Assembly (NCBI GenBank): GCA_026981975.1
Contig: JALSHV010000003.1
Span: 1-64,000 of the forward strand
Direction: 5' to 3'
DNA: 64,000 nucleotides
Origin: Aquificaceae bacterium
Lineage (GTDB): Bacteria > Aquificota > Aquificia > Aquificales > Aquificaceae
In this document: positions 1 through 64,000 of the stretch, piece after piece
How the letters are laid out: each line of letters begins with the position of its first letter
Position numbering within the stretch: position 1 is the stretch's first letter
Translations under genes and position numbers: made by a program
Notes under the pieces: model-generated
Told to the model about the DNA's origin: nothing
What the model saw: only the letters and a program-made list of their open reading frames with translations
Databases searched by the model: none

Positions 1-127
1 CTTGCAGAAGGGTGGTATATGAAAGCTGTGGGTGGTATGGAAAAGAGTATCCATCTTGATGTGGCTCTCTCTTCTTTTATCCTCGCTTCTCTGGGTATCG
101 CTTCCGCTTACGTGATTTTTGTAAAAA
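1..127 (+). repeat. Direct repeat copy A shared by the two nuoL genes
   Basis: Bases 1-127 are identical to 9639-9765, in the same reading frame of the two nuoL genes. Identity ends sharply at base 128. The left end of the repeat lies beyond the window. A perfect nucleotide match without synonymous changes points to recent gene conversion rather than protein-level conservation. Confidence 0.95.
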
Positions 128-528
128 AACTGATTTCTCCGCAAGCTTTGTATACATCTTTAAAACCTCTTGGTGAGCTTCTGAGAAATCAATTTTTCAC
201 AGAATACTTGTATCACAAAGGCTTGGCAAGAGGATATATGTTGGTTTCCAAAGCCGCTTATACCTTGGGAGATAGAACCCTTATAGATGGCACTATAAAC
301 CGCACTTATGTTCTTTTTATAAAAACCGTTAAACTTGTTTGGAAGATTTTTGACGTTAAATCAATAGATTTGCTTCTTCACTGCCTTGCTATAGGTTCCT
401 TCAGGGGTGGTAAGATCCTAAGAAATTTTCAAACAGGGTTACTAAATAACTACATTATGTTTCTTCTTGTAGGAATTATAGTTGTGTTAGGAGTTATGCT
501 TTATCTGCTTGAGAAGGTGAAGGGATAA
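1..528 (+). CDS. nuoL: NADH-quinone oxidoreductase subunit L, C-terminal part (cut by window edge)
   Basis: This is the last 175 codons of a NuoL protein, the large antiporter-like proton-pumping subunit of complex I in the inner membrane. The open frame runs from base 1, so the gene starts outside the window. Residues up to about 42 are identical to the C-terminal region of the complete NuoL at 8238-10079, and the two proteins then diverge but keep the same layout: a transmembrane helix, a charged lateral-helix region with a FFTEYLYH motif, and a final membrane anchor. The stop codon overlaps the nuoM start by one base. It belongs to the first of two complex I sets, whose earlier genes are probably upstream of the window. 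Confidence 0.9.
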   Translation, partial: LAEGWYMKAVGGMEKSIHLDVALSSFILASLGIASAYVIFVKKLISPQALYTSLKPLGELLRNQFFTEYLYHKGLARGYMLVSKAAYTLGDRTLIDGTINRTYVLFIKTVKLVWKIFDVKSIDLLLHCLAIGSFRGGKILRNFQTGLLNNYIMFLLVGIIVVLGVMLYLLEKVKG

Positions 529-2030
529 TGGAAGTGATTAGGGCAGAGTTTCCCTTTATATCTCTTTCTATGATAATTCCAATTGTTTTTTCACTTTTAG
601 TTTTCTTTTTAAATGAAAGATTCACAAGGCTACTTGCTGTAACAGGAACCACTATTGTATTTTTTATTTCTTTATTGCTTCTTTATTTGTTTGATTACGA
701 TAAAGCAAATTCTGTTCAGTTTTACGAAAAATATCCCTTATACGAAGAGTTCAATGTTTACCTGTCCTTAGGATTAGACGGTTTATCGCTTTTGATGTAT
801 TTTCTCACAACTCTTATCTCCTTAGTAGCTGTCGTTTGGTCAATAAGGGATAAACAAATAACTACCAGATTAAAGGAATACTTTGCGGTTTTCCTGCTAA
901 CGGAAAGTTTTCTTATAGGAGTCTTCTCAAGTTTTGATCTTATAGTCTTTTACGCTTTTTACGAGCTTACCCTTATTCCTATGCTTTTTGCCATAGGAGT
1001 TTGGGGATATAAGCTCCGCTTGTATTCTGCTTATAAGTTCTTTATATACATATTCGTATCTTCTTTGTTTTTGTTATTAGGAATAGCCGCCGTTGCAGTT
1101 CAGCATTACTTTAATTACGGAAGCTTTTCCTTTAGTTACTTTGATCTTCTTAAAAACAACTACAATACATCATTAGAAATTTTCATATTTCTGCTTTTCT
1201 TCATTGCCTTTGCGGTAAAGACGCCCATAGTTCCTTTTCACACATGGCTTCCTGACGCTCACGGTGAAGCTCCTACAGCAGGATCTGTTGTTTTAGCCGC
1301 GATTCTTCTTAAAATGGGAACTTACGCTCTAATAAGGTTCAACCTGGGACTATTTCCAGAAGCTTCACTCAAGCTTATGCCTTTTCTGGTAGCCTTAGGA
1401 ATTATTACTATCATATACGCTTCTTGGATGACTATAGTTCAAAACAATGTTAAGAGGTTCGTAGCTTATTCTTCGGTGAGTCATATGGGTTTTATAGTAA
1501 CCGCTACCTTTTTGCTCAACCACGAGGGATTAAGAGCTTCTATTATAGAAATGTTCGCTCATGGAATGACTAGCGCTTCACTTTTTATGATAGCGGGTTT
1601 CATTTACAACAGACTACACACTTTTAACATGGAAAGTCTAAGAGGATCTGTAAGATTTATGCCCCTTTTTGCGGTTATTACAGCTTCCACAGCTTTCGCC
1701 GCCATGGGGCTTCCGGGAGGATCTTCTTTTTGGGGAAAGTTTCTTACTGTTCTTTCCGCAAGGGAATACTCCTATGCCTTAGCCCTTATGGTTCTTGTGG
1801 GTGGTTTTTTCAGCGCTGCTTATATGCTTTATTTGTTGAAAACTCTCTTTTTAGATGTAAGAGAAGAAGGAATTCTTATACATTTTCAAGACATAAGAGG
1901 TTTTAAATTCGCAGCTTTCTTCCTTTTACTTATTCCCATACTTGCAGTGGGATTTTTACCTCATCTGTTCTTCAACATGTTTGACGGATCTATAAACTTC
2001 ATTTTAAAACGCTTAGTAGGATTGGAGTAA
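528..2030 (+). CDS. nuoM: NADH-quinone oxidoreductase subunit M (copy 1)
   Basis: Antiporter-like membrane subunit of complex I that carries one proton channel. The 500-residue hydrophobic protein has the family length. It shows the channel glutamate of TM5 (FYELTLIPM, about residue 147), the TM7 lysine just before PFHTWLPDAH (about residues 232-242), and the EAPTAGSVVLA segment that follows. The ATG overlaps the nuoL stop (TAATG) and nuoN follows after 5 bases, so L, M and N form a tight co-transcribed triplet. A paralogue is at 10091-11566. The two proteins are clearly related but not near-identical. Confidence 0.95.
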   Translation: MEVIRAEFPFISLSMIIPIVFSLLVFFLNERFTRLLAVTGTTIVFFISLLLLYLFDYDKANSVQFYEKYPLYEEFNVYLSLGLDGLSLLMYFLTTLISLVAVVWSIRDKQITTRLKEYFAVFLLTESFLIGVFSSFDLIVFYAFYELTLIPMLFAIGVWGYKLRLYSAYKFFIYIFVSSLFLLLGIAAVAVQHYFNYGSFSFSYFDLLKNNYNTSLEIFIFLLFFIAFAVKTPIVPFHTWLPDAHGEAPTAGSVVLAAILLKMGTYALIRFNLGLFPEASLKLMPFLVALGIITIIYASWMTIVQNNVKRFVAYSSVSHMGFIVTATFLLNHEGLRASIIEMFAHGMTSASLFMIAGFIYNRLHTFNMESLRGSVRFMPLFAVITASTAFAAMGLPGGSSFWGKFLTVLSAREYSYALALMVLVGGFFSAAYMLYLLKTLFLDVREEGILIHFQDIRGFKFAAFFLLLIPILAVGFLPHLFFNMFDGSINFILKRLVGLE

Positions 2031-2035
2031 GGAAA

Positions 2036-3502
2036 ATGCAAGTGAATCAGCCTATAGAAGCTGTAGAATTTCCGAGATTAGATGTATTTATTCCCGAACT
2101 TATTGTTCTGATAACCGCTTTTGTAATTTTTACTCTTGATCTTATTCTTTCATCACCGATGAAAAGAAGAATCCTTCCCATCATTACAGCAACGGGTTAT
2201 TCCCTATCACTGGCTACGGTAATACTATTGAATAAACTAAAAGGAGATACTTTTTACAAAAGCTTCACAGCGGATCACTTGGGAACTGTCGTTAAGACTT
2301 TTGAAATTCTGATAGCTCTAACTGTGATTGTTTTCGCTCAGAAGTATTACAGTTCAAGGAATTCCTTTTACGGTGAGTTTTACTACATACTGTCCTTTAC
2401 TCTTGCGGGAGCTATGATTCTTTCTTCTTCTTACAATCTTATAGTTATCTACGTTGCTCTGGAATTAGTTTCCATAGGTTTTTATATACTTACAGCATTG
2501 CTTAGGAATTCTTTTATTTCAAAAGAAGGAGCTTTTAAATATCTAATACTGGGAGGATTGAGTGTTGCTCTGGCTTCCTACGGTGCTGTGTTTATGTATA
2601 TATACGCTGGATCTTTGGATTTACGGGAGATTCTCTCTTACAAGGGAGAAGATCAACACTATCTGATTTTGGGTTTAGTTTTATTTCTGATAGGCTTTGC
2701 TATAAAGATAGGTGCTGTTCCTTTCCATTTTTGGCTTCCGGATGCTTATCAAGGCGCTCCTACACCTGTAACAGCTCTCATGGCTTCCGTTGGTAAATTG
2801 GCTTTTTTTATTCCAATTGTAAGAATTATGCCTCTTTTGAGGGAAGAGTTCTCCGATGTATGGATTATAACCGTCGGGATAATAGCGGCGATTACTATGA
2901 TCTACGGAAACATGGTAGCTTTGGTGCAGAAGGATATAAAAAGATTGCTGGCTTATTCTTCCATAGCACATTCGGGATACATACTTGCAGGGATTGCTGT
3001 TACGGAAGTCATAGGACTTAAAGCGGTAGTTTATTTCTTGGTAGTTTACACTATTATGGCAGCAGGTTCCTTTTTTGTAATTGCACTATTGGAGCGTATG
3101 GGCAATTGGAAAAATCTGTTACAGGATTTATCGGGAATGCGATTCAATCTTCCTTTTTTGGCTCTTTCTTTCATGATATACATGTTTGCTCTGCTGGGAG
3201 TGCCGCCAACAGTAGGATTTGTAGGAAAAACGCTCGTATTTATGGCTTTATCCTTTGATAAGCTTTGGTGGCTTGCCATTGTTATGATAATCTCCACAGG
3301 GATCTCAACTGGTTACTATGTCCGTATAGTCGTTCTGATGTATATGAAAGATAAAGAAAAAGAATTTTCCCTTAAAGGAACAAATCCGTTGGAGATTATA
3401 TCCCTGACTTTTCTTACACTCCTTACAGTTGGTCTTGCTGTTATGCCGGAATTAATTTTAAATCTTATAAATTCAGCATCAGAAAGCTTATTTCTGAGGT
3501 GA
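2036..3502 (+). CDS. nuoN: NADH-quinone oxidoreductase subunit N (copy 1)
   Basis: Third antiporter-like subunit of complex I in the inner membrane. The 488-residue polytopic protein has the NuoN core AIKIGAVPFHFWLPDAYQGA (about residues 221-241), including the TM7 lysine, followed by PTPVTALMASVGK. It also has a QKDIKRLLAYSSIAHSGY loop. It closes the first L-M-N triplet and is followed 6 bases later by nuoA, which opens the second set. The paralogue is at 11569-12963. Confidence 0.94.
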   Translation: MQVNQPIEAVEFPRLDVFIPELIVLITAFVIFTLDLILSSPMKRRILPIITATGYSLSLATVILLNKLKGDTFYKSFTADHLGTVVKTFEILIALTVIVFAQKYYSSRNSFYGEFYYILSFTLAGAMILSSSYNLIVIYVALELVSIGFYILTALLRNSFISKEGAFKYLILGGLSVALASYGAVFMYIYAGSLDLREILSYKGEDQHYLILGLVLFLIGFAIKIGAVPFHFWLPDAYQGAPTPVTALMASVGKLAFFIPIVRIMPLLREEFSDVWIITVGIIAAITMIYGNMVALVQKDIKRLLAYSSIAHSGYILAGIAVTEVIGLKAVVYFLVVYTIMAAGSFFVIALLERMGNWKNLLQDLSGMRFNLPFLALSFMIYMFALLGVPPTVGFVGKTLVFMALSFDKLWWLAIVMIISTGISTGYYVRIVVLMYMKDKEKEFSLKGTNPLEIISLTFLTLLTVGLAVMPELILNLINSASESLFLR

Positions 3503-3508
3503 GCAGAT

Positions 3509-3880
3509 ATGGAATACATAGGATTTCTTATGTTCTTTGCAGTAATGATAGGAATAGCTCTTGTTATGATTTCCCTGAACTGGCTTTTCGGTCCTAAAAC
3601 ACCTCAAGAATACGAAGATTATCCCTATGAATGTGGAGTTCCTCTTTACGATAAATGTGCCCAGACGACATTTCATCAAGGTTATTATCTGTTAGGATTA
3701 CTTCTTTTGCTTTTTGATATTGAAGCGGCTTTTCTATTTCCCTGGACGGTAGTATATCGGTGGCTTGGAATTTTCGGTTTTATTGAAATGTTTCTTTTTA
3801 TCCTTATATTAACCTACGGTCTACTTTATGCTTGGAAAAAGGGAGCGCTCAACTGGCAATTTGAAAGGGAGGAATTCTGA
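3509..3880 (+). CDS. nuoA: NADH-quinone oxidoreductase subunit A
   Basis: Small membrane subunit of complex I next to the quinone cavity. The 123-residue protein has three predicted membrane helices and the family signatures YECG (about residues 42-45) and FDIEAAFLFPW (about residues 69-79). The usual next gene, nuoB, is absent: nuoCD begins 4 bases after the nuoA stop. NuoB, which carries cluster N2, must therefore be encoded elsewhere, perhaps in the first nuo set upstream of the window. Confidence 0.95.
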   Translation: MEYIGFLMFFAVMIGIALVMISLNWLFGPKTPQEYEDYPYECGVPLYDKCAQTTFHQGYYLLGLLLLLFDIEAAFLFPWTVVYRWLGIFGFIEMFLFILILTYGLLYAWKKGALNWQFEREEF

Positions 3881-3883
3881 AAA

Positions 3884-5668
3884 ATGGCCTGGGCAAGAGA
3901 AAGTGATTTTAGTGATTTGAAAGAACCCTTTAAGACTCTTGAAGTAGTTGAGAATAAAGGGACAACTTCTTTACACGTAAGAAAGGAAGAGCTTCTCAAC
4001 TTGCTAAAAGTTTTAAAAGAGAAAAAGGGCTATAAACTATTCCTTGATCATTCAGTAGTAGATCTAAAAGATATTTTAGAGAAAGATAAAGATTTTAAAA
4101 ATGCTGTTGCAGAAAGTATAATAGCTTTTCCAGAAGATAGAGTTTCCAGATTTCAAGCTTTCTATATTCTCTTTAACGTTGATGAGAAAAAAAGAGTAGT
4201 TGTAAAAACACGCACAAAGGAAACCCTGCCATCGGCGGAAAAGCTGTGGTTTGCCTGCAAATGGGCGGAAAGAGAGTGTTACGATATGTTCGGCATTAAG
4301 TATGAAGGTCATGAAAATCTGGTAAGAGCCTTTATGTGGGAAACTTATCCTTACTTTCCTTTGAGAAAAGACTTTCCCTTGGAAGGGTTTCCTGAAGAGG
4401 AACTTCCTTCGTTGAACGAAGTAATCAAAGGAGATAAACTGCAAGGAACTATGAACTATGAAAGAAAACACACCTTTATTCCCACCTTAGAGGATTTGGA
4501 AATAACGGAAAGAAAACGTTTGCAAAAAAAAGCTCAAATTGTCCTCAACTGGGGTCCTCTGCATCCGGGAACTCACGGAACAATGTGGTTCCTCTTTGAC
4601 TTGGAGGGAGAAAGGATTGTTCAAACTGACGTTATACTGGGACAACTTCACCGAGGGGTTGAAAAACTCGCTGAAAATGAAATGTATAATCAGTTCTTAG
4701 TTTATACGGACAGAATGGACTACTTATCCGCCCTGTGTTCCAATCAAGCATGGGTAGTTGCTGTAGAAAGAATGCTTGGTATAGAAGAGTATGTTCCCGA
4801 AAAAGCTAAATACATAAGAACAATGCTCTCAGAACTTCAGCGGATAAATTCCCATCTCCTTTGGCTTGGAACTTACGCTCTGGACTTAGGCGCTCTTACT
4901 GTGTTTTTATACTGCTTTAAAGAAAGAGAGAAAATTATGGATATTCTTGAAGGAATAACCGGTGCAAGGCTAACAATTTCCTATCCGAGGGTGGGAGGAG
5001 TCAGAATGGACTTACCCTTGGGAGCATTGGAAGCAATAAAATCCTTTACAGGTAGATTCTTAAAAGAGCTAAGGGATTGGGAAAGAATACTTACTCGTAA
5101 CAGAATATGGCTCAAGAGAAACAAAGGTGTAGGAGTTATTCCTCCTGAGGAAGCTTACTTTTACGGCGTTACAGGACCTGTAATTAGAGGTTCCGGTATT
5201 CCCTACGATGTTAGAAAAATTGATCCCTACGATGCTTATGCAGAAGTTGAATTTGACATACCAGTAGGAGAAGAAGGAGATTGTTACGACAGATATTTAG
5301 TGAGAATAGAAGAGATGAAACAGAGTGTAAGAATAGTAGAACAGTGTGTAAAAAAACTTGAAAAATTACCCGAATCAGCTCCTTTTTTTGCAGAGGTTCC
5401 TAAAGAAAAAAAGATAAAACTATCCATGGACGGTATAGGGTTAAAAGTTCCGACTTCAGAGATATACTCCTCAGGTGAAAATCCGCGGGGAGAACTTGGG
5501 TTTTACGTATTTTCAATAGGAGCTATTAAGCCTTACAGAGTTAAAGTAAGACCTCCTTCCTTTTACAATTTGTCTGTATACCCTTATCTGATGAAAAACA
5601 GAGTTATTGCAGATGCGGTAACCATACTGGCAAGTATAGATCCCGTTGTAGGAGAAACGGATAGATAG
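3884..5668 (+). CDS. nuoCD: NADH-quinone oxidoreductase fused subunits C and D
   Basis: Peripheral-arm protein of complex I. The 594 residues join a NuoC-type domain (about 30-190; signature ERECYDMFGIKYEGH, then PLRKDFPLEG) to a complete NuoD domain (about 220-594). NuoD shows the quinone-site loop GPLHPGTHG and the tyrosine of MDYLSALCSN, plus PRVGGVRMDLP. NuoD also helps hold cluster N2 with NuoB. C and D are separate in many bacteria and fused in some others, so the fusion is a known variant. An uninterrupted frame with no internal start excludes two adjacent genes. nuoH follows after 10 bases. Confidence 0.95.
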   Translation: MAWARESDFSDLKEPFKTLEVVENKGTTSLHVRKEELLNLLKVLKEKKGYKLFLDHSVVDLKDILEKDKDFKNAVAESIIAFPEDRVSRFQAFYILFNVDEKKRVVVKTRTKETLPSAEKLWFACKWAERECYDMFGIKYEGHENLVRAFMWETYPYFPLRKDFPLEGFPEEELPSLNEVIKGDKLQGTMNYERKHTFIPTLEDLEITERKRLQKKAQIVLNWGPLHPGTHGTMWFLFDLEGERIVQTDVILGQLHRGVEKLAENEMYNQFLVYTDRMDYLSALCSNQAWVVAVERMLGIEEYVPEKAKYIRTMLSELQRINSHLLWLGTYALDLGALTVFLYCFKEREKIMDILEGITGARLTISYPRVGGVRMDLPLGALEAIKSFTGRFLKELRDWERILTRNRIWLKRNKGVGVIPPEEAYFYGVTGPVIRGSGIPYDVRKIDPYDAYAEVEFDIPVGEEGDCYDRYLVRIEEMKQSVRIVEQCVKKLEKLPESAPFFAEVPKEKKIKLSMDGIGLKVPTSEIYSSGENPRGELGFYVFSIGAIKPYRVKVRPPSFYNLSVYPYLMKNRVIADAVTILASIDPVVGETDR

Positions 5669-5678
5669 GAGGCGCTGA

Positions 5679-6728
5679 ATGGAAAGCGTAGCTCTTAATC
5701 TTGCCGTTGCCTTTGTAAAGATATTGGTTATTCTCGGAATAGTTCTAGGAGTTGGAGCTTACCTGACGTGGGTTGAAAGAAAGGTAGCAGCTCATATACA
5801 AAGACGTCCCGGACCCATGGTGGTGGGCTGGCACGGACTACTTCAACCCTTAGCGGACGGTCTTAAGCTTATAACAAAGGAAGATCTTTTTCCCAGATAC
5901 GGAAATCGCTTTCTCTACAACTTGGCAATAGTTTTAGCACTTGTTCCCGCAACCTTGGTTTTTGCTGTAATACCTTTCGGTCCTGAATTTGAAGTTTTCG
6001 GTTATAAGATAAAACCCATTCTTACAGATGTTAACGTGGCTCTTCTACTTGTTTTCGGTTTAGGATCCCTTGCAGTTTACGCAGTTGCTCTAGCAGGCTG
6101 GGCTTCTAACTCTAAATATCCTCTTATAGGTTCTATGAGAAAGGCGGGAATAATAATTTCCTATGAAGTTGCAATTACCTTTGCGGTTATGGGTCCTATA
6201 ATACTCGCAGGAACCCTTTCCACTTACCAGATAGTTGTAAATCAAATAGAACAGAAGCTGTGGTATGTTTGGATTCAACCTGTAGCTTTTGTGGTTTACA
6301 TGTTTTCCTTACTTGCGGAAACTGGAAGAGTTCCCTTTGACATTCAGGAAGCGGAAGCAGAACTGGTTACTGGTTTTACCGTTGAATACGGAGGAATGAA
6401 GTTCGGTATATTCCCCTTAGTAGAATGGTATATAGAAGTTTTATCCCTATCCGCTATAGCAGTAGTGCTGTTTTTCGGCGGTTGGTCTCCGCTGAATATA
6501 CCCTTCTTAGGCTTTGTAGATCCCTTATTCTTTCTGGGTCCGCTTTCTCCTTTTGTTTGGTTTTTACTTAAAGTCACAGCACTCTTTCTATTTATTCTTT
6601 GGCTCCACTGGACTCTTCCGAGATACAGAATAGATCAGATAACGGAAATGGCTTGGAAGATTATGTTGCCTCTTGCATTGGCAAATATAGTATTTACAGC
6701 GGTAATAGCTCCTTTGATTTGGAAATGA
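5679..6728 (+). CDS. nuoH: NADH-quinone oxidoreductase subunit H
   Basis: Membrane subunit that links the quinone site of the peripheral arm to the proton-pumping arm. The 349-residue protein is of normal length, with eight or so helices. It shows the first-loop signature ERKVAAHIQRRPGP and the second signature ETGRVPFDIQEAEAELV followed by EYGGMKF. An AGGAGGC Shine-Dalgarno stretch lies just before the ATG. Its stop overlaps a 16-codon reading frame that leads into nuoI. Confidence 0.95.
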   Translation: MESVALNLAVAFVKILVILGIVLGVGAYLTWVERKVAAHIQRRPGPMVVGWHGLLQPLADGLKLITKEDLFPRYGNRFLYNLAIVLALVPATLVFAVIPFGPEFEVFGYKIKPILTDVNVALLLVFGLGSLAVYAVALAGWASNSKYPLIGSMRKAGIIISYEVAITFAVMGPIILAGTLSTYQIVVNQIEQKLWYVWIQPVAFVVYMFSLLAETGRVPFDIQEAEAELVTGFTVEYGGMKFGIFPLVEWYIEVLSLSAIAVVLFFGGWSPLNIPFLGFVDPLFFLGPLSPFVWFLLKVTALFLFILWLHWTLPRYRIDQITEMAWKIMLPLALANIVFTAVIAPLIWK

Positions 6729-6775
6729 AAGAAGGAATAAGCTTGAGTAAAATAATCGCTTTCGGAGGTTTGTAA
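6725..6775 (+). CDS. Possible 16-residue leader peptide between nuoH and nuoI
   Basis: The only gap in this operon longer than about 11 bases is filled by a short frame encoding MKEGISLSKIIAFGGL. Its ATG overlaps the nuoH stop (ATGA) and its TAA overlaps the nuoI ATG (TAATG). The nuoI Shine-Dalgarno (CGGAGG) is inside it. It may serve as a coupling peptide, or the frame may be a chance product of a 46-base gap. Nothing in the peptide itself suggests a function. Confidence 0.3.
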   Translation: MKEGISLSKIIAFGGL

Positions 6776-7416
6776 TGGTAAAAAAGCTGAAAGTAAAACC
6801 TCTTAGTTGGCTTGAAAGAATACTTTTCTTAGATTTTATAAAGGGTTTATCTGTAACGATAAAACACGCCTTTAGCAAAACCATAACTACTCATTATCCT
6901 TACGAAAAGCTTACACCTCCTAAGAGATTTCGTGGATTCTTCGCTCACAAAGTTGTTGACGGAAATGAACCCCAACCTGCTTACGATGAATGGGTAGAAA
7001 GATTCAAGATAGAGGTTATCCCCGGTAGAAGTAGGTGTGTGGTATGTATGCTTTGTAAAAGAGCATGTCCTGTGCCTCAACTTTTTCAGATAGAGGGGAA
7101 AAAACTTGAAAACGGAAAAAGAGTGGTAAGCGTTTTTAACATGAATTTGATGTTATGCACTTTTTGCGGATTTTGTGTTGACGCTTGTCCTGTGGATTGT
7201 CTTTATCAAACAGATATTCACGAAACCGCTTCCTTTACCCGTAAAGATGCCATCTTGGATTTAGAACTCCTTGAAAAAATAGGAAGAGATTGGCAGAGTA
7301 GAAGAGAAGAAGAACCTGACAGACTTTGGTCTGATGATGTGGAAAGAAATAAACTATGGTATGAAAACAACTTAAAACTTAAAAAATCGGAGAAAAAGGG
7401 GAGACACGAATGGTAA
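6775..7416 (+). CDS. nuoI: NADH-quinone oxidoreductase subunit I (2x[4Fe-4S] ferredoxin-like)
   Basis: Peripheral subunit that carries clusters N6a and N6b toward N2. Two CxxCxxCxxxCP motifs are visible: CVVCMLCKRACPVP (about residue 88 on) and CTFCGFCVDACPVD (about residue 126 on). The 213 residues include a longer N-terminal extension than in some homologues and a charged C-terminal tail. Its end overlaps nuoJ by 7 bases. Confidence 0.95.
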   Translation: MVKKLKVKPLSWLERILFLDFIKGLSVTIKHAFSKTITTHYPYEKLTPPKRFRGFFAHKVVDGNEPQPAYDEWVERFKIEVIPGRSRCVVCMLCKRACPVPQLFQIEGKKLENGKRVVSVFNMNLMLCTFCGFCVDACPVDCLYQTDIHETASFTRKDAILDLELLEKIGRDWQSRREEEPDRLWSDDVERNKLWYENNLKLKKSEKKGRHEW

Positions 7417-7943
7417 GACTTTTAATATTCACTTTTTTTTCTCTTTGGGCTATAGTATCCGCTATAGGAGTTATTACTTTCACTAATCCGATATACGTTA
7501 TACTTTGGTTGCTCTCAGCTTTAATCGCTATTGCGGGAATATTTTTCACTGCAGGTGCGGAATTGGTAGGAGCGCTTCAACTATTGATATACGCAGTTGC
7601 CATAGCAGTTTTTTACGTTTTTGTTCTGACAGCTGTTCCGTGGGAAAAAGCGGTGAAAAAGAGCAGCCATTACAGAACAGAAGGAGTTTTGTCCTTTCCT
7701 CTTATTCTTCTTCTCTATTTAGAAATAGCTGTTGTTTTTCTTCTGGGGGTTACTGCTTCTCCGGAAGGTCAGCTAAGAGGTTTAATAGAAAAATTTGGTA
7801 ATACGGAGGTAGTTGGTTCTATTTTGTTCAGTAAATACTTTTTTGCCTTTGAAGTAGTATCTCTTGTGCTTTTGATAGGAATGATAGGTGCTGTTCTTAT
7901 AGGAAGAAAGGAGAACCAAACCTATGAAGACGATACCCGTTGA
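7410..7943 (+). CDS. nuoJ: NADH-quinone oxidoreductase subunit J
   Basis: Membrane subunit of complex I with five predicted helices. The 177-residue protein has the NuoJ TM3 region (AGAELVGALQLLIYAVAIAV), which contains the helix that bulges during turnover in known structures, and a GMIGAVLIGRKE end. It overlaps nuoI by 7 bases and nuoK by 20 bases, consistent with translational coupling. Confidence 0.92.
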   Translation: MVRLLIFTFFSLWAIVSAIGVITFTNPIYVILWLLSALIAIAGIFFTAGAELVGALQLLIYAVAIAVFYVFVLTAVPWEKAVKKSSHYRTEGVLSFPLILLLYLEIAVVFLLGVTASPEGQLRGLIEKFGNTEVVGSILFSKYFFAFEVVSLVLLIGMIGAVLIGRKENQTYEDDTR

Positions 7944-8232
7944 AGCTTATTTTGCGGTAAGCACTGCATTATTTGTATTAGGCTTGCTGGGTATGATAGT
8001 TAGAAGGAATCTTGTAACTGTTTTGATGAGTTTAGAACTTGCACTGAACGCTGTAAACGTTGCTTTTGTCGGTGCAGATTATCACATGGGTTTAGTTGAA
8101 GGACAGATATTCGCCCTTTTTATAATAGCTCTGGCAGCTGCGGAAGCAGCTGTAGGTCTGGGAATAATTATTGCTATATTCAGATACAGACTTGTTGATT
8201 CTACCGATGAGATTACTGACATGAGGGGGTAA
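7924..8232 (+). CDS. nuoK: NADH-quinone oxidoreductase subunit K
   Basis: Small membrane subunit of complex I, 102 residues with three helices, related to MrpC. Both conserved membrane glutamates are present: one in LMSLELALNAVN (about residue 38) and one in ALAAAEAAVGLGI (about residue 74). Its 5' end overlaps nuoJ by 20 bases and nuoL begins 5 bases after its stop. Confidence 0.95.
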   Translation: MKTIPVEAYFAVSTALFVLGLLGMIVRRNLVTVLMSLELALNAVNVAFVGADYHMGLVEGQIFALFIIALAAAEAAVGLGIIIAIFRYRLVDSTDEITDMRG

Positions 8233-8237
8233 AGGGT

Positions 8238-10079
8238 ATGGAGAGTTTGATAATATTGCTGTCTCCACTTATCTCTTTTATATTGATTTCTTTTTTCGGA
8301 AAGAGCATAGGGGATAAGATAAGTGGGATAATCACCAGTCTCGCAGGAGCTGTGTCCTTTGTATTTTCCTTAGGAGCGGTATTCAGAAGCTTAGAAGAAC
8401 CCTATCACATAAAACTCTACAAATTTCTTCCACTGGAAGGATACGATCTGTCCGTTGGCTTTTACTTTGATCCCCTATCCTCCATCACCTCCGCAGTGGT
8501 CACATTCGTCGCTACCCTCATATTCGTGTATTCCATAGGTTACATGCACCACGAATTCGGTAATTGGACTTTTAAGTTCTACGCATATCTCTCCCTCTTC
8601 CTCTTCGCTATGCTACTTATCGTCCTGTCCGATAACCTGCTGGGTATCTTCTTCGGCTGGGAAGGTGTCGGCTTGGCTTCTTACTTGCTCATCGGCTACT
8701 ACCACCAACAGTTAAAAGCTTCAAACGCTTCCTTAGAAGCCTTCATCATGAACAGAATCGGTGATTGGCTCTTTATATTCGGTATCATATCCTGTTTCCT
8801 TATCTTCAATTCCCTTGATATCTTGACTATCTTCAATAAAATCCCTTCAGCTGATCCTTACTTCCTGGGATTGGCTACTTTACTCCTCTTCGGAGGTGCT
8901 GTGGGTAAATCAGGACAACTGCCCTTGCATACATGGCTACCTAATGCTATGGCAGGTCCTACACCCGTATCTGCCCTGCTCCACGCCGCTACTATGGTGG
9001 CTGCAGGTGTCTATATGATAGCAAGGCTCTACCCCCTCTTTGATGCCGCTCCCCAAACCCTTAAGTTCGTGGCTCTAATCGGTGGCTTGACAGCCTTGTT
9101 CGCCGCCCTCGCTGCTACTTCCCACACCGATATAAAGAAAATTATCGCCTTCTCTACTATGAGTCAGCTGGGTTATATGTTCCTCGGCTTGGGTGTGGGT
9201 GATCCAGAGGGTGCTATGTATCACCTGACTACTCACGCCTTTTTTAAGGCTTTACTGTTTTTAGCTGCCGGAAGTGTTATAACCGCTTTCCATCATAAGC
9301 TATACGATATCTACAGCTTCGGTGGTTTGAAAAGGTATATGCCCGTAACCTATGCGGGTTTCACTGTCGGAGCTTTGTCCTTGGCAGGTGTTTTCCCTTT
9401 ATCCGGATTTTGGAGTAAAGACAGACTTATAGGTAGTTATTACGAGGTGAGCTTGGTGTGGGGTCTGCTCGGAAGTGTTGTGGCTTTCATAACTGCTTAT
9501 TACATATTCAGAGAAGGTTTTGTGGTTTTCCACGGTGAAGAAAGGTTCAGAAACAGGGTTGGTTATGAAATCAGAGAAGTGGGAAGTGAAATGAAAATTC
9601 CTGTGTTGGTTCTCCTTGTTATGTCTGTAATCGCAGGTCTTGCAGAAGGGTGGTATATGAAAGCTGTGGGTGGTATGGAAAAGAGTATCCATCTTGATGT
9701 GGCTCTCTCTTCTTTTATCCTCGCTTCTCTGGGTATCGCTTCCGCTTACGTGATTTTTGTAAAAAGAATACCTAATCCGGAAAAAGCTTACAGTGCTTTA
9801 AAGATCCTTCACACTACCCTTAAAGAACAGTTCTTCACTGAAAAGTTGTATCACAGAGTTCTTGCGGTAGGTTACTTGAAAGGTTCAAAGATAGTTCACA
9901 CAGTAGGTGAAAAGCACATAGTTGACGGTTTTGTAAATTTATTGGCAACTGCGGTTCAAAATGTTGGAAAAAATCTGCGGTTTGCTCAACCGGGAAAACT
10001 TAATTGGTATGCTTTCGGTATGGTAGGAGGGCTTTCTTTTCTTGTTGTTCTTCTCTTTGTTCTCCTATTTACTGAATAG
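8238..10079 (+). CDS. nuoL: NADH-quinone oxidoreductase subunit L (copy 2)
   Basis: Distal proton-pumping subunit of complex I, 613 residues, with about 15 helices and a long lateral helix near the C-terminus. It shows the TM5 glutamate in GIFFGWEGVGLASYLL, the TM7 lysine in VGKSGQLPLHTWLPNAMAGP, and ALLHAATMVAAGVY. Roughly 8460-9240 uses many C-ending codons (atc, ctc, ttc, gcc) while the flanks and all neighbours prefer A/T-ending codons. Bases 9639-9765 are identical to the other nuoL copy. The gene is therefore likely to be a recombination mosaic. A normal protein is predicted. Confidence 0.96.
   Translation: MESLIILLSPLISFILISFFGKSIGDKISGIITSLAGAVSFVFSLGAVFRSLEEPYHIKLYKFLPLEGYDLSVGFYFDPLSSITSAVVTFVATLIFVYSIGYMHHEFGNWTFKFYAYLSLFLFAMLLIVLSDNLLGIFFGWEGVGLASYLLIGYYHQQLKASNASLEAFIMNRIGDWLFIFGIISCFLIFNSLDILTIFNKIPSADPYFLGLATLLLFGGAVGKSGQLPLHTWLPNAMAGPTPVSALLHAATMVAAGVYMIARLYPLFDAAPQTLKFVALIGGLTALFAALAATSHTDIKKIIAFSTMSQLGYMFLGLGVGDPEGAMYHLTTHAFFKALLFLAAGSVITAFHHKLYDIYSFGGLKRYMPVTYAGFTVGALSLAGVFPLSGFWSKDRLIGSYYEVSLVWGLLGSVVAFITAYYIFREGFVVFHGEERFRNRVGYEIREVGSEMKIPVLVLLVMSVIAGLAEGWYMKAVGGMEKSIHLDVALSSFILASLGIASAYVIFVKRIPNPEKAYSALKILHTTLKEQFFTEKLYHRVLAVGYLKGSKIVHTVGEKHIVDGFVNLLATAVQNVGKNLRFAQPGKLNWYAFGMVGGLSFLVVLLFVLLFTE
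9639..9765 (+). repeat. Direct repeat copy B shared by the two nuoL genes
   Basis: Identical over 127 bases to 1-127. It covers the codons for the loop and helix around AEGWYMKAVGGMEKS. Downstream of 9765 the two genes differ in both DNA and protein. Confidence 0.95.
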
Positions 10080-10090
10080 GGAGGAGTAAG

Positions 10091-11566
10091 ATGGAGCATC
10101 TTTTAACGGTTACAATTTTTCTTCCACTCCTTACAGCTGGCGTTGTTGCTCTTCTTAGAAATGAATCCTTTGCTAAGATAGCTTCTGTATCAGTATCGGC
10201 TTTAGTATTTCTGTTTTCACTTGTTCTCTTCTTGAAGTTTGATTTCAACCGTGAAGGATTTCAGTTTGTAACGAAAATAGACTGGATACCACCCTTAGGT
10301 ATTTCCTATCATCTTGGTTTAGACGGAATGGCAGTTTCTCTTATCCTTATGACAGCCCTTCTTTTCTTCGGAGTTTTTGTTTGGTCTTGGAGAGTAGAAG
10401 ACAGGACTGTTCTTTATATAAGCCTTTTCCTAATGCTGGAAACTGCATGTTTGGGAGTCTTTTCAGCCTTAGACTTTTTCCTTTTTTACATATTCTGGGA
10501 GGGAATGCTTATTCCCATGTATTTCATAATAGGACTTTGGGGACACGAGAGAAAAGTATACGCTGCTAATAAATTCTTTATATACACCTTCTTTGGTAGT
10601 CTTTTTCTACTCTTGGGCTTTGCATCGGTCATAATATACGGATACTTCCAAAACGGATTTATAACCTTTGATTATTTTGAACATCTTAAAATGGAATATC
10701 CTTTATGGCTTCAGAGTATTGCCTTTCTGCTTTTCGCTATAGGGTTTGCTGTTAAGATTCCTATGTTTCCAGTTCACACATGGCTACCTGATGCTCACGT
10801 TGAAGCTCCTACAGCAGGATCTGTAATTTTGGCAGGTGTTCTACTTAAGATGGGAACTTTCGGTTTTGTCAGATACTCTTTGCCTCTCTTCCCTGAAGCA
10901 TCAGAACGTTATGTTCCTCTTATTTTTATCCTTAGTGTTATAGCGGTTATATACGCTGCTATGATGGCTATTGCCCAAACTCATATAAAAAGACTTATAG
11001 CTTATTCTTCTATATCCCATATGGGAATAGTGACTCTTGGCACATTTGCTCTTGATGGAGACGCTCTCAACGGAGCAGTTTACATGATGATAGCTCACGG
11101 ACTTTCTTCTGCCGCTCTCTTTTTTGCTGCGGGATTTATATACGATAGGATTCACTCCTATAACATGGACGATTTGGGTGGTTTAGCTCGTTATCTACCC
11201 AACTTCGCAACAGTTTTCATGATTGCGGGACTTACAAGCATAGGGCTTCCCGGACTTGCAGGATTCATAGCAGAGTTTCTTGTTCTGTTGGGAACTTTCA
11301 AGAAGTATCCTATTTGGGCTATAGCAGCAGGTTCTGGTATGATTCTGGGAGCTGCTTATTTCCTTTACATGTATAAACGGGTAATGTTTGAAGAGGAAAC
11401 TCTTCCCAAAAGCAGAATTGAAAAGTGGAAAAGCTTGAGAGATCTTGAAATCCACCATATCATACCCTTTGTCCTTATTTTATTCGCCGCTTTCTTATTA
11501 GGGCTTTATCCTGCTCCCTTTGTGGAGATAATGAACCACACAGCACGTTTTGTTCTGGGAGGTTAA
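10091..11566 (+). CDS. nuoM: NADH-quinone oxidoreductase subunit M (copy 2)
   Basis: Antiporter-like complex I subunit, 491 residues. It has the TM5 glutamate in FYIFWEGMLIPMYFI, the TM7 lysine in AVKIPMFPVHTWLPDAH, and EAPTAGSVILAGVLLKMG. A GGGAGGAG Shine-Dalgarno precedes the ATG. Its WEGMLIP motif is the more usual NuoM form, whereas copy 1 has YELTLIP, so the two copies may serve different complex I isoforms or positions. Confidence 0.95.
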   Translation: MEHLLTVTIFLPLLTAGVVALLRNESFAKIASVSVSALVFLFSLVLFLKFDFNREGFQFVTKIDWIPPLGISYHLGLDGMAVSLILMTALLFFGVFVWSWRVEDRTVLYISLFLMLETACLGVFSALDFFLFYIFWEGMLIPMYFIIGLWGHERKVYAANKFFIYTFFGSLFLLLGFASVIIYGYFQNGFITFDYFEHLKMEYPLWLQSIAFLLFAIGFAVKIPMFPVHTWLPDAHVEAPTAGSVILAGVLLKMGTFGFVRYSLPLFPEASERYVPLIFILSVIAVIYAAMMAIAQTHIKRLIAYSSISHMGIVTLGTFALDGDALNGAVYMMIAHGLSSAALFFAAGFIYDRIHSYNMDDLGGLARYLPNFATVFMIAGLTSIGLPGLAGFIAEFLVLLGTFKKYPIWAIAAGSGMILGAAYFLYMYKRVMFEEETLPKSRIEKWKSLRDLEIHHIIPFVLILFAAFLLGLYPAPFVEIMNHTARFVLGG

Positions 11567-11568
11567 AA

Positions 11569-12963
11569 ATGAACTGGAATGCTCTCATACCAGAATTCGT
11601 GCTTTCGGGAGGGATACTGCTTTTGTTTGCTCTTGAGCTTTTTTTAAGAGAAAAGTATTACAGGTTCTTTACAGCTTTAGCAGCTGTTATTGTTTTAATA
11701 TCTTCCTTTTCCGTTTTAATGGTAAATTACCCTGTAAGCACACTTTTTGGAGGTTTTTCCGTTAGTGCTTTTAACTTAACTGCTAAATTTCTCCTTGGAA
11801 TCATTACCGCCTTGGTTTTGTTGTCTTCTTACGATTTCTTTGAAAAGAAAAACTCTGCTTACGGTGAGCTTTCTTATCTTTACTTAATAACCCTTTTAGG
11901 TTTTATGTTTATGTTATCCTCGGAAAATCTCGCCATTGTGTTCGTTGGACTTGAGCTTGCTTCCATTAGTATGTATATACTTGTGGGGCTTTTTAGAAAA
12001 AACTATATCTCAAAAGAAGGAGCTTTTAAGTATCTAGTTCTTGGAACAGCCGGAACTTCCATGTTCGTGTTAGGAACAGCCTTTGTATACGCTTCTACGG
12101 GAACACTTGTTCTTAATCTTCAAAAAGGAAGTGGAACTTTTTTTGCCTTAGGTGTTTTGCTTCTTATGTCCGCTCTTGCTCTAAAAGTTTCAGCTTTCCC
12201 TTTCCATTTCTGGACTCCAGATGCGTATGAAGGCGCTCCTACACCAACAACATCTTTTTTAGCTACTGTTCCTAAGGTAGCTATCTATTTCCTTTTTGCA
12301 AAATTAACACTGTATCTTTTCTCTTCTTTGACTTCTTGGAAATTTTTAATAGGATCTATTGCTATCGCTTCTATGTTCTACGGGAACTTCCTTGCTTATG
12401 CTCAAAAAAGTGTAAAGAGGCTTTTAGCTTATTCTTCCATTGCTCATGCGGGTTACTTTACATTAGCACTTACTTTAGCGGATAAATTCCTTATATCTTC
12501 ACTTCTTTTTTACGTTTTCGTGTATGCTCTTTCAACCTTGGGAGCTTTTACAGTCCTTTCAATCCTTGAAAAGAAAGATCTGTGGACTCATAACTTTTCA
12601 GATTTCAAAGGAATTGCAAAAGAACACCCTGTTTTAGCGTCTTTTTTAGCTTTCTTTTTATTTGCTCTTATAGGAATACCACCTATGGCAATATTCGTAG
12701 GTAAACTGGGTATATTCATGGGACTTATTAAAGGAGAAATGCTCATACTCTCTATTCTTTTCGTAATAGCAAGTGTTATATCCGCAGGATACTATTTAAA
12801 AGTTATAGTTTATATGTTTTTCTTCCAAAAAGAGAAAAGCTTCGGTGCGGTGAAGGTTTCCACAGGGGAATCCATCACACTTATGATAAGTTCAACAGGA
12901 ATCCTTCTGCTGGGAATATTTCCGGGAATACTGCTGGACTATCTTTTTAGACTACCCTATTGA
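11569..12963 (+). CDS. nuoN: NADH-quinone oxidoreductase subunit N (copy 2)
   Basis: Antiporter-like complex I subunit, 464 residues. It has LALKVSAFPFHFWTPDAYEGAP with the TM7 lysine and the AQKSVKRLLAYSSIAHAGY loop. It starts 2 bases after nuoM and ends the nuo block. Its last 7 bases overlap the end of a convergent lipoprotein gene, leaving no intergenic space for a separate terminator. Confidence 0.94.
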   Translation: MNWNALIPEFVLSGGILLLFALELFLREKYYRFFTALAAVIVLISSFSVLMVNYPVSTLFGGFSVSAFNLTAKFLLGIITALVLLSSYDFFEKKNSAYGELSYLYLITLLGFMFMLSSENLAIVFVGLELASISMYILVGLFRKNYISKEGAFKYLVLGTAGTSMFVLGTAFVYASTGTLVLNLQKGSGTFFALGVLLLMSALALKVSAFPFHFWTPDAYEGAPTPTTSFLATVPKVAIYFLFAKLTLYLFSSLTSWKFLIGSIAIASMFYGNFLAYAQKSVKRLLAYSSIAHAGYFTLALTLADKFLISSLLFYVFVYALSTLGAFTVLSILEKKDLWTHNFSDFKGIAKEHPVLASFLAFFLFALIGIPPMAIFVGKLGIFMGLIKGEMLILSILFVIASVISAGYYLKVIVYMFFFQKEKSFGAVKVSTGESITLMISSTGILLLGIFPGILLDYLFRLPY

Positions 12964-13469
12964 TGATTGCGTTTTTCTTTTAAACTTTCCAAAAACTCTA
13001 TAAGTTCTCTTACTTTTTCTTTTTTTACTTTATAAACTTTAAATTCTTCTCCTACGTTAACAAGAAGAAACCAATCAGTGGTATTAAAACCGAAACACAG
13101 TCTATAGATCTCTTTTATTCCTGATACTGTTAAACCCAAGTATTCCCCAAGTCCGTAGTAGTAGTATATAAACTCAAAAGGACATTTCGCTATGTTACCA
13201 GTATTGCCATGCATAAGTGTAATCACTAAGGAAAAGGGAAGTGAAAGATAAAAACAAGCTGAATCTCCCGGTGGACATTCAAGTATGTCTTCAATTAAAT
13301 GATAAAGAGTAACTTCTCTGACCTTGTATATCTTTTTAATAAGTTCATTTGCCTGCTCTCTGCTTAGGTATACTACCTCTGGTTCACCGTTTTTGTAGTA
13401 TACTATCCTATCCTTTTCAGTTTTTAAAGAACAAGACAAAAGAAAAAAAACTAAAACAACTAGGATCAT
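12957..13469 (-). CDS. Putative lipoprotein of unknown function
   Basis: The 170-residue protein begins with a hydrophobic helix and a lipobox (FFLLSC, cysteine at about residue 13), so a lipid-anchored envelope protein is predicted. The rest is mixed alpha/beta with four further cysteines. Two of them bracket CPPGDSAC, which could form a disulfide. I do not recognise the family. It follows the ferritin-like gene by 7 bases and is probably the last gene of the murI-to-lipoprotein operon. Confidence 0.7.
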   Translation of the reverse strand: MILVVLVFFLLSCSLKTEKDRIVYYKNGEPEVVYLSREQANELIKKIYKVREVTLYHLIEDILECPPGDSACFYLSLPFSLVITLMHGNTGNIAKCPFEFIYYYYGLGEYLGLTVSGIKEIYRLCFGFNTTDWFLLVNVGEEFKVYKVKKEKVRELIEFLESLKEKRNHQ

Positions 13470-13476
13470 TACTTAT

Positions 13477-14331
13477 TTACGGCTTTCCTACGGAGAATCT
13501 CTTCATGCGATTTAAGAACTCCACAAGCCTGTGCCTGTGATACTGTTCATGGGAGTTGATCCATTCAAGAAGTTTTATAAGCTCTGGGTCTTTAACTTTT
13601 TCAATACTTTTCAAATAATCCTTCTGCGCACCTTCTTCTTCAAGTATATAATCTTCTACAGAAACTCCTTCTTCCAGCTGAGGCATGCTAAGATCCGGTA
13701 TTTCTCCCATATCTCTGAGCTTTTCCCCAAGTTCTCCCATGTGAACCATACTTTCAATTGCAAGATCCATAGCTATATCCTTATATTCCCAATCCTTAGA
13801 GTGAAAGAAGCTGTGTAAGTAAGAGAGTAGTATTCTATACTCCTCCTTTAGAAGTTTATTTACAAGATTAACGATTTCTTTATTCGGTTTCTCTCTTTCT
13901 TCCCTTATTTCCTTTCCTTGAGAAATTTTATCCAAAAGCTCTGAAAATTCATGTTTATGTTGTTCTTCGTCCTTTATAACTCTTTCAAGAAGCTTAAGAA
14001 CAGAATCATCTTTTACAGAATCAAGCTGTTTTGTATAGATCTCTACAGCTTTTTCTTCCGCTCTGACATTCTTTTTTAACATATCGTCCATTGTCGGACC
14101 GCCTATGTTTATTTCTTCCTCTATCCTATTTAGCTTAGCTATTCCGCCGAGCTGAACAGCTTTTTGAGCAAACCACTTCATATGTCTCATTTCTTGACGG
14201 GCTATTTTTTCTATTTCCGCTGTTATTTCTTCATCTCTTATTAAAAAAACGTGGTGTAAATACTGAACTATGGCTGAGTGTTCCAAAGCTGTATTGTAGA
14301 GCATAATTTCTATAAGTTCCGCTTTTTTCAT
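13477..14331 (-). CDS. Ferritin-like protein with two tandem four-helix domains
   Basis: The 284-residue protein is largely helical. Domain 1 (about 1-140) has the di-iron ligand pattern of the bacterioferritin/rubrerythrin superfamily: a glutamate in the first helix (LEHSAIVQY), EMRH, a glutamate in RAEEKAVEIY, and EEQH. Domain 2 (about 150-280) repeats the layout with EEYRILLSYLH, ESMVH, EEEGAQKDYL and HEQYH. Its second-helix motif is ExxxH instead of ExxH, so its metal site may be altered or absent. Likely roles are iron handling or peroxide defence in the cytoplasm. It has a strong Shine-Dalgarno (AGGAGG). Confidence 0.8.
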   Translation of the reverse strand: MKKAELIEIMLYNTALEHSAIVQYLHHVFLIRDEEITAEIEKIARQEMRHMKWFAQKAVQLGGIAKLNRIEEEINIGGPTMDDMLKKNVRAEEKAVEIYTKQLDSVKDDSVLKLLERVIKDEEQHKHEFSELLDKISQGKEIREEREKPNKEIVNLVNKLLKEEYRILLSYLHSFFHSKDWEYKDIAMDLAIESMVHMGELGEKLRDMGEIPDLSMPQLEEGVSVEDYILEEEGAQKDYLKSIEKVKDPELIKLLEWINSHEQYHRHRLVEFLNRMKRFSVGKP

Positions 14332-14345
14332 ATTTTCTCCTCCTT

Positions 14346-14753
14346 CTAATCTACATCAGGGAAAATCTTAACTACCACTTTTCTCTCGCGGGGTCCGTCA
14401 AATTCAGCTAAGAAAACGGACTCCCAAGTTCCAAGAAGCAAGTTTCCTTCAGATATAGGAACTATCCTTGAATTGCCTATTATGGCACTTTTTATATGAG
14501 CGGCTGAATTACCCTCTGCATGTTCGTAAGAAGGATCTTCCCAAGGAATCAACTTCTCCAATGTGTAAACGATATCTTTAAGAACGTCAGGATCAGCACC
14601 TTCATTTATAAAAACAGAAGCAGTAGTATGAGGGACGTATACAAGACATAAGCCTTCCCTTACTCCTGAACGCTTGAGAATTTCTCTTATATAAGGAGTT
14701 ATATTCACTATACTTGTTCGTTTAGTAGTCCTTATTCTCAAGATTTCTTTCAT
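14346..14753 (-). CDS. yjbQ: YjbQ/UPF0047 family protein
   Basis: Small single-domain protein of 135 residues. It shows the family core: CLVYVPHTTASVFINEGAD, then AHIKSAIIGNSRIVPISEG and GTWESVFLAEFDGPRERK. The conserved histidines are those proposed to bind metal. Members have weak thiamine-phosphate-synthase activity in vitro, but the true role is unsettled. Nine bases separate it from the nitrilase-family gene upstream. Confidence 0.88.
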   Translation of the reverse strand: MKEILRIRTTKRTSIVNITPYIREILKRSGVREGLCLVYVPHTTASVFINEGADPDVLKDIVYTLEKLIPWEDPSYEHAEGNSAAHIKSAIIGNSRIVPISEGNLLLGTWESVFLAEFDGPRERKVVVKIFPDVD

Positions 14754-14762
14754 GGGAGTATT

Positions 14763-15521
14763 TTAACCAATGTTGACAGGAATTCTTCTTCTAACATCTT
14801 CTACATCACCGAGTCTTATACGGCTTGTTATAATTGCATCTCCTTTATCGGAAAAACCTAAGATTTCTCCCCAAGGAGAGTATATTCCACTTGAACCCGC
14901 AAATTCTGTTTCCTTAAGAGTTCCCCATATATTGGATACTGCTAAAAAGCTCTGAAGTTCTACAGCTCTGGCTTTAGCTAAGGTTTCAAGGTGAGGTTTG
15001 CGATCAAGACCCCATTGAGCGGGAACAAGAATGAGCTCTGCTTCCTTTTTTTTAAGATCCATAACAAGATCTGTAAATCTGAGTTCAAAACAAATAAGAA
15101 TTCCTATCCTACCGAAACGAGTGTTGAAAACGGGATTTTCTTCACCGGGAATGAAATGTTTATCTTCTCCGAAAAGTGGGAACAACTTTATCTTACTCCT
15201 TTTACCTATCAAATAGCCCCTGTCTATTAAGTAAGCTGTATTTCTTATACCTTCTTCCGTTTTTTCGGGAAGTGTTCCACATATAATAAGATCTCTCTTT
15301 CTTGACAGATCTCCAAGTGCATCAAGCACCTGCGGTGTCATAGAAGAAAGTCTTTCTATTTCCTCTTCCTCAAAATTCCATATAAACATTTCGGGTAACA
15401 ACAGAATTCCCCCCTTAGGAACCAAGCGGGAGAGATTTAAAGTTTTTCTGAGATTATTTTCCATATTCCTTTCAAGTGATAACTGCAAAACAGATATCCA
15501 AAATTCTACAGATGCGCTCAT
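14763..15521 (-). CDS. Carbon-nitrogen hydrolase (nitrilase superfamily)
   Basis: The 252-residue cytoplasmic amidohydrolase has the three catalytic residues of the superfamily in order: Glu in LLLPEMF (about residue 43), Lys in KRSKIKLFPLFGE (about residue 110), and Cys in GILICFELRF (about residue 144). The layout resembles omega-amidase/Nit2 and formamidase-type enzymes that hydrolyse small amides. The substrate cannot be read from the sequence. It lies 33 bases after murI in the same direction. Confidence 0.87.
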   Translation of the reverse strand: MSASVEFWISVLQLSLERNMENNLRKTLNLSRLVPKGGILLLPEMFIWNFEEEEIERLSSMTPQVLDALGDLSRKRDLIICGTLPEKTEEGIRNTAYLIDRGYLIGKRSKIKLFPLFGEDKHFIPGEENPVFNTRFGRIGILICFELRFTDLVMDLKKKEAELILVPAQWGLDRKPHLETLAKARAVELQSFLAVSNIWGTLKETEFAGSSGIYSPWGEILGFSDKGDAIITSRIRLGDVEDVRRRIPVNIG

Positions 15522-15554
15522 GGCAGTTTATCTGTATTTTAACTCAAGAGTAAA

Positions 15555-16328
15555 TTAACTTTTCCCATGACAAATGTCTTCTTGAAGGATCACAGGCTTT
15601 AGATTATTACCTAAGAGAATCTTTATTAGTTTATAAAGGTTCTGTGATTCATCGGTAAAGTATAGAGCGGTTTCTCCTTCTCCTTCTTTTATTATTAAGT
15701 GTTCAAGTTGATGAGCTGTAGCCAAAGATGAATCTACTATATTTACCTCTCCCATTACTTCTTGAATAACATCTTTAAGAAGGGGATAGTGGGTGCAACC
15801 CAAAATAAGGGTGTCAATACCTTGTTTTTTTAAATCTTTCAGATACATCTCCGCAACAGCTTTCACTATATTTCCCTTAAAGATGCCTTCTTCAACAAGG
15901 GGAACAAATAAGGGACATGCTTTTGAAAAAACTTCAACTCCTTCTCTTCTTAAAAGTCTCTGATATGTTCCGCTTCTTACAGTTGCAAGAGTCCCTATTA
16001 CTCCCACTTTTCCTTTTGTAACTTTTAAAGCTTCTCTTACTCCCGGTTCTACTACGCCTATCACCGGTAGCGCAAATTTCACCCTTAAAGCTTCCAAAGC
16101 GTATGAGCTTGCGGTGTTACATGCTACCACTAAAATGTCCACACCTTTTTCCACTAAAAAGGTAGCACACTCAATGCTGTAACGGATTACCGTTTGAGGA
16201 GAACGATTCCCGTAAGGAACTCTGGCAGTATCTCCTATGTAAAAGAGATCAACCTCTGGAAAGTTTTCTCTTAAAGCTTTGAGAACTGTTAAACCACCCA
16301 CTCCTGAATCAAAAACACCTATTTTCAA
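15555..16328 (-). CDS. murI: Glutamate racemase
   Basis: Makes D-glutamate for peptidoglycan. The 257 residues carry both catalytic cysteine motifs, ACNTASSYA (about residue 70) and LGCTHYPLL (about residue 178), and the N-terminal GVFDSGVGGLTVL. The start is a TTG at 16328, chosen because AAGGAG lies 7 bases before it and the next residues match the family N-terminus exactly. It is divergent from the polyprenyl synthase gene, with only 37 bases between the two starts. Confidence 0.95.
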   Translation of the reverse strand: MKIGVFDSGVGGLTVLKALRENFPEVDLFYIGDTARVPYGNRSPQTVIRYSIECATFLVEKGVDILVVACNTASSYALEALRVKFALPVIGVVEPGVREALKVTKGKVGVIGTLATVRSGTYQRLLRREGVEVFSKACPLFVPLVEEGIFKGNIVKAVAEMYLKDLKKQGIDTLILGCTHYPLLKDVIQEVMGEVNIVDSSLATAHQLEHLIIKEGEGETALYFTDESQNLYKLIKILLGNNLKPVILQEDICHGKS

Positions 16329-16351
16329 TTTAAAGCTCCTTTTAACGGTTT

Positions 16352-16357
16352 TATAAT
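16352..16357 (+). promoter_or_regulatory. TATAAT -10 box of the polyprenyl synthase gene
   Basis: A perfect TATAAT ends 8 bases before the ATG at 16366, and no Shine-Dalgarno lies between. Transcription would start at or next to the A of the ATG, so the mRNA is likely leaderless. Confidence 0.6.
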
Positions 16358-16365
16358 TTTAACCA

Positions 16366-17181
16366 ATGTCTGAGGATAAAATCTCCTTATGGAGGGAATG
16401 TTTAGAGAAACGACTTGTTAGTTTAATGTCCCGAATAAAGGAACCTAAGGAACTTGCCCCTGCTGTTAGTTATTATGTTCTGCAAAAAGGTAAGAGAATA
16501 AGACCTTTGTTTTTAATAGCTACTACGGAAGTCTTAGGAGGAGATTTGGAAGATTCCATAACGGTTGGTTGTGTTGTTGAAATGATTCACAACTACTCAC
16601 TTATACACGATGATTTACCAGCAATGGACAATGATGACTACAGAAGGGGGCTTCCTTCTTGTCATAAGAAATTCGGGGAAGCCATCGCCATACTGGCAGG
16701 TGATGCTCTTCTTACTTACGCTTTTGAGATAATGTCCGATATCTCCCTTTACAAGAGCTTAAAAGCAGAAGATCTTTTGAAAATTTCAAAAGTGCTTGCG
16801 TTAAAATCGGGCGCTGAGGGTATAGTGGGAGGGCAAGCCTTAGACATTTGCGGAAGTGGTGATTTGGAAAGGGTTAACCTCAAAAAGACTGCTTCTCTTT
16901 TTGAAGCTTGCTTTATGTGCGCAGGGATAATCTCTCGCAGGGAGGATATTCTGAGCGATCTGGAAAGTGTAGGAAGATTGGTAGGACTTCTTTTTCAAAT
17001 CACAGATGATATACTGGACAGAAACGGTTACTGGTCTGTTTTAGGCACTGAAAAAGCTTTAGAAAAAGCTCAGGCTTTATACAGAGAGCTTTTACATAAG
17101 TTAAAAAACACCTTTGAGAACACAGAATCCCTTGTTTACTTAACTAATCTTGTATACAGAAGGATTAAGGAAGATACTTAA
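16366..17181 (+). CDS. ispA: Polyprenyl (farnesyl/geranylgeranyl) diphosphate synthase
   Basis: Short-chain trans-prenyltransferase of 271 residues that adds isopentenyl diphosphate units for quinone tails and undecaprenyl or lipid precursors. The first aspartate-rich motif is DDLPAMDND (about residues 82-90) and the second is FQITDDILD (about residue 214 on). GGQALDI and LIHDDLPAMDNDD match the IspA branch. The product chain length cannot be fixed from sequence alone. Its 3' end overlaps the convergent gene by 17 bases. Confidence 0.9.
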   Translation: MSEDKISLWRECLEKRLVSLMSRIKEPKELAPAVSYYVLQKGKRIRPLFLIATTEVLGGDLEDSITVGCVVEMIHNYSLIHDDLPAMDNDDYRRGLPSCHKKFGEAIAILAGDALLTYAFEIMSDISLYKSLKAEDLLKISKVLALKSGAEGIVGGQALDICGSGDLERVNLKKTASLFEACFMCAGIISRREDILSDLESVGRLVGLLFQITDDILDRNGYWSVLGTEKALEKAQALYRELLHKLKNTFENTESLVYLTNLVYRRIKEDT

Positions 17182-18055
17182 CTCTGAGATTTAATCTGTA
17201 TATGAATTCGGATAAATCTTCCGATTGAACAGTTAAAATACCTAAGAGAACAAAAGTCTGAAAGTCAATGGGTGGAATAGGATCAGATCTTATTCTCAGT
17301 GTGCCTCCCTTAGTTAGGAATTCTTTAAGAGCCTTGTGAAGTTCTTCCCTGAAAAGGGAATCCAACTTTACATTCCTTTCTAAGTAAACATCAAGAGTTT
17401 GAAGTATTTCAGCCGGCGTTACTTTTTTCTTTTCAAACAATCTTTTCCTAATACCAGCATCTTTAAAAATAAACTCAAAACTCCTTATTCTGACTTTTCC
17501 CAGTTTCTCAGAAAGTTCTTTTATACTTTCTTCATTGTCGGAAGATTCCATCAGAGAAGAGATTAGGGATCTACTTATCCTGTCTAAGTGCATTTTCACA
17601 CCTATACTGAAAGCAAAAGGCACTTCAACTCTCCACTCTTCTATAAAAAGCTCTTTTTTAACGTCACTGAATTTTCCAGAAAAGTAGGTGTTTATTTTTA
17701 TTTCTCTGTAGCCAAGTTCTTCCATATTTTTTCTGAAACCTCTAAAATCTTCTGAATTTGAGGAAATTCCTATTAGGGAAAATTTAAGATTATTCGGAGA
17801 AATTTTGAGAATTCTCACCTTTTCAACAGTGGTTATTCCCTGAGCTGTTGATATACGCAGGTTTTCCACCTCCGTAGATCCTTTAAAGAGAGAGTAATTT
17901 ACTCTTCCGTAAGAAGTCTTACCTTCTAAACCCAATCTATTTAGAAAAACCTGCAGATTCTTTTCTGCTTTTTTATTTGCGTAAATCTGAACTGCACCTA
18001 TGAGGAAGAGAATTCCCAAAATAAGAAATCCCAAGATAAGTATTTTCCTTCCCAT
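17165..18055 (-). CDS. Membrane-anchored protein of unknown function
   Basis: The 296-residue protein has one N-terminal membrane helix (about residues 5-26) and the rest is probably periplasmic. The start SYGRVNYSLFKGSTEVENLRI loosely resembles AsmA/DUF945-like envelope proteins, which repeat short beta segments, but this is only an impression. It follows mutS by 4 bases and may be co-transcribed with it. Confidence 0.65.
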   Translation of the reverse strand: MGRKILILGFLILGILFLIGAVQIYANKKAEKNLQVFLNRLGLEGKTSYGRVNYSLFKGSTEVENLRISTAQGITTVEKVRILKISPNNLKFSLIGISSNSEDFRGFRKNMEELGYREIKINTYFSGKFSDVKKELFIEEWRVEVPFAFSIGVKMHLDRISRSLISSLMESSDNEESIKELSEKLGKVRIRSFEFIFKDAGIRKRLFEKKKVTPAEILQTLDVYLERNVKLDSLFREELHKALKEFLTKGGTLRIRSDPIPPIDFQTFVLLGILTVQSEDLSEFIYRLNLRVKYLP

Positions 18056-18059
18056 TTAC

Positions 18060-20597
18060 TTAGTTTCTCCTAAGCAATCTTTCTTTAAAAGAGGAAAGTT
18101 TAAAAAGAGCTTGAAGAGGTGTAGTATTACCTATATCAATAGACAGTATTTCTTCTACGATTTTTTTAACTTCTTGTGAAAGGGTTTCCTCAGATTTTTT
18201 GTAAGTTTCTTCTAATAAGGGAAGAGTTTTATCTTCAAAAGACAGGAGTATTTCTTCAGCCTTAGTAATAAGTTCTGCGGGTAAACCCGCCATCTTAGCT
18301 ACTTCAACCCCAAAGCTACCTTCCGCTTTTCCTTCTTCAAGAGTGTATAGGAATACTATCCTATCCGCTTCACGACTAACCGCCATGTGGTAGTTTTTAA
18401 CTCCCTTTACTTTACCTTCAAGCTCTGTAAGCTCTAGAAAATGGGTAGCCAAAAGGGTCTTTGCTCTCAGAGTTTGTGAAATGTATTCAACTAAAGCTTT
18501 GGAGATGGCTATACCGTCATAGGTTGAAGTGCCCCTTCCCACCTCATCAAGGACTATAAGACTCTTAGAAGTAGCTCCAAAGAGAATATTGGCAACGTCT
18601 AGCATTTCGTTCATAAAAGTAGATACCCTTAAAGCCAACATGTCCCCTGATCCTATCCTTGCAAAGATAGCATCAACACAACCTATATAAGCTTCCTTGG
18701 CTGGCACGAAACTTCCCATGTGAGCCATCAGAACTATAAGAGCTACCTGTCTTATATAGCTTGACTTACCCGCCATATTGGGTCCAGTTATTACAAGAAT
18801 AAATTCTTCTTCTGTCAAATGAGTATCATTGGGAACATAATCCTTTACGGTCTCTTCTATCACAGGATGCCTGCCTTCTCTTATAAAGATCTCATAACCG
18901 TTGTGTAGTTGAGGTTTTACCCACCTTCTCTGTTGAGCTACTTCCGCTAAGGATTGAACGTAATCTATCTCTCCAATTATTTGAGCATTTCTACCTATTT
19001 TCTCTAAATCTTCAGTGATTCTATCTCTAAGCTTTACAAAAATTTCGTATTCAATATCGTTTATTCTGCTCTGAGCGGATAGTATTTTCTCCTCAAGCAT
19101 GCTGAGTTCCTCTGTAATAAAACGCTCCGCATTAGAAAGGGTCTGACGTCTTTTAAAGTATTCTGGAACGTGCTTGAGATTAGGCTTTGTTACTTCTATG
19201 TAATAGCCCATAACCTTGTTATAGCCTATTTTTAAACTTGAAATGCGGGTTTCTTTTTTGAGTTTTTCTTCGTAGTCCTTTAGAAGTCTGCAGGCATTAT
19301 CCCTTAAATATCTGAGTTCGTCAAGGTAATCGTTGACTCCTTCCCTTATAAGTCCCCCTTCTTTAAGGTGTAAAGGAGGATCTTCCACGAGAGTCCTGTC
19401 TATTTCTTGAGCTAATTCCTTAAGATTTTCAAGGTTTTCTACAGCTTCAGTGAAGAAAGGAGATTTAAGCTTTGCTATTTCCTCCTTCAACTCCTCTGCG
19501 CGATACAGCGTATTTTTCAAATGCACTATATCCCGTGGTGTTGCTGTATTGGAACTTATACGTGAAACTAATCTTTCCAAATCCGCAGTTCCTTCCAGTA
19601 TTTCCCTTATTTTCCTGCGAGAGGAAATATTTAGAACTAATTCCTCAACTGCTTGCTGGATCTTTTCTATCTGATGTATATTTCTGAAAGGGTTTAAAAT
19701 GTGAAATTTCAACTTCCTTCTTCCCATTCCAGTCAAGGTTTTGTCCATAACTGAGAAAAGAGTGTGATCCCTTTTTCCTTCCATATTTTCAAGAAGTTCT
19801 AAGCCCCTTCTCACTTTAAAGTCTATCCTTACAAAACCTTCATCTACAAAAGGCTTAGGTTTTTTCAAAAAGGGGGTAAAGTTTTTCTGAGTGCTTCTTA
19901 CGTATTTGTAAACAGCAGAAATAGGAATAAGATAGCTTTCTTCTTCAAAGCCCAAGGCTCTGAGACTGTAAATTCCAAAGGCTTCTTTGAGTAGTTTGCG
20001 ATCCTCATAGAAAAAGTCTTCACTTAACTCCGTTACACAAACACGGAGGTTATCCTTTATTTCAAGGGGAAGCTGATCTCCCTTGGGAATTATTATTTCT
20101 TTGAGAGGAAACTTGGTAAGCAAATTCAAGAGTTCTTCTCTCTTAATCTTACTACCAAAAAAATCTCCCACCGCTAAATTCACGTAAGCTACGTAGAAGT
20201 AGCCACTCTTTCTGTAAAGACAGGCAAGTCCGCTTTCTTCCTTTTCAAAATAAGTTCCCGGAGTTATAACTCTGATTACATCTCTTTTTACTATTCCTTT
20301 TGCTTGTGACGGATCTTCCACTTGCTCACATACAGCTATTTTGTATCCCTTTGCTACCAACTTGGATATGTAATTTGATGCAGAGTGGTAAGGAACACCA
20401 CACATGGGTATTCTTTCCCTTCCTTTTCCAACAGGTCTTGAGGTTAAAACAAGGTTAAGCTCTCTAGATCCTACAAGGGCATCTTCGTAAAAGAGTTCAT
20501 AGAAATCTCCAAGCCTAAAGAAAAGTAAACAGTCCGGATACAGATTTTTAAAATGGTGATACTGAGCAAGCATAGGAGTAAGTTCAGATACTATCAT
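18060..20597 (-). CDS. mutS: DNA mismatch repair protein MutS
   Basis: Mismatch-binding ATPase of the MutS1 type, about 845 residues. The mismatch-probing Phe-x-Glu motif is present near the N-terminus ([11 protein letters not shown]), as are the clamp and lever regions. The ATPase core has Walker [15 protein letters not shown], the [12 protein letters not shown] signature, and [11 protein letters not shown]. The ATG at 20597 is preferred over an in-frame TTG at 20606 because it fits the family start ([11 protein letters not shown] soon after) and the TTG has no Shine-Dalgarno. It is divergent from purB. Confidence 0.95.
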
Positions 20598-20650
20598 AAC
20601 CCGCAATTAATAAGGATAAATCCCTTATAACAGAAATGCTACCATTTTCT

Positions 20651-20656
20651 TATAAT
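20651..20656 (+). promoter_or_regulatory. TATAAT -10 box of purB
   Basis: A perfect TATAAT ends 7 bases before the purB ATG at 20664, with no ribosome-binding site between them. The spacing places the transcription start at the start codon. No convincing -35 box is visible. Confidence 0.6.
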
Positions 20657-20663
20657 CTTATTC

Positions 20664-21971
20664 ATGATTGAACGTTATACAAGAGAGGAAATAGGTAAAG
20701 TTTGGACTGAGAAAAACCGTTTTAAAAAATGGCTAGAAGTTGAGTTGGCTGTTTGTAGAGCTTGGGCGGAATTGGGAAGAATACCAAGATCAGCACTTAT
20801 GAAAATAGAAGAAAGAGTAAGAATAGACAATGAAGCTTTGGAGAAAATTAAAAAATACGAAAGGGTTTACAAACACGATGTCCTTTCCTTTGTTTCGGTG
20901 ATCGCAGAACAAGTGGGAGAAGAAGGCAGATACATTCACATGGGAATTACTTCCTCTGACGTTGTTGATACAGCTCTAGCTCTTTTAATGAGGGAATCTC
21001 TGGACATAATTCTCAGAAGTGTTGATTCTGTTATGGAAGAACTACACAAACTTGCGTATGTCCATAAAGATACATTGATGATGGGAAGAACACACGGTGT
21101 TCACGCAGAACCTATAACATTAGGTATAAAATTCGCTGTATGGTATGATGAGATGAAAAGAAACAGAGACAGGCTTTTAAAAGCTCGCGAGAGAATATCT
21201 TACGGTAAAATATCCGGTGCTGTTGGCACTTACTCTAACGTTCCACCTGAAGTAGAAAGAATAGCTCTTTCCGAACTCGGATTAAAGGTTGAACCCGCTT
21301 CAACCCAAATAGTTCACAGGGATCGGCACGCTGAATTTATGACTGCACTGGCTATAACCGCTTCCTCTCTTGAAAAGTTTGCCCTTGAAATAAGACATCT
21401 TCAGAGAACAGAAGTCCTTGAATTAGAAGAACCCTTTGAGGAAGGACAAAGAGGCTCTTCTGCAATGCCTCATAAGAAAAATCCCATTCACGCGGAGAGA
21501 ATATGTGGTCTGGCACGTATTATAAGATCAAATTTGATACCAGCTCTTGAAAATATAGCACTGTGGCATGAAAGAGATATATCCCACTCTTCCGTAGAGA
21601 GGATAATACTTCCTGATTCTACCATAGCTCTTGATTATATTTTGCATCTTTTCCGTAATATTCTCAAAAGATTAGTGGTGAATAAAGACAGAATGGTTGA
21701 GAACATGAAACTTTCTAAGGAACTTTACTTTTCTTCAAAAGTTTTGGTAGCTCTTACTGAAAAAGGAATGTCAAGAGATAAAGCTTACGATTTGGTTCAA
21801 AAATGTGCGATGGAAAGTTGGAATACTGACAGAAGTTTTAAAGACGTTCTCTTAACAAAAAAGGAAATAAAAAAATACCTTTCAAGGCAGGAACTGGATA
21901 GTATATTTGATCCTTGGCTTTTTTTAAAATACAGAGATTATATATTTGAAAAAGTATTCAAGCATTCCTAG
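20664..21971 (+). CDS. purB: Adenylosuccinate lyase
   Basis: Catalyses two fumarate-releasing steps of purine synthesis (SAICAR to AICAR, and adenylosuccinate to AMP). The 435 residues have the fumarase/aspartase signature SSAMPHKKNPI (about residues 263-273), with the flexible serine loop, plus TSSDVVDTA and MGRTHGVHAEP. The start lacks a Shine-Dalgarno and is probably translated from a leaderless mRNA. trpD ends 7 bases downstream on the other strand. Confidence 0.96.
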   Translation: MIERYTREEIGKVWTEKNRFKKWLEVELAVCRAWAELGRIPRSALMKIEERVRIDNEALEKIKKYERVYKHDVLSFVSVIAEQVGEEGRYIHMGITSSDVVDTALALLMRESLDIILRSVDSVMEELHKLAYVHKDTLMMGRTHGVHAEPITLGIKFAVWYDEMKRNRDRLLKARERISYGKISGAVGTYSNVPPEVERIALSELGLKVEPASTQIVHRDRHAEFMTALAITASSLEKFALEIRHLQRTEVLELEEPFEEGQRGSSAMPHKKNPIHAERICGLARIIRSNLIPALENIALWHERDISHSSVERIILPDSTIALDYILHLFRNILKRLVVNKDRMVENMKLSKELYFSSKVLVALTEKGMSRDKAYDLVQKCAMESWNTDRSFKDVLLTKKEIKKYLSRQELDSIFDPWLFLKYRDYIFEKVFKHS

Positions 21972-21978
21972 ACTTACT

Positions 21979-23001
21979 TTAAGCAAGCTTGTGAGAAAGT
22001 TCTATAAACTCTTCTAATTTTCTCTTAGCCTTTCCGCTGTCAATGGAATCCTTTGCCATTTCAAAGGCTGTTTCCCTATCCTGAGCTTTACCACTTACAA
22101 GAATTCCGAAGGTTGCGTTCAACAAAACTATGTCTCTGTGAGGTCCCTCCTCCCCTTCTAAGACGGAAAACCCCATTCGGAAACTCTCCTCTGGTGAGGT
22201 TATACAGATATCCTTCATCTCCTTCTTCCCTATTCCCAGATCCTCAGGTCGGAACTCGTATAGTTTAACTTCTCCTTCACTTACCTCACCTACAATAGTA
22301 GCGTCGGAAATAGATATTTCATCTATACCGTCCCTTCCGTGAACCACAAAAGCTTTTACTATGCCAAGATTTTTTAAAACGTGAGCGAGTTTGTCAACAA
22401 GCTTATCTGAAAAGACTCCCAAGATCTGTCTCTTAGCTCCCGCCGGATTTGACAAAGGACCCACTAAATTAAAAATTGATCTAACACCTACTTCCCTTCT
22501 AGGACCTATAACCCTTTTCATTGCAGGATGAAAAAGAGGAGCGAACATAAAGCCTATACCTATTTCCTCTATCATCACGGATACTTTATCCGCTGGTAGA
22601 TCTATTTTAGCTCCTGCCTGTTCAAGAAAGTCCGCACTCCCACATCGGGAAGAAACGGAACGATTTCCGTGTTTTGCAACTTTAACACCGGCACCCGCTA
22701 ATACAAAAGCTGTAACCGTTGATACGTTAAAAGTTCCCGCTCTATCCCCCCCTGTTCCGCAGGTGTCAACAAGTTCTTCAGGACAAGAAACTTCAACTCT
22801 TGTTGCCCTTTCTCTGAAAAATCTACCTGCTCCTTCTATTTCTTCAACAGTTTCACCTTTCATCTTTGTGCCTATTATGAAAGCACCTATCTGAGCGTCA
22901 GTAGCATTCCCGTTTACTATTTCCTCCAAAACTCCATACATCTCTTCACTACTCAGGTTCTCCCTTTCGGAAATACGGTGTAGAACGGTGCGCAAATCCA
23001 T
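21979..23001 (-). CDS. trpD: Anthranilate phosphoribosyltransferase
   Basis: Second step of tryptophan synthesis, joining anthranilate and PRPP. The 340-residue protein has the PRPP-binding glycine motif DTCGTGGDRAGTFNVST (about residues 80-96), KHGNRSVSSRCGSADFLE, and the conserved arginine region VIGPRREVG. No other trp gene is nearby, which fits dispersed biosynthetic genes in this group. It lies 11 bases after nurA in the same direction. Confidence 0.96.
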   Translation of the reverse strand: MDLRTVLHRISERENLSSEEMYGVLEEIVNGNATDAQIGAFIIGTKMKGETVEEIEGAGRFFRERATRVEVSCPEELVDTCGTGGDRAGTFNVSTVTAFVLAGAGVKVAKHGNRSVSSRCGSADFLEQAGAKIDLPADKVSVMIEEIGIGFMFAPLFHPAMKRVIGPRREVGVRSIFNLVGPLSNPAGAKRQILGVFSDKLVDKLAHVLKNLGIVKAFVVHGRDGIDEISISDATIVGEVSEGEVKLYEFRPEDLGIGKKEMKDICITSPEESFRMGFSVLEGEEGPHRDIVLLNATFGILVSGKAQDRETAFEMAKDSIDSGKAKRKLEEFIELSHKLA

Positions 23002-23012
23002 GGTTATTAAAA

Positions 23013-23993
23013 TTATGTCATAAAAAGATCCCTCATTAGAGTTCTCCTTATAAGAGATTGACTTCCAAGTCTTCGTCTAAGGGAGTTTTCCAAATGCTTT
23101 ATAGGTAAAAGATTTTGAGGCGCTCTTTTGTCTGTGAATTCATTAGAAGCAAATTGAGGAATTAACCACGCTGTTATATCCGCAATTTTCTTTGCTTTTT
23201 CTAAGCCCAATCCCGCTGAAACTTCAAGCCTGCATATACCACCTAATCCTTCGTCTTCACTTATTCTCACATACCAAGTAAACTTATCAAGATTACTGGA
23301 TTCCCTACTGTCCATGGTTGGTTGAGAATGGATCAGTATTATAGGTGTTCTCTGCCCCCTTTTGAGTTCTCTGAGAATATAAGTTTTTTCAGAAGGAATG
23401 TACATTCTCTTGTGCTTCTTCACATACCCTACAAAGGGTAGATCCTTTAATACAGCACTGTAGTGAACAGTTCCGTCTGTTAAAATAAGTTCAGATTTCA
23501 CTTCTTTTAAAGTTTTCTCCGCCACTAAAACTTCCAAATTGGACATTTCCCTGTTTACATTGGGAGAGATTTCTCCTTCTATTTTCTTTATCTTAAATTT
23601 TATACGCATAGAGCTAAGCTCAAAGTATTCTTTTTCTGTATTAAGGTCTTTTTCTAAAAATAAATATCTTTTTACTGCACAGTTACAAAGTGAATCTCTT
23701 ATATCGTTGAGTTTGCCGTGTTCTATAAAAAGAGCGCCCGCGGCAACGGAAACGAAAGCACCTCTTCGTAAGTTGCCTTCATCGTCTTCTATGTAAATTA
23801 AAGCTTCTGTTCTGCGAACACCATCTACAAAGACAACTTTGGTATTGAAGGAAGGAGTTCCTTCCAAGGGCTTCCACACGGAAGTTTCTATATCAGAACT
23901 TCCTATATCGGCAGACTCTTCAAGGTATTCTTCCTCAACCAAAGGTATGCGCCAAGGATCTAAGGAGAGTTTGTATTTCCCTAAGGGAAACAA
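23013..23993 (-). CDS. nurA: NurA-domain nuclease
   Basis: The 326-residue protein has the features of NurA, a 5'-3' nuclease that works with the HerA translocase in DNA-end resection. These are an acidic catalytic-type motif VVFVDGVRRTE (about residue 52) and a conserved C-terminal stretch RAPQNLLPIKHLENSLRRRL. Function is inferred from archaeal members. No herA is in the window. The start is a TTG with GGGAGGAG about 7 bases upstream, 1 base after the preceding stop. Confidence 0.75.
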   Translation of the reverse strand: MFPLGKYKLSLDPWRIPLVEEEYLEESADIGSSDIETSVWKPLEGTPSFNTKVVFVDGVRRTEALIYIEDDEGNLRRGAFVSVAAGALFIEHGKLNDIRDSLCNCAVKRYLFLEKDLNTEKEYFELSSMRIKFKIKKIEGEISPNVNREMSNLEVLVAEKTLKEVKSELILTDGTVHYSAVLKDLPFVGYVKKHKRMYIPSEKTYILRELKRGQRTPIILIHSQPTMDSRESSNLDKFTWYVRISEDEGLGGICRLEVSAGLGLEKAKKIADITAWLIPQFASNEFTDKRAPQNLLPIKHLENSLRRRLGSQSLIRRTLMRDLFMT

Positions 23994-23994
23994 T

Positions 23995-25257
23995 TCAATC
24001 TCCTCCCGGCTCTACCATCACACAGTGATACTTGTCCAAATACTTAACTATAGCTCTTTCAATCTCTTTCAGAGACACTTTACTTATAAAATCGGGATAC
24101 CTTAAATCCATTTCCCAACCGAATCCCATTATTTCATAAAAACCAAGATACCACGCCTGTCTTAATCTTGTTTGATGATCCAGCAAGAAGTCCCCTACTA
24201 TTTTCTTCTTCGCAATATTTATATCCTCCTCACTGAGTTGAGGTTCTCTAATAAGAGCTATAAGATCTTCCAAAGCACCGTCCGCTTTTGTGGGAGAAGT
24301 TCCTACGTAAGCAAACATTCTGGGAGACGTAAAGCGCGTAGGATAAAAGGAATAAACAGCGTAAGCGTATCCCCTTTTTTCTCTTAGCTCTCTGAAGAGT
24401 TTTGAAGTCATACCGTCTCCGAGCGCACTGTTGAGAACTTTAAAGGTAAAGTAATCCCTATCTTTAAGAGGTGGAGCGTTAAAAGCACACAGAATAGTAG
24501 TTTGAGTTCCTTCCCTTTTTATACGCAGAACCTTACTTTCCCTTACCGGATTTTCAGCTTCGGCTAAGGTAAGCTCTCCCTCAGGAATTTTTCCTAAGGT
24601 TTCTTCTAATAAGGGTATAAGGTACTCTGCTTTTATATCACCTACTATACTAACAACAATATTTCCGGATCTTACTATTTCCTTGAATCTTCTGATTATA
24701 TCTTCTCGTTTAAGGGACATTACATCTTTTTCAGTTCCAAGCGGTGATGTTTCATAAGGAGTTCCTCTAAAAGTTAATCTGCGTAAATGCTCCATAGCAA
24801 ATTCCATGCCTCTTTCTCTTTTTGATCTTATAGCCATAACCGTATTATTTTTTTCCCTTTCTATGTCTTCTTCTTTGAAAAGAGGAGAAGTCAAAATATC
24901 CCCAATTACTTCAAGAGCGGATCTTATCCCTTCTTGTTTTGTAGAAAACCCTATTTCGGAAAAGTCATCTCCAGAAGAAGAGTATATAAATCCACCTAAT
25001 TCCTCAAAAGGCAAGGAAATATGGTATGAAGTAGGATAAGTTTTACTTCCCTTAAGAAGGAGTGTGAACAGAAGATGTGTTTCTCCTCTTTTAAGCTCTC
25101 CGTGTTTACCGCCCTTGAAGAAAAGAACTCCTGAAACTATTCCCCTGCCTTGCGTTTCCTTAACAAGGATTTTAACTCCGTTAGAAAGTTTTGTTTCAAC
25201 CATAGTTGCATTCCCCACAGAAGTTATAAAAATAACAAGCCACAGCAGAAGTCTCAT
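23995..25257 (-). CDS. M16-family peptidase-like protein lacking the zinc site
   Basis: The 420-residue protein has an N-terminal signal peptide (about 1-18) and two M16 domains. Where active members have HxxEH, this one has THLLFTLLLKGS, so the zinc ligands and catalytic glutamate are missing. The second-domain substrate loop REKRGYAYAVYS is kept. In M16B heterodimers one partner is catalytic and the other has the R/Y loop. This gene and the 25423-26730 gene fit that pairing. It overlaps the small lipoprotein gene by ATGA. Confidence 0.85.
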   Translation of the reverse strand: MRLLLWLVIFITSVGNATMVETKLSNGVKILVKETQGRGIVSGVLFFKGGKHGELKRGETHLLFTLLLKGSKTYPTSYHISLPFEELGGFIYSSSGDDFSEIGFSTKQEGIRSALEVIGDILTSPLFKEEDIEREKNNTVMAIRSKRERGMEFAMEHLRRLTFRGTPYETSPLGTEKDVMSLKREDIIRRFKEIVRSGNIVVSIVGDIKAEYLIPLLEETLGKIPEGELTLAEAENPVRESKVLRIKREGTQTTILCAFNAPPLKDRDYFTFKVLNSALGDGMTSKLFRELREKRGYAYAVYSFYPTRFTSPRMFAYVGTSPTKADGALEDLIALIREPQLSEEDINIAKKKIVGDFLLDHQTRLRQAWYLGFYEIMGFGWEMDLRYPDFISKVSLKEIERAIVKYLDKYHCVMVEPGGD

Positions 25258-25412
25258 TTTTCTTCTTTTTCCACTTTTATACTGTATCCTTCCTTACCTG
25301 CGTAGTAACCCAAGCCACCACCGACAATCACACCTGCGGAGAATATAACAACTTCCGCACAGGAACTTATAAGCACTGATATAAAGGTAAGAACAAGCAC
25401 TGATTTTTTCAT
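25254..25412 (-). CDS. 52-residue small lipoprotein
   Basis: This frame lies in the space between the two M16 genes. It encodes a signal peptide with a lipobox ISSC (cysteine at residue 18), a glycine-rich hydrophobic stretch (AGVIVGGGLGYYAG), and a charged tail ending KVEKEEK. A strong AGGAGG is 6 bases before the ATG, and its TGA overlaps the next ATG (ATGA), so translation is probably coupled to the inactive M16 protein. The Gly-rich part resembles short glycine-zipper segments of envelope lipoproteins. The function is unknown. Confidence 0.72.
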   Translation of the reverse strand: MKKSVLVLTFISVLISSCAEVVIFSAGVIVGGGLGYYAGKEGYSIKVEKEEK

Positions 25413-25422
25413 AAAATCCTCC

Positions 25423-26730
25423 TCAGTTTTCCGCAGGAAGCATTAAAACTTCAACGTAATTATCACGCTTTATATACTTTTCAAAAACCTTCATGATGTC
25501 TATTTTGCGAACCTTACTTATATTTTTCTCAAAATAGCGATAAAAGTCCAGATCCCTTACCACAGTATAAGCGTATCCTATATCGTAAGCTTCTCCTGAT
25601 ACCTTTTCCTCTTCAAAAATTCGTGAGTTTATAACTTTTCTTTTAGCCCACTCCACTTGTTCGTCCGTCAGCTCTTTGTAGGTTTTTTCAAGTAATTTGA
25701 AAACTTCCCTTTTAACCTGATCGTATTTCATAGGATCAAAGGTAGCACTTATGACAAACATATTACTCAACGGTCTTCCCAGATCCCCAGAAAAAAAAGA
25801 ATACACCAATCCCTTTTCCTTTAACTCTCTGTAAAAAACAGAAGTTCTTCCACTTCCTAAGATTTCATCTAAAACCACAAGAGCGTAGTAGCCTGTCTTC
25901 CCAATAGCTGGTGCGTCCCAGCCTATTATCCAGTAAGCTTTTTGCACACGAGAATCCTTTACTGTTTCCGTTCTTACGGCAAGTCTTTCGGGTTCGGGAG
26001 GTATATCTACTTTAAGAAGTGGTCTTCCTTTTTCCTTTCCGAAGGTTTTCATGACTTCGCTTTCTACTTCTTCAGGATCTACATTACCTACTACAATTAT
26101 TGCCATATTTTTCGGTTGATAAAAATTTCTGTAGAAATCCTTTACCAACTGAGGAGAGAACTTTTTTATGGTTTCTTCAAAACCTATGACTGGAAATCTA
26201 TAAGGTGAAACTTTGTAGGCGGTTTTTTCAAAGGTTTCCCACAAAAGTGTTGTGGGGTTATCCTTACTCCTGCGCAGTTCTTCAATTACTATACTCTTTT
26301 CCTTTTTCATATGTTCTTCTTTCAAAAGAGCTTTCATTGTCAGCTGGTATAAAACCTCCAAGGCTTGCCTCCAGTAAGGGTAAGCAATTTCTATGTAATA
26401 GTAGGTAAAATCCTTTGAAGTTCCAGCGTTTATATTGCCTCCAAGACTCTCAATTATTCTGTCCATTTCACCATAGGAATACTTTTCAGAGCCGTTAAAG
26501 AGCATGTGTTCAAGGAAATGAGCCATTCCTTTTTCGTTGTATTTTTCATACACAGAACCAACCCTGAACCATACCTGTAGAGCAACCGCGGAAGTATCCT
26601 CTCTTGCTTTTACAATGAGCTTAGCACCGTTGGGTAAATCTCTTATATAGAGTTCATGAGCAAGAGCAATTCCCATTACAATCACCTCCAGAAAAAAGAA
26701 AAGAAGTATTTTCATAATCCTTCTAAGCAT
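25423..26730 (-). CDS. M16-family zinc metallopeptidase, active subunit
   Basis: The 435-residue protein has an N-terminal signal or membrane segment and an intact inverted zinc motif HFLEH (about residues 72-76), with the downstream third ligand region VIEELRRSKDNP. It is a processing-peptidase/PqqL-like enzyme predicted to work outside the cytoplasm. An in-frame ATG five codons later is an alternative start. Together with the small lipoprotein and the inactive M16 protein it forms a three-gene unit. Confidence 0.88.
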   Translation of the reverse strand: MLRRIMKILLFFFLEVIVMGIALAHELYIRDLPNGAKLIVKAREDTSAVALQVWFRVGSVYEKYNEKGMAHFLEHMLFNGSEKYSYGEMDRIIESLGGNINAGTSKDFTYYYIEIAYPYWRQALEVLYQLTMKALLKEEHMKKEKSIVIEELRRSKDNPTTLLWETFEKTAYKVSPYRFPVIGFEETIKKFSPQLVKDFYRNFYQPKNMAIIVVGNVDPEEVESEVMKTFGKEKGRPLLKVDIPPEPERLAVRTETVKDSRVQKAYWIIGWDAPAIGKTGYYALVVLDEILGSGRTSVFYRELKEKGLVYSFFSGDLGRPLSNMFVISATFDPMKYDQVKREVFKLLEKTYKELTDEQVEWAKRKVINSRIFEEEKVSGEAYDIGYAYTVVRDLDFYRYFEKNISKVRKIDIMKVFEKYIKRDNYVEVLMLPAEN

Positions 26731-26733
26731 AAC

Positions 26734-27120
26734 TCAAATTTTTGCTGAAAATTGGTTAAGTATAAAGGGAGGAATTGAAACTATTTTCCCGTTCTTAATT
26801 ACACAGTGTTTAGTCCTACCTTCTGCTCTTAGATCTTCTTCAACTTTTATTTGATATTTGAAAGTAAACGTGTATCTGTTGAGTTCTTCAAGCTCTATAC
26901 ATAGTTCAAAAAGTTCATCGTAAAAAAGAGGTTTTTTGAAACTACAACTAATTTCAAGAAGAACTACTTCGTAACCTTCCTTCCTTATGAAACTGTAAGG
27001 GATTCCTATGCTTCTGAGAAATTCCCCCCTTGCTTCTTCAAAATATCTAAGGTAATTAGAATGATGGACTACTCCTTGCGCATCTGTTTCGTAAAATTGA
27101 ACCCGTCTTTTGTAAAACAT
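26734..27120 (-). CDS. Acyl-CoA thioesterase, YbgC-like hotdog fold
   Basis: The 128-residue hotdog-fold protein has the 4-hydroxybenzoyl-CoA thioesterase/YbgC signature YETDAQGVVHHSNYLRYFEE near the N-terminus, including the catalytic aspartate. It hydrolyses acyl-CoA or acyl-ACP, and the substrate is uncertain. It lies 3 bases upstream of the M16 gene and 7 bases after the Fur-family gene, all in one direction. Confidence 0.85.
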   Translation of the reverse strand: MFYKRRVQFYETDAQGVVHHSNYLRYFEEARGEFLRSIGIPYSFIRKEGYEVVLLEISCSFKKPLFYDELFELCIELEELNRYTFTFKYQIKVEEDLRAEGRTKHCVIKNGKIVSIPPFILNQFSAKI

Positions 27121-27127
27121 GTCCGCT

Positions 27128-27583
27128 TTACGTTTTCTTTCTACTCATACACTCAGAACATATACCAAAAATTTCCAATCTATGATTAAGAGGGGAAAAG
27201 CCGTATTTAGCACACACTTCATCTTGAAGATTTTCTATATCCTCATCTACAAATTCTGTTATTTTTCCACATTCAACACATACAAGGTGATCATGGTGCG
27301 ATTTACCAACTATGAATTCGTAAATTGTTCTATTGTTTTGCTTTATAACCTCTTTAATAATACCAAAATCTTGAAGAAGTTTTAGAGTCCTGTATATTGT
27401 TGATCTGGAAACTCCTCTATTTGTTCTTTTAGATACCCAACTTACAAGTTCTTCTACTTCAAAATGTTTACCGTAATCCGCTATTAAGTCTATAAGATCA
27501 AGTCTGCTTTGAGTTACTTTCATGTTTTTACGTTTTAAGAATTTAGTAAATTCTTTTTTAATCTCTTTTAGATCTACGCTCAT
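27128..27583 (-). CDS. Fur-family metal- or peroxide-responsive repressor
   Basis: The 151-residue regulator has an N-terminal winged helix (about 10-90; SRSTIYRTLKLLQDFGI) and a C-terminal metal/dimer domain. HHDHLVCVECGK and CSECM give the histidine cluster and two CxxC pairs of the structural zinc site. Sequence does not separate Fur from PerR or Zur. It is the first gene of a run that includes the thioesterase and M16 genes. Targets are unknown. Confidence 0.88.
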   Translation of the reverse strand: MSVDLKEIKKEFTKFLKRKNMKVTQSRLDLIDLIADYGKHFEVEELVSWVSKRTNRGVSRSTIYRTLKLLQDFGIIKEVIKQNNRTIYEFIVGKSHHDHLVCVECGKITEFVDEDIENLQDEVCAKYGFSPLNHRLEIFGICSECMSRKKT

Positions 27584-27652
27584 GACAGGAATAATATACT
27601 TAGTTTCCGTTTAGGTTGCAAGCAAGTAAAAAGCCGATTAATATATTTTCAA

Positions 27653-27728
27653 AGGCGGGTAGCTCAGTAGGGAGAGCGCAGCCCTTACAAGGCTGAGGTC
27701 ACGGGTTCAAGTCCCGTCCCGCCTACCA
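27653..27728 (+). tRNA. tRNA-Val (anticodon UAC)
   Basis: A full cloverleaf can be drawn: acceptor AGGCGGG with CCCGCCT, D arm GCTC/GAGC, anticodon stem CAGCC/GGCTG around loop CTTACAA (anticodon TAC), and T arm ACGGG/CCCGT with TTCAAGT. The 3' CCA is encoded. Length is 76 nt. Confidence 0.96.
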
Positions 27729-27775
27729 TTTAAAAGCTCAAAAATTAAATAAAAATACAAAATCTATGATTTAAA

Positions 27776-27849
27776 TGGAGACGAGGGGATTTGAACCCCC
27801 GACCTCCGGCTTGCGATGCCGGCGCTCTCCCAGTCTGAGCTACGTCCCC
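27776..27849 (-). tRNA. tRNA-Ala (anticodon CGC)
   Basis: The cloverleaf has acceptor GGGGACG with CGTCTCC, which contains the G3:U70 wobble pair that defines alanine tRNAs. The anticodon stem CCGGC/GCCGG encloses ATCGCAA (anticodon CGC). The discriminator is A and the CCA is not encoded. It faces tRNA-Val tail to tail. Confidence 0.95.
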
Positions 27850-27882
27850 ATAAATGCGTTAAATTAAATTATATTATTTTTG

Positions 27883-29421
27883 ATGGAAATTCCTAAGAAG
27901 AGAAAAAGTCTTGAATCCCAAGAGATAACAGTTATAAACGAAGTCGCGAAATTGTTAAGTAAAGAACCCTCCTTTGAAAAGGCTACGGAGGATATTTTAA
28001 AAATACTCTACTCCTTTTGGAATGTAGATCTGAGCTTTATAGCTCTGTACAACTCGGATCGCAAAGTAGTTCGTATAGTAAAAGCTTTCGGCTTTACAAA
28101 GGAGGAGATAAACCGTGGCATCTTCAGAAAAGGAGAAGGGATAACGGGAAAAGTTTTCAAAAGGGGTGTGCCTGTTGTTCTTACTGATCTCAAAACCAAT
28201 CCCGCACTTCTTAACAGAACGCAAGTTCGCAAAAGACTGAAGGGGAACGAAGTGTTCATAGCGGTTCCCATTAAAGTAGGAGGAGATATAGTAGGCGTGC
28301 TGGCAGTATTTAAAGAATTCTCCTCAAAGGACAGTGTAGAGCGTGGTATAGAAATTCTTATGATACTGGGAACATTGATAGGTATGTTTTACAGACTCAG
28401 TGAACGTATAGAAAGAGAAAGACTGGAATGGGAAGAGGAAAGAAGATTACTAAGGGAAGAGTTGAAGAAAACATACAACATTCACGGAATAGTAGGAAAC
28501 AGTGAGGCTATTTTAAATCTCATAGAACTGATTAAAAAAATAGCTGTTACCGACAGCACTGTTTTGATAACCGGTGAAAGCGGAACAGGTAAAAGTCTAA
28601 TAGCAAGAGCCATACATTTTCTCAGTCCAAGAAAAGAAGGACCTTTTATAACAATAAACTGCACAGCCATTCCTGAAACGTTACTTGAAGCGGAGCTTTT
28701 CGGTTACGAGAAAGGAGCTTTTACGGGAGCTTACACTTCACGAAGAGGAAAATTTGAGATGGCAAACAAGGGAACGATATTCTTAGACGAAATAGGCGAT
28801 ATGCCTCTTTCATTACAAGGTAAAATACTCAGAGTTTTACAAGATAAAGAAATAGAACCCTTAGGAAGTGAAAAAGTTGTAAAAGTTGACGTTCGCATAA
28901 TAGCCGCAACCCATAGAGATCTTCACGCCTTAGTTAAACAAGGAAGGTTTAGAGAAGATCTCTATTACAGATTAAACGTAGTCCCTATTCACATACCTCC
29001 TCTGAGGGAAAGAAAAGAGGATATACCTCTTCTCATAGAACATTTCCTTAAAATTTACAATTCAAAATACAACAAAAAGGTCAAATTATCTCCTGATGTA
29101 ATAGATCCTCTAATAACTTACGACTGGCCAGGCAATATAAGAGAACTTGAAAATACTATAGAAAGACTTGTAGTTATGCATGACGGTGTTATAAGAACAA
29201 CAGATCTTCCACCTCATATACTTGCTTTTAAACAAAAGCAACAACAAGAAGGTAATTGTAAATTACCCTTAGAACTACAAAATACCGAAAGGGAAAAAAT
29301 AATAGAAGCTCTTGAAAGGACAGGTTATGTAAAGTCCAGAGCTGCTAAGCTACTCGGTTATACTTTCAGACAACTTGATTACAGGATAAGGAAATACCAC
29401 ATAGAAATTAAAAAGTTCTGA
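27883..29421 (+). CDS. Sigma-54-dependent transcriptional activator (GAF-AAA-HTH, NifA-like)
   Basis: Activator of sigma-54 promoters, about 512 residues. It has an N-terminal GAF sensor (about 15-165), an AAA+ domain (about 200-435) with Walker A GESGTGKS, the sigma-54 contact loop GAFTGA, and FLDEIGD, and a C-terminal Fis-type helix-turn-helix (AAKLLGYTFRQLDYRI). No receiver domain is present. NifA-like architecture suggests control of nitrogen or hydrogen metabolism, but no target genes adjoin it. The ATG at 27883 is chosen over a TTG one codon earlier. A TATATT box ends exactly 7 bases before it and there is no Shine-Dalgarno. Confidence 0.92.
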   Translation: MEIPKKRKSLESQEITVINEVAKLLSKEPSFEKATEDILKILYSFWNVDLSFIALYNSDRKVVRIVKAFGFTKEEINRGIFRKGEGITGKVFKRGVPVVLTDLKTNPALLNRTQVRKRLKGNEVFIAVPIKVGGDIVGVLAVFKEFSSKDSVERGIEILMILGTLIGMFYRLSERIERERLEWEEERRLLREELKKTYNIHGIVGNSEAILNLIELIKKIAVTDSTVLITGESGTGKSLIARAIHFLSPRKEGPFITINCTAIPETLLEAELFGYEKGAFTGAYTSRRGKFEMANKGTIFLDEIGDMPLSLQGKILRVLQDKEIEPLGSEKVVKVDVRIIAATHRDLHALVKQGRFREDLYYRLNVVPIHIPPLRERKEDIPLLIEHFLKIYNSKYNKKVKLSPDVIDPLITYDWPGNIRELENTIERLVVMHDGVIRTTDLPPHILAFKQKQQQEGNCKLPLELQNTEREKIIEALERTGYVKSRAAKLLGYTFRQLDYRIRKYHIEIKKF

Positions 29422-30077
29422 TGAAAATAGGAAAACTCTTACCCGCCAGATTTTTACTAAGAATAAACAGATTTGTATGTGAGGTTTACACAAGAAAAGG
29501 GAAAGAAAAGGTTCTTCTGAAAAACACAGGAAGACTTGAAGAACTGCTTGTAGAAGGTGCAGAGGTTTTTTTAAAGAGAAAAAATAAAGGTAAATACAAT
29601 TACGAACTTTTTCTTGTAAAGAAAGGGAAAACTTTTGTATGTGTTAATTCCCATATAACACCCCAACTTGTAGTTGAGTATCTATTAGCAAAGAAATCTA
29701 TAAAAGTGCGTCGTGAGATAAAAATAGACAGGCGTAGAATTGATCTTCTTATAAACGATAGAGAACTTATAGAAACTAAATCTGTAAATCTTGTGAAAGA
29801 AAGTGTAGCTCTTTTTCCCGATGCACCCACAAAAAGGGGAACTGAGCATATAGTAAAACTTATGGAAGTTTCAAAGATCTACAGACCAGCTGTTTTTTTT
29901 GTAGTTCAAAGAGAAGACGCAACCCGTTTCTCACCCAATTTCAATGTTGACGAAGTTTTTTCAAAAACACTGTTTGAATTTTACAAAAAGGGTTTCAAGG
30001 TTAAAGCTTTCCTTTGTAAAGTAAGTTTGGAACAGATATACATAAACAAAGAAATACCTGTTATATTTTCAAATTAG
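29421..30077 (+). CDS. sfsA: SfsA-family DNA-binding/nuclease-like protein
   Basis: The 218-residue protein matches SfsA, named from E. coli sugar-fermentation effects, with an OB-like N-terminus and a restriction-endonuclease-like fold. It shows RINRFVCEV, NTGRLEELL, RRRIDLLI...ETKSVNL (a PD-(D/E)xK-like acidic/Lys arrangement) and FPDAPTKRGTEHI. The biochemical role is not settled. The start overlaps the activator stop by one base (TGATG), so the two are co-translated. Confidence 0.9.
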   Translation: MKIGKLLPARFLLRINRFVCEVYTRKGKEKVLLKNTGRLEELLVEGAEVFLKRKNKGKYNYELFLVKKGKTFVCVNSHITPQLVVEYLLAKKSIKVRREIKIDRRRIDLLINDRELIETKSVNLVKESVALFPDAPTKRGTEHIVKLMEVSKIYRPAVFFVVQREDATRFSPNFNVDEVFSKTLFEFYKKGFKVKAFLCKVSLEQIYINKEIPVIFSN

Positions 30078-30089
30078 GAGGGTTTAACA

Positions 30090-30677
30090 ATGAAGATTAA
30101 AGTTACAGAAAAAGATGCTCTCATAGTAGTAGATATGCAGAAGGATTTCATGCCCGGTGGATCTCTACCAGTGCCGGAAGGTGATTCTATTGTTTCCGTG
30201 CTAAATGAATACATCTCCATCTTTGAAGGAAAAAACTTACCAGTTTTTTTCACAAGGGATTGGCATCCTCCCAATCACATTTCCTTCAAAGGACACGGAG
30301 GAATATGGCCCCCCCACTGCGTTCAAGAAACCGAAGGTGCAAAATTCCACTCTGAACTTAAAATTCCGGTGGATAACAAGTTTATAATATCAAAAGGAAC
30401 TTCCCCGGATTTTGACGCCTACTCAGGATTCCAAGGGACTGTTCTTGAAAACCTGCTCAGGGAAAGAGGGATAAAAAGAGTATTTGTAGGAGGAGTTGCT
30501 ACTGATTACTGTGTGAAGAACACAGTCATAGGTGCTTTAAACTTAGGGTTTGCTGTAGTGGTTCTATCTGATGCGGTGAAAGGAGTAGATGTAAAACCTG
30601 GAGATTCGGAAAGAGCGTTAGAGAGTATGCTTTTGATGGGAGCTGTAATTGCTGAGCTAAAAGACTTGACAATTTGA
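30090..30677 (+). CDS. pncA: Nicotinamidase
   Basis: Deaminates nicotinamide to nicotinate in NAD salvage. The 195-residue isochorismatase-fold enzyme has the catalytic triad Asp in IVVDMQKDF (about residue 12), Lys in IISKGT (about residue 102), and Cys in GVATDYCVKNT (about residue 146). The metal-site motif is DWHPPNHISF. A good AGGAGG precedes the ATG. The end of the gene probably contains the hsp20 promoter. Confidence 0.93.
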   Translation: MKIKVTEKDALIVVDMQKDFMPGGSLPVPEGDSIVSVLNEYISIFEGKNLPVFFTRDWHPPNHISFKGHGGIWPPHCVQETEGAKFHSELKIPVDNKFIISKGTSPDFDAYSGFQGTVLENLLRERGIKRVFVGGVATDYCVKNTVIGALNLGFAVVVLSDAVKGVDVKPGDSERALESMLLMGAVIAELKDLTI

Positions 30678-30694
30678 TAATAACGGACTTAAAT
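30666..30694 (+). promoter_or_regulatory. Probable sigma-70-type promoter for hsp20
   Basis: A perfect TTGACA (30666-30671) inside the last pncA codons is followed 17 bases later by TTAAAT (30689-30694). It would give a short leader that carries the AGGAGGT site of hsp20. Confidence 0.5.
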
Positions 30695-30729
30695 TATTTA
30701 TGAAAAACAATGTAAAGGAGGTGGAAAAG

Positions 30730-32576
<1,847 letters not shown>

Positions 32577-32580
<4 letters not shown>

Positions 32581-32849
32581 ATTCTAACTACCACACATGT
32601 AAGGGCTTCTCTTACACCCTCCAAGGAATGGATTTTGTTAATCACCAACCTTCCTAATTCGTCTTGGTTCGTTACTTCAACAAACACTATAATGTCATAA
32701 GGTCCAGTTACCACGTCTGCCGTTTTCACCCCCTCAAAGGTGGAAAGAGCCAACATTATAGAGGGTATTTCCCGGGGATCTGCCTTAATTAAAATATACG
32801 CCCTTATGGCGTTCTCACCTTCAAGCTCCATCAGTTCTGTTATAGACAT
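32577..32849 (-). CDS. Stand-alone Lrp/AsnC ligand-binding (RAM) domain protein
   Basis: About 90 residues forming only the effector-binding half of Lrp/AsnC regulators (RAYILIKADPREIPSIMLAL, GPYDIIVFVEVTNQDEL). There is no DNA-binding domain. Such stand-alone domains can bind amino acids or modify partner regulators, but the role here is unknown. The start is uncertain. ATGs at 32876, 32849 and 32831 are possible and all overlap the hemA end. 32849 has AAAGG about 8 bases upstream, and 32831 would fit the typical family length. Confidence 0.8.
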
Positions 32850-34044
32850 AGGATATACCTTTTCCTCCGGAGACATCTTTAACCTCCTCATTAAAAATCC
32901 TAAATATTATAGGTGCTGCTTCGGGATTGTTTTTCATCTCTTTTATAGCTTTGAAAAGCAGTCTTCTGAAATACGGATCTTTTTTCTTCCTGTGCTCGGT
33001 TATCTCTTTAAGTCTGAGTATAAACGGTTCCACTTTAAGACTTTCAAGCCAGTTGTTGAATTTTTTAACTTCGTCCCAGAGAATTATTTCTCCTCTCTTA
33101 GCTTCTTTCATACGATCCCTTAAGTTGGTTTCTACTACTTCTTTAAGATCGTCTATATCATAAAGGAAAACCTCATCTACTCTGCCAACCGCCGGTTCTA
33201 CGTTCCTAGGAACGGATATGTCTATTATGAACATAGGATCGTAATTTCTTCTCTTCATTGCCCTTTTTACAAGTTCTTGGGTGAGTATGTAATTTTTTGC
33301 TCCTGTTGAAACTATGATTATGTCCATATCCTTAAGGTAATCTTCCATCTCTTCAAAACGCAGAGCATTTCCTCCAAGTTTATGAGAAAGCTTTAACGCT
33401 CTTTCATAAGTTCTGTTGGTTATAAATATTTGACAACCTACTCTTTTAAGATAGTTAGCAGCGAGTTCTCCCATTTCACCAGCACCGACAAGAAGAACCT
33501 TTGCTTTTTTCAAATCTCCAAAGATCTTCTTGGCAAGTTCCACAGCTGCATAGCTGACAGATACAGCATTCCTGCTTATGCCTGTCTCAACTCTCACTCT
33601 TTTGGAAGCTCTAAGAGCTTTTTCAAAAAGTCTGTTAAGAATTTTCCCTGTTGTTCCTACCCGTCGGGCAAGTTGAAAGGATTCTTTGAACTGAGCGGTT
33701 ATCTGAGGCTCTCCCACAACCATAGAATCAAGGCTTGAAGCTACCTTGAAGATATGAAATACAGCTTCTTCGCCCTTGAGGAGAAACATATACTTTTTTG
33801 CTTCCTCCAGATTTTTTTCTCTCAAGAAAAGGAAAAGCAAAAGTTCAACGTTTTCCTTAGTAGAAGAGTAGGAATAAAGTTCTACTCTGTTGCAGGTGGA
33901 GAGAATACACAGTTCCTCTACACCGGCAGAAGTTTTCAACTGCGGTAAGATGTTTTCCGCTTCTTTAAGACTACAAGCTAATTTTTCTCTTATCTCTACA
34001 GGTGCAGTCTTGAAGTTTACTCCCAGAGCGTAAACTTCTCCCAT
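32821..34044 (-). CDS. hemA: Glutamyl-tRNA reductase
   Basis: First step of the C5 pathway to tetrapyrroles. About 407 residues. The catalytic cysteine lies in LSTCNRVELY (about residue 51), and the NADPH domain has VLLVGAGEMGELAA, followed by a dimerisation domain. The start is the ATG at 34044. A TTG one codon earlier is also in frame. A TATAAT box ends 7 bases upstream and no ribosome site is seen, so a leaderless mRNA is likely. Confidence 0.95.
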   Translation of the reverse strand: MGEVYALGVNFKTAPVEIREKLACSLKEAENILPQLKTSAGVEELCILSTCNRVELYSYSSTKENVELLLFLFLREKNLEEAKKYMFLLKGEEAVFHIFKVASSLDSMVVGEPQITAQFKESFQLARRVGTTGKILNRLFEKALRASKRVRVETGISRNAVSVSYAAVELAKKIFGDLKKAKVLLVGAGEMGELAANYLKRVGCQIFITNRTYERALKLSHKLGGNALRFEEMEDYLKDMDIIIVSTGAKNYILTQELVKRAMKRRNYDPMFIIDISVPRNVEPAVGRVDEVFLYDIDDLKEVVETNLRDRMKEAKRGEIILWDEVKKFNNWLESLKVEPFILRLKEITEHRKKKDPYFRRLLFKAIKEMKNNPEAAPIIFRIFNEEVKDVSGGKGISYVYNRTDGA

Positions 34045-34051
34045 CAAAATA

Positions 34052-34057
34052 ATTATA
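34052..34057 (-). promoter_or_regulatory. TATAAT -10 box of hemA
   Basis: On the minus strand TATAAT is followed by 7 bases (TATTTTG) and the hemA ATG. The divergent lipoprotein gene has its own TAAAAT box 8 bases before its ATG at 34080, so the two start regions lie within 36 bases. Confidence 0.6.
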
Positions 34058-34079
34058 TGCCTTGGTAAAATATAAGGGG

Positions 34080-34700
34080 ATGTGGAGGGTTTTATACTTA
34101 CTATTAGCTGTATTTATTCTAAGTTGTGCTACTACTTCCAGGTTACCTATACATAAGGTAGTTGATTCTACCACCGTAAGGACAAAAGTAGTCCTTATGG
34201 AAAGAGAAGGTATAGATCCTGCTTATCAAAAAGCTGCTGTTAGAGAATTTGAAGCTTATCTACTCAAAGAGCCAGTAACCCACACCCTTAAAACAGCTTT
34301 TGGAGGAGAAAAAGTAGATCTTATACTCATAACGCGTAAAGAAGTTCAGAGGATAAAATCTATTACACCTGAGGAGATTAAGAAAATAGGAGAAGAATCC
34401 GATCTTCAAGTTTTGATAGTTCTTGAACCTTTAAAAATCAACTACTCCGAAGGTTCGGTTAAAAGAGGAAATGAATTTTGTATTACAAGACAAGCGGAAG
34501 CGTTAATATCCGCCAAGGTAATGGGAATCCGTGAAGGAAAAGTTATCATAGCAGGTGTTTACAATGGCAAGGTAAAGAAAAGGCAGTGTTCTAAAGGGGC
34601 AGCACGAACCGATAAACTTCCCGAAAAGGACAAGATAGTTGTTAAAGCTCTTAAAAAAGCAGCTATGAAATTCTCTAAGGAATTCTGGAATAACCTGTAG
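34080..34700 (+). CDS. Putative lipoprotein, unknown function
   Basis: About 206 residues with a signal peptide and lipobox FILSCAT (cysteine about residue 16). The body contains alternating beta/alpha segments and a periodic Lys/Glu pattern. VDLILITRKEVQRI and LQVLIVLEPLKI suggest a domain like those of outer-membrane-assembly or CsgG-like lipoproteins, but I cannot name the family. The ATG at 34080 is used because the AAGGGG beside it is too close to act as a ribosome site for anything later, and TAAAAT lies 8 bases upstream. Its 3' end overlaps aroE by 26 bases. Confidence 0.7.
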   Translation: MWRVLYLLLAVFILSCATTSRLPIHKVVDSTTVRTKVVLMEREGIDPAYQKAAVREFEAYLLKEPVTHTLKTAFGGEKVDLILITRKEVQRIKSITPEEIKKIGEESDLQVLIVLEPLKINYSEGSVKRGNEFCITRQAEALISAKVMGIREGKVIIAGVYNGKVKKRQCSKGAARTDKLPEKDKIVVKALKKAAMKFSKEFWNNL

Positions 34701-35505
34701 GAAATTCTCCTTTAAGAGCTAATTTCATTATCTCAAGAGGTGGATTACACCCTGTCCATATCCTAAAGCTCTCCGCCCCTTGATAAAGGAGCATAGGAAA
34801 ACCGTTTTGAACACGACAGCTTTTCTTTTTTGCTTCTTTTAAAAGAGGTGTATCTTTGTATATAAGATCTACTACGATGTGTTTTTCTTCAAGAAGAGAG
34901 TAATCAAAAAGGGGAGGATCTTCTTCTTTTAATCCCACACTTGTAGTGTTTACAATTATGTCCGCTACAGGCAGAGCTTCCTCCGGTCTTTTGATTTTCT
35001 CCACTCCGAACTTTTCTTCAAGAGGAAAGATTTTTTCAGGAGTTCTGTTCCATACAAGCACCTGTGCCTTTACCTTCTTTAAAGAGTAAATAACCGCCTT
35101 GGCAGCTCCACCTGCTCCGAGAACAAGAACAGTTTTTCCCTTTGGATCTTCCAATTCTTGAATAGCTTTAAGAAAGCCTATCCAATCCGTATTGTAAGCT
35201 TCTACAGAAGTTCTTGTAAACTTCAGAGTATTTACCGCGCCTATCTCTTTTGCCTCTGGACTAATTACATCTGCGAAGGATAGAACCGCTTCCTTATGGG
35301 GGATAGTTACGTTTAATCCCTTTACACCACTTGCTCTGAGTCCCTCAAGTGCTTTTTTAAGATTTTCCGGAGAGACTTCAAAAGGAACGTAAAGAGCTTC
35401 TATCCCTGTCCAAAAAAAAGCTGCATTCTGAAAAAGGGGGGAAAGGGAATGCTTTATCGGATATCCTATAACGCCGTATATCTCCACTTTTCCGGTAATC
35501 CTCAT
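34675..35505 (-). CDS. aroE: Shikimate dehydrogenase
   Basis: Reduces 3-dehydroshikimate with NADPH in aromatic amino-acid synthesis. The 276-residue protein has the N-terminal substrate motif GYPIKHSLSPLFQNAAF, the catalytic lysine in NVTIPHKEAV (about residue 69), the Asp of YNTDWIGF, and the Rossmann LGAGGAAKAV. Its start overlaps the nifU-like stop by 4 bases, so it ends the iscU-to-aroE operon although its pathway is unrelated. Confidence 0.95.
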   Translation of the reverse strand: MRITGKVEIYGVIGYPIKHSLSPLFQNAAFFWTGIEALYVPFEVSPENLKKALEGLRASGVKGLNVTIPHKEAVLSFADVISPEAKEIGAVNTLKFTRTSVEAYNTDWIGFLKAIQELEDPKGKTVLVLGAGGAAKAVIYSLKKVKAQVLVWNRTPEKIFPLEEKFGVEKIKRPEEALPVADIIVNTTSVGLKEEDPPLFDYSLLEEKHIVVDLIYKDTPLLKEAKKKSCRVQNGFPMLLYQGAESFRIWTGCNPPLEIMKLALKGEFPTGYSRIP

Positions 35506-35753
35506 GAAATCTTTATCTTTGCAGGTAGTATCTCTACCTTTTTCACCCAGCCGAGGTTTCCTTTGAGGGCTATATCCACCACATTCTTAAGGGATACGTC
35601 TATTACAGGACAGTCGGAACAACCCCCTGTAAACTGAAGGTAAACCGTGCCTTCTTTTATATTCACCACCTTCAAACTACCCTGATGATCTTTAAGAGCG
35701 GGTCTTATTCTTTCAAGAACTTTCTCTACTTCGGCGAATTCTTTCTCTGACAT
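35502..35753 (-). CDS. NifU C-terminal-domain (Nfu) iron-sulfur carrier
   Basis: The 83-residue protein is a single Nfu domain (VEKVLERIRPALKDHQGSL, then FTGGCSDCPVIDVSL) with the CxxC pair that holds a [4Fe-4S] cluster between two subunits. It delivers clusters to apo-proteins. It lies in the same operon as the iscU scaffold, with one-base and four-base overlaps to its neighbours. Confidence 0.9.
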   Translation of the reverse strand: MSEKEFAEVEKVLERIRPALKDHQGSLKVVNIKEGTVYLQFTGGCSDCPVIDVSLKNVVDIALKGNLGWVKKVEILPAKIKIS

Positions 35754-35998
35754 TACACTTCCTCCAATTTTTTATTGTAAAGTATCTGTATATCCTTAAG
35801 GACTGCTCCAACAGTTCCTTCTCCGTAACCCATTAGCTTTAAGAAACCTTTAAGGGACAGTTTATCTGTTACAACATCTTCAATGTTTAACTTCTCTATC
35901 TTCAGAAAGCCATACGGTTTTAGCAATTCCTTAGATTCCGGGATAAGCTTAAAAAGTTCCTTAAGAAGGATATCCTCCGTAATTTTTACAGTGGTCAT
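35753..35998 (-). CDS. Small DUF1858-like protein
   Basis: The 81-residue, mostly helical protein begins TVKITEDILLKELFKLIPESKELLKPYGF, which has the shape of DUF1858 (ScdA N-terminal-like) domains. The usual redox cysteine pair after the glycine is absent and no cysteine is present. The domain often accompanies Fe-S or NO-related genes. It overlaps tusA by 4 bases and the nifU-like gene by one base. The function is unknown. Confidence 0.65.
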   Translation of the reverse strand: MTTVKITEDILLKELFKLIPESKELLKPYGFLKIEKLNIEDVVTDKLSLKGFLKLMGYGEGTVGAVLKDIQILYNKKLEEV

Positions 35999-36249
35999 CT
36001 TATTTCCCTCACTTTTTTTATAAAAAAATGATACTCTCCATCTTTTTCATACATTCCCAGAAATTCTTGCCCTGTGGTTTTGCACCAAGTGGGTATATCC
36101 TCAACAGAGCCGGGATCGTCCGCTATAAGCTCTAATATCTGCCCTAACTTAATTTTTCTTATCTGCTCCGCTGTTTCTATCACTGGAATGGGGCAGTATG
36201 TTCCCGTAACATCGTGAACTACGTCTGGTTTTATGTTTTCAACTTTCAT
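35995..36249 (-). CDS. tusA: TusA-family sulfur carrier
   Basis: The 84-residue protein has the TusA/SirA fold and the sulfur-accepting cysteine in GTYCPIPVIETAEQI (about residue 19). It receives persulfide sulfur from a cysteine desulfurase or rhodanese and passes it on. It overlaps the PP-loop gene by 4 bases, so the natural partner is that tRNA-thiolation-type enzyme. In sulfur-oxidising bacteria TusA also serves dissimilatory sulfur transfer, which cannot be excluded. Confidence 0.88.
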   Translation of the reverse strand: MKVENIKPDVVHDVTGTYCPIPVIETAEQIRKIKLGQILELIADDPGSVEDIPTWCKTTGQEFLGMYEKDGEYHFFIKKVREIR

Positions 36250-37298
36250 CGCACAACCCTCTCTCTGTGATATATCTTATAGGGTTCTATAAAACTGTCT
36301 TCAACAGGATAGCCTCTCAAAAGCATTTCCTTTTTTCCTATCTTCATGTATATTTCAGATTCTTCTCTTTTGGAATATCTTGCTATGATATTGGCTATGA
36401 TTTGATATTCCGCGAGTGTAGGTGAGCCCTTTATAAGACAAAAGGTGCCTTTTCCGTCCCTTCTGTAGGCGTAGTTGTATCTACTTTTAAAACCTTGAAG
36501 GAATTTAACTTCCCCTTCATTTCTCGCCACTATGAGTTTAGTTCCAGAAGGCAATCTGAGATGTCTTCCCACTGCAAAAAGTATAAGATCTTCCTTAGTG
36601 ACAATTCCTTCTGTATTGAAAGCCTCCTTGAAACGTTCTGCATAGGTTTCATCGGTTAAATAACAACAACCGCCTGCGGGTTGTTCGTATTCAAGGGAAT
36701 ACTTCTTAGCTAAATCTATTTGAACTTTCCTGCTTCTTCCCACTATACCCAAAAGTTTTTCCCTGTCAACCCAACCTTTTATCTCAGGAACCGTCGGAGG
36801 AAGAACTTTTGCCGAAAGAGGTCTGAGTATATACCCTTCTAATCCTGATTCTTTTTCTATTAACTTTAGTCGCTGAGGTGTTTGACTCATAGGTCGCTGG
36901 TATAAAACTTCCCCAGTTATTACAAAGTGAAAGCCTTCCTTTTCCATTATCTCTTTCGCTTTTCTAAGCATAAAGATCCTACAGTCTATACATGGATTTA
37001 CATTTCTACCGTATCCGAAACGAGGATTTAAAACTATTCTGTAATAATCTTCCGATATATCAATCATTTCTAACGGCACAGAGAGACGGGCTGCCGCTTT
37101 TAAGGCAGGATTAACGTAGTGCTGTCCGTCCTCTTTCTTGAGACCAAGGCGCCTTTTGTGCTCGGTAATGCAAAAACCTGTGTAAAAGTGGAGCGCCTTG
37201 ATCTCTATACCCTGATCTAAAATCAGGCGGACAGCTAAGGAGCTGTCAAGCCCTCCGCTGAGAAGTGCGACAGCCCTGATCCTTTGCATAGCGTTCAA
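36246..37298 (-). CDS. PP-loop ATPase, MnmA/ThiI-related tRNA-thiolation-type protein
   Basis: The 350-residue protein opens with the ATP-pyrophosphatase P-loop ALLSGGLDSSLA. It has cysteines in NPCIDCRIFML and GGCCYLTDE that could carry persulfide, and a C-terminal RNA-binding-like domain (about 240-350) of the NFACT-R type. It is related to MnmA but not the standard enzyme. The predicted act is adenylation of a tRNA uridine and insertion of sulfur. Position between iscU and tusA supports sulfur supply from those proteins. Confidence 0.8.
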   Translation of the reverse strand: MNAMQRIRAVALLSGGLDSSLAVRLILDQGIEIKALHFYTGFCITEHKRRLGLKKEDGQHYVNPALKAAARLSVPLEMIDISEDYYRIVLNPRFGYGRNVNPCIDCRIFMLRKAKEIMEKEGFHFVITGEVLYQRPMSQTPQRLKLIEKESGLEGYILRPLSAKVLPPTVPEIKGWVDREKLLGIVGRSRKVQIDLAKKYSLEYEQPAGGCCYLTDETYAERFKEAFNTEGIVTKEDLILFAVGRHLRLPSGTKLIVARNEGEVKFLQGFKSRYNYAYRRDGKGTFCLIKGSPTLAEYQIIANIIARYSKREESEIYMKIGKKEMLLRGYPVEDSFIEPYKIYHRERVVR

Positions 37299-37762
37299 GT
37301 GCTGAGAAACTCAAATTCACCTTTTTCTTCCCTTTCTTCTTCTTCATAACAATCGGGAATTTTGAGTGCCTCTTCTTCTCTGCCTTGTTTGAGTAAATAG
37401 TCTTTTATAGCTACATGAAGGGTTTCCAAACCTAAATTTGTGCAGTGTATTTTTTGCGCAGGCAGTCCTCCCAGTTCTTCAAATATTTCCTTATAAGTTA
37501 GATTGAGAGCGTAATCTATAGGTTTTCCCTTTACCATTTCCGTTAGCTGAGAACTAACAGCTATTGCAGACCCGCACCCGAAAGTTTTAAACTTTACATC
37601 TTCAATCACGTCCGTTTCAGGATTTACCCTTATAGTAAAGAGCATTGCATCTCCACATGCGGGATTACCACACTGGCCTACACCATTTGCATCTTCCAAT
37701 ACACCTACATTCCTCGGGTTGAGGAAATGATCCAAGACTTTTTCACTGTATTCAAAACTCAT
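37295..37762 (-). CDS. iscU: IscU-type iron-sulfur cluster scaffold
   Basis: The protein of about 155 residues has the three conserved cluster cysteines in GNPACGDAML, FGCGSAIAVSS and KIHCTNLG, and begins FEYSEKVLDHFLNPRNVG as in IscU. It assembles [2Fe-2S] and [4Fe-4S] clusters. The open frame extends 24 codons upstream, but the start at 37762 is chosen because GGAGG lies 7 bases before it and it fits the family. No iscS is in the window. The acidic C-terminal tail is longer than in E. coli. Confidence 0.93.
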   Translation of the reverse strand: MSFEYSEKVLDHFLNPRNVGVLEDANGVGQCGNPACGDAMLFTIRVNPETDVIEDVKFKTFGCGSAIAVSSQLTEMVKGKPIDYALNLTYKEIFEELGGLPAQKIHCTNLGLETLHVAIKDYLLKQGREEEALKIPDCYEEEEREEKGEFEFLST

Positions 37763-37864
37763 TACAGCACCTCCTTCCTGAGCGCAATTCATAATATCTG
37801 CTTTACAGATACACTTTGTTATGACAGAAGTCAATCTCTGCGTTATTTGTAAAATTAATAAACA

Positions 37865-39667
37865 ATGAGCTTAAAACTTATAAGAAATTTCTCCATAATA
37901 GCTCACGTGGATCATGGCAAATCCACCTTAGCGGATCGCTTGCTTGAATTTACCGGAGCTGTAACTGATAGGGAAAAAAAGGACCAACTCCTTGATACCT
38001 TGGAAATAGAAAGGGAAAAGGGAATTACCATAAAAATGCAAGCGGTAAGAATGTATTACAAAGCAAAAAACGGCAACACCTATAAGTTGCACCTAATAGA
38101 TACACCCGGACACGTAGATTTTTCTTACGAAGTCTCCCGTGCTTTAGCCGCCTGTGAAGGAGCGTTGCTATTGGTAGATGCTTCACAAGGAATTGAAGCC
38201 CAAACTGTTGCCAACTTTTGGAAGGCGGTGGAACAGGATTTAGTTATAATCCCTGTAATAAACAAAATAGATTTGCCTTCCGCAGAACCTGATAGGGTTA
38301 TAAAACAAATAGAGGAAATCTTGGGACTGCCACCAGAAGAAGTTATCTTAGCTTCAGCTAAGGAAGGTATAGGAATTGAAGATATACTGGAAGCTATAAT
38401 ACATAGAATTCCTCCTCCGGCAGGTGATCCTCAAAAACCTTTAAAGGCTCTTATATTTGATTCTTACTACGATTCCTACAGAGGAGCTGTTGCCTTTGTG
38501 CGACTTTTTGAAGGAAAGGTGAAAGCAGGAGACAAGATAAAGCTGTTCTCCACCGGTAAAGAATACGAAGTAACAGAAGTAGGCGCTCAAACTCCGAAAA
38601 TGACAAAATTTGACAGCTTGTCAGCAGGAGATGTGGGTTACATTTCAGCTTCTATAAAGAACGTTAGGGATATAAGAATAGGAGACACCATAACTTCAGC
38701 AGTATTCCCCGCTTCCGAACCCGTGCCCGGTTTTAGACCTGTCAAGCCTATGGTTTTTGCAGGTATCTATCCTGCTGAAGACACAACATATGAAGAACTC
38801 AGAGAAGCTCTTGAAAAGTATTCTATAAACGATTCCGCAATTGTTTATGAACCGGAAAGCTCTCCTGCTCTTGGAATGGGATTCAGAGTAGGTTTCTTGG
38901 GATTACTGCACATGGAAATAGTAAGAGAGAGACTTGAAAGAGAATACGGTGTAAAAATTATCAATACAGCTCCGAATGTTATATATAGGGTGAAAAGAAA
39001 GCATAAAGAAGAAGTTTTTGAGGTTAGAAATCCTTCGGAATTTCCCGATAATCCCGGATTAATAGAAAAAGTTCAAGAACCTTATATACTTGTTACTGTA
39101 ATAACGCCCGCGGAATACGTGGGGAATATAATGCAACTCTGTCAGGAAAAAAGAGGAGAACAGAAAAAGTTTTACTATCTTGATGAAAAAACAGTTCTTT
39201 TGGAATACGAAATGCCTCTTTCCGAAGTAGTAATAGATTTCCACGATAAGATAAAAACGCTTTCTAAGGGTTATGCTTCCTACGATTATGAGTTTTCAGA
39301 ATACAAGGATTCGGATCTGGTAAAGCTTCATATCCTTATAAACAAAAAACCTGTTGACGCTTTGTCTTTTATAGTTCATCGCCAAAAGGCTTACAGAAGA
39401 GCGCGTCTTATAGTAGAAAAGTTGAAAGAAACCATTCCCAGACAGCTTTTTGAAGTCCATATACAAGCCGCCATAGGGGGAAAGGTTATAGCCTCGGAGA
39501 GAATCAAACCTCTGAGAGCAAATGTAACCGCTAAGTGTTACGGAGGCGATATAACCCGTAAAAAGAAATTGTTAGAAAAACAGAAAGAAGGAAAAAAGAG
39601 AATGAAGAAATTCGGAAATGTTCAACTACCACAGGAAGCATTTTTAAGTGTTCTTAGTGTAGAATAG
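37865..39667 (+). CDS. lepA: Elongation factor 4 (LepA)
   Basis: Ribosomal GTPase that back-translocates or remodels stalled ribosomes. The 600 residues show G1 AHVDHGKST, the switch region [11 protein letters not shown]3 DTPGHVDF and G4 NKIDLP, followed by EF-G-like domains and the LepA-specific C-terminal domain ([20 protein letters not shown]). A TAAAAT box ends 9 bases before the ATG and there is no Shine-Dalgarno. Confidence 0.97.
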
Positions 39668-39677
39668 TAAAGGGATC

Positions 39678-40514
39678 ATGAGGGATAAGTATATAAACAT
39701 ACTTATCTTTGGATACGGAGGGAAAAAGGCAAAGAGTCTAAAAGTAAATAAGAGAGTTCTCAAAGGCTTCCTTTTGAGTTCCTTCTGCATTCTGATAGGG
39801 CTTTTGACCTTTTCCGTTTACTCTTTTTATCAAAATATATCACTACGGAAGGAAGTAGCTAAGCTGAAGGAAGAAAAGAAAGAACTTTCCCTTCTTTTAG
39901 CAAAAGAAAAAGAAAGGACTTCTTATTTAGAACAGTTTAAAGAAAAGGTAGAGGAATTGGAAGGTAAACTCATAACCATAGATAAATTCCTCAGAAAAAA
40001 AGGGATAAGAAAAGTTCCCAGTGGTATAGGCGGTGCTAAGAGTAAGGTGGATCTTTTTGATATAGAATACGTAGGTTTCCTTTATAAAGAAGCAGAAAAA
40101 GCCCATAGGTATCTCTCACGGATACCTTTGGGTCCACCGGTTTGGGGGAAGATAACTTCCCGTTACGGTTACAGAATTGATCCTTTCACTGGAAGGTATG
40201 AATTTCACGATGGTGTTGATATAAAAGCCCCTCGCGGAACACCTGTAAGAGCAACCGCAGAGGGTAAGGTTATATACGCGGGTTGGAAGTCTGGTTACGG
40301 GAAAACTGTGATAATAAGACACGCTTACGGTTTTAGAACTCTTTACAGTCACCTTTCTAAGATAAAAGTCAAAGCGGGAAGGTGGGTTAAATCAGGACAG
40401 ATAATAGGATATGTAGGATCTACAGGTAGATCTACAGGACCCCATGTTCACTATGAAGTGTGGAGACACTCCCGCAAGCAGAATCCTCTTAAATACATGT
40501 ATGTGAGGTGGTAA
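39678..40514 (+). CDS. M23-family (LytM) peptidoglycan endopeptidase, membrane anchored
   Basis: The 278-residue protein has an N-terminal membrane helix (about 28-50), a coiled coil (about 53-105), and a C-terminal LytM domain (about 140-270) with zinc motifs FHDGVDI and GPHVHYEV. RSTGPHVHYE is intact, so it should be active against peptide cross-links. The bactofilin gene follows after 1 base. M23 peptidase-bactofilin pairs control cell shape in several bacteria, and the same link is inferred here. Confidence 0.92.
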   Translation: MRDKYINILIFGYGGKKAKSLKVNKRVLKGFLLSSFCILIGLLTFSVYSFYQNISLRKEVAKLKEEKKELSLLLAKEKERTSYLEQFKEKVEELEGKLITIDKFLRKKGIRKVPSGIGGAKSKVDLFDIEYVGFLYKEAEKAHRYLSRIPLGPPVWGKITSRYGYRIDPFTGRYEFHDGVDIKAPRGTPVRATAEGKVIYAGWKSGYGKTVIIRHAYGFRTLYSHLSKIKVKAGRWVKSGQIIGYVGSTGRSTGPHVHYEVWRHSRKQNPLKYMYVRW

Positions 40515-40515
40515 T

Positions 40516-40917
40516 ATGTTCGGCGGTAAAGGTAGTAAAAAGGAGTTTAAAGCCGTAGAGTCTTCCGAAATAAGCACACTTATAGGCGAAGGTTGTGTTT
40601 TTGAAGGAAATCTGAATCTCTCAACAGCTACTCGGATAGATGGAAAAGTTAAAGGAAACATAAAAAGTGAAGGAATGTTGATCATAGGAGAGTCGGGGAG
40701 TGTAGAAGGAGATATTCACTGCACTGAAATACTAATCCACGGCACAGTTAACGGAAATATAGAAGCAAGAAGGATAGAACTTAAAAAGGGGGCTTCTCTT
40801 TCCGGTGACGTGAGAGTAGATACGTTTGTCATTGAAGAAGGTGCTACCTACAACGGTCACTGTTCTATGGGATCTGCTTCTATATCCTCACCTTCCGCCT
40901 TTGAAATTGCTGATTAA
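40516..40917 (+). CDS. Bactofilin
   Basis: The 133-residue polymer-forming protein has a flexible N-terminus and a DUF583 right-handed beta-helix core (about 18-115) made of repeats such as GKVKGNI, GSVEGDI, GTVNGNI and ASLSGDV. It polymerises at the membrane and recruits cell-wall enzymes, probably the M23 peptidase encoded just upstream. Its end overlaps the convergent ketopantoate-reductase-like gene by 30 bases. Confidence 0.92.
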   Translation: MFGGKGSKKEFKAVESSEISTLIGEGCVFEGNLNLSTATRIDGKVKGNIKSEGMLIIGESGSVEGDIHCTEILIHGTVNGNIEARRIELKKGASLSGDVRVDTFVIEEGATYNGHCSMGSASISSPSAFEIAD

Positions 40918-41823
40918 TTCTTTTGCTTTTACCAAAGAAGTTATCACCTCATTAACGGGAGTTTCCACACCGAATTTTTTTCCAAGACGACAAATTGCTC
41001 CGTTGAGAGCGTCTATTTCCGTTTTTCCCCTTTTTATATCCTTAAGCATAGAAGCGTAATGATCCGCAGTTGATGGAATAAGCTTACTGTAAAAGTTTTC
41101 CAAATACTCCTTAGAAGAAGACCAAAGACTTTTAATGTTTCCAGCTTCCATTACCAAAAAGATCTCCTCCACTATTCTGTTCATCAAATCCTTAGTTTGT
41201 GGATTATAGGCAAGGCTTCCGTAGTTTACTTCCAGCAAAGCGGAAAGAGGATTCAAAGCACAGTTGTAGATAATTTTATCCCACAGAAAAGCGTAAACTT
41301 GCCTGTTGTATCTTGTGGGTATGCCTGCTTTACTGAAGAGTTCAGCTAAGTTCTTTAAAAACCCTTCTTCAATCTTTCCAGAAGGATCTCCTATTACAAC
41401 ATCGTCGGCGCAGACAGTTACTCTGACTTTTTCCTCACCTAATTGTTCAGCACCGAAAATGATACGTGAGAGAACAACCCTTTCTTCCCCGTATAGGGAT
41501 ACCGCCTTCTCATAGTTACCGTAACCGTTCTGCGCTATTAGCAGCAGGGTATTAGCACCTACTACCGGTTTCACCGTCTTTAGAATTTGTTCCGTATCGT
41601 AAGATTTGACCGATACAACTATAAGATCGGGAATAAAGTCCAACTCCGAAACCGACTCTACTGTCTTTACAGGAACAGAAAAAGCTCCCCATATACCTTC
41701 TACTTCTATTTTGTTTTTTACCTTCCCTTTTTTTACCAATCCGCAGGTGGTGTAACCTGCTTTTGTAAGAAATGCGAGATACACACTTCCTATGGCTCCT
41801 ACACCCGCTACAAGAAATTTCAT
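40888..41823 (-). CDS. panE: 2-dehydropantoate 2-reductase
   Basis: NADPH-dependent ketopantoate reductase of pantothenate/CoA synthesis, about 311 residues. The Rossmann motif VAGVGAIGSVYLA is at the N-terminus. The catalytic lysine region is AFLWDKIIYNCALNPLSAL (about residue 180), and TEIDALNGAICRLG follows. The start at 41823 overlaps the upstream deacetylase stop (ATGA). The longer frame lacks family support. Paralogues with other 2-oxoacid substrates exist. Confidence 0.88.
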   Translation of the reverse strand: MKFLVAGVGAIGSVYLAFLTKAGYTTCGLVKKGKVKNKIEVEGIWGAFSVPVKTVESVSELDFIPDLIVVSVKSYDTEQILKTVKPVVGANTLLLIAQNGYGNYEKAVSLYGEERVVLSRIIFGAEQLGEEKVRVTVCADDVVIGDPSGKIEEGFLKNLAELFSKAGIPTRYNRQVYAFLWDKIIYNCALNPLSALLEVNYGSLAYNPQTKDLMNRIVEEIFLVMEAGNIKSLWSSSKEYLENFYSKLIPSTADHYASMLKDIKRGKTEIDALNGAICRLGKKFGVETPVNEVITSLVKAKELISNFKGGR

Positions 41824-42848
41824 CTGGCTATTATCCAAAAACTCTCCGCCCATTTCCCATTAAGATTTCTGCACTTTACACCCACTCTATTCCACTTTCT
41901 TTTCAGAAAAGGAATATTATCACGGAAAACAAAATTTCCTTTTCTCTTTGCTATTTCCCAACCCAACTCTGTGATGTAGATTCTACAGTCTTTGTAAAGA
42001 TTAGGATACTTTAACACAGCTCCTATTTTTTCAGGAGGGTTCTCTTCTAAAAATCCATAAGTAGGTATTAATCTTTGTAAAGTCAGAGCTTCTCTGAAAA
42101 GCTTCTTTTTAAAGTTTTCCATTTTACTCCAGCTTCCTACAATTGCTTGACGCGGTATTCTGTAAAGATCAGTAAAGTTATTTACATTTCCAGGATCTTG
42201 GGTGAAAACCGCTTTATATCCTTTCTCTTTGAGAATAGCCAAAATTTCACTGTTATAGTAACCAAACGGAAGAGCATAGAAGTTCGGTTTGTGACCGAAG
42301 ATCTTCTCAAAACGTTCTTCACTTTTTTCAAGATCTTTTAGGAAGGTTTCCGTGTCCCGCATAAGTCCAAAAGCTCTATGGGAATAAGAGTGGTTTTCAA
42401 ACTCTACCTTACCGTAATTCTTAAGTTTCTTTATATCCTCAAGAGAAAGAAAATCCGGATATCTATCCACTGCTTCCATATAAAGAAAAACGGTAAAGGG
42501 ATAATTGAATTTCTTCAGTATTTCAAATGCTTTCATAGTAGATTTATACCCATCGTCTATTGTAATAACCACTGTCTTTGGTTGTATTTTCTCTCTTTTG
42601 CGTAGTGAATTAATCAAACTGCTAAGTGGTATAACTTTAAATCCTTGCTCTCTAAGAAATTTCATCTGGGCTTCAAAATCTTCAAGGCTGACTGAGGTAG
42701 AAGGATATCTATCATCACCGAATCGGTGATATACGAGAATGGTAGCGTAATCTGCAAAAGCTTTACTGTAGAAAAGCGGGATCAAGAAAACAGGAATCAA
42801 GGTGAACCAAATTGTTTTCCTTAATAACGCTTTTGATTTTTTTAACAT
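41820..42848 (-). CDS. Polysaccharide deacetylase (NodB domain), secreted
   Basis: The 342-residue protein has a signal peptide (about 1-32, AFA cleavage region) and a carbohydrate-esterase-4 domain (about 90-270). The motifs are TIDDGYKS, with metal and catalytic aspartates, and ENHSYSH, with metal histidines. It removes acetyl groups from peptidoglycan or an exopolysaccharide. Its first 86 bases overlap the upstream glucosaminidase gene in another frame. The signal peptide supports this start despite the overlap. Confidence 0.88.
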   Translation of the reverse strand: MLKKSKALLRKTIWFTLIPVFLIPLFYSKAFADYATILVYHRFGDDRYPSTSVSLEDFEAQMKFLREQGFKVIPLSSLINSLRKREKIQPKTVVITIDDGYKSTMKAFEILKKFNYPFTVFLYMEAVDRYPDFLSLEDIKKLKNYGKVEFENHSYSHRAFGLMRDTETFLKDLEKSEERFEKIFGHKPNFYALPFGYYNSEILAILKEKGYKAVFTQDPGNVNNFTDLYRIPRQAIVGSWSKMENFKKKLFREALTLQRLIPTYGFLEENPPEKIGAVLKYPNLYKDCRIYITELGWEIAKRKGNFVFRDNIPFLKRKWNRVGVKCRNLNGKWAESFWIIAR

Positions 42849-43623
42849 AACCTAACCTCTCAACAGAATACATATCTAAGAATTCAGAAAGCCTGAGAGG
42901 ATTGGTATCAATCAATCGTTGCGTTCTGAACTCTTTGTAAGCCCAACCTACGTTAACAGTATAGATATAACTCCTGACGGAATCTAAAAGTGAATTGTAT
43001 TTTCTAAGTAAAACCTCAGACGCACGTGCTGGCAAAGCAGAGCTGGTTTCTTTGAAAGTCCACATACCGAAGAGATTATTTCCTTCTACAAAGAATCTTG
43101 AAGTGCCCCATCCGCTTTCAAGAGCTGCTTGTGCCAAAGCTATGCTTAAGGGAACGGGATTTGCTTTTATAAGAGCTGATTCCACAGACTTTGCTCTACA
43201 TTGTTGGAGAACTTTCTCAAGGAAGGTTTTTTCTCTTTGACTGAGCATAAGCCCTGCTTTTTGCTTCTTCAGGAGACGGATTAAATTCTTCCTCACAAGT
43301 TTCACTTCGTAGTTTGCGATTAAAAGTGAAGGTAAAACCATTTGTATGAATTTTTCCTTTCTTTCCGCAAGAGGCAAGTCTGCCAGAGATACTACCTTTG
43401 TATAGGTTACAGGTATAGCACCTTTACATCTTATAGGGATTATATCTTCTATTGAGTTAATTTCTTTATACATTATCTTTATTCTGGAAATTTCCAGTAA
43501 AGAAAGTTGAGAAGAAAGAATATCTTTAATCCTATCCGCAGGAGGTAAAGCGGTTAATGAAATCGCTAAAATAAGTATAAAAACAACCAGTGGTATTAAA
43601 GTGCCTATAATTCTATCGTTCAT
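42763..43623 (-). CDS. Peptidoglycan glucosaminidase (Bax/FlgJ-like), membrane anchored
   Basis: The protein of about 286 residues has an N-terminal membrane segment (about 5-27) and a glucosaminidase domain (about 150-275) with the catalytic glutamate in AQAALESGWGTSRF, plus GNNLFGMWTF. It cleaves glycan strands in the periplasm. The ATG at 43623 is preferred to a TTG at 43644. The C-terminal ~15 residues after ENNL extend past the domain and are encoded within the deacetylase signal-peptide region. Confidence 0.85.
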   Translation of the reverse strand: MNDRIIGTLIPLVVFILILAISLTALPPADRIKDILSSQLSLLEISRIKIMYKEINSIEDIIPIRCKGAIPVTYTKVVSLADLPLAERKEKFIQMVLPSLLIANYEVKLVRKNLIRLLKKQKAGLMLSQREKTFLEKVLQQCRAKSVESALIKANPVPLSIALAQAALESGWGTSRFFVEGNNLFGMWTFKETSSALPARASEVLLRKYNSLLDSVRSYIYTVNVGWAYKEFRTQRLIDTNPLRLSEFLDMYSVERLGYVKKIKSVIKENNLVHLDSCFLDPAFLQ

Positions 43624-43684
43624 TTGGCAATGATAAAATTTCAATTACAGTAATTGATTAGTTTATAAAATACTGTAGAAAAAG

Positions 43685-44470
43685 TCAACCTTGAAGAGAT
43701 TCCAGAAGTTTCAGATTCTTCATTGCTCTGTAGCAGGATCCTCTTCTTTTTAATCCTCTCAAAAAGTCTGCCACCATTTCTTTTAGTTTGTCTCCACCTG
43801 CTCTTTTTTTTATAAGACCGTTATAGCTTATTTCTTCTTTTATAAAATCCATAACAGCTTTTGTTTTTTTACCCTTTAGTATCCATCTTCTGCGTGGTTC
43901 ACCGTTAAACTCCCAGGCAGTTTTGAGTTTAAAGGGAATACCGTTTGCATGCCCTTCAAGTTCCCAAACCTGAGATCTCTTCTCTTTTTCTATCTCCACT
44001 TCTCCAAAAAGATACTGAAGTATGTAGAGATCGTGCCAAGCAAGATCCCAAAAGGGATTCAAATAGCCTTTTCCTCTATTTAATCTTTCTATTTCTATTT
44101 CCTCTACCTCAAAGCCTGCAGGATAGTTTTTGACAGGAAAAGAATAAAGTTCTATCTCCGATATCTCTAAGTTTGGATCTTCCGCTATAAGGGAAAATTC
44201 CTTACTGTTTAAGGCAGGTGGTTTTTCTAAAAGAACAGGAATTCCTTCTAAAAGAAATTTATAAGCTATTGTTACATGATCCTCCGGATTGACGGCTATT
44301 ATAACCCTGCTTACAGTTTCCTTTACTTCACCGAAGTGACAGTAAAAGGGATACCTGCCAACGTTTTTGTAGGGATCTATATCACACAGAATAAGAGATT
44401 CTTTCAATTCTTCTAATTTTGCAAGATATTTCATTCCCATGTTACCGAGACCTATTAGTAGGACATGCAT
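43685..44470 (-). CDS. Gfo/Idh/MocA-like NAD(P)-binding oxidoreductase
   Basis: The 261-residue protein starts with a Rossmann fold (LLIGLGNMGMKYLAKL) and has the family EKP motif (VLLEKPPALNSKEF, about residue 92). The C-terminal domain is shorter than usual, so it may be a divergent or reduced member acting on a sugar or cyclitol. The substrate is unknown. It ends at 43685, a gap of 61 bases from the next gene on the same strand, and starts 14 bases from tRNA-Leu. Confidence 0.72.
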   Translation of the reverse strand: MHVLLIGLGNMGMKYLAKLEELKESLILCDIDPYKNVGRYPFYCHFGEVKETVSRVIIAVNPEDHVTIAYKFLLEGIPVLLEKPPALNSKEFSLIAEDPNLEISEIELYSFPVKNYPAGFEVEEIEIERLNRGKGYLNPFWDLAWHDLYILQYLFGEVEIEKEKRSQVWELEGHANGIPFKLKTAWEFNGEPRRRWILKGKKTKAVMDFIKEEISYNGLIKKRAGGDKLKEMVADFLRGLKRRGSCYRAMKNLKLLESLQG

Positions 44471-44484
44471 ACCTAATCCTTTAA

Positions 44485-44569
44485 TGCCGGAGGCGGGAGT
44501 CGAACCCGCACGCCCGTAAAGGGCACCGTCCCCTCAAGACGGCGCGTCTGCCAGTTCCGCCACTCCGGC
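44485..44569 (-). tRNA. tRNA-Leu (anticodon GAG)
   Basis: Class II tRNA of 85 nt. It has acceptor GCCGGAG/CTCCGGC, anticodon stem CCGTC/GACGG around TTGAGGG (anticodon GAG), a long variable arm (TGCCCTTTACGGGCG), and T arm GCGGG/CCCGC. The discriminator is A, and the CCA is not encoded. Confidence 0.95.
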
Positions 44570-44593
44570 TTGAGTTTTATATTATAAAGCACC

Positions 44594-45193
44594 GTGAAGG
44601 AACTGCCAAGATTCTACGCTATAACAGATAGAAAAAAATACGGTAAGGATTTTTTACTTACATTAGAAAATATACTTAATAAAGGTGTAAGAATGATTCA
44701 ACTCAGGGAAAAGGATTTAACGGGAAAGGAACTCTACGAGTTGGCTTTGCAAGTAAGGGAACTAACGCTAAAGTATAAAGCTCTTCTTCTTTTAAATGAA
44801 AGAGCGGATATTGCTGTTGCTGTAGAAGCTGATGGGATTCATTTGCCTGAAAACAGTATCCCTCCTTCTGCGGTGAGAAAAGTGTTCCCTGAGATGATTA
44901 TAGGATATTCAGCACATTCCTTAGAGAGTGCCCTATACGCTCAGAAAGAAGGAGCGGACTTTATAACTTTAAGTCCTATTTTTAAAACATCTTCTCATCC
45001 AGAAGCAAAACCCATAGGCATTGAGGAGTTAAAACGTATATCAGAGGAAGTAAATATTCCCATATACGCTTTAGGTGGTGTAAATCTTGGAAAAGTAGAA
45101 CTTTGTCTTAAAAAAGGCGCTTATGGGATTGCAGGTATTACAATGTTTTTACATGGTGCGGACAAGGGATTTAATTTTGGTGGAAGCTCTTAA
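44594..45193 (+). CDS. thiE: Thiamine-phosphate synthase
   Basis: Joins the pyrimidine and thiazole halves of thiamine. The 199-residue TIM-barrel protein has VRMIQLREKDL, the diphosphate-binding LNERADIAVAVEADGIHLPE, and SPIFKTSSHPEAKPIG. It starts with GTG at 44594 and has no Shine-Dalgarno. A TATTAT-like box lies about 8 bases upstream. No TPP riboswitch is seen. Its 3' end overlaps the TetR gene by 41 bases. Confidence 0.93.
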   Translation: MKELPRFYAITDRKKYGKDFLLTLENILNKGVRMIQLREKDLTGKELYELALQVRELTLKYKALLLLNERADIAVAVEADGIHLPENSIPPSAVRKVFPEMIIGYSAHSLESALYAQKEGADFITLSPIFKTSSHPEAKPIGIEELKRISEEVNIPIYALGGVNLGKVELCLKKGAYGIAGITMFLHGADKGFNFGGSS

Positions 45194-45725
45194 ACTTTTC
45201 TCTGAAAAAGGAATAAAAGAAACTACCATAAGGGATATAGCCCGTGCGGTGGGGATAACAGAAGGAGCTATTTACAGACACTTTCACAGTAAAGATCAAA
45301 TAGTTTATGAACTTTTTGAAAAGTATTCGGCAGAGCTTTACGAGATTATGGAAGAATCCCTTAAAGAAAAAACAAGCGATGAAATGCGCTTTAGAACTAT
45401 GATAGAAGCTTTTTTAAATTTTGCTTTTAACAATCCAGATGCTTTTAGATATATGAACATATTCCACTACTTAAGGGAAAAACAGGTAAGAAGGGTTAAG
45501 AAATTGCCCTTTAATCTTTTGAGTAAAGTCATAGGAGATTTGGAAGAAAAAGGCATTCTAAAAATAGAACCTGAATACGCCTTAGCTATGGTAACAGGAA
45601 CCCTGGAGAGGGTATTTCTCTACAGGAGTATGGGAATAATTAAGGGAAGAAAAAAAGTCATAGCAAAAAAAACAGCACAACTACTTTGGAATAGTCTCAT
45701 AGAATATAACGGAGGAAAAAATTGA
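45153..45725 (+). CDS. TetR/AcrR-family transcriptional regulator
   Basis: About 190 residues with an N-terminal TetR helix-turn-helix (about 5-50; [20 protein letters not shown]) and a helical ligand/dimer domain. The ATG at 45153 is a reasonable start. An in-frame start at 45123 would add 10 residues and deepen the overlap with thiE. The ligand and targets are unknown. Its stop overlaps the folE start. Confidence 0.9.
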
Positions 45726-46270
45726 TAGATAAAGAAAAAATAGAAAGAGCTGTAAGACTTTTCTTAGAGGGAATAGGTGAAAATCCCGACAGGGAAGGCT
45801 TAAAAGAAACACCTACCAGAATAGCCCGCATGTGGGAAGAGTTTGAAAGCATGAGATCTTTTGATATGAAGCTTTTTGAAGAGTTTGGAGAATACAACGA
45901 AATGGTGCTTGTAAAGGACATAAGATTCTATTCTTTCTGTGAACATCATCTTCTCCCCTTTTTCGGATACGTTCATATAGCTTACATACCCAACGGAGTA
46001 ATATGTGGACTTTCAAAACTCATAAGAGCTGTCAGAGCTTTATCTCTTAGACTTCAAGTTCAAGAGAGATTAACCGAAGAGATAGCGGATTTCCTTGAAA
46101 AGGAACTTAATCCGAAAGGAGTCGGTGTTGTTATCTCAGCAGAACACCTTTGTATGTCCATAAGGGGTGCCATGTCTCCTGGGCATCTTACAGTCACATC
46201 TGCTCTCAGAGGAATATTTCTCAAGGATATAAAAACCAGAGAGGAATTCCTTAAGCTCATATCAGGGTAG
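45722..46270 (+). CDS. folE: GTP cyclohydrolase I
   Basis: First step of folate synthesis, GTP to dihydroneopterin triphosphate. The 182-residue protein has [14 protein letters not shown], the zinc ligands in FCEHHLLPF and EHLCMSIRG, and GLSKLIR. It starts with TTG at 45722, supported by GGAGG 6 bases upstream and overlap with the TetR stop (TTGA). It is the last clear core gene before the accessory island. Confidence 0.95.
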
Positions 46271-46279
46271 TATTTAAAG

Positions 46280-46472
46280 TTAAGAGTGCGGGAAAAATGG
46301 TGATAGTTTTTGTTCTTTCGGTTGTTGGGGTGGGGTCTTTTGTTTGGAAGGTATCTGGAGGCACCTAAAGTGATTTGGTTCAAAAATGAAAGCCCAAAAG
46401 AGATATCCTTTCGTTAGCATACCTATAGAACCAGCCTGAGACAGCGGGTGAAGAGTTCCGCACGCTACTTAG
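46280..46472 (+). ncRNA. Possible structured non-coding RNA (strand uncertain)
   Basis: The 200-base space between folE and the island has no convincing gene. Its two ends can pair: TTAAGAGTGCGGGAA (46280-46294) with TTCCGCACGCTACTTAG (46456-46472), allowing small bulges. Inside, GGAAGGTATC can pair with GATATCCTTTC. A ~190-nt RNA closed by a long terminal stem is the shape of 6S RNA, but no diagnostic motif was identified. It could equally be a relic of island insertion. Confidence 0.3.
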
Positions 46473-46473
46473 A

Positions 46474-46785
46474 TCACATTTTACCATTATTTTTAAGAAA
46501 CTCATGTATTTCATCCCACTTTGGAAAGTAAATGTATAGCAGTGTTTCAAATGTCCTACCGTGATTTGGAACGATTAAGTGCAATAATTCATGAACTATA
46601 ACATATTCAACACATTCTTTCGGCATATTAAGAAGCTCTTTATTAATGGTTAGAATTCCATTTTTAGAGCAGGAACCCCATTTTCTTTTCATATGCCTTA
46701 TTTGAACCCTTTTAACTTTTACTCTCAACTCACTTTGCCACTTATTGCAAATAGCCAAAATATCTTCTCTTGTTAGTTCACTCAT
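46474..46785 (-). CDS. YgjP-like (DUF45/M48-type) metallopeptidase
   Basis: The 103-residue protein has the zinc motif HELLH (in EYVIVHELLHLIVPNHG) and the preceding KRKWGSCSKNGILTINKELL typical of the YgjP/SprT-like family. Homologues are often the last gene of type I restriction operons, right after hsdR. Here it overlaps the hsdR remnant by 8 bases. It appears intact although the operon ahead of it is broken. Confidence 0.88.
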   Translation of the reverse strand: MSELTREDILAICNKWQSELRVKVKRVQIRHMKRKWGSCSKNGILTINKELLNMPKECVEYVIVHELLHLIVPNHGRTFETLLYIYFPKWDEIHEFLKNNGKM

Positions 46786-47537
46786 TTTTCTCTCCTCGCA
46801 TTATTTTATCAATTCCTAATAATTCATTAACCAACTTCACCACATCCCCGCTGTAATCGAGAAGCAACTTATACAATTCCTTTCGTAATTCTCTTTCTAC
46901 ATTTTCATTGAATAGCCAATGTTTTCTTTCACTGACAACATTTTGAATCTCTATCGCTTTATTTTCAGGCTCTTTCACCCCATACCTTCGTAAAATCCAG
47001 AAATAGCTAAACTCTTCCCTATTCATTCCTGAGTTCTTTTGTTCTTCTTCTGCCTTTGCTATTTCCTCTGCATTTGCTGTTAGCTCTTTTAAAGCAGATT
47101 CTACACTTCTTTGCCTTTCCCTGAGATGTGTAATTATATCTTCAACTTTTTGAGCAATTGAAACCAAGTAGGGACTTTTATTCAAGTTCTTCTCAACATG
47201 TATTCTTATGCTTTTATAAAGACTTGCAATTTTAGCCCTATCTGAAATTTTGTCTGCCTTTATCGTATTCGCTATATCTTTGTTTATCTCGTAAAGTGGA
47301 AGATTATCTACTATGCGCAAAAGCTCAACATTTTTCTTTATAAGTTCTTCTGTTTTCCTCAAAATATCTCTTCTAACTTTCTTCTTTTCCGCCTCAGGAT
47401 TGTATGTTTGATAGATTATCTCGTAGACTGGACAAGCAATTTATATTTCTCAATATAATCCCTTAAAAACTCATCTGGTGAAAGGATTTCGTAGATTTCC
47501 TGAATTTGCCTGAAAATTTTTATGTATTCTTTGGAGG
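46778..47537 (-). pseudogene. hsdR: hsdR remnant, C-terminal piece with a frameshift
   Basis: Only the C-terminal ~250 residues of a type I restriction subunit remain. From the IS edge the frame reads FRQIQEIYEILSPDEFLRDYIEKYKLLV and then stops at 47416. The downstream continuation YEIIYQTYNPEAEKKK is in another frame. One missing base near 47426-47432 explains the break. The helicase and nuclease parts are gone, replaced at 47538 by the IS element. The long open stretch from 47362 is part of this gene, not an independent one. Confidence 0.85.
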
Positions 47538-48207
47538 ATGTCAAGATAAGGAAGGGGAAAGGCAAAAAGAAAGAAAATAAAGGATTATGGGAGTAATAGA
47601 AGCACTGGAACAGTATATACGCAAAGTATACCACAGGAACAAGGTTCTGCCAAGGGTGAAGGCAAAAGCCGTTCTTCTATACCACTGGGGCATAGCTCTA
47701 AGGAAGGTAGAGAGGTTCATAAAGGCTCTCGGACTAAGAGGCTCAAGGGAAGCAATAAGGCAGTGGTACCACAGACTTTCAAAACTCATGGAGTATGTCC
47801 TCAAGAGTTCACAAGAGCTATATGTGGATGAAACGAAGATAAAGGGGAGGAGAAGACTTTACTATCTATGGCTTGCGGTGGATATCATGGGTATTCCCTG
47901 TTTTGCTTATCTTTCACGACGACGAGACACGTGGACAACGAAGATAGTTCTTAGTTCCAGCAGAGGAAGGGTGATAACGACAGATAAGGGGTGGTGGTAT
48001 AAGAAAGCGTGCAGAGAACTCGGGCTTGAGTGGAGACATGAAACCTTCGGCGGTAGGAATGCAGTGGAGAGGGCTTTCTTCCCGATAAAACACAGGCTCA
48101 AGGGCTTTTACAAGAGGTTTCCATGGAACGCTAAGTTTGAAACTATTTCAAGCTTTCTCAGGGCTTTTATATTCCTATACTACACTCTGGAGGGCTTATC
48201 TTGACAT
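47538..48207 (+). mobile_element. IS6-like insertion sequence, about 670 bp
   Basis: One transposase gene is bounded by 13-bp perfect inverted repeats: ATGTCAAGATAAG at 47538-47550 and its complement at 48195-48207. No direct target repeat flanks it (GGAGG on the left, GTCACC on the right). The left flank is hsdR and the right flank is hsdS, which are not normally contiguous. This pattern fits a deletion between two IS copies or an adjacent deletion after insertion. Confidence 0.85.
47587..48204 (+). CDS. IS6-like DDE transposase
   Basis: The 205-residue transposase has an N-terminal helix-turn-helix region and a compact DDE catalytic domain: Asp in LYVDETKIKG (about residue 80), Asp in ITTDKGWWYK (about residue 134), and Glu in NAVERAFFPIKHRLK (about residue 165). 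Size and motif spacing are those of the IS6 group. It is intact, so the element may still be mobile. The stop codon lies within the right inverted repeat. Confidence 0.88.
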   Translation: MGVIEALEQYIRKVYHRNKVLPRVKAKAVLLYHWGIALRKVERFIKALGLRGSREAIRQWYHRLSKLMEYVLKSSQELYVDETKIKGRRRLYYLWLAVDIMGIPCFAYLSRRRDTWTTKIVLSSSRGRVITTDKGWWYKKACRELGLEWRHETFGGRNAVERAFFPIKHRLKGFYKRFPWNAKFETISSFLRAFIFLYYTLEGLS

Positions 48208-48475
48208 GGTCACCAACAGGAGCTCTAACCGAAATTAGTATATCCCCATTTTGAGCAACTTTTAAAGGTTTAGAACAATATTTCACAGGTTTAGGATAGA
48301 TTTCCCCAAATTCTGCCTTTCCTTGAAGAAAGGGCAAACCTATACCCTTATCATTGTAGGTTGATGAGGGTGGAGATTGTCCCATTATAATTTTTCCAAC
48401 CTCCCCCAGCCTCACCACTTCCCAATCTTCAGGGATCAAGCCGATTTCTATTTGTTTGAAGTTGTTTTCTTTCAT
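48208..48475 (-). pseudogene. hsdS: hsdS remnant, N-terminal half of first recognition domain
   Basis: Encodes about 90 residues of a type I specificity subunit: IGLIPEDWEVVRLGEVGKI, a target-recognition segment, and ISVRAPVGDHV, where the IS element begins. The rest of the first recognition domain, the central helix and the second domain are absent. The open frame runs about 13 codons into the IS end by chance. Its start overlaps the upstream gene by 4 bases. Without the helices it cannot assemble with HsdM. Confidence 0.87.
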
Positions 48476-49137
48476 AGTAATCTCCCAATCAGAGTTCCTA
48501 TTCTGGTTATGATATCCATAACAGGCTTTACATCTTGCAATTTTTCAGAAAATTTCTTTATGCTCTCCCAAGCTTTTGAGATTATGCTTTTGTCAGGATT
48601 GGGTTTCTGAAGCTGGGTTTTTATCGTTTCTATATCTGAAGCAAGATTTAGCTTTTCCTCATCGCTAAGTTTTTCTGTTTTCAAAATCTCATTTTGCAGT
48701 AAACTTAAATTCTGATATAGCTCGCCATATTTCACATTGACAATGTTTCCATCCCCAATTGTAATTACTCCTTGAATATTTGTTATATTTATACCCGTCA
48801 ATACATGCGTTCTTTGAAATTTTGATGTACCTTCAAAGTGATTCACTCCTTTATCGGATATTTTATAATATGTTGTTTTAGACGGTATTATCCCCCGCTT
48901 AGTCTTAACTTCATAAAGTTCTTCTTCTGTGGTTATCCAATCTGTTTGAACAAGATATTCAAGATTGCTTACTATTTCCTTGGAATCAAAGCCTTTAGAT
49001 CTAAGAAGTCTTTTAATTTCAGAAATTTTTAATCGCATCTTTTTGGGTGTTGAAGCAGATTTGTATTTATCATAAAGTAGTTTAAGAATGGCTTCCCTTA
49101 CTTCGTCGGGGTCTTTGAGCAGTTTTTTTCGTGTCAT
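48472..49137 (-). CDS. Winged-helix protein embedded in the hsd operon, unknown function
   Basis: The 221-residue protein has an N-terminal winged-helix-like region (about 15-105; MRLKISEIKRLLRSKGFDSKEIVSNL), then a beta segment with IGDGNIVNV (about 130), an acidic helical region (LSDEEKLNLASDIETIKTQL), and an amphipathic hydrophobic end. The GDGN turn followed by helices occurs in several defence-linked accessory proteins, but I cannot assign a named family. It sits between hsdM and hsdS with 4-base overlaps on both sides, so it was part of the original operon. Confidence 0.75.
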   Translation of the reverse strand: MTRKKLLKDPDEVREAILKLLYDKYKSASTPKKMRLKISEIKRLLRSKGFDSKEIVSNLEYLVQTDWITTEEELYEVKTKRGIIPSKTTYYKISDKGVNHFEGTSKFQRTHVLTGINITNIQGVITIGDGNIVNVKYGELYQNLSLLQNEILKTEKLSDEEKLNLASDIETIKTQLQKPNPDKSIISKAWESIKKFSEKLQDVKPVMDIITRIGTLIGRLL

Positions 49138-49910
49138 ACCTCAAACCCCATCTTTGTCAAAATCTCCCTTAATTCAGCATCAACCTCTTTTCTCTCCTCC
49201 TCAACCTTTGCAAGTTCAACAAGCACATCCTCAACAGGCTGAATTTCCTCTTTTTCATCAACAGAAACATAACGAGAAGGACTCAAGTTATAATCGTTCT
49301 TTCTTGCCTCTTCTATTGTTATAATCTTTGAGAACCCTTCTATTTCCTTCCAGCCAAAGTAAGCGTCAAGAATCTTCTTTATGTTCTCCTCTGTCAGATA
49401 ATTCTTTGGTCTCCCCTTTGCAAATTCCTTTGATGCATTTATCAAAAGAATTTCTCCCTTATGTTCTTTTGCCCTGTTTATAACGATTATATTCCCCGGT
49501 GCGGTTGTGTTGTAAAAGAGATTGTCGGTAAGGAGAATAACAGCTTCAATCAAATCATTTTCAACAAACCTTTTCCTTATCTCTTTCTCTCTATCGGTTC
49601 CTTGGCTTCCTGAGCCTCTTGTCACAACGCCGGTATCAATAACAACAACCAGTTTTCCGTTTTCTTTGAGCGAAGCGAACATGTGCTGAATCCATCCCCA
49701 GTCAGAGCTTTGATTTGATGGCGGAGCTCCAAAGGAAAATCTGTTATAAGGGTCGTTTTCAAAAACATCCTGCGGAAACTTCTGATTCCACATCGGATTT
49801 GCTATAACCTTATCAAACTGCTTAACCTTGCTATTTTCAACAAACTTGGGATTTCTTATCGTATCTCCAACCCTTATATCAGCATCCATATCGTGAACAA
49901 AAGCATTCAT
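49134..49910 (-). pseudogene. hsdM: hsdM C-terminal fragment
   Basis: Encodes about 258 residues of the type I methyltransferase from MNAFVHDMDADIRVGDT onward, including the N6-adenine methylase motif IV as NPMW (in IANPMWNQ) and the C-terminal helices. The matching N-terminal part is 7.2 kb away at 57168-57917. An open frame extends upstream to 50063 but runs through hairpin repeats and has no HsdM similarity. Motif IV is usually NPPF, so NPMW is itself a deviation seen in some families. Confidence 0.85.
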
Positions 49911-49919
49911 CGTTCTGGG

Positions 49920-49980
49920 CATATCCGAAGTTCCGAGCGAAGCGAGGAATTTGGACAGAGCGATAGCGAAGTCGGATATG
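49920..49980. repeat. Imperfect palindrome with nested mini-hairpins
   Basis: CATATCCGA (49920-49928) and TCGGATATG (49972-49980) are perfect inverted arms. Between them lie GCGAAGC-type sequences, which form very stable short DNA hairpins. It lies just outside the left inverted repeat of the inserted cassette, between that repeat and the hsdM fragment. Confidence 0.75.
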
Positions 49981-49985
49981 CACCT

Positions 49986-50040
49986 GTTAGGCGACCCGAA
50001 GGGCAAGCCACGAGGGTGGCGAAGCGTTTCGCTTGGCGGC
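49986..50040 (+). repeat. Left terminal inverted repeat of the helicase cassette
   Basis: GTTAGGCGAC (49986-49995) and TTTCGCTTGGCGGC (50027-50040) match, in inverted orientation, the two halves of 57144-57168. A 31-base insert with mini-hairpins (CCCGAAGGG, CCACGAGGGTGG) separates the halves here. The inner end is 6 bases from the helicase stop codon. Confidence 0.85.
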
Positions 50041-50046
50041 ACCATT

Positions 50047-53000
50047 TTACGCATCGCCTCCATCTCCTAAGTTGTTTTCAAGAAATTCCCAGACCACATC
50101 TCTTCTTAAAATTTCATGGCAGAACTGATTTTGATAATTTCTAAGACATCCATAACAACTTGTTTCTTTTCCACAAGTACAGTTTTTTACCCGCTCTAAA
50201 GCACTTTTAAGAACATTATAAAGATTCTCTCTATCAGCAATTCGTTTCACAACTCCTGCTCCACCGGGAACATTATCAAACAAGATTAACATTATTCCTT
50301 CTTCAGATGGATACAGACAACCATCTATATCTTCTCTTTTTATTCCGAGTGCTTGACTTGCACCTTCAAGAAGTGCATAAAGCATAGAATACCAAAAACT
50401 TTTATCGCCAACCTTTACTTTTGGTTCTTTGAAGGAAATGGATAGTACATCTGTTTTAAAGGTATGTCCAAAGTGTAGTGGTCCTCTAAGTGGTGCAGAA
50501 CATTCTATACCATATGGAGGCTTGTGCTTTCCTCTATGTCTTTCCGGGAAAGCAGATCCACAGGTAAAGCATACCCAGAATCCAATTCCTTTTTTCCCTT
50601 TACACACAACAGCAAGTTCTCCCTCTGAAGAGTATCTACAATTGATTTTAAGTTTTCCAATTGAAAATTCCTTTTCTTCTGGTTCTTTGTAATCAAAGAA
50701 GTATGGTCTTGTGGTGAACTCACGCTTTGGACGGGATTCACCGGGTCTTTTTGGTTCGTAATCTTTAGATGTTACAAATCCAAATACAGGCGTAATAAAT
50801 CTATGTATCTCTCTCCGTGGAATAGTTCCATGAATCCTACAGGATACCGATGGTGGACTTTCATCAATCGTTCCCACTTGAATATAGAAACGTCCACACT
50901 GAGGACAAATAGCATACCAATAGATAGGCCATGTTCTATTTCTTACTACCCTCAAGCCTGAACTTTCCCAAGTATATCCATTTGCAACTACTTGGCTACT
51001 TGGAGCAAACTCCGAAATTGCTATTCTCAAGTCTCTTTCTAATTGTATATTCTTGGCAGGAGGAATATGAGACAAAATAGATAATTCGACCACATCAACC
51101 GGAAAACCATATTTGGGAATCACAGTATGAGTTGCCAAGAAATCTATAAGTTGCTTTCTTTTGATTGTTTCCATTCTTCTGCTTGCCCAATCCATATCGG
51201 CATTTAATTTGTTTCGCTTTCTCTGGTCTCTTGTACTTCTCCATTCGTTCTCTCTGGATACGTAAAACTCTTTTAAGCGATTAAATTCATCTCTTATTTT
51301 CTCATCTGCGATAGTAAGTGATCCATCACCCCCAACAAGACTATCTGCCCAACCCCAATTTTCAATATCAAAGATGTCCTGTAAGTATTCCGGAACCACT
51401 CTTTTCAATGAATTCAAAATGGATTGTGGTTTCTGTTCAAGATACTCTTTAATTTTCTGAGTTCCTGTAGTTTCGTTCCCTTCAAGCCTAAAGAAAGAAT
51501 CAACCGTGCCAAAATATTCTGGGAATTCTCTAAAGAAATTAGCTAATACAACTGAATAGAGATGACGAGAAATAATCTTTTCGTTTCGAATTTCAACAAC
51601 AGGAGGATTGATTCTTCCATCTACCATTTTTTCAGGTTCTTTAAAGTATGTAAGGTCATGGGAACGAAGCTGGGCAAAGGTTAAAGTGAATCCTATTGTA
51701 TCTAATCTCCTGCCTGCTCTTCCTGCTCTCTGAATATAATTTGAAGGTTCAGGGGGGACATTTCTTAAAAATATAGCTTCCAGTTCTCCAAGATCCACTC
51801 CCAATTCAAAAGTTGTTGAACAACTCAAAACATTAATTTCACCCCTTATGAATCTTTGCTGAACGTTTGATGCATAATCTGGGGTAAGTTGTGCAGTATG
51901 TTCGTGAGAGCTCATTCTTACAGGAAGTAAAGTTGTGTATAAGTGCCTATAGTGATTCCTTTGAATATATCCTCTTTCTTTAGAATCTATTAATTTAAGG
52001 TTACCATTACAATTGAAAGTAGGGCAAACACCTCGCACATTTACGGGAGATATCGCACCACACTTATCGCAGATGTACCACGATGAAGCGTTACTCTTCT
52101 GAATAACTCTCCAGTATCTGTAATCAAGCTGGTAAAGGACACCATCTTTTGCGTTGCTAAAACTACGTATGCCTTTACTCACCCAATTATCTCTCAAGTC
52201 TTCCCATATTTTTCCTAATAATTTTCTACATTCATCGTTTTCGTCCTCTTTCCCTCTAATCTTTTTGTATAACTTTTGCAGATATTCCAACCTTGCATTT
52301 AATCTACCTTGAGTAGGGATAAAGGAGTATATTCCTCTTCTTTTGTCTGAACCTTCACCTCTGAATTTATACTCTCTATTTCTGGGTTTGAAGAATTCGT
52401 CCTCTGGTGCGGGACCATCTTCTGGAAATGTGATGGCCATGTTATAACGCATAGTATTAAGCAATATTTGATAAACAGCTTTAGCTTCATCCTTGGTGAG
52501 ATTCCAAGGAGGATTAAGGAGTTCCTCAACCGGTGACCAGTTGTCAGGAAAAACGGGTTCAAAGGAAAGCAATCCTACACCCTCCAGAGAATTTCTTCTA
52601 TCCCAGACACCACAGAAATCTTGAAGAATCCATTTCCAGACTTCTTTCTTTTTCTCCCTTTGGTCCATTGCTGGATCGAACACGCTATTCTCTTCTGCAA
52701 GTTGCAAGACGTCTTCGCATAGTGACCTAAGTCTGTAGTCGTTAACAGAATTATTTTTCTGCAAGGCTTCTACGATTAAACGTCTGAATAGAATCCTATT
52801 GTATGTGAAATCCAAATAAGGTGCGAAAAATGCAGCATCTTGCCTACTATCTGAGAAGATGAGAATTTTCTTCTCCTTTATACGTTCTTTTTGTATGTTT
52901 TGATACAAAGCCGTAGTTAATACTGCTGCTGGCGCATCACGCTGAAAAATGAACTCACGAACAATATTGATAGAGCATAATCCACACAGATAACACTTAT

Positions 53001-54837
53001 TAAGAATAGCATCTTTAGGTATTATTTCAATCAATGTTTTCACAGAGTTTCTTTCTTTGGTGCAAGCACAAGTAGGTTTATCATCCCAGATTGCCCCACA
53101 TTTCACGCATAGTTTCCAAATTCTGCCTTTTTCAGCAATTTCCTCTGGGATAGCAACCTCTTGATCTTCATCTTCTTTTGTTTCTACATCTTCCCACAAC
53201 ATAAAATATCTATTTTTTCTGGGTGTATCTATTTCAGCGACAGAATGTCTAAGTCTACCATCCTTTATATCGCCCACCAAATATTCTTGTCCACAACGCC
53301 GGCAGGATGCAAGCTCAAAAACAGGATATCCCTCTTCTGTGTATTCTCTTCTTTCTAAGAATATTTTTGGCTCGGGATAGAACGATACAAAAATACCTTC
53401 TGGAGCACGTACAAAAAGATGGTAACGTGCAGGGAGAAGAGGCAAAGATTCTGAGTCTGGTCGTGCCCATACAAGTATGTTGATTAAGCTGATTATTTCA
53501 CCATATTCTTTCTCAGACGGGTTATCATTATTTAAAAGTTGCTTAACACATTCTTGAATATTTTTCGCTCCATCTTCCAATAAGGATTTTAGCCTTATTA
53601 CTCTTTTATCCTTTGAAAGAATATCATAAAGAAACTTTTTGGTATTGTTGTTGCAGTTATCTTTTACATTATTTAAAATGTCTTCAGGTAAACCTTTCTC
53701 CTTACATAGGTCAAAAAGCTTGCTGATTAAAGAAGATGATCCCTCGTGGATTATCTTTTCTATTTCAGAGTATATCTCTAATGGTGGTTCAAAAATTCCC
53801 TTTCCAGCAGTTTTAATTCTCTCGCCTTTTATTATGTCTTGTTTATTATCATCTTCTGGATCCCACTCAAACTTCTCACCAAACAGATTTGTGGCAAACT
53901 CAGCTACTTTACCAAAATCTTCTGCCTCTTTTACAAGCGTGGCACTTGTTGCAACACATTGCAGATCGCCCTCCATATTTTCACATACTCTATCTTTTAG
54001 GCGTCGAATAAGCATCGCCATTTCAATACCGGTAGCTCCACTGTAAATGTGTGCTTCATCTAAGATCAAAAACTTCCAGTTCTTTGCATCTTCCCCATCA
54101 AAGAAAGGCGAATCCTTCGGTCTTAAGAGCAAATACTCAAGCATTGCATAATTTGTTATGAGAATATGAGGAGGATTCTCCCGCATCTCTTCTCTAGAAA
54201 GAAGCTCACTTTTTACGGGTTCTTCTCCAGGATTCATTAATCTAAACTTCTCTTCTCCCTGCCTTTTTGTTTCTGGAGTATCACCTACATACCTACCAAA
54301 AGTTATTTTGAACTCTGGCATCTTCTGTTCGATAACCTTGGCTATTTCTCTTAATCTCCTCAATTGGTCATTAGCCAACGCATTCATCGGATATAATAAG
54401 AGAGCTCTAACACCAGGAGTAAGTTTTCCTTCCTCATATTCCTTCAAAAGATGATTCAAAATAGGTATAAGAAAGCATTCAGTTTTTCCGCTGCTTGTTC
54501 CCGAAGCAATAACTACATTCCTATCTTTGAGTATTTTCCTTAGGGCTTTTTCTTGATGTAAATATAAAGGATTGTCCCGTAGATATGGGAGGGCATCGTA
54601 AATGAATTTCTCTAAACTCTTAACAAGCAACCCTTCTTGGATTAAATCTTTAAGGTAACAGCCTCTTTTAAAAGGTGGTGTCGCCTCCAAAATTGGGCCA
54701 TTAGTAAACCAGAATTTTTCAACTTCTTCATGAAAAAGTCTCCGAAGATTTTCATTCCTAAGCCTAAAAGTACTTGTTAAATATCTTATATAACTTTGCC
54801 TGATGCTTCCCGTTACTTTAATCGGATCTATCGCCAT
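50047..54837 (-). CDS. Large DEAD/DEAH-box helicase with DUF1998-type C-terminus
   Basis: Superfamily 2 helicase of about 1596 residues. Motifs in order: GTSSGKTE (Walker A, about residue 115), LDEAHIYSG (about 265), TSATL (about 300), several CxxC zinc-binding pairs (CRRCG, CVKCG, CYLCGLC, CDKCG), STTFELGVDLG, and QRAGRAGR (motif VI). The C-terminus has the DUF1998 pattern FDNVPGGAGVVKRI followed by a CxC...CxxC cluster. This architecture is shared by MrfA, DISARM proteins and Druantia DruE, all acting in DNA repair or anti-phage defence. The ATG at 54837 follows GGAGGTGA. An upstream TTG at 54852 is rejected because it precedes that site. It overlaps its partner gene by 20 bases. Confidence 0.88.
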   Translation of the reverse strand: MAIDPIKVTGSIRQSYIRYLTSTFRLRNENLRRLFHEEVEKFWFTNGPILEATPPFKRGCYLKDLIQEGLLVKSLEKFIYDALPYLRDNPLYLHQEKALRKILKDRNVVIASGTSSGKTECFLIPILNHLLKEYEEGKLTPGVRALLLYPMNALANDQLRRLREIAKVIEQKMPEFKITFGRYVGDTPETKRQGEEKFRLMNPGEEPVKSELLSREEMRENPPHILITNYAMLEYLLLRPKDSPFFDGEDAKNWKFLILDEAHIYSGATGIEMAMLIRRLKDRVCENMEGDLQCVATSATLVKEAEDFGKVAEFATNLFGEKFEWDPEDDNKQDIIKGERIKTAGKGIFEPPLEIYSEIEKIIHEGSSSLISKLFDLCKEKGLPEDILNNVKDNCNNNTKKFLYDILSKDKRVIRLKSLLEDGAKNIQECVKQLLNNDNPSEKEYGEIISLINILVWARPDSESLPLLPARYHLFVRAPEGIFVSFYPEPKIFLERREYTEEGYPVFELASCRRCGQEYLVGDIKDGRLRHSVAEIDTPRKNRYFMLWEDVETKEDEDQEVAIPEEIAEKGRIWKLCVKCGAIWDDKPTCACTKERNSVKTLIEIIPKDAILNKCYLCGLCSINIVREFIFQRDAPAAVLTTALYQNIQKERIKEKKILIFSDSRQDAAFFAPYLDFTYNRILFRRLIVEALQKNNSVNDYRLRSLCEDVLQLAEENSVFDPAMDQREKKKEVWKWILQDFCGVWDRRNSLEGVGLLSFEPVFPDNWSPVEELLNPPWNLTKDEAKAVYQILLNTMRYNMAITFPEDGPAPEDEFFKPRNREYKFRGEGSDKRRGIYSFIPTQGRLNARLEYLQKLYKKIRGKEDENDECRKLLGKIWEDLRDNWVSKGIRSFSNAKDGVLYQLDYRYWRVIQKSNASSWYICDKCGAISPVNVRGVCPTFNCNGNLKLIDSKERGYIQRNHYRHLYTTLLPVRMSSHEHTAQLTPDYASNVQQRFIRGEINVLSCSTTFELGVDLGELEAIFLRNVPPEPSNYIQRAGRAGRRLDTIGFTLTFAQLRSHDLTYFKEPEKMVDGRINPPVVEIRNEKIISRHLYSVVLANFFREFPEYFGTVDSFFRLEGNETTGTQKIKEYLEQKPQSILNSLKRVVPEYLQDIFDIENWGWADSLVGGDGSLTIADEKIRDEFNRLKEFYVSRENEWRSTRDQRKRNKLNADMDWASRRMETIKRKQLIDFLATHTVIPKYGFPVDVVELSILSHIPPAKNIQLERDLRIAISEFAPSSQVVANGYTWESSGLRVVRNRTWPIYWYAICPQCGRFYIQVGTIDESPPSVSCRIHGTIPRREIHRFITPVFGFVTSKDYEPKRPGESRPKREFTTRPYFFDYKEPEEKEFSIGKLKINCRYSSEGELAVVCKGKKGIGFWVCFTCGSAFPERHRGKHKPPYGIECSAPLRGPLHFGHTFKTDVLSISFKEPKVKVGDKSFWYSMLYALLEGASQALGIKREDIDGCLYPSEEGIMLILFDNVPGGAGVVKRIADRENLYNVLKSALERVKNCTCGKETSCYGCLRNYQNQFCHEILRRDVVWEFLENNLGDGGDA

Positions 54838-57121
54838 TGTCTTCACCTCCAATTAACGCTTTAAGAGTATCTACATTTTCACGATAGACGGTTTTTCTTC
54901 TTTTATCATAGGGGATATTAAAACGTTTTACATCTTTTATTTCTATTCCTGCTTTTGAAAGTTCTCCTCTGCTAAACCCTTTACCTGTTCTAAATCCTCT
55001 ACTACTCTTCACTATAGGCCTTACAATTGGTTTTTTAATGATTAAAACTGGGCTTTTAGTGATTACTTTTACCTCAGGGATGTAAAGGATGTCAGATTCG
55101 CCCATGGTCTGTTTATCTTTCATAACCTTAATTCTAAGTTTTAGATTCTCTTTATTTTTATTAATTGTGTCATAAAACTGATTAAGTAGGAAAACATAAT
55201 CCACACCTCTCTTTACGAATTTTGATTCTTGTATTTTATTACCATTTGACTCAAGGATTGCCCAAATATCATGTTTAATAGGGCTATTAGTGCGTACAGA
55301 AAGATAGAAATCCTTAGCTGCAATAAAATCTTCTCTTTTCATTTGAGCTGGTTTATCTCTCCAAATTTTTTCTTGTGAGCTTCTCCATCTTAACCTTGGA
55401 AGGGTTATTTGCATATTAACCTTGGTTTCTGGTCCATCTTTTTGAGATATAGAAAATTTTATAGCATCATTTTCTGGTGGGACAGCGATGCTGAACCCCT
55501 GTTCGTTAATCTCAAATTTCAAAGAAGTTTTTAGTTCAAACTCTTTGGGGTTTTCCAAAATTATTTTAATTTCTTCCGTTTTATGACCTTTTAAAGGTTC
55601 TGGAATTATAAGTTTCTTTGAATATTGCAATTTTAGCGAAGGAAGATAACGGAAAAATAATGTTTCAATAGATTCTCCATTTTGCTCACAAATATCTATC
55701 TGAAACTCACCACATTCGCATGGTAAATCATCTGGAAGCTTCAATACGAGTGGCTCATCTCCAGCCCAACTTTCTCTGAGAAGTTTAGAGCCAGCAATTT
55801 TGTTTTGAATCCAGACTAACCATCCAGAACGATTCTTTCTAGGGGCTATTAGCCTGAGGGTATTACCCGTAAAAATGGGTGATTGTTCTCCAAAGTCATC
55901 GAAAATTGCATCATAGATGTCAAAATTAAAGGTTGATTCACAACTTATTGCTTTTTCTTCACGCGTTTCTCTATTTGTGATTATTAGTTCATTTTGACCT
56001 TTCAGGTTAATTTTTAAAGGTTGATACTTTTCCCAAATCCATCTTTCTTCGATTATGTCTAGCTCAAGTGATAATTCAAAATTTTCGTTGAGAAGAAGCC
56101 ATACATCGCGTTTTGGCAATGGATTCATATCTCCATTTTCATCAAACAAATAATACAACTTACCAGAATCGCCACTCGATATAAAAACATAAAAAGTCTC
56201 ATCATTGTGTTCATATTTGTAAGTTCTTCCATTCATTTCTTTGGGAAAATTAACCCTGAAATTCTTTAGGGGATCTTTTATTTCTATCTTCTTTTCTTCT
56301 ACATATATTGTTTGCTCACCTATACTAACTTTTGCTGAAACTTCTTCTTTTTTTCCATTTATTTCCAATTCATATTTCAGTTCTTTTAGAGAACCGTCTA
56401 TCTTCTCCAAATTGAGTGCTTGCTTAGGTAAAACAAGAAACAATTTTGCTTCATCAAAATTAATTTCAACATAAGGTGATAACACGCGTGGAGAAGGTAG
56501 AGTTGACCTTTTAGAATCATCTGGTGTTTTTAGAGTGGGTTCTCTCACGGGAGAACGAGTTTTGTGAGTTTTTCTTTTTCTTTCACCCAAATTTACAACT
56601 TGTTTTTCTTTTGCCGTGGGTGATTTTGCTCTCTTTATCCCAGATTTTTTGCGTTCTTCACTTTGTTCAGTTGGTAATTTCTTTTTACGTGGCTTTTTTA
56701 TCTTTTTCTCTTCGCTCTTATCTTCCTCAGTCTTCGCTTTCAACTTTTCTGGTTTCTTAACCGCTCCTTTAGTTAAATCTTTAATCTGCTCCTCAATTTC
56801 GGAAGACTTTTCAGTAGCCTCAACGGTTTTTACTTTTTCAGTTTTCTTTTCTGGCTTATCTTGTTCTTCAATCTCTTCTATCCTCTTTGCGCTCTCCTTT
56901 ATTTCTTCTTGTTCTATAACCTTTTCTTCTGCTGATTTTACAGTTACATTCTCTTGAATCTCATTCTCAGGTTGAAGAGTCGTTATTATCTCTTTAATTT
57001 CCTCAATAGCAGTTTCTTCTTTTGCAAGAGGAAGCTCTCCCTTAGTTTTTTCTTTTCTCCTTGAGAAATATATTATAATTCGATTAATCCAAGATATGAT
57101 CTTTTTGAATATATTAACCAT
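54818..57121 (-). CDS. Helicase-partner protein with C-terminal L13e-like domain
   Basis: The 767-residue protein of no recognised full-length family has three parts. Residues 1-20 are hydrophobic or amphipathic. Residues about 20-215 are very rich in Lys and Glu and look disordered. Residues about 215-700 are beta-rich, with a CECG and many aromatic strands. The end (about 708-757) carries the pattern of ribosomal protein L13e: RTGKGFSRGELSKAG, IPYDKRR and ENVDTLKALI. That domain belongs to archaeal and eukaryotic ribosomes, not bacterial ones. It is probably an RNA- or DNA-binding module here. The gene is translationally linked to the helicase and may be its targeting or sensor subunit. Confidence 0.8.
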   Translation of the reverse strand: MVNIFKKIISWINRIIIYFSRRKEKTKGELPLAKEETAIEEIKEIITTLQPENEIQENVTVKSAEEKVIEQEEIKESAKRIEEIEEQDKPEKKTEKVKTVEATEKSSEIEEQIKDLTKGAVKKPEKLKAKTEEDKSEEKKIKKPRKKKLPTEQSEERKKSGIKRAKSPTAKEKQVVNLGERKRKTHKTRSPVREPTLKTPDDSKRSTLPSPRVLSPYVEINFDEAKLFLVLPKQALNLEKIDGSLKELKYELEINGKKEEVSAKVSIGEQTIYVEEKKIEIKDPLKNFRVNFPKEMNGRTYKYEHNDETFYVFISSGDSGKLYYLFDENGDMNPLPKRDVWLLLNENFELSLELDIIEERWIWEKYQPLKINLKGQNELIITNRETREEKAISCESTFNFDIYDAIFDDFGEQSPIFTGNTLRLIAPRKNRSGWLVWIQNKIAGSKLLRESWAGDEPLVLKLPDDLPCECGEFQIDICEQNGESIETLFFRYLPSLKLQYSKKLIIPEPLKGHKTEEIKIILENPKEFELKTSLKFEINEQGFSIAVPPENDAIKFSISQKDGPETKVNMQITLPRLRWRSSQEKIWRDKPAQMKREDFIAAKDFYLSVRTNSPIKHDIWAILESNGNKIQESKFVKRGVDYVFLLNQFYDTINKNKENLKLRIKVMKDKQTMGESDILYIPEVKVITKSPVLIIKKPIVRPIVKSSRGFRTGKGFSRGELSKAGIEIKDVKRFNIPYDKRRKTVYRENVDTLKALIGGEDNGDRSD

Positions 57122-57917
57122 TTTCTACACCCGCTCTATTATAGCCGCCAAGCGAAATGTCGCCTAACTTAGCCATTGCATAGGTAAAGGGATTTACTTC
57201 CTGTCCATAGAGCTTTAAAGGCCTTTTTACCTCTCTTTTTTTCTTCTCCTTCAAAACAAGTTGTGATTTTATAAGTAAGCCACCTGAACCACAGGCAGGG
57301 TCATAAACCTCTTCTCCTTCTTCTGGATCAAGCAGATAAGCCATCAAAAACCCTACTTCCCTTGGCGTGTAAAACTCTCCCGCTGACTGTCCAGAGCCTT
57401 CCGCAAACTTCCTCAAAAGATATTCATAAGCTCTTCCTAAAATGTCAGGTTCAACATCATTTAAGCCAAGTCTGTATTTGCTCAAGATCTGCATTAGTCT
57501 ATGAATGCGTTCATCGTCTATTATTCTCTCCCCTGCCTGCGTTGTGTTGAAATCCACAATGTCTATAACTCCTTGCAACTTTGGATTTTCCTTTGCAATT
57601 TTTCTTAAAGCTTCTGTTAATTTCTCGCCTATGCCTATTGTAATTTTCCTTATATTTTTCCAAAGGCAATCCTCTGGGGTGAAAAACCTTATGAGTTTTC
57701 GGTCTTTTGCTACAAGCTTTTTGGCTATTTCTTCACTCCCAAATTCTTTGGCTAATTTCTTTATCTCGTCTTCGTAAACATCGCAAAGTCTTTTGTAGAA
57801 AATCAGAGGGATTATGTAGTCCTTATATTTTGGAGCGTCAATCGGTCCTCTAATACTACATGCAGCTTCCCATAGCCAGTTTTCTAATGTTGATATATCA
57901 AGTTTTCCAAACCGCAT
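57114..57917 (-). pseudogene. hsdM: hsdM N-terminal fragment
   Basis: Encodes the N-terminal helices and the SAM-binding region of a type I methyltransferase: RRFT-like start DISTLENWLWEAA, GEFYTPREVGFLMAYLL, DPACGSGGLLIKS (motif I) and LYGQEVNPFTYAMAK. Similarity stops there, at 57168, where the cassette inverted repeat begins. The frame adds 17 unrelated residues and ends at 57114. A strong AGGAGG precedes the ATG, so it is likely still translated. Motif IV and the target-binding part are on the separate fragment at 49134-49910. Confidence 0.87.
57144..57168 (-). repeat. Right terminal inverted repeat of the helicase cassette
   Basis: Read on the minus strand, GTTAGGCGAC is followed by one base and TTTCGCTTGGCGGC, the inverted match of 49986-49995 plus 50027-50040. 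It starts exactly where HsdM similarity ends. Its inner end is 22 bases before the start of the L13e-like gene. Confidence 0.85.
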
Positions 57918-58116
57918 AATTAATTCCTCCTGTTTTTAAGTTTTTTAAAGGCTGCATGTGGAATTTCCGCTAACATCTTGCGGATAAATGAAGTCCACGA
58001 AGTGGGTTTGGCTAAAGTATAGCGAAACAGTAAAGCGAGAAGAGAACCAACCAAGTGCCTTATGCCTGAGCCGAGCGAGATTCATTTTTTACCATACTGA
58101 AATTTCCTTTTAGGCT

Positions 58117-58146
58117 ATCTTATTTACTTTTTTAGAGCCATGTCAA
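58117..58146 (-). promoter_or_regulatory. Candidate promoter of the hsd/helicase operon
   Basis: On the minus strand a perfect TTGACA (58146-58141) is followed after 18 bases by TAAGAT (58122-58117), a 4-of-6 match to the -10 consensus. The spacing is one base longer than ideal. Confidence 0.4.
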
Positions 58147-58156
58147 AAAATGCAAG

Positions 58157-58175
58157 CCCCCACCACACCACCCCC
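58157..58175 (-). other. G-rich stretch, possible two-tetrad G-quadruplex
   Basis: The minus strand has GGGGG, GG, GG and GGGGG separated by 1-3 bases, immediately upstream of the candidate TTGACA box. The shortest runs allow only two tetrads. Confidence 0.35.
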
Positions 58176-58224
58176 AAAATCCACATGTGAAGTCCGCTTC
58201 TGAGGGGAGTTCTTATTTAAATAG

Positions 58225-58297
58225 AGCGGGCGACGGGACTCGAACCCGCGACCTGCGGCTTGGAAGGCCGCTGCTCTACCAACTGAGCTACGCCCGC
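58225..58297 (-). tRNA. tRNA-Gly (anticodon UCC)
   Basis: Acceptor GCGGGCG/CGCCCGC, anticodon stem GCGGC/GCCGC around CTTCCAA (anticodon TCC), T arm GCGGG/CCCGT. The discriminator is U as in bacterial glycine tRNAs. The CCA is not encoded. Confidence 0.95.
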
Positions 58298-58305
58298 TTC
58301 TTGGC

Positions 58306-58393
58306 TGGTGGAGGGGGCAGGATTCGAACCTGCGCAGGGCGTAAGCCCGGGGGATTTACAGTCCCCTGCCTTTGGCCGCTCGGCCACCCCTCC
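58306..58393 (-). tRNA. tRNA-Tyr (anticodon GUA)
   Basis: Class II tRNA of 88 nt with acceptor GGAGGGG/CCCCTCC, anticodon stem GGGGA/TCCCC around CTGTAAA (anticodon GTA), and a long variable arm. The discriminator is A, and the 3' CCA is encoded. Confidence 0.96.
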
Positions 58394-58433
58394 TTGAGCA
58401 TAGTAATCATTATATCATCAACATAATACATTA

Positions 58434-58509
58434 TGGAGCTGGCGGCGGGACTCGAACCCGCGCCCACGGGATTACAAATCCCGCGCTCTGCCGTCTGAGC
58501 TACGCCAGC
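58434..58509 (-). tRNA. tRNA-Thr (anticodon UGU)
   Basis: Acceptor GCTGGCG/CGCCAGC, anticodon stem CGGGA/TCCCG around TTTGTAA (anticodon TGT), T arm GCGGG/CCCGC. The discriminator is U, followed by an encoded CCA. It is first in the transcribed order Thr-Tyr-Gly. Confidence 0.95.
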
Positions 58510-58569
58510 AGACTGAAATTATTTTAACTTGTTCCGAAACTTTATCTTCAAAATACGATAATTAAAGAT

Positions 58570-59802
58570 ATGGAATTTGAAGCGAAAAGACAAGCGGTTT
58601 TAAACAAGAGAGGAGAAAAAGTAGGTTATGAGTTTTTCCTTGTTTATTACGGCAGGGAGTCCTTCCCTAGGGAAACAATAACTAATAGATCCACTTTTAT
58701 AACAGTTAGGACTCTTGCGGAATACGGACTGAAAAGAGTAGGAGAAGATCTCAGAGTATTTTTGCGAATCCCTATAGACAGTCTACTGGTAAGAGTTTAT
58801 GAACTTTTGCATGCGGAGGCCATGGTTTATAGAGTTCATCTTCCCAGTGTTGGAATGGGAAAGACAGTTTACACAAAAGCCTCAGATGCCATAGAAAAGC
58901 TAAGGAAAGCTGGAGCTTTGATTTCCATACACTATAAACTGTTACATCAGTATCCTTCCCTAAAAGAAATAGCTGATATTGCAGAAGTCCCCGCCAATGA
59001 GGTAAATCTGACGGAATTGTCTTCTCTTAGAGAAAAAAGACTACTTATTACCAGAGTAGAAACAGAAAGGACTTTTAAAAAATTCCAAGAGCTTGGAGAT
59101 TATTTTCAAGGTGATTATATAGAAAAGCCTCAAACTCTCACCAGTTTTAAATTAGCTCCGTTTCTTAAAAGCACCCTTTTAAGACTACTTGTCCTTATGA
59201 ACACAGCTCAGTCCCCTACGGAGTTTGCAAAAGTTATAGAAACAGATGTGGGTATTACCGCAAAACTGCTAAGATTTATAAACTCCGCTTACTTCTCTCT
59301 ACGAAAGGAAATAAAAAGCGTAGAACAGGCTACAATTTTCTTTGGTATAAAGAATCTTAGAAACTTCATAATAGTTCTGTCTATGAATGACTACACCTCT
59401 GTAGTGAATCCACTTCTTTGGAAAAAATCGCTAATAAGAGCCAAGCTGATGGAAGAATTTGCAAAGTATAAAGCTCCAGAACTCACAGGGGAAGCTTATC
59501 TAGTCGGATTATTTTCTCTTATAGATCTTATCTTAGAAGTAGAAATAACAGATTTTCTTAAAGAAGTCCGCGTTGATGAAAACATACTGAAGGCTTTTGA
59601 AAATGAAGACTCTCCCTTAGCATACTTGCTAAGTTCTGTAACCGTTCTTGAAGAAGAAAGCGAGAAGATAATGTCTTCTGAAAAACCCCTTGACAATCCC
59701 ACTTTAAGAGAAATTTCAGAAAGAATAGGAATAAAAGGAGAAAGGGTGCTGGATATGGTAAAAAACAGTTATCTAATGGCTGACACTATCATACATCTCT
59801 AA
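58570..59802 (+). CDS. HDOD-domain signalling protein with degenerate EAL-like N-terminus
   Basis: The 410-residue protein resembles YuxH/CdgJ-type proteins. The N-terminal half (about 1-195) has an EAL-like outline (RQAVLNKRGEKVGYEFFL, FQGDYIEKP) without the catalytic EAL and DDFG motifs. The C-terminal HDOD domain spans about 200-400 (VIETDVGITAKLLRFINSAYFS, SVEQATIFFGIKNLRNFI). Such proteins tune motility or c-di-GMP responses without enzymatic activity. A GATAAT box ends 7 bases before the ATG and there is no Shine-Dalgarno. Its end overlaps the convergent GGDEF-EAL gene by 14 bases. Confidence 0.85.
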   Translation: MEFEAKRQAVLNKRGEKVGYEFFLVYYGRESFPRETITNRSTFITVRTLAEYGLKRVGEDLRVFLRIPIDSLLVRVYELLHAEAMVYRVHLPSVGMGKTVYTKASDAIEKLRKAGALISIHYKLLHQYPSLKEIADIAEVPANEVNLTELSSLREKRLLITRVETERTFKKFQELGDYFQGDYIEKPQTLTSFKLAPFLKSTLLRLLVLMNTAQSPTEFAKVIETDVGITAKLLRFINSAYFSLRKEIKSVEQATIFFGIKNLRNFIIVLSMNDYTSVVNPLLWKKSLIRAKLMEEFAKYKAPELTGEAYLVGLFSLIDLILEVEITDFLKEVRVDENILKAFENEDSPLAYLLSSVTVLEEESEKIMSSEKPLDNPTLREISERIGIKGERVLDMVKNSYLMADTIIHL

Positions 59803-61498
59803 TCTTTAAATTCTCTTTCTGTATCATTTCCAAAAGTTGGCTAAGGGGAATCGGTGGTGAGAAGTAAAAACCCTGTGCTTCATCACACTGCCACAGCTTA
59901 AGAAATACCAATTGCTCTTCACTTTCAACTCCTTCAGCTGTTGACTTTAAACCCAAGTTATGAGCTATTGCTATTATGGTGGTAGCTATGGCAATATCAT
60001 TAGGATCTGACATTATATCTCCTATAAAAGAACGATCTATCTTTAGCTTATCAACCGGAAAGTATTTAAGGTAATTCAGTGAAGAGTAACTAGTGCCAAA
60101 ATCGTCTATAGCAACAGTTATACCCATAGCTTTAAGTTCACTCAGTATCCTTGCAGCCTCCTGTTTATTTTTCATTAAAGCACTTTCCGTTATTTCAATT
60201 TCAAGATAACGGGGGTCAAAACTTGTTTCCTCTACTATTTTCCTTAGCTTTTCTGTAAAGTAGATATCAGTTAATTGATTTGCTGATATGTTAACTGCTA
60301 TCTTTAAAGGTATTCCTTTATCAAGGAAATATTTTCCATCTTTACAAACCTTCCTTAAAACCCACTCTCCTAAGGAAGTTATAAGGTCTGTTTCTTCCGC
60401 CACTTCTATAAACTTTCCGGGCAGAATTATTCCCCTATCCGGGTGGAGCCATCTTATCAAAGCTTCCGCACCTACAACGTGATCTGTATTCAGATCAAAG
60501 ATTGGTTGATAGTAAAGGGTAAACTCTTCCCTCTCCAATGCGTCTCTGAGTTCCGATTCAAGGGAAAACCTTTCACTTATTTTTATATTCAGCTCATCAG
60601 TAAAAAATCTATAACCGCTTCTGCGATATTCCTTAGCGTGGTGCATAGCTATGTCTGCATTCCTCAAAAGAGTTTGGGGATCTTTCCCGTCAACAGGATA
60701 AAGACTTATACCTGCTGTAACGGTGATGTATATCTTTTTAAAATCTATGTAAAAGGGATTAGAAGCCTCCTTTATAAATCCCGAAACAAGTCTTTCTATA
60801 TCTTCCGCTTTTTCTAAAAGAGGAAGAACCACCACGAACTCATCTCCGCCGAATCTGGATATTAAAGTTCCCGAAGGAAAACAGGAAATAAGGCGTTGAG
60901 CAAAGGATTTAAGAAGCTTGTCTCCTATTTCATGGCCCAAGGTATCGTTTATAAGTTTAAAGTTGTCTATATCAAAGAAAATAACACCGACATTGCCCTT
61001 TTTTCCCTTTGCTCTAAAGAGCAAGTAGGAAAGATGATCGTAAAGAAGCGCCCGATTCGGCAGTCCGGTAATGGGATCAAAGTGGCTTAGGGATCTTAAA
61101 CTATCTTCAAGACTACGCCTATCTGAAGTATCTAAGAATATAGCAATAAAGAGATCTTTATCTCCCTTTATAAGGGATACTTCCCCTGTGAATATAAAAC
61201 CATCTCTGTGAACTCCCCATATTTCTCCTTCCCACACTTCTTTTTTATTCACTTCTTGTAACAGCTCTTCAAAAGAGGAAAATCCTTCCCATTTTATATC
61301 CAGATTTTGAAGCTTCCTGCCGTAAAGCTGATCATGTGTTAAACCTGTTATTTTTAAAAAGGCTCTGTTTACCGATATTATCCTTCCTTCTCTGTTAAGT
61401 AAAACTATTCCTTCTTTCATATGATCTAAAATTCTGGAGACTATATGCAGTTTATTTCTGAGTTTCCTTATCCTCCGTCCCAGATCCCGATTGTTCAT
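59789..61498 (-). CDS. PAS-GGDEF-EAL cyclic-di-GMP signalling protein
   Basis: The 569-residue cytoplasmic protein has a PAS sensor (about 20-130), a GGDEF cyclase domain (about 135-300; intact RFGGDEF), and an EAL phosphodiesterase domain (about 310-565; EALIRW, EITESALM, DDFGTSYSSLNYLK, DKLKIDRSFI). Both catalytic signatures are intact. No RxxD inhibition site is seen just before GGDEF. Which activity dominates cannot be told from sequence. It has no membrane segment. Confidence 0.93.
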   Translation of the reverse strand: MNNRDLGRRIRKLRNKLHIVSRILDHMKEGIVLLNREGRIISVNRAFLKITGLTHDQLYGRKLQNLDIKWEGFSSFEELLQEVNKKEVWEGEIWGVHRDGFIFTGEVSLIKGDKDLFIAIFLDTSDRRSLEDSLRSLSHFDPITGLPNRALLYDHLSYLLFRAKGKKGNVGVIFFDIDNFKLINDTLGHEIGDKLLKSFAQRLISCFPSGTLISRFGGDEFVVVLPLLEKAEDIERLVSGFIKEASNPFYIDFKKIYITVTAGISLYPVDGKDPQTLLRNADIAMHHAKEYRRSGYRFFTDELNIKISERFSLESELRDALEREEFTLYYQPIFDLNTDHVVGAEALIRWLHPDRGIILPGKFIEVAEETDLITSLGEWVLRKVCKDGKYFLDKGIPLKIAVNISANQLTDIYFTEKLRKIVEETSFDPRYLEIEITESALMKNKQEAARILSELKAMGITVAIDDFGTSYSSLNYLKYFPVDKLKIDRSFIGDIMSDPNDIAIATTIIAIAHNLGLKSTAEGVESEEQLVFLKLWQCDEAQGFYFSPPIPLSQLLEMIQKENLKIRDV

Positions 61499-61562
61499 AC
61501 TTTATAATTCCTTTAATCGGTTTATAATTTAACGCTTTAACTTATAATTTTATGAATCGGTT

Positions 61563-63101
61563 ATGTCTTTACTTCTTGAAGTATTCAAAAATAAACTCGT
61601 GTCAGTTGCGGAAGAAATGGGAGTTATTCTCCAAAGAACAGCTTTTTCTCCTAACATCAAAGAGAGAAAAGACCTCTCCTGCGCTATTTTTAACAGTAAA
61701 GGAGAACTTTTAGCTCAAGCAGATCACATACCGGTTCATCTCGGTTCTATGTCCACCTCTGTCAAGTCAGTTATTGAAAACTGCTCCTTGCAAGAAGAAG
61801 ATATGGTTATACTAAACGATCCCTATACGGGTGGAACACACTTACCTGACATAACTCTTGTAGCACCTGTTTACTGGAAAGGAAGTCTGATATTTTACGT
61901 AGCAAATCGCGCTCACCATGCAGACATAGGAGGTATAAGTGCTGGATCTATGCCCCTTTCAGTTAACCTTTTTCAAGAAGGTTTAATTATTCCTCCTGTA
62001 AAAGTAATAGAAAAAGGAACAGTAAAGGAAGATATACTTTCCCTTATCCTTAGGAATGTAAGAACACCTCGTGAAAGAAAGGGAGATCTTTTAGCTCAAA
62101 TTATGGCAAATAAAGCAGGTATAGAAAGACTGAAGGAAATCTTAGGTTTATACGGTGTGCAGAAAGTTAAGGAGTTTACACAAGAACTTCTAGCTTATGC
62201 GGAACGTCTTATGAGAAATGTTATTAAGAAAATACCTTCAGGTGAATACTCCTATGAAGATTTCTTAGAAGATGATGGGTTTGGCAGAGAAAACATAGCT
62301 ATAAGGGTAAAGCTCAGAATACACAACGACGAAGCTGAAATTGATTTTTCAAGATCAGATAGTCAAACAGAAAGTTCTGTAAATACTGTCAAGTCGGTTA
62401 CCCTTTCCGCTGTGTATTATGTATTCAGGTGCTTACTTCCCGAAGAAGCTCCCGTTAATGAAGGTTGTTTTAAGCCTCTTAGGGTAATTACACGGAAGGG
62501 AACAGTTATAGACGCCACGTTTCCCGCTGCCGTAGCTGGCGGAAATGTGGAAACTTCTCAACGTGCTGTAGACGTTCTATTAGGAGCGCTTTCAAAAGCT
62601 ATTCCTGACATTATTCCCGCTGCATCTCAAGGAACTATGAATAACATAAGCGTAGGAGGAACTTGGAAAGGTGTTGAGTTTACCTATTACGAAACCATAG
62701 GCGGTGGTATGGGAGGGTGGAAGGGAGGAGAAGGAGAAAGTGCTGTTCATTCTCATATGACCAACACCATGAACACTCCCGTTGAAGCATTAGAACACTC
62801 TTATCCCTTTTTGGTAAGAGAATACTCTATAAGACGCGGTTCGGGAGGAAGCGGGAAAAATCGGGGTGGAGATGGTATAGTAAGGGAACTGGAATTTCTT
62901 ACAGATGTAGAGGTTACCGTTCTTTCAGAGCGCAGAAGAATACCACCTTACGGTCTTTTCGGCGGAAAGCCGGGAGCGGTAGGAAAAAACTACATAATAC
63001 GCAAGGGAATAAAAGAGGAGAAACCTTCAAAGTTTACGGAGAAACTGAAAAAAGGAGAAATTCTTAGAATAGAAACTCCCGGAGGGGGTGGTTATGCTTA
63101 A
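61563..63101 (+). CDS. Hydantoinase B/oxoprolinase-family protein (HyuB-like)
   Basis: The 512-residue protein has the N-methylhydantoinase B pattern: [22 protein letters not shown] near the N-terminus, [30 protein letters not shown], and a glycine-rich C-terminal half. HyuB normally works with HyuA in ATP-dependent cleavage of hydantoins, 5-oxoproline or related substrates. HyuA is not beside it. The gene opens an operon with purN and ispH. TATAAT lies 14 bases before the ATG. Confidence 0.87.
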
Positions 63102-63738
63102 GATAGGAGTTCTTGTTTCAGGCAGAGGGTCTAACCTTCAAGCTCTTATTGAAGGGATAGAGCAGGGGAAACTACAGGCTAAAATAGAAAAGGTAATTTC
63201 AGACAATCCTTACGCTTACGCTTTAGAAAGATGTAAAAAACACGGAATACCTTATGCTGTTGTAAAAAGGAAAGATTTCAAAAAGAAGGAAGACTTTGAA
63301 AAAGAGTTGATAGATATTCTTGGGAAAGTAGAACTTGTAGTTCTTGCAGGATTTATGAGAATACTCTCTCCATTTTTTCTTTCACACTTCCCCCAACGAG
63401 TTATAAACATTCACCCTTCTTTGATACCCGCATTCCAAGGATTGGAAGCTCAAGGAAGAGCTGTAGAGTTCGGTGTTAAGTTCTCAGGTTGCACAGTGCA
63501 TTTAGTAAATGAAGATGTAGACGCGGGCCCTGTTATAGTGCAAGCTGTTGTGCCTCTTTTTCCTTCCGATAATTCAAATACATTGGCAGAGAGAATTCTG
63601 AAATACGAACACCGGATCCTGCCTCAAAGTGTGCAGTGGTTTGCGGAAGGAAGGGTAAAAATTAAAGATCGCCATGTTTTAATTGAAGGAGCAAAATACG
63701 GAACATTACCTGTTAACCCTGAATTAGAAAAATTTTGA
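63094..63738 (+). CDS. purN: Phosphoribosylglycinamide formyltransferase
   Basis: Third step of purine synthesis, using 10-formyl-tetrahydrofolate. About 214 residues with [18 protein letters not shown] at the N-terminus, the catalytic region [13 protein letters not shown] (Asn and His), and the Asp in VDAGPVIVQ. The ATG at 63094 lies inside the end of the hydantoinase gene (8-base overlap) and follows GGAGGGGG. A GTG two codons earlier is possible. Confidence 0.94.
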
Positions 63739-63754
63739 GATTATATTTATTTTA

Positions 63755-64000
63755 ATGGTAGAAATTATAGTAGCTCCTAATGCGGGTTTTTGCTTCGGTG
63801 TAAGGAGAGCCGTCAAAATAGCTGAAGACTCTTCCCGCTCTTCAGAAAGAGTTTTTACCCTTGGTCCTATAATTCACAATCCTCAAGAAGTTAACCGTTT
63901 GAAAAAGTTGGGAATATCACCATTAGAAGAAGAACCCTCAAACGGATCTACTGTTATCATAAGATCTCACGGAATACCTCCTCAAAAGGAAGAGGAGTTA
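63755..64000 (+). CDS. ispH: 4-hydroxy-3-methylbut-2-enyl diphosphate reductase, N-terminal part
   Basis: Last enzyme of the MEP isoprenoid pathway (LytB). The first 82 codons are present and the gene runs off the window. The Fe-S cysteine motif APNAGFCFGVRRAV is at the N-terminus, followed by LGPIIHNPQEVNRL and IRSHGIPP. A TATATT box ends exactly 7 bases before the ATG and there is no Shine-Dalgarno, so it may have its own leaderless transcript although it lies only 16 bases after purN. Confidence 0.95.
   Translation, partial: MVEIIVAPNAGFCFGVRRAVKIAEDSSRSSERVFTLGPIIHNPQEVNRLKKLGISPLEEEPSNGSTVIIRSHGIPPQKEEEL

Follow-up and report, generated by a model that had tools for sequence, protein, structure and literature searches.

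The 127-bp identity between the two nuoL genes of this heat-loving Aquificaceae bacterium is very probably the k-mer-long edge of a nuoL repeat of about 1.37 kb, kept alike by recurrent gene conversion. In the process we propose, each of the two genes would be part of its own complex I gene set, the two sets being old and diverged, and homologous recombination, most likely RecA-dependent, would repeatedly overwrite one nuoL core with that of the other. The membrane antiporter core would thereby be near-identical in both sets, while the tail (the lateral helix and the last TM helix) and all other nuo genes would go on diverging.

The repeat and the edge of the assembly

The window analysed here is a stretch of 64,000 nucleotides, bases 1-64000 of contig C3 in an assembly of 29 contigs and 1.61 Mb, and its base 1 is the first base of that contig. 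All features discussed lie on its forward strand. It opens with the 3' part only of nuoL-1 (1..528), a gene of the long-tail type, comprising the end of the TM region, the lateral helix with an insert and the last TM helix. This is followed by nuoM-1 (528..2030), which goes together with the long tail in all genomes examined, and by nuoN-1 (2036..3502). The second set begins with nuoA2, CD2, H2, I2, J2 and K2 (3509..8232) and continues with a whole nuoL-2 of the short-tail type (8238..10079), the tail of which (9766..10079) is not homogenised and has 48% nucleotide identity to that of nuoL-1, and with nuoM-2 and nuoN-2 (10091..12963), which accompany the short tail. As a side observation, nuoB is carried by set 1 only, on contig C17, and is absent from set 2 at 3509-8232.

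Window positions 9639-9765 are identical letter for letter to positions 1-127, the match is in frame within both nuoL genes, and it is the sole exact repeat of at least 40 bp in the window. To the right of it, a few hundred bp suffice for the identity to drop to background. The exact match with divergence directly after it, as described in the earlier note, is confirmed. What does the length of the match signify? In a pairwise comparison of the ends of all 29 contigs, with four contigs masked, an exact overlap or coincidence of 127 bp was seen in six further contig-end pairs of the same assembly (C8_L/C28_R, C15_L/C19_L, C15_L/C9_R, C16_L/C17_L, C18_L/C29_R and C12_R/C14_R). Because other contig ends share exactly 127 bp, this length is technical: it is the assembler k-mer of a k=127 de Bruijn assembly and no biological boundary. 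In such an assembly the last k bases of a repeat would stay on the unique branch, and the contig would end there. Both the 127 bp and the left end are thus features of the assembly, and since 127 is the k-mer carry-over at a contig end, the true repeat almost certainly reaches further left than window base 1. From the comparison of repeats and contig ends, positions 1..127 at the left end of C3 are at once a k=127 overlap and the right-hand terminus of the tract that nuoL-1 shares with nuoL-2.

The first 263 nt of nuoL-1 were located on contig C17, where they follow nuoA1-B1-CD1-H1-I1-J1-K1 and close the contig on the right. This piece is diverged up to nuoL-2 nt 161 and identical thereafter (103/103 nt), which bears out the expectation that the true tract is longer than 127 bp. 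No further nuoL fragments were found elsewhere in the genome. Read most simply, this is a single collapsed tract covering nuoL-2 nt 161-1528, that is window positions 8398-9765 on the forward strand, or 1368 bp, with its ends seen on C17 and C3. The nuoL-1 core is unassembled in this genome, and the presumed identity of nt 264-1401 is drawn from the two ends and from the relatives. C17 enters the repeat by 103 nt only, less than k, so the k-mer overlap does not show the join of C17 to the repeat; its end falls 24 nt short of k=127, perhaps by a coverage gap. The smallest contigs are about 2 kb long, and a diverged 1.2-kb middle of nuoL-1 could have been filtered out; the extent of the tract is judged from assembled contigs.

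A homogenised core in the whole family

For comparison we used 14 Aquificaceae relatives with both nuoL genes whole, from six genera and mostly in one- or two-contig assemblies. The suggested comparison with related genomes turned out clearly: the nuoL core has a nucleotide identity of 92-100% between the two copies in all 14, with exactly identical runs of up to 1693 bp (0.6-1.7 kb in most genomes). Over residues 552-613, the tails of the two copies show about 42-68% identity in these relatives, and past the right boundary about 43-60% at the nucleotide level. Because the other paralogue pairs (A, CD, H, I, J, K, M and N) lie at about 47-70% nucleotide identity, one lower value for M stemming from a truncated gene, and lack long exact runs (the longest is 41 bp), homogenisation is confined to nuoL.

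The histories of core and tail are in conflict. In a tree of the core, the two nuoL copies of each genome are sisters, and the long or short label requires 15 changes among 15+15 rows, the maximum. In a tree of the tail, from a short alignment of 62 columns with some long branches, the long and short types split once (1 change; support 97/91). We further counted, for pairs of genomes, core sites that are concerted, at which both copies are alike and differ from both copies of the other genome, against sites that are paralogue-shared. The ratios in four genome pairs were 66:0, 219:0, 293:0 and 375:0 for the core, and 0:43, 6:36, 2:38 and 5:11 for the matching tails. The conflict of the trees, together with these counts, strongly supports recurrent gene conversion after an old duplication, long-lasting and family-wide. 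Gene conversion between the nuoL copies, as proposed in the earlier note, therefore stands in kind, though as a published, family-wide and long-lasting process and not as a local event. The pattern is that of recurrent concerted evolution by the criteria of Wang & Chen (PMC6053082): same-genome nuoL paralogues form a supported clade in the 14 relatives; both copies have syntenic orthologues, the tandem order being common to genera g1, g2, g11, g13, g15 and g16; at least five species are involved (14 genomes, six genera); and synonymous and non-synonymous sites are both alike. Identity over nearly the full length is not found for nuoL here, where the tails have diverged.

Could the likeness have another origin? 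The contig ends exactly at the match and the match has the length of the k-mer, as would be expected of a pure assembly artefact in which the end of a single nuoL was copied to a second place by the assembler. However, the two genes differ in their tails, each is preceded by its own nuoK and followed by its own nuoM and nuoN, and closed relatives hold both nuoL genes with the same pattern, which makes this origin hardly credible. An assembly join at the repeat had been named beforehand as grounds for abandoning conversion; the contig does break there, and the closed relatives show the repeat to be real nonetheless. The core is a conserved antiporter domain, and strong purifying selection alone might keep two such domains alike without conversion. 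Yet third-codon positions of the core are identical between paralogues as well, in the long exact runs described above; in the nearest other genomes the core orthologues have only 68-94% nucleotide identity while same-genome paralogues agree; and in eight of nine genome pairs not one core site has the paralogue pattern. We regard the contribution of selection alone as practically negligible as an explanation.

Taken alone, the core tree would suggest that nuoL was recently duplicated in every lineage independently, in place of conversion between old copies. This origin is at odds with the two tails, which are old types across the family, each with its own type of M and N, and which do not pair within genomes; both copies moreover have their syntenic orthologues, and a duplication that replaced an old copy in its core only would be gene conversion under another name. 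Recent duplication is thus highly improbable, and recurrent conversion of old copies remains the reading on which we build.

Where conversion stops

Across genomes, the left limits of the homogenised tract fall at residues 1-52 and the right limits at residues 483-573 (nuoL-2 numbering). In every genome the right limit either precedes or coincides with a roughly 27-residue insert, which in the window occupies approximately 307..387 of the forward strand. The insert follows a DGxxN motif; every long tail carries it and no short tail does. We assigned this region to the lateral helix by alignment to E. coli NuoL, whose C-terminal region has been described in the literature, with a lateral helix that runs over NuoM and NuoN (PMC3046159). 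Conversion ends at or before the lateral-helix insert of NuoL-1, excluding the C-terminal tail. The suggestion that part of NuoL is kept the same in both complex I sets can accordingly be widened to most of the gene, with the tail exempt. The selective reason may be that each tail is tied to its own NuoM and NuoN, to which it would be fitted, and that conversion past the heterologous insert is blocked or disfavoured; insert and divergence would also halt recombination mechanically.

AlphaFold models of both tails have low confidence (mean pLDDT 58-59), with modelled helices at 47-116 and 119-141 in the long tail versus 47-86 and 91-112 in the short tail, only a hint of a longer helix in the former. 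A 26-residue lateral-helix insert is known from the 2M complex I, in its NuoL, and also from complexes that lack an extra pump (Yu et al., PMC9040806; for 2M complex I, Chadwick et al. 2018, as cited in PMC9040806 and PMC6606698). The Aquificaceae long tail resembles these in having a lateral-helix insert of similar size, 27 residues at DGxxN, its putative equivalence to that of the Nitrospira protein being judged by size and region. In contrast to 2M clusters, which carry a second nuoM, each Aquificaceae set has one nuoM. With the insert present and one nuoM per set, the long tail fits the insert-bearing complexes without an extra pump; recruitment of an extra pump subunit by the long-tail complex is improbable at best. 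L116, considered as a possible 2M relative, has no insert.

Apparent exchange of modules between the two sets

In most genera the usual order is [A1 B1 CD1 H1] I1 J1 K1 - L(long) M1 N1 - A2 CD2 H2 I2 J2 K2 - L(short) M2 N2, A1-H1 being located elsewhere in some. An exchanged arrangement was seen in Aquifex- and Hydrogenobacter-like genomes: in G042 and G031 (loci L200/L201 with flanks L222-L225, and L198/L199 with flanks L218-L221, respectively), L(short) M2 N2 lies behind the K1 module, and L(long) M1 N1 behind the K2 module. Locus b of G042 is permuted (I2 J2 K2 L(long) M1 N1 A2 CD2 H2) beside a locus a of I1 J1 K1 L(short) M2 N2, and the second locus of G031 is permuted as H2 I2 J2 K2 L M1 N1 A2. 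Permuted ends also occur in the drafts G038 and G039 (H2 end), G036 (A2 end) and, in a third genus, G072 (H2 to CD2). Gene f28 lies downstream in G042a, G052 and G064; the upstream flank is not shared. In G031, nuoH2 (L199 ~6183-7250) is split into two frames and nuoCD2 is not adjacent to nuoA2. G037 was set aside for its inconsistent tree position and likely contamination.

How might such arrangements arise? A crossover between the nuoL cores would release the intervening unit; if this unit then opened elsewhere and was reinserted, a permuted order would follow. The same end state would be reached if the tandem cluster broke first and a crossover at nuoL came afterwards. The outcome looked for in a test of crossover between direct repeats, a permuted unit order with exchanged junctions, was found in G042. 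The N-terminal sequence was of no use as a witness of the crossover, the N-termini being homogenised too in G042. Since G031 and G042 fail to group on the tree of the set genes (AU p 2e-54), at least two exchange events would be needed if the tandem order is ancestral, as supported by the deep-branching Hydrogenobaculum genomes, on which the root was placed by assumption.

The swapped and permuted arrangements might instead combine breaks of the tandem cluster with assembly mis-joins at identical nuoL cores, without any crossover. Such a mis-join is possible in G042, where the two cores form an inverted repeat without a mismatch over 1580 bp, and in G072, and similar joins exist at low coverage in the drafts G016 (C222) and G054 (C28). 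In G031, however, it is unlikely because the copies differ by about 2%; they are direct repeats some 45 kb apart in a two-contig genome. The same junctions also recur on contigs from other congeneric MAGs (L105, and L108 from a MAG that seems partly contaminated). We therefore consider an origin from breaks and mis-joins doubtful, and on balance lean towards the nuoL core as a standing exchange site between complex I types, at which at least two reciprocal crossovers would have re-paired the distal pump module of NuoL tail, NuoM and NuoN with the other NuoA-K module. The unit between the cores would probably have existed for a time as an excised circle of some 9.6 kb. Since an extended lateral helix distinguishes the two distal modules, hybrids would result in which the antiporter core is constant. 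The low-coverage contigs L102 (G016 C222) and L106 (G054 C28) join nuoK2 to a long tail or nuoK1 to a short tail, and are either mis-joins or real recombinants.

Discussion

Concerted evolution of nuoL has already been published: Table 1 of Wang & Chen (2018, Commun Biol, PMC6053082) gives nuoL in Aquificales, with 6 species and 2075 Ma, as a long-lasting, recurrent case. Our case agrees with theirs in the gene, the taxonomic order and the greater closeness of paralogues than orthologues, synonymous sites included. For most of the genes listed there the identity covers nearly the full length, with partial cases left for the future, and its text does not discuss the limits of the nuoL tract; here, in contrast, the tail stays outside the tract in all genomes, and this exclusion and the apparent module exchange are what our analysis adds. 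The concerted evolution of tufA and tufB in bacteria, discussed in the same paper, is similar in that two distant copies are kept alike by conversion, but the tuf copies encode the same product, whereas the proteins encoded by the two nuoL genes remain distinct in their C-terminal tails and are part of separate complex I sets.

There is also a practical side. Short-read assemblies of Aquificaceae lose or break nuoL at the repeat, and joins across it may be wrong. The nuoL core is missing or broken in the near-complete drafts G038, G039, G051, G053, G056, G057 and others, a defect that is probably technical, the repeat most likely having been collapsed. In the one-contig genome of G017 (C1), both contig ends lie within nuoL-2, again at this repeat (L182, L183).

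The case tells a real, long-lived evolutionary process apart from an assembly edge that mimics the boundary of a tract. For the family, it provides a map below the level of the gene of where conversion is tolerated in a respiratory complex, in the antiporter core and not in the lateral-helix tail, and, if the exchanges are real, it would put natural hybrids of two complex I types on offer.
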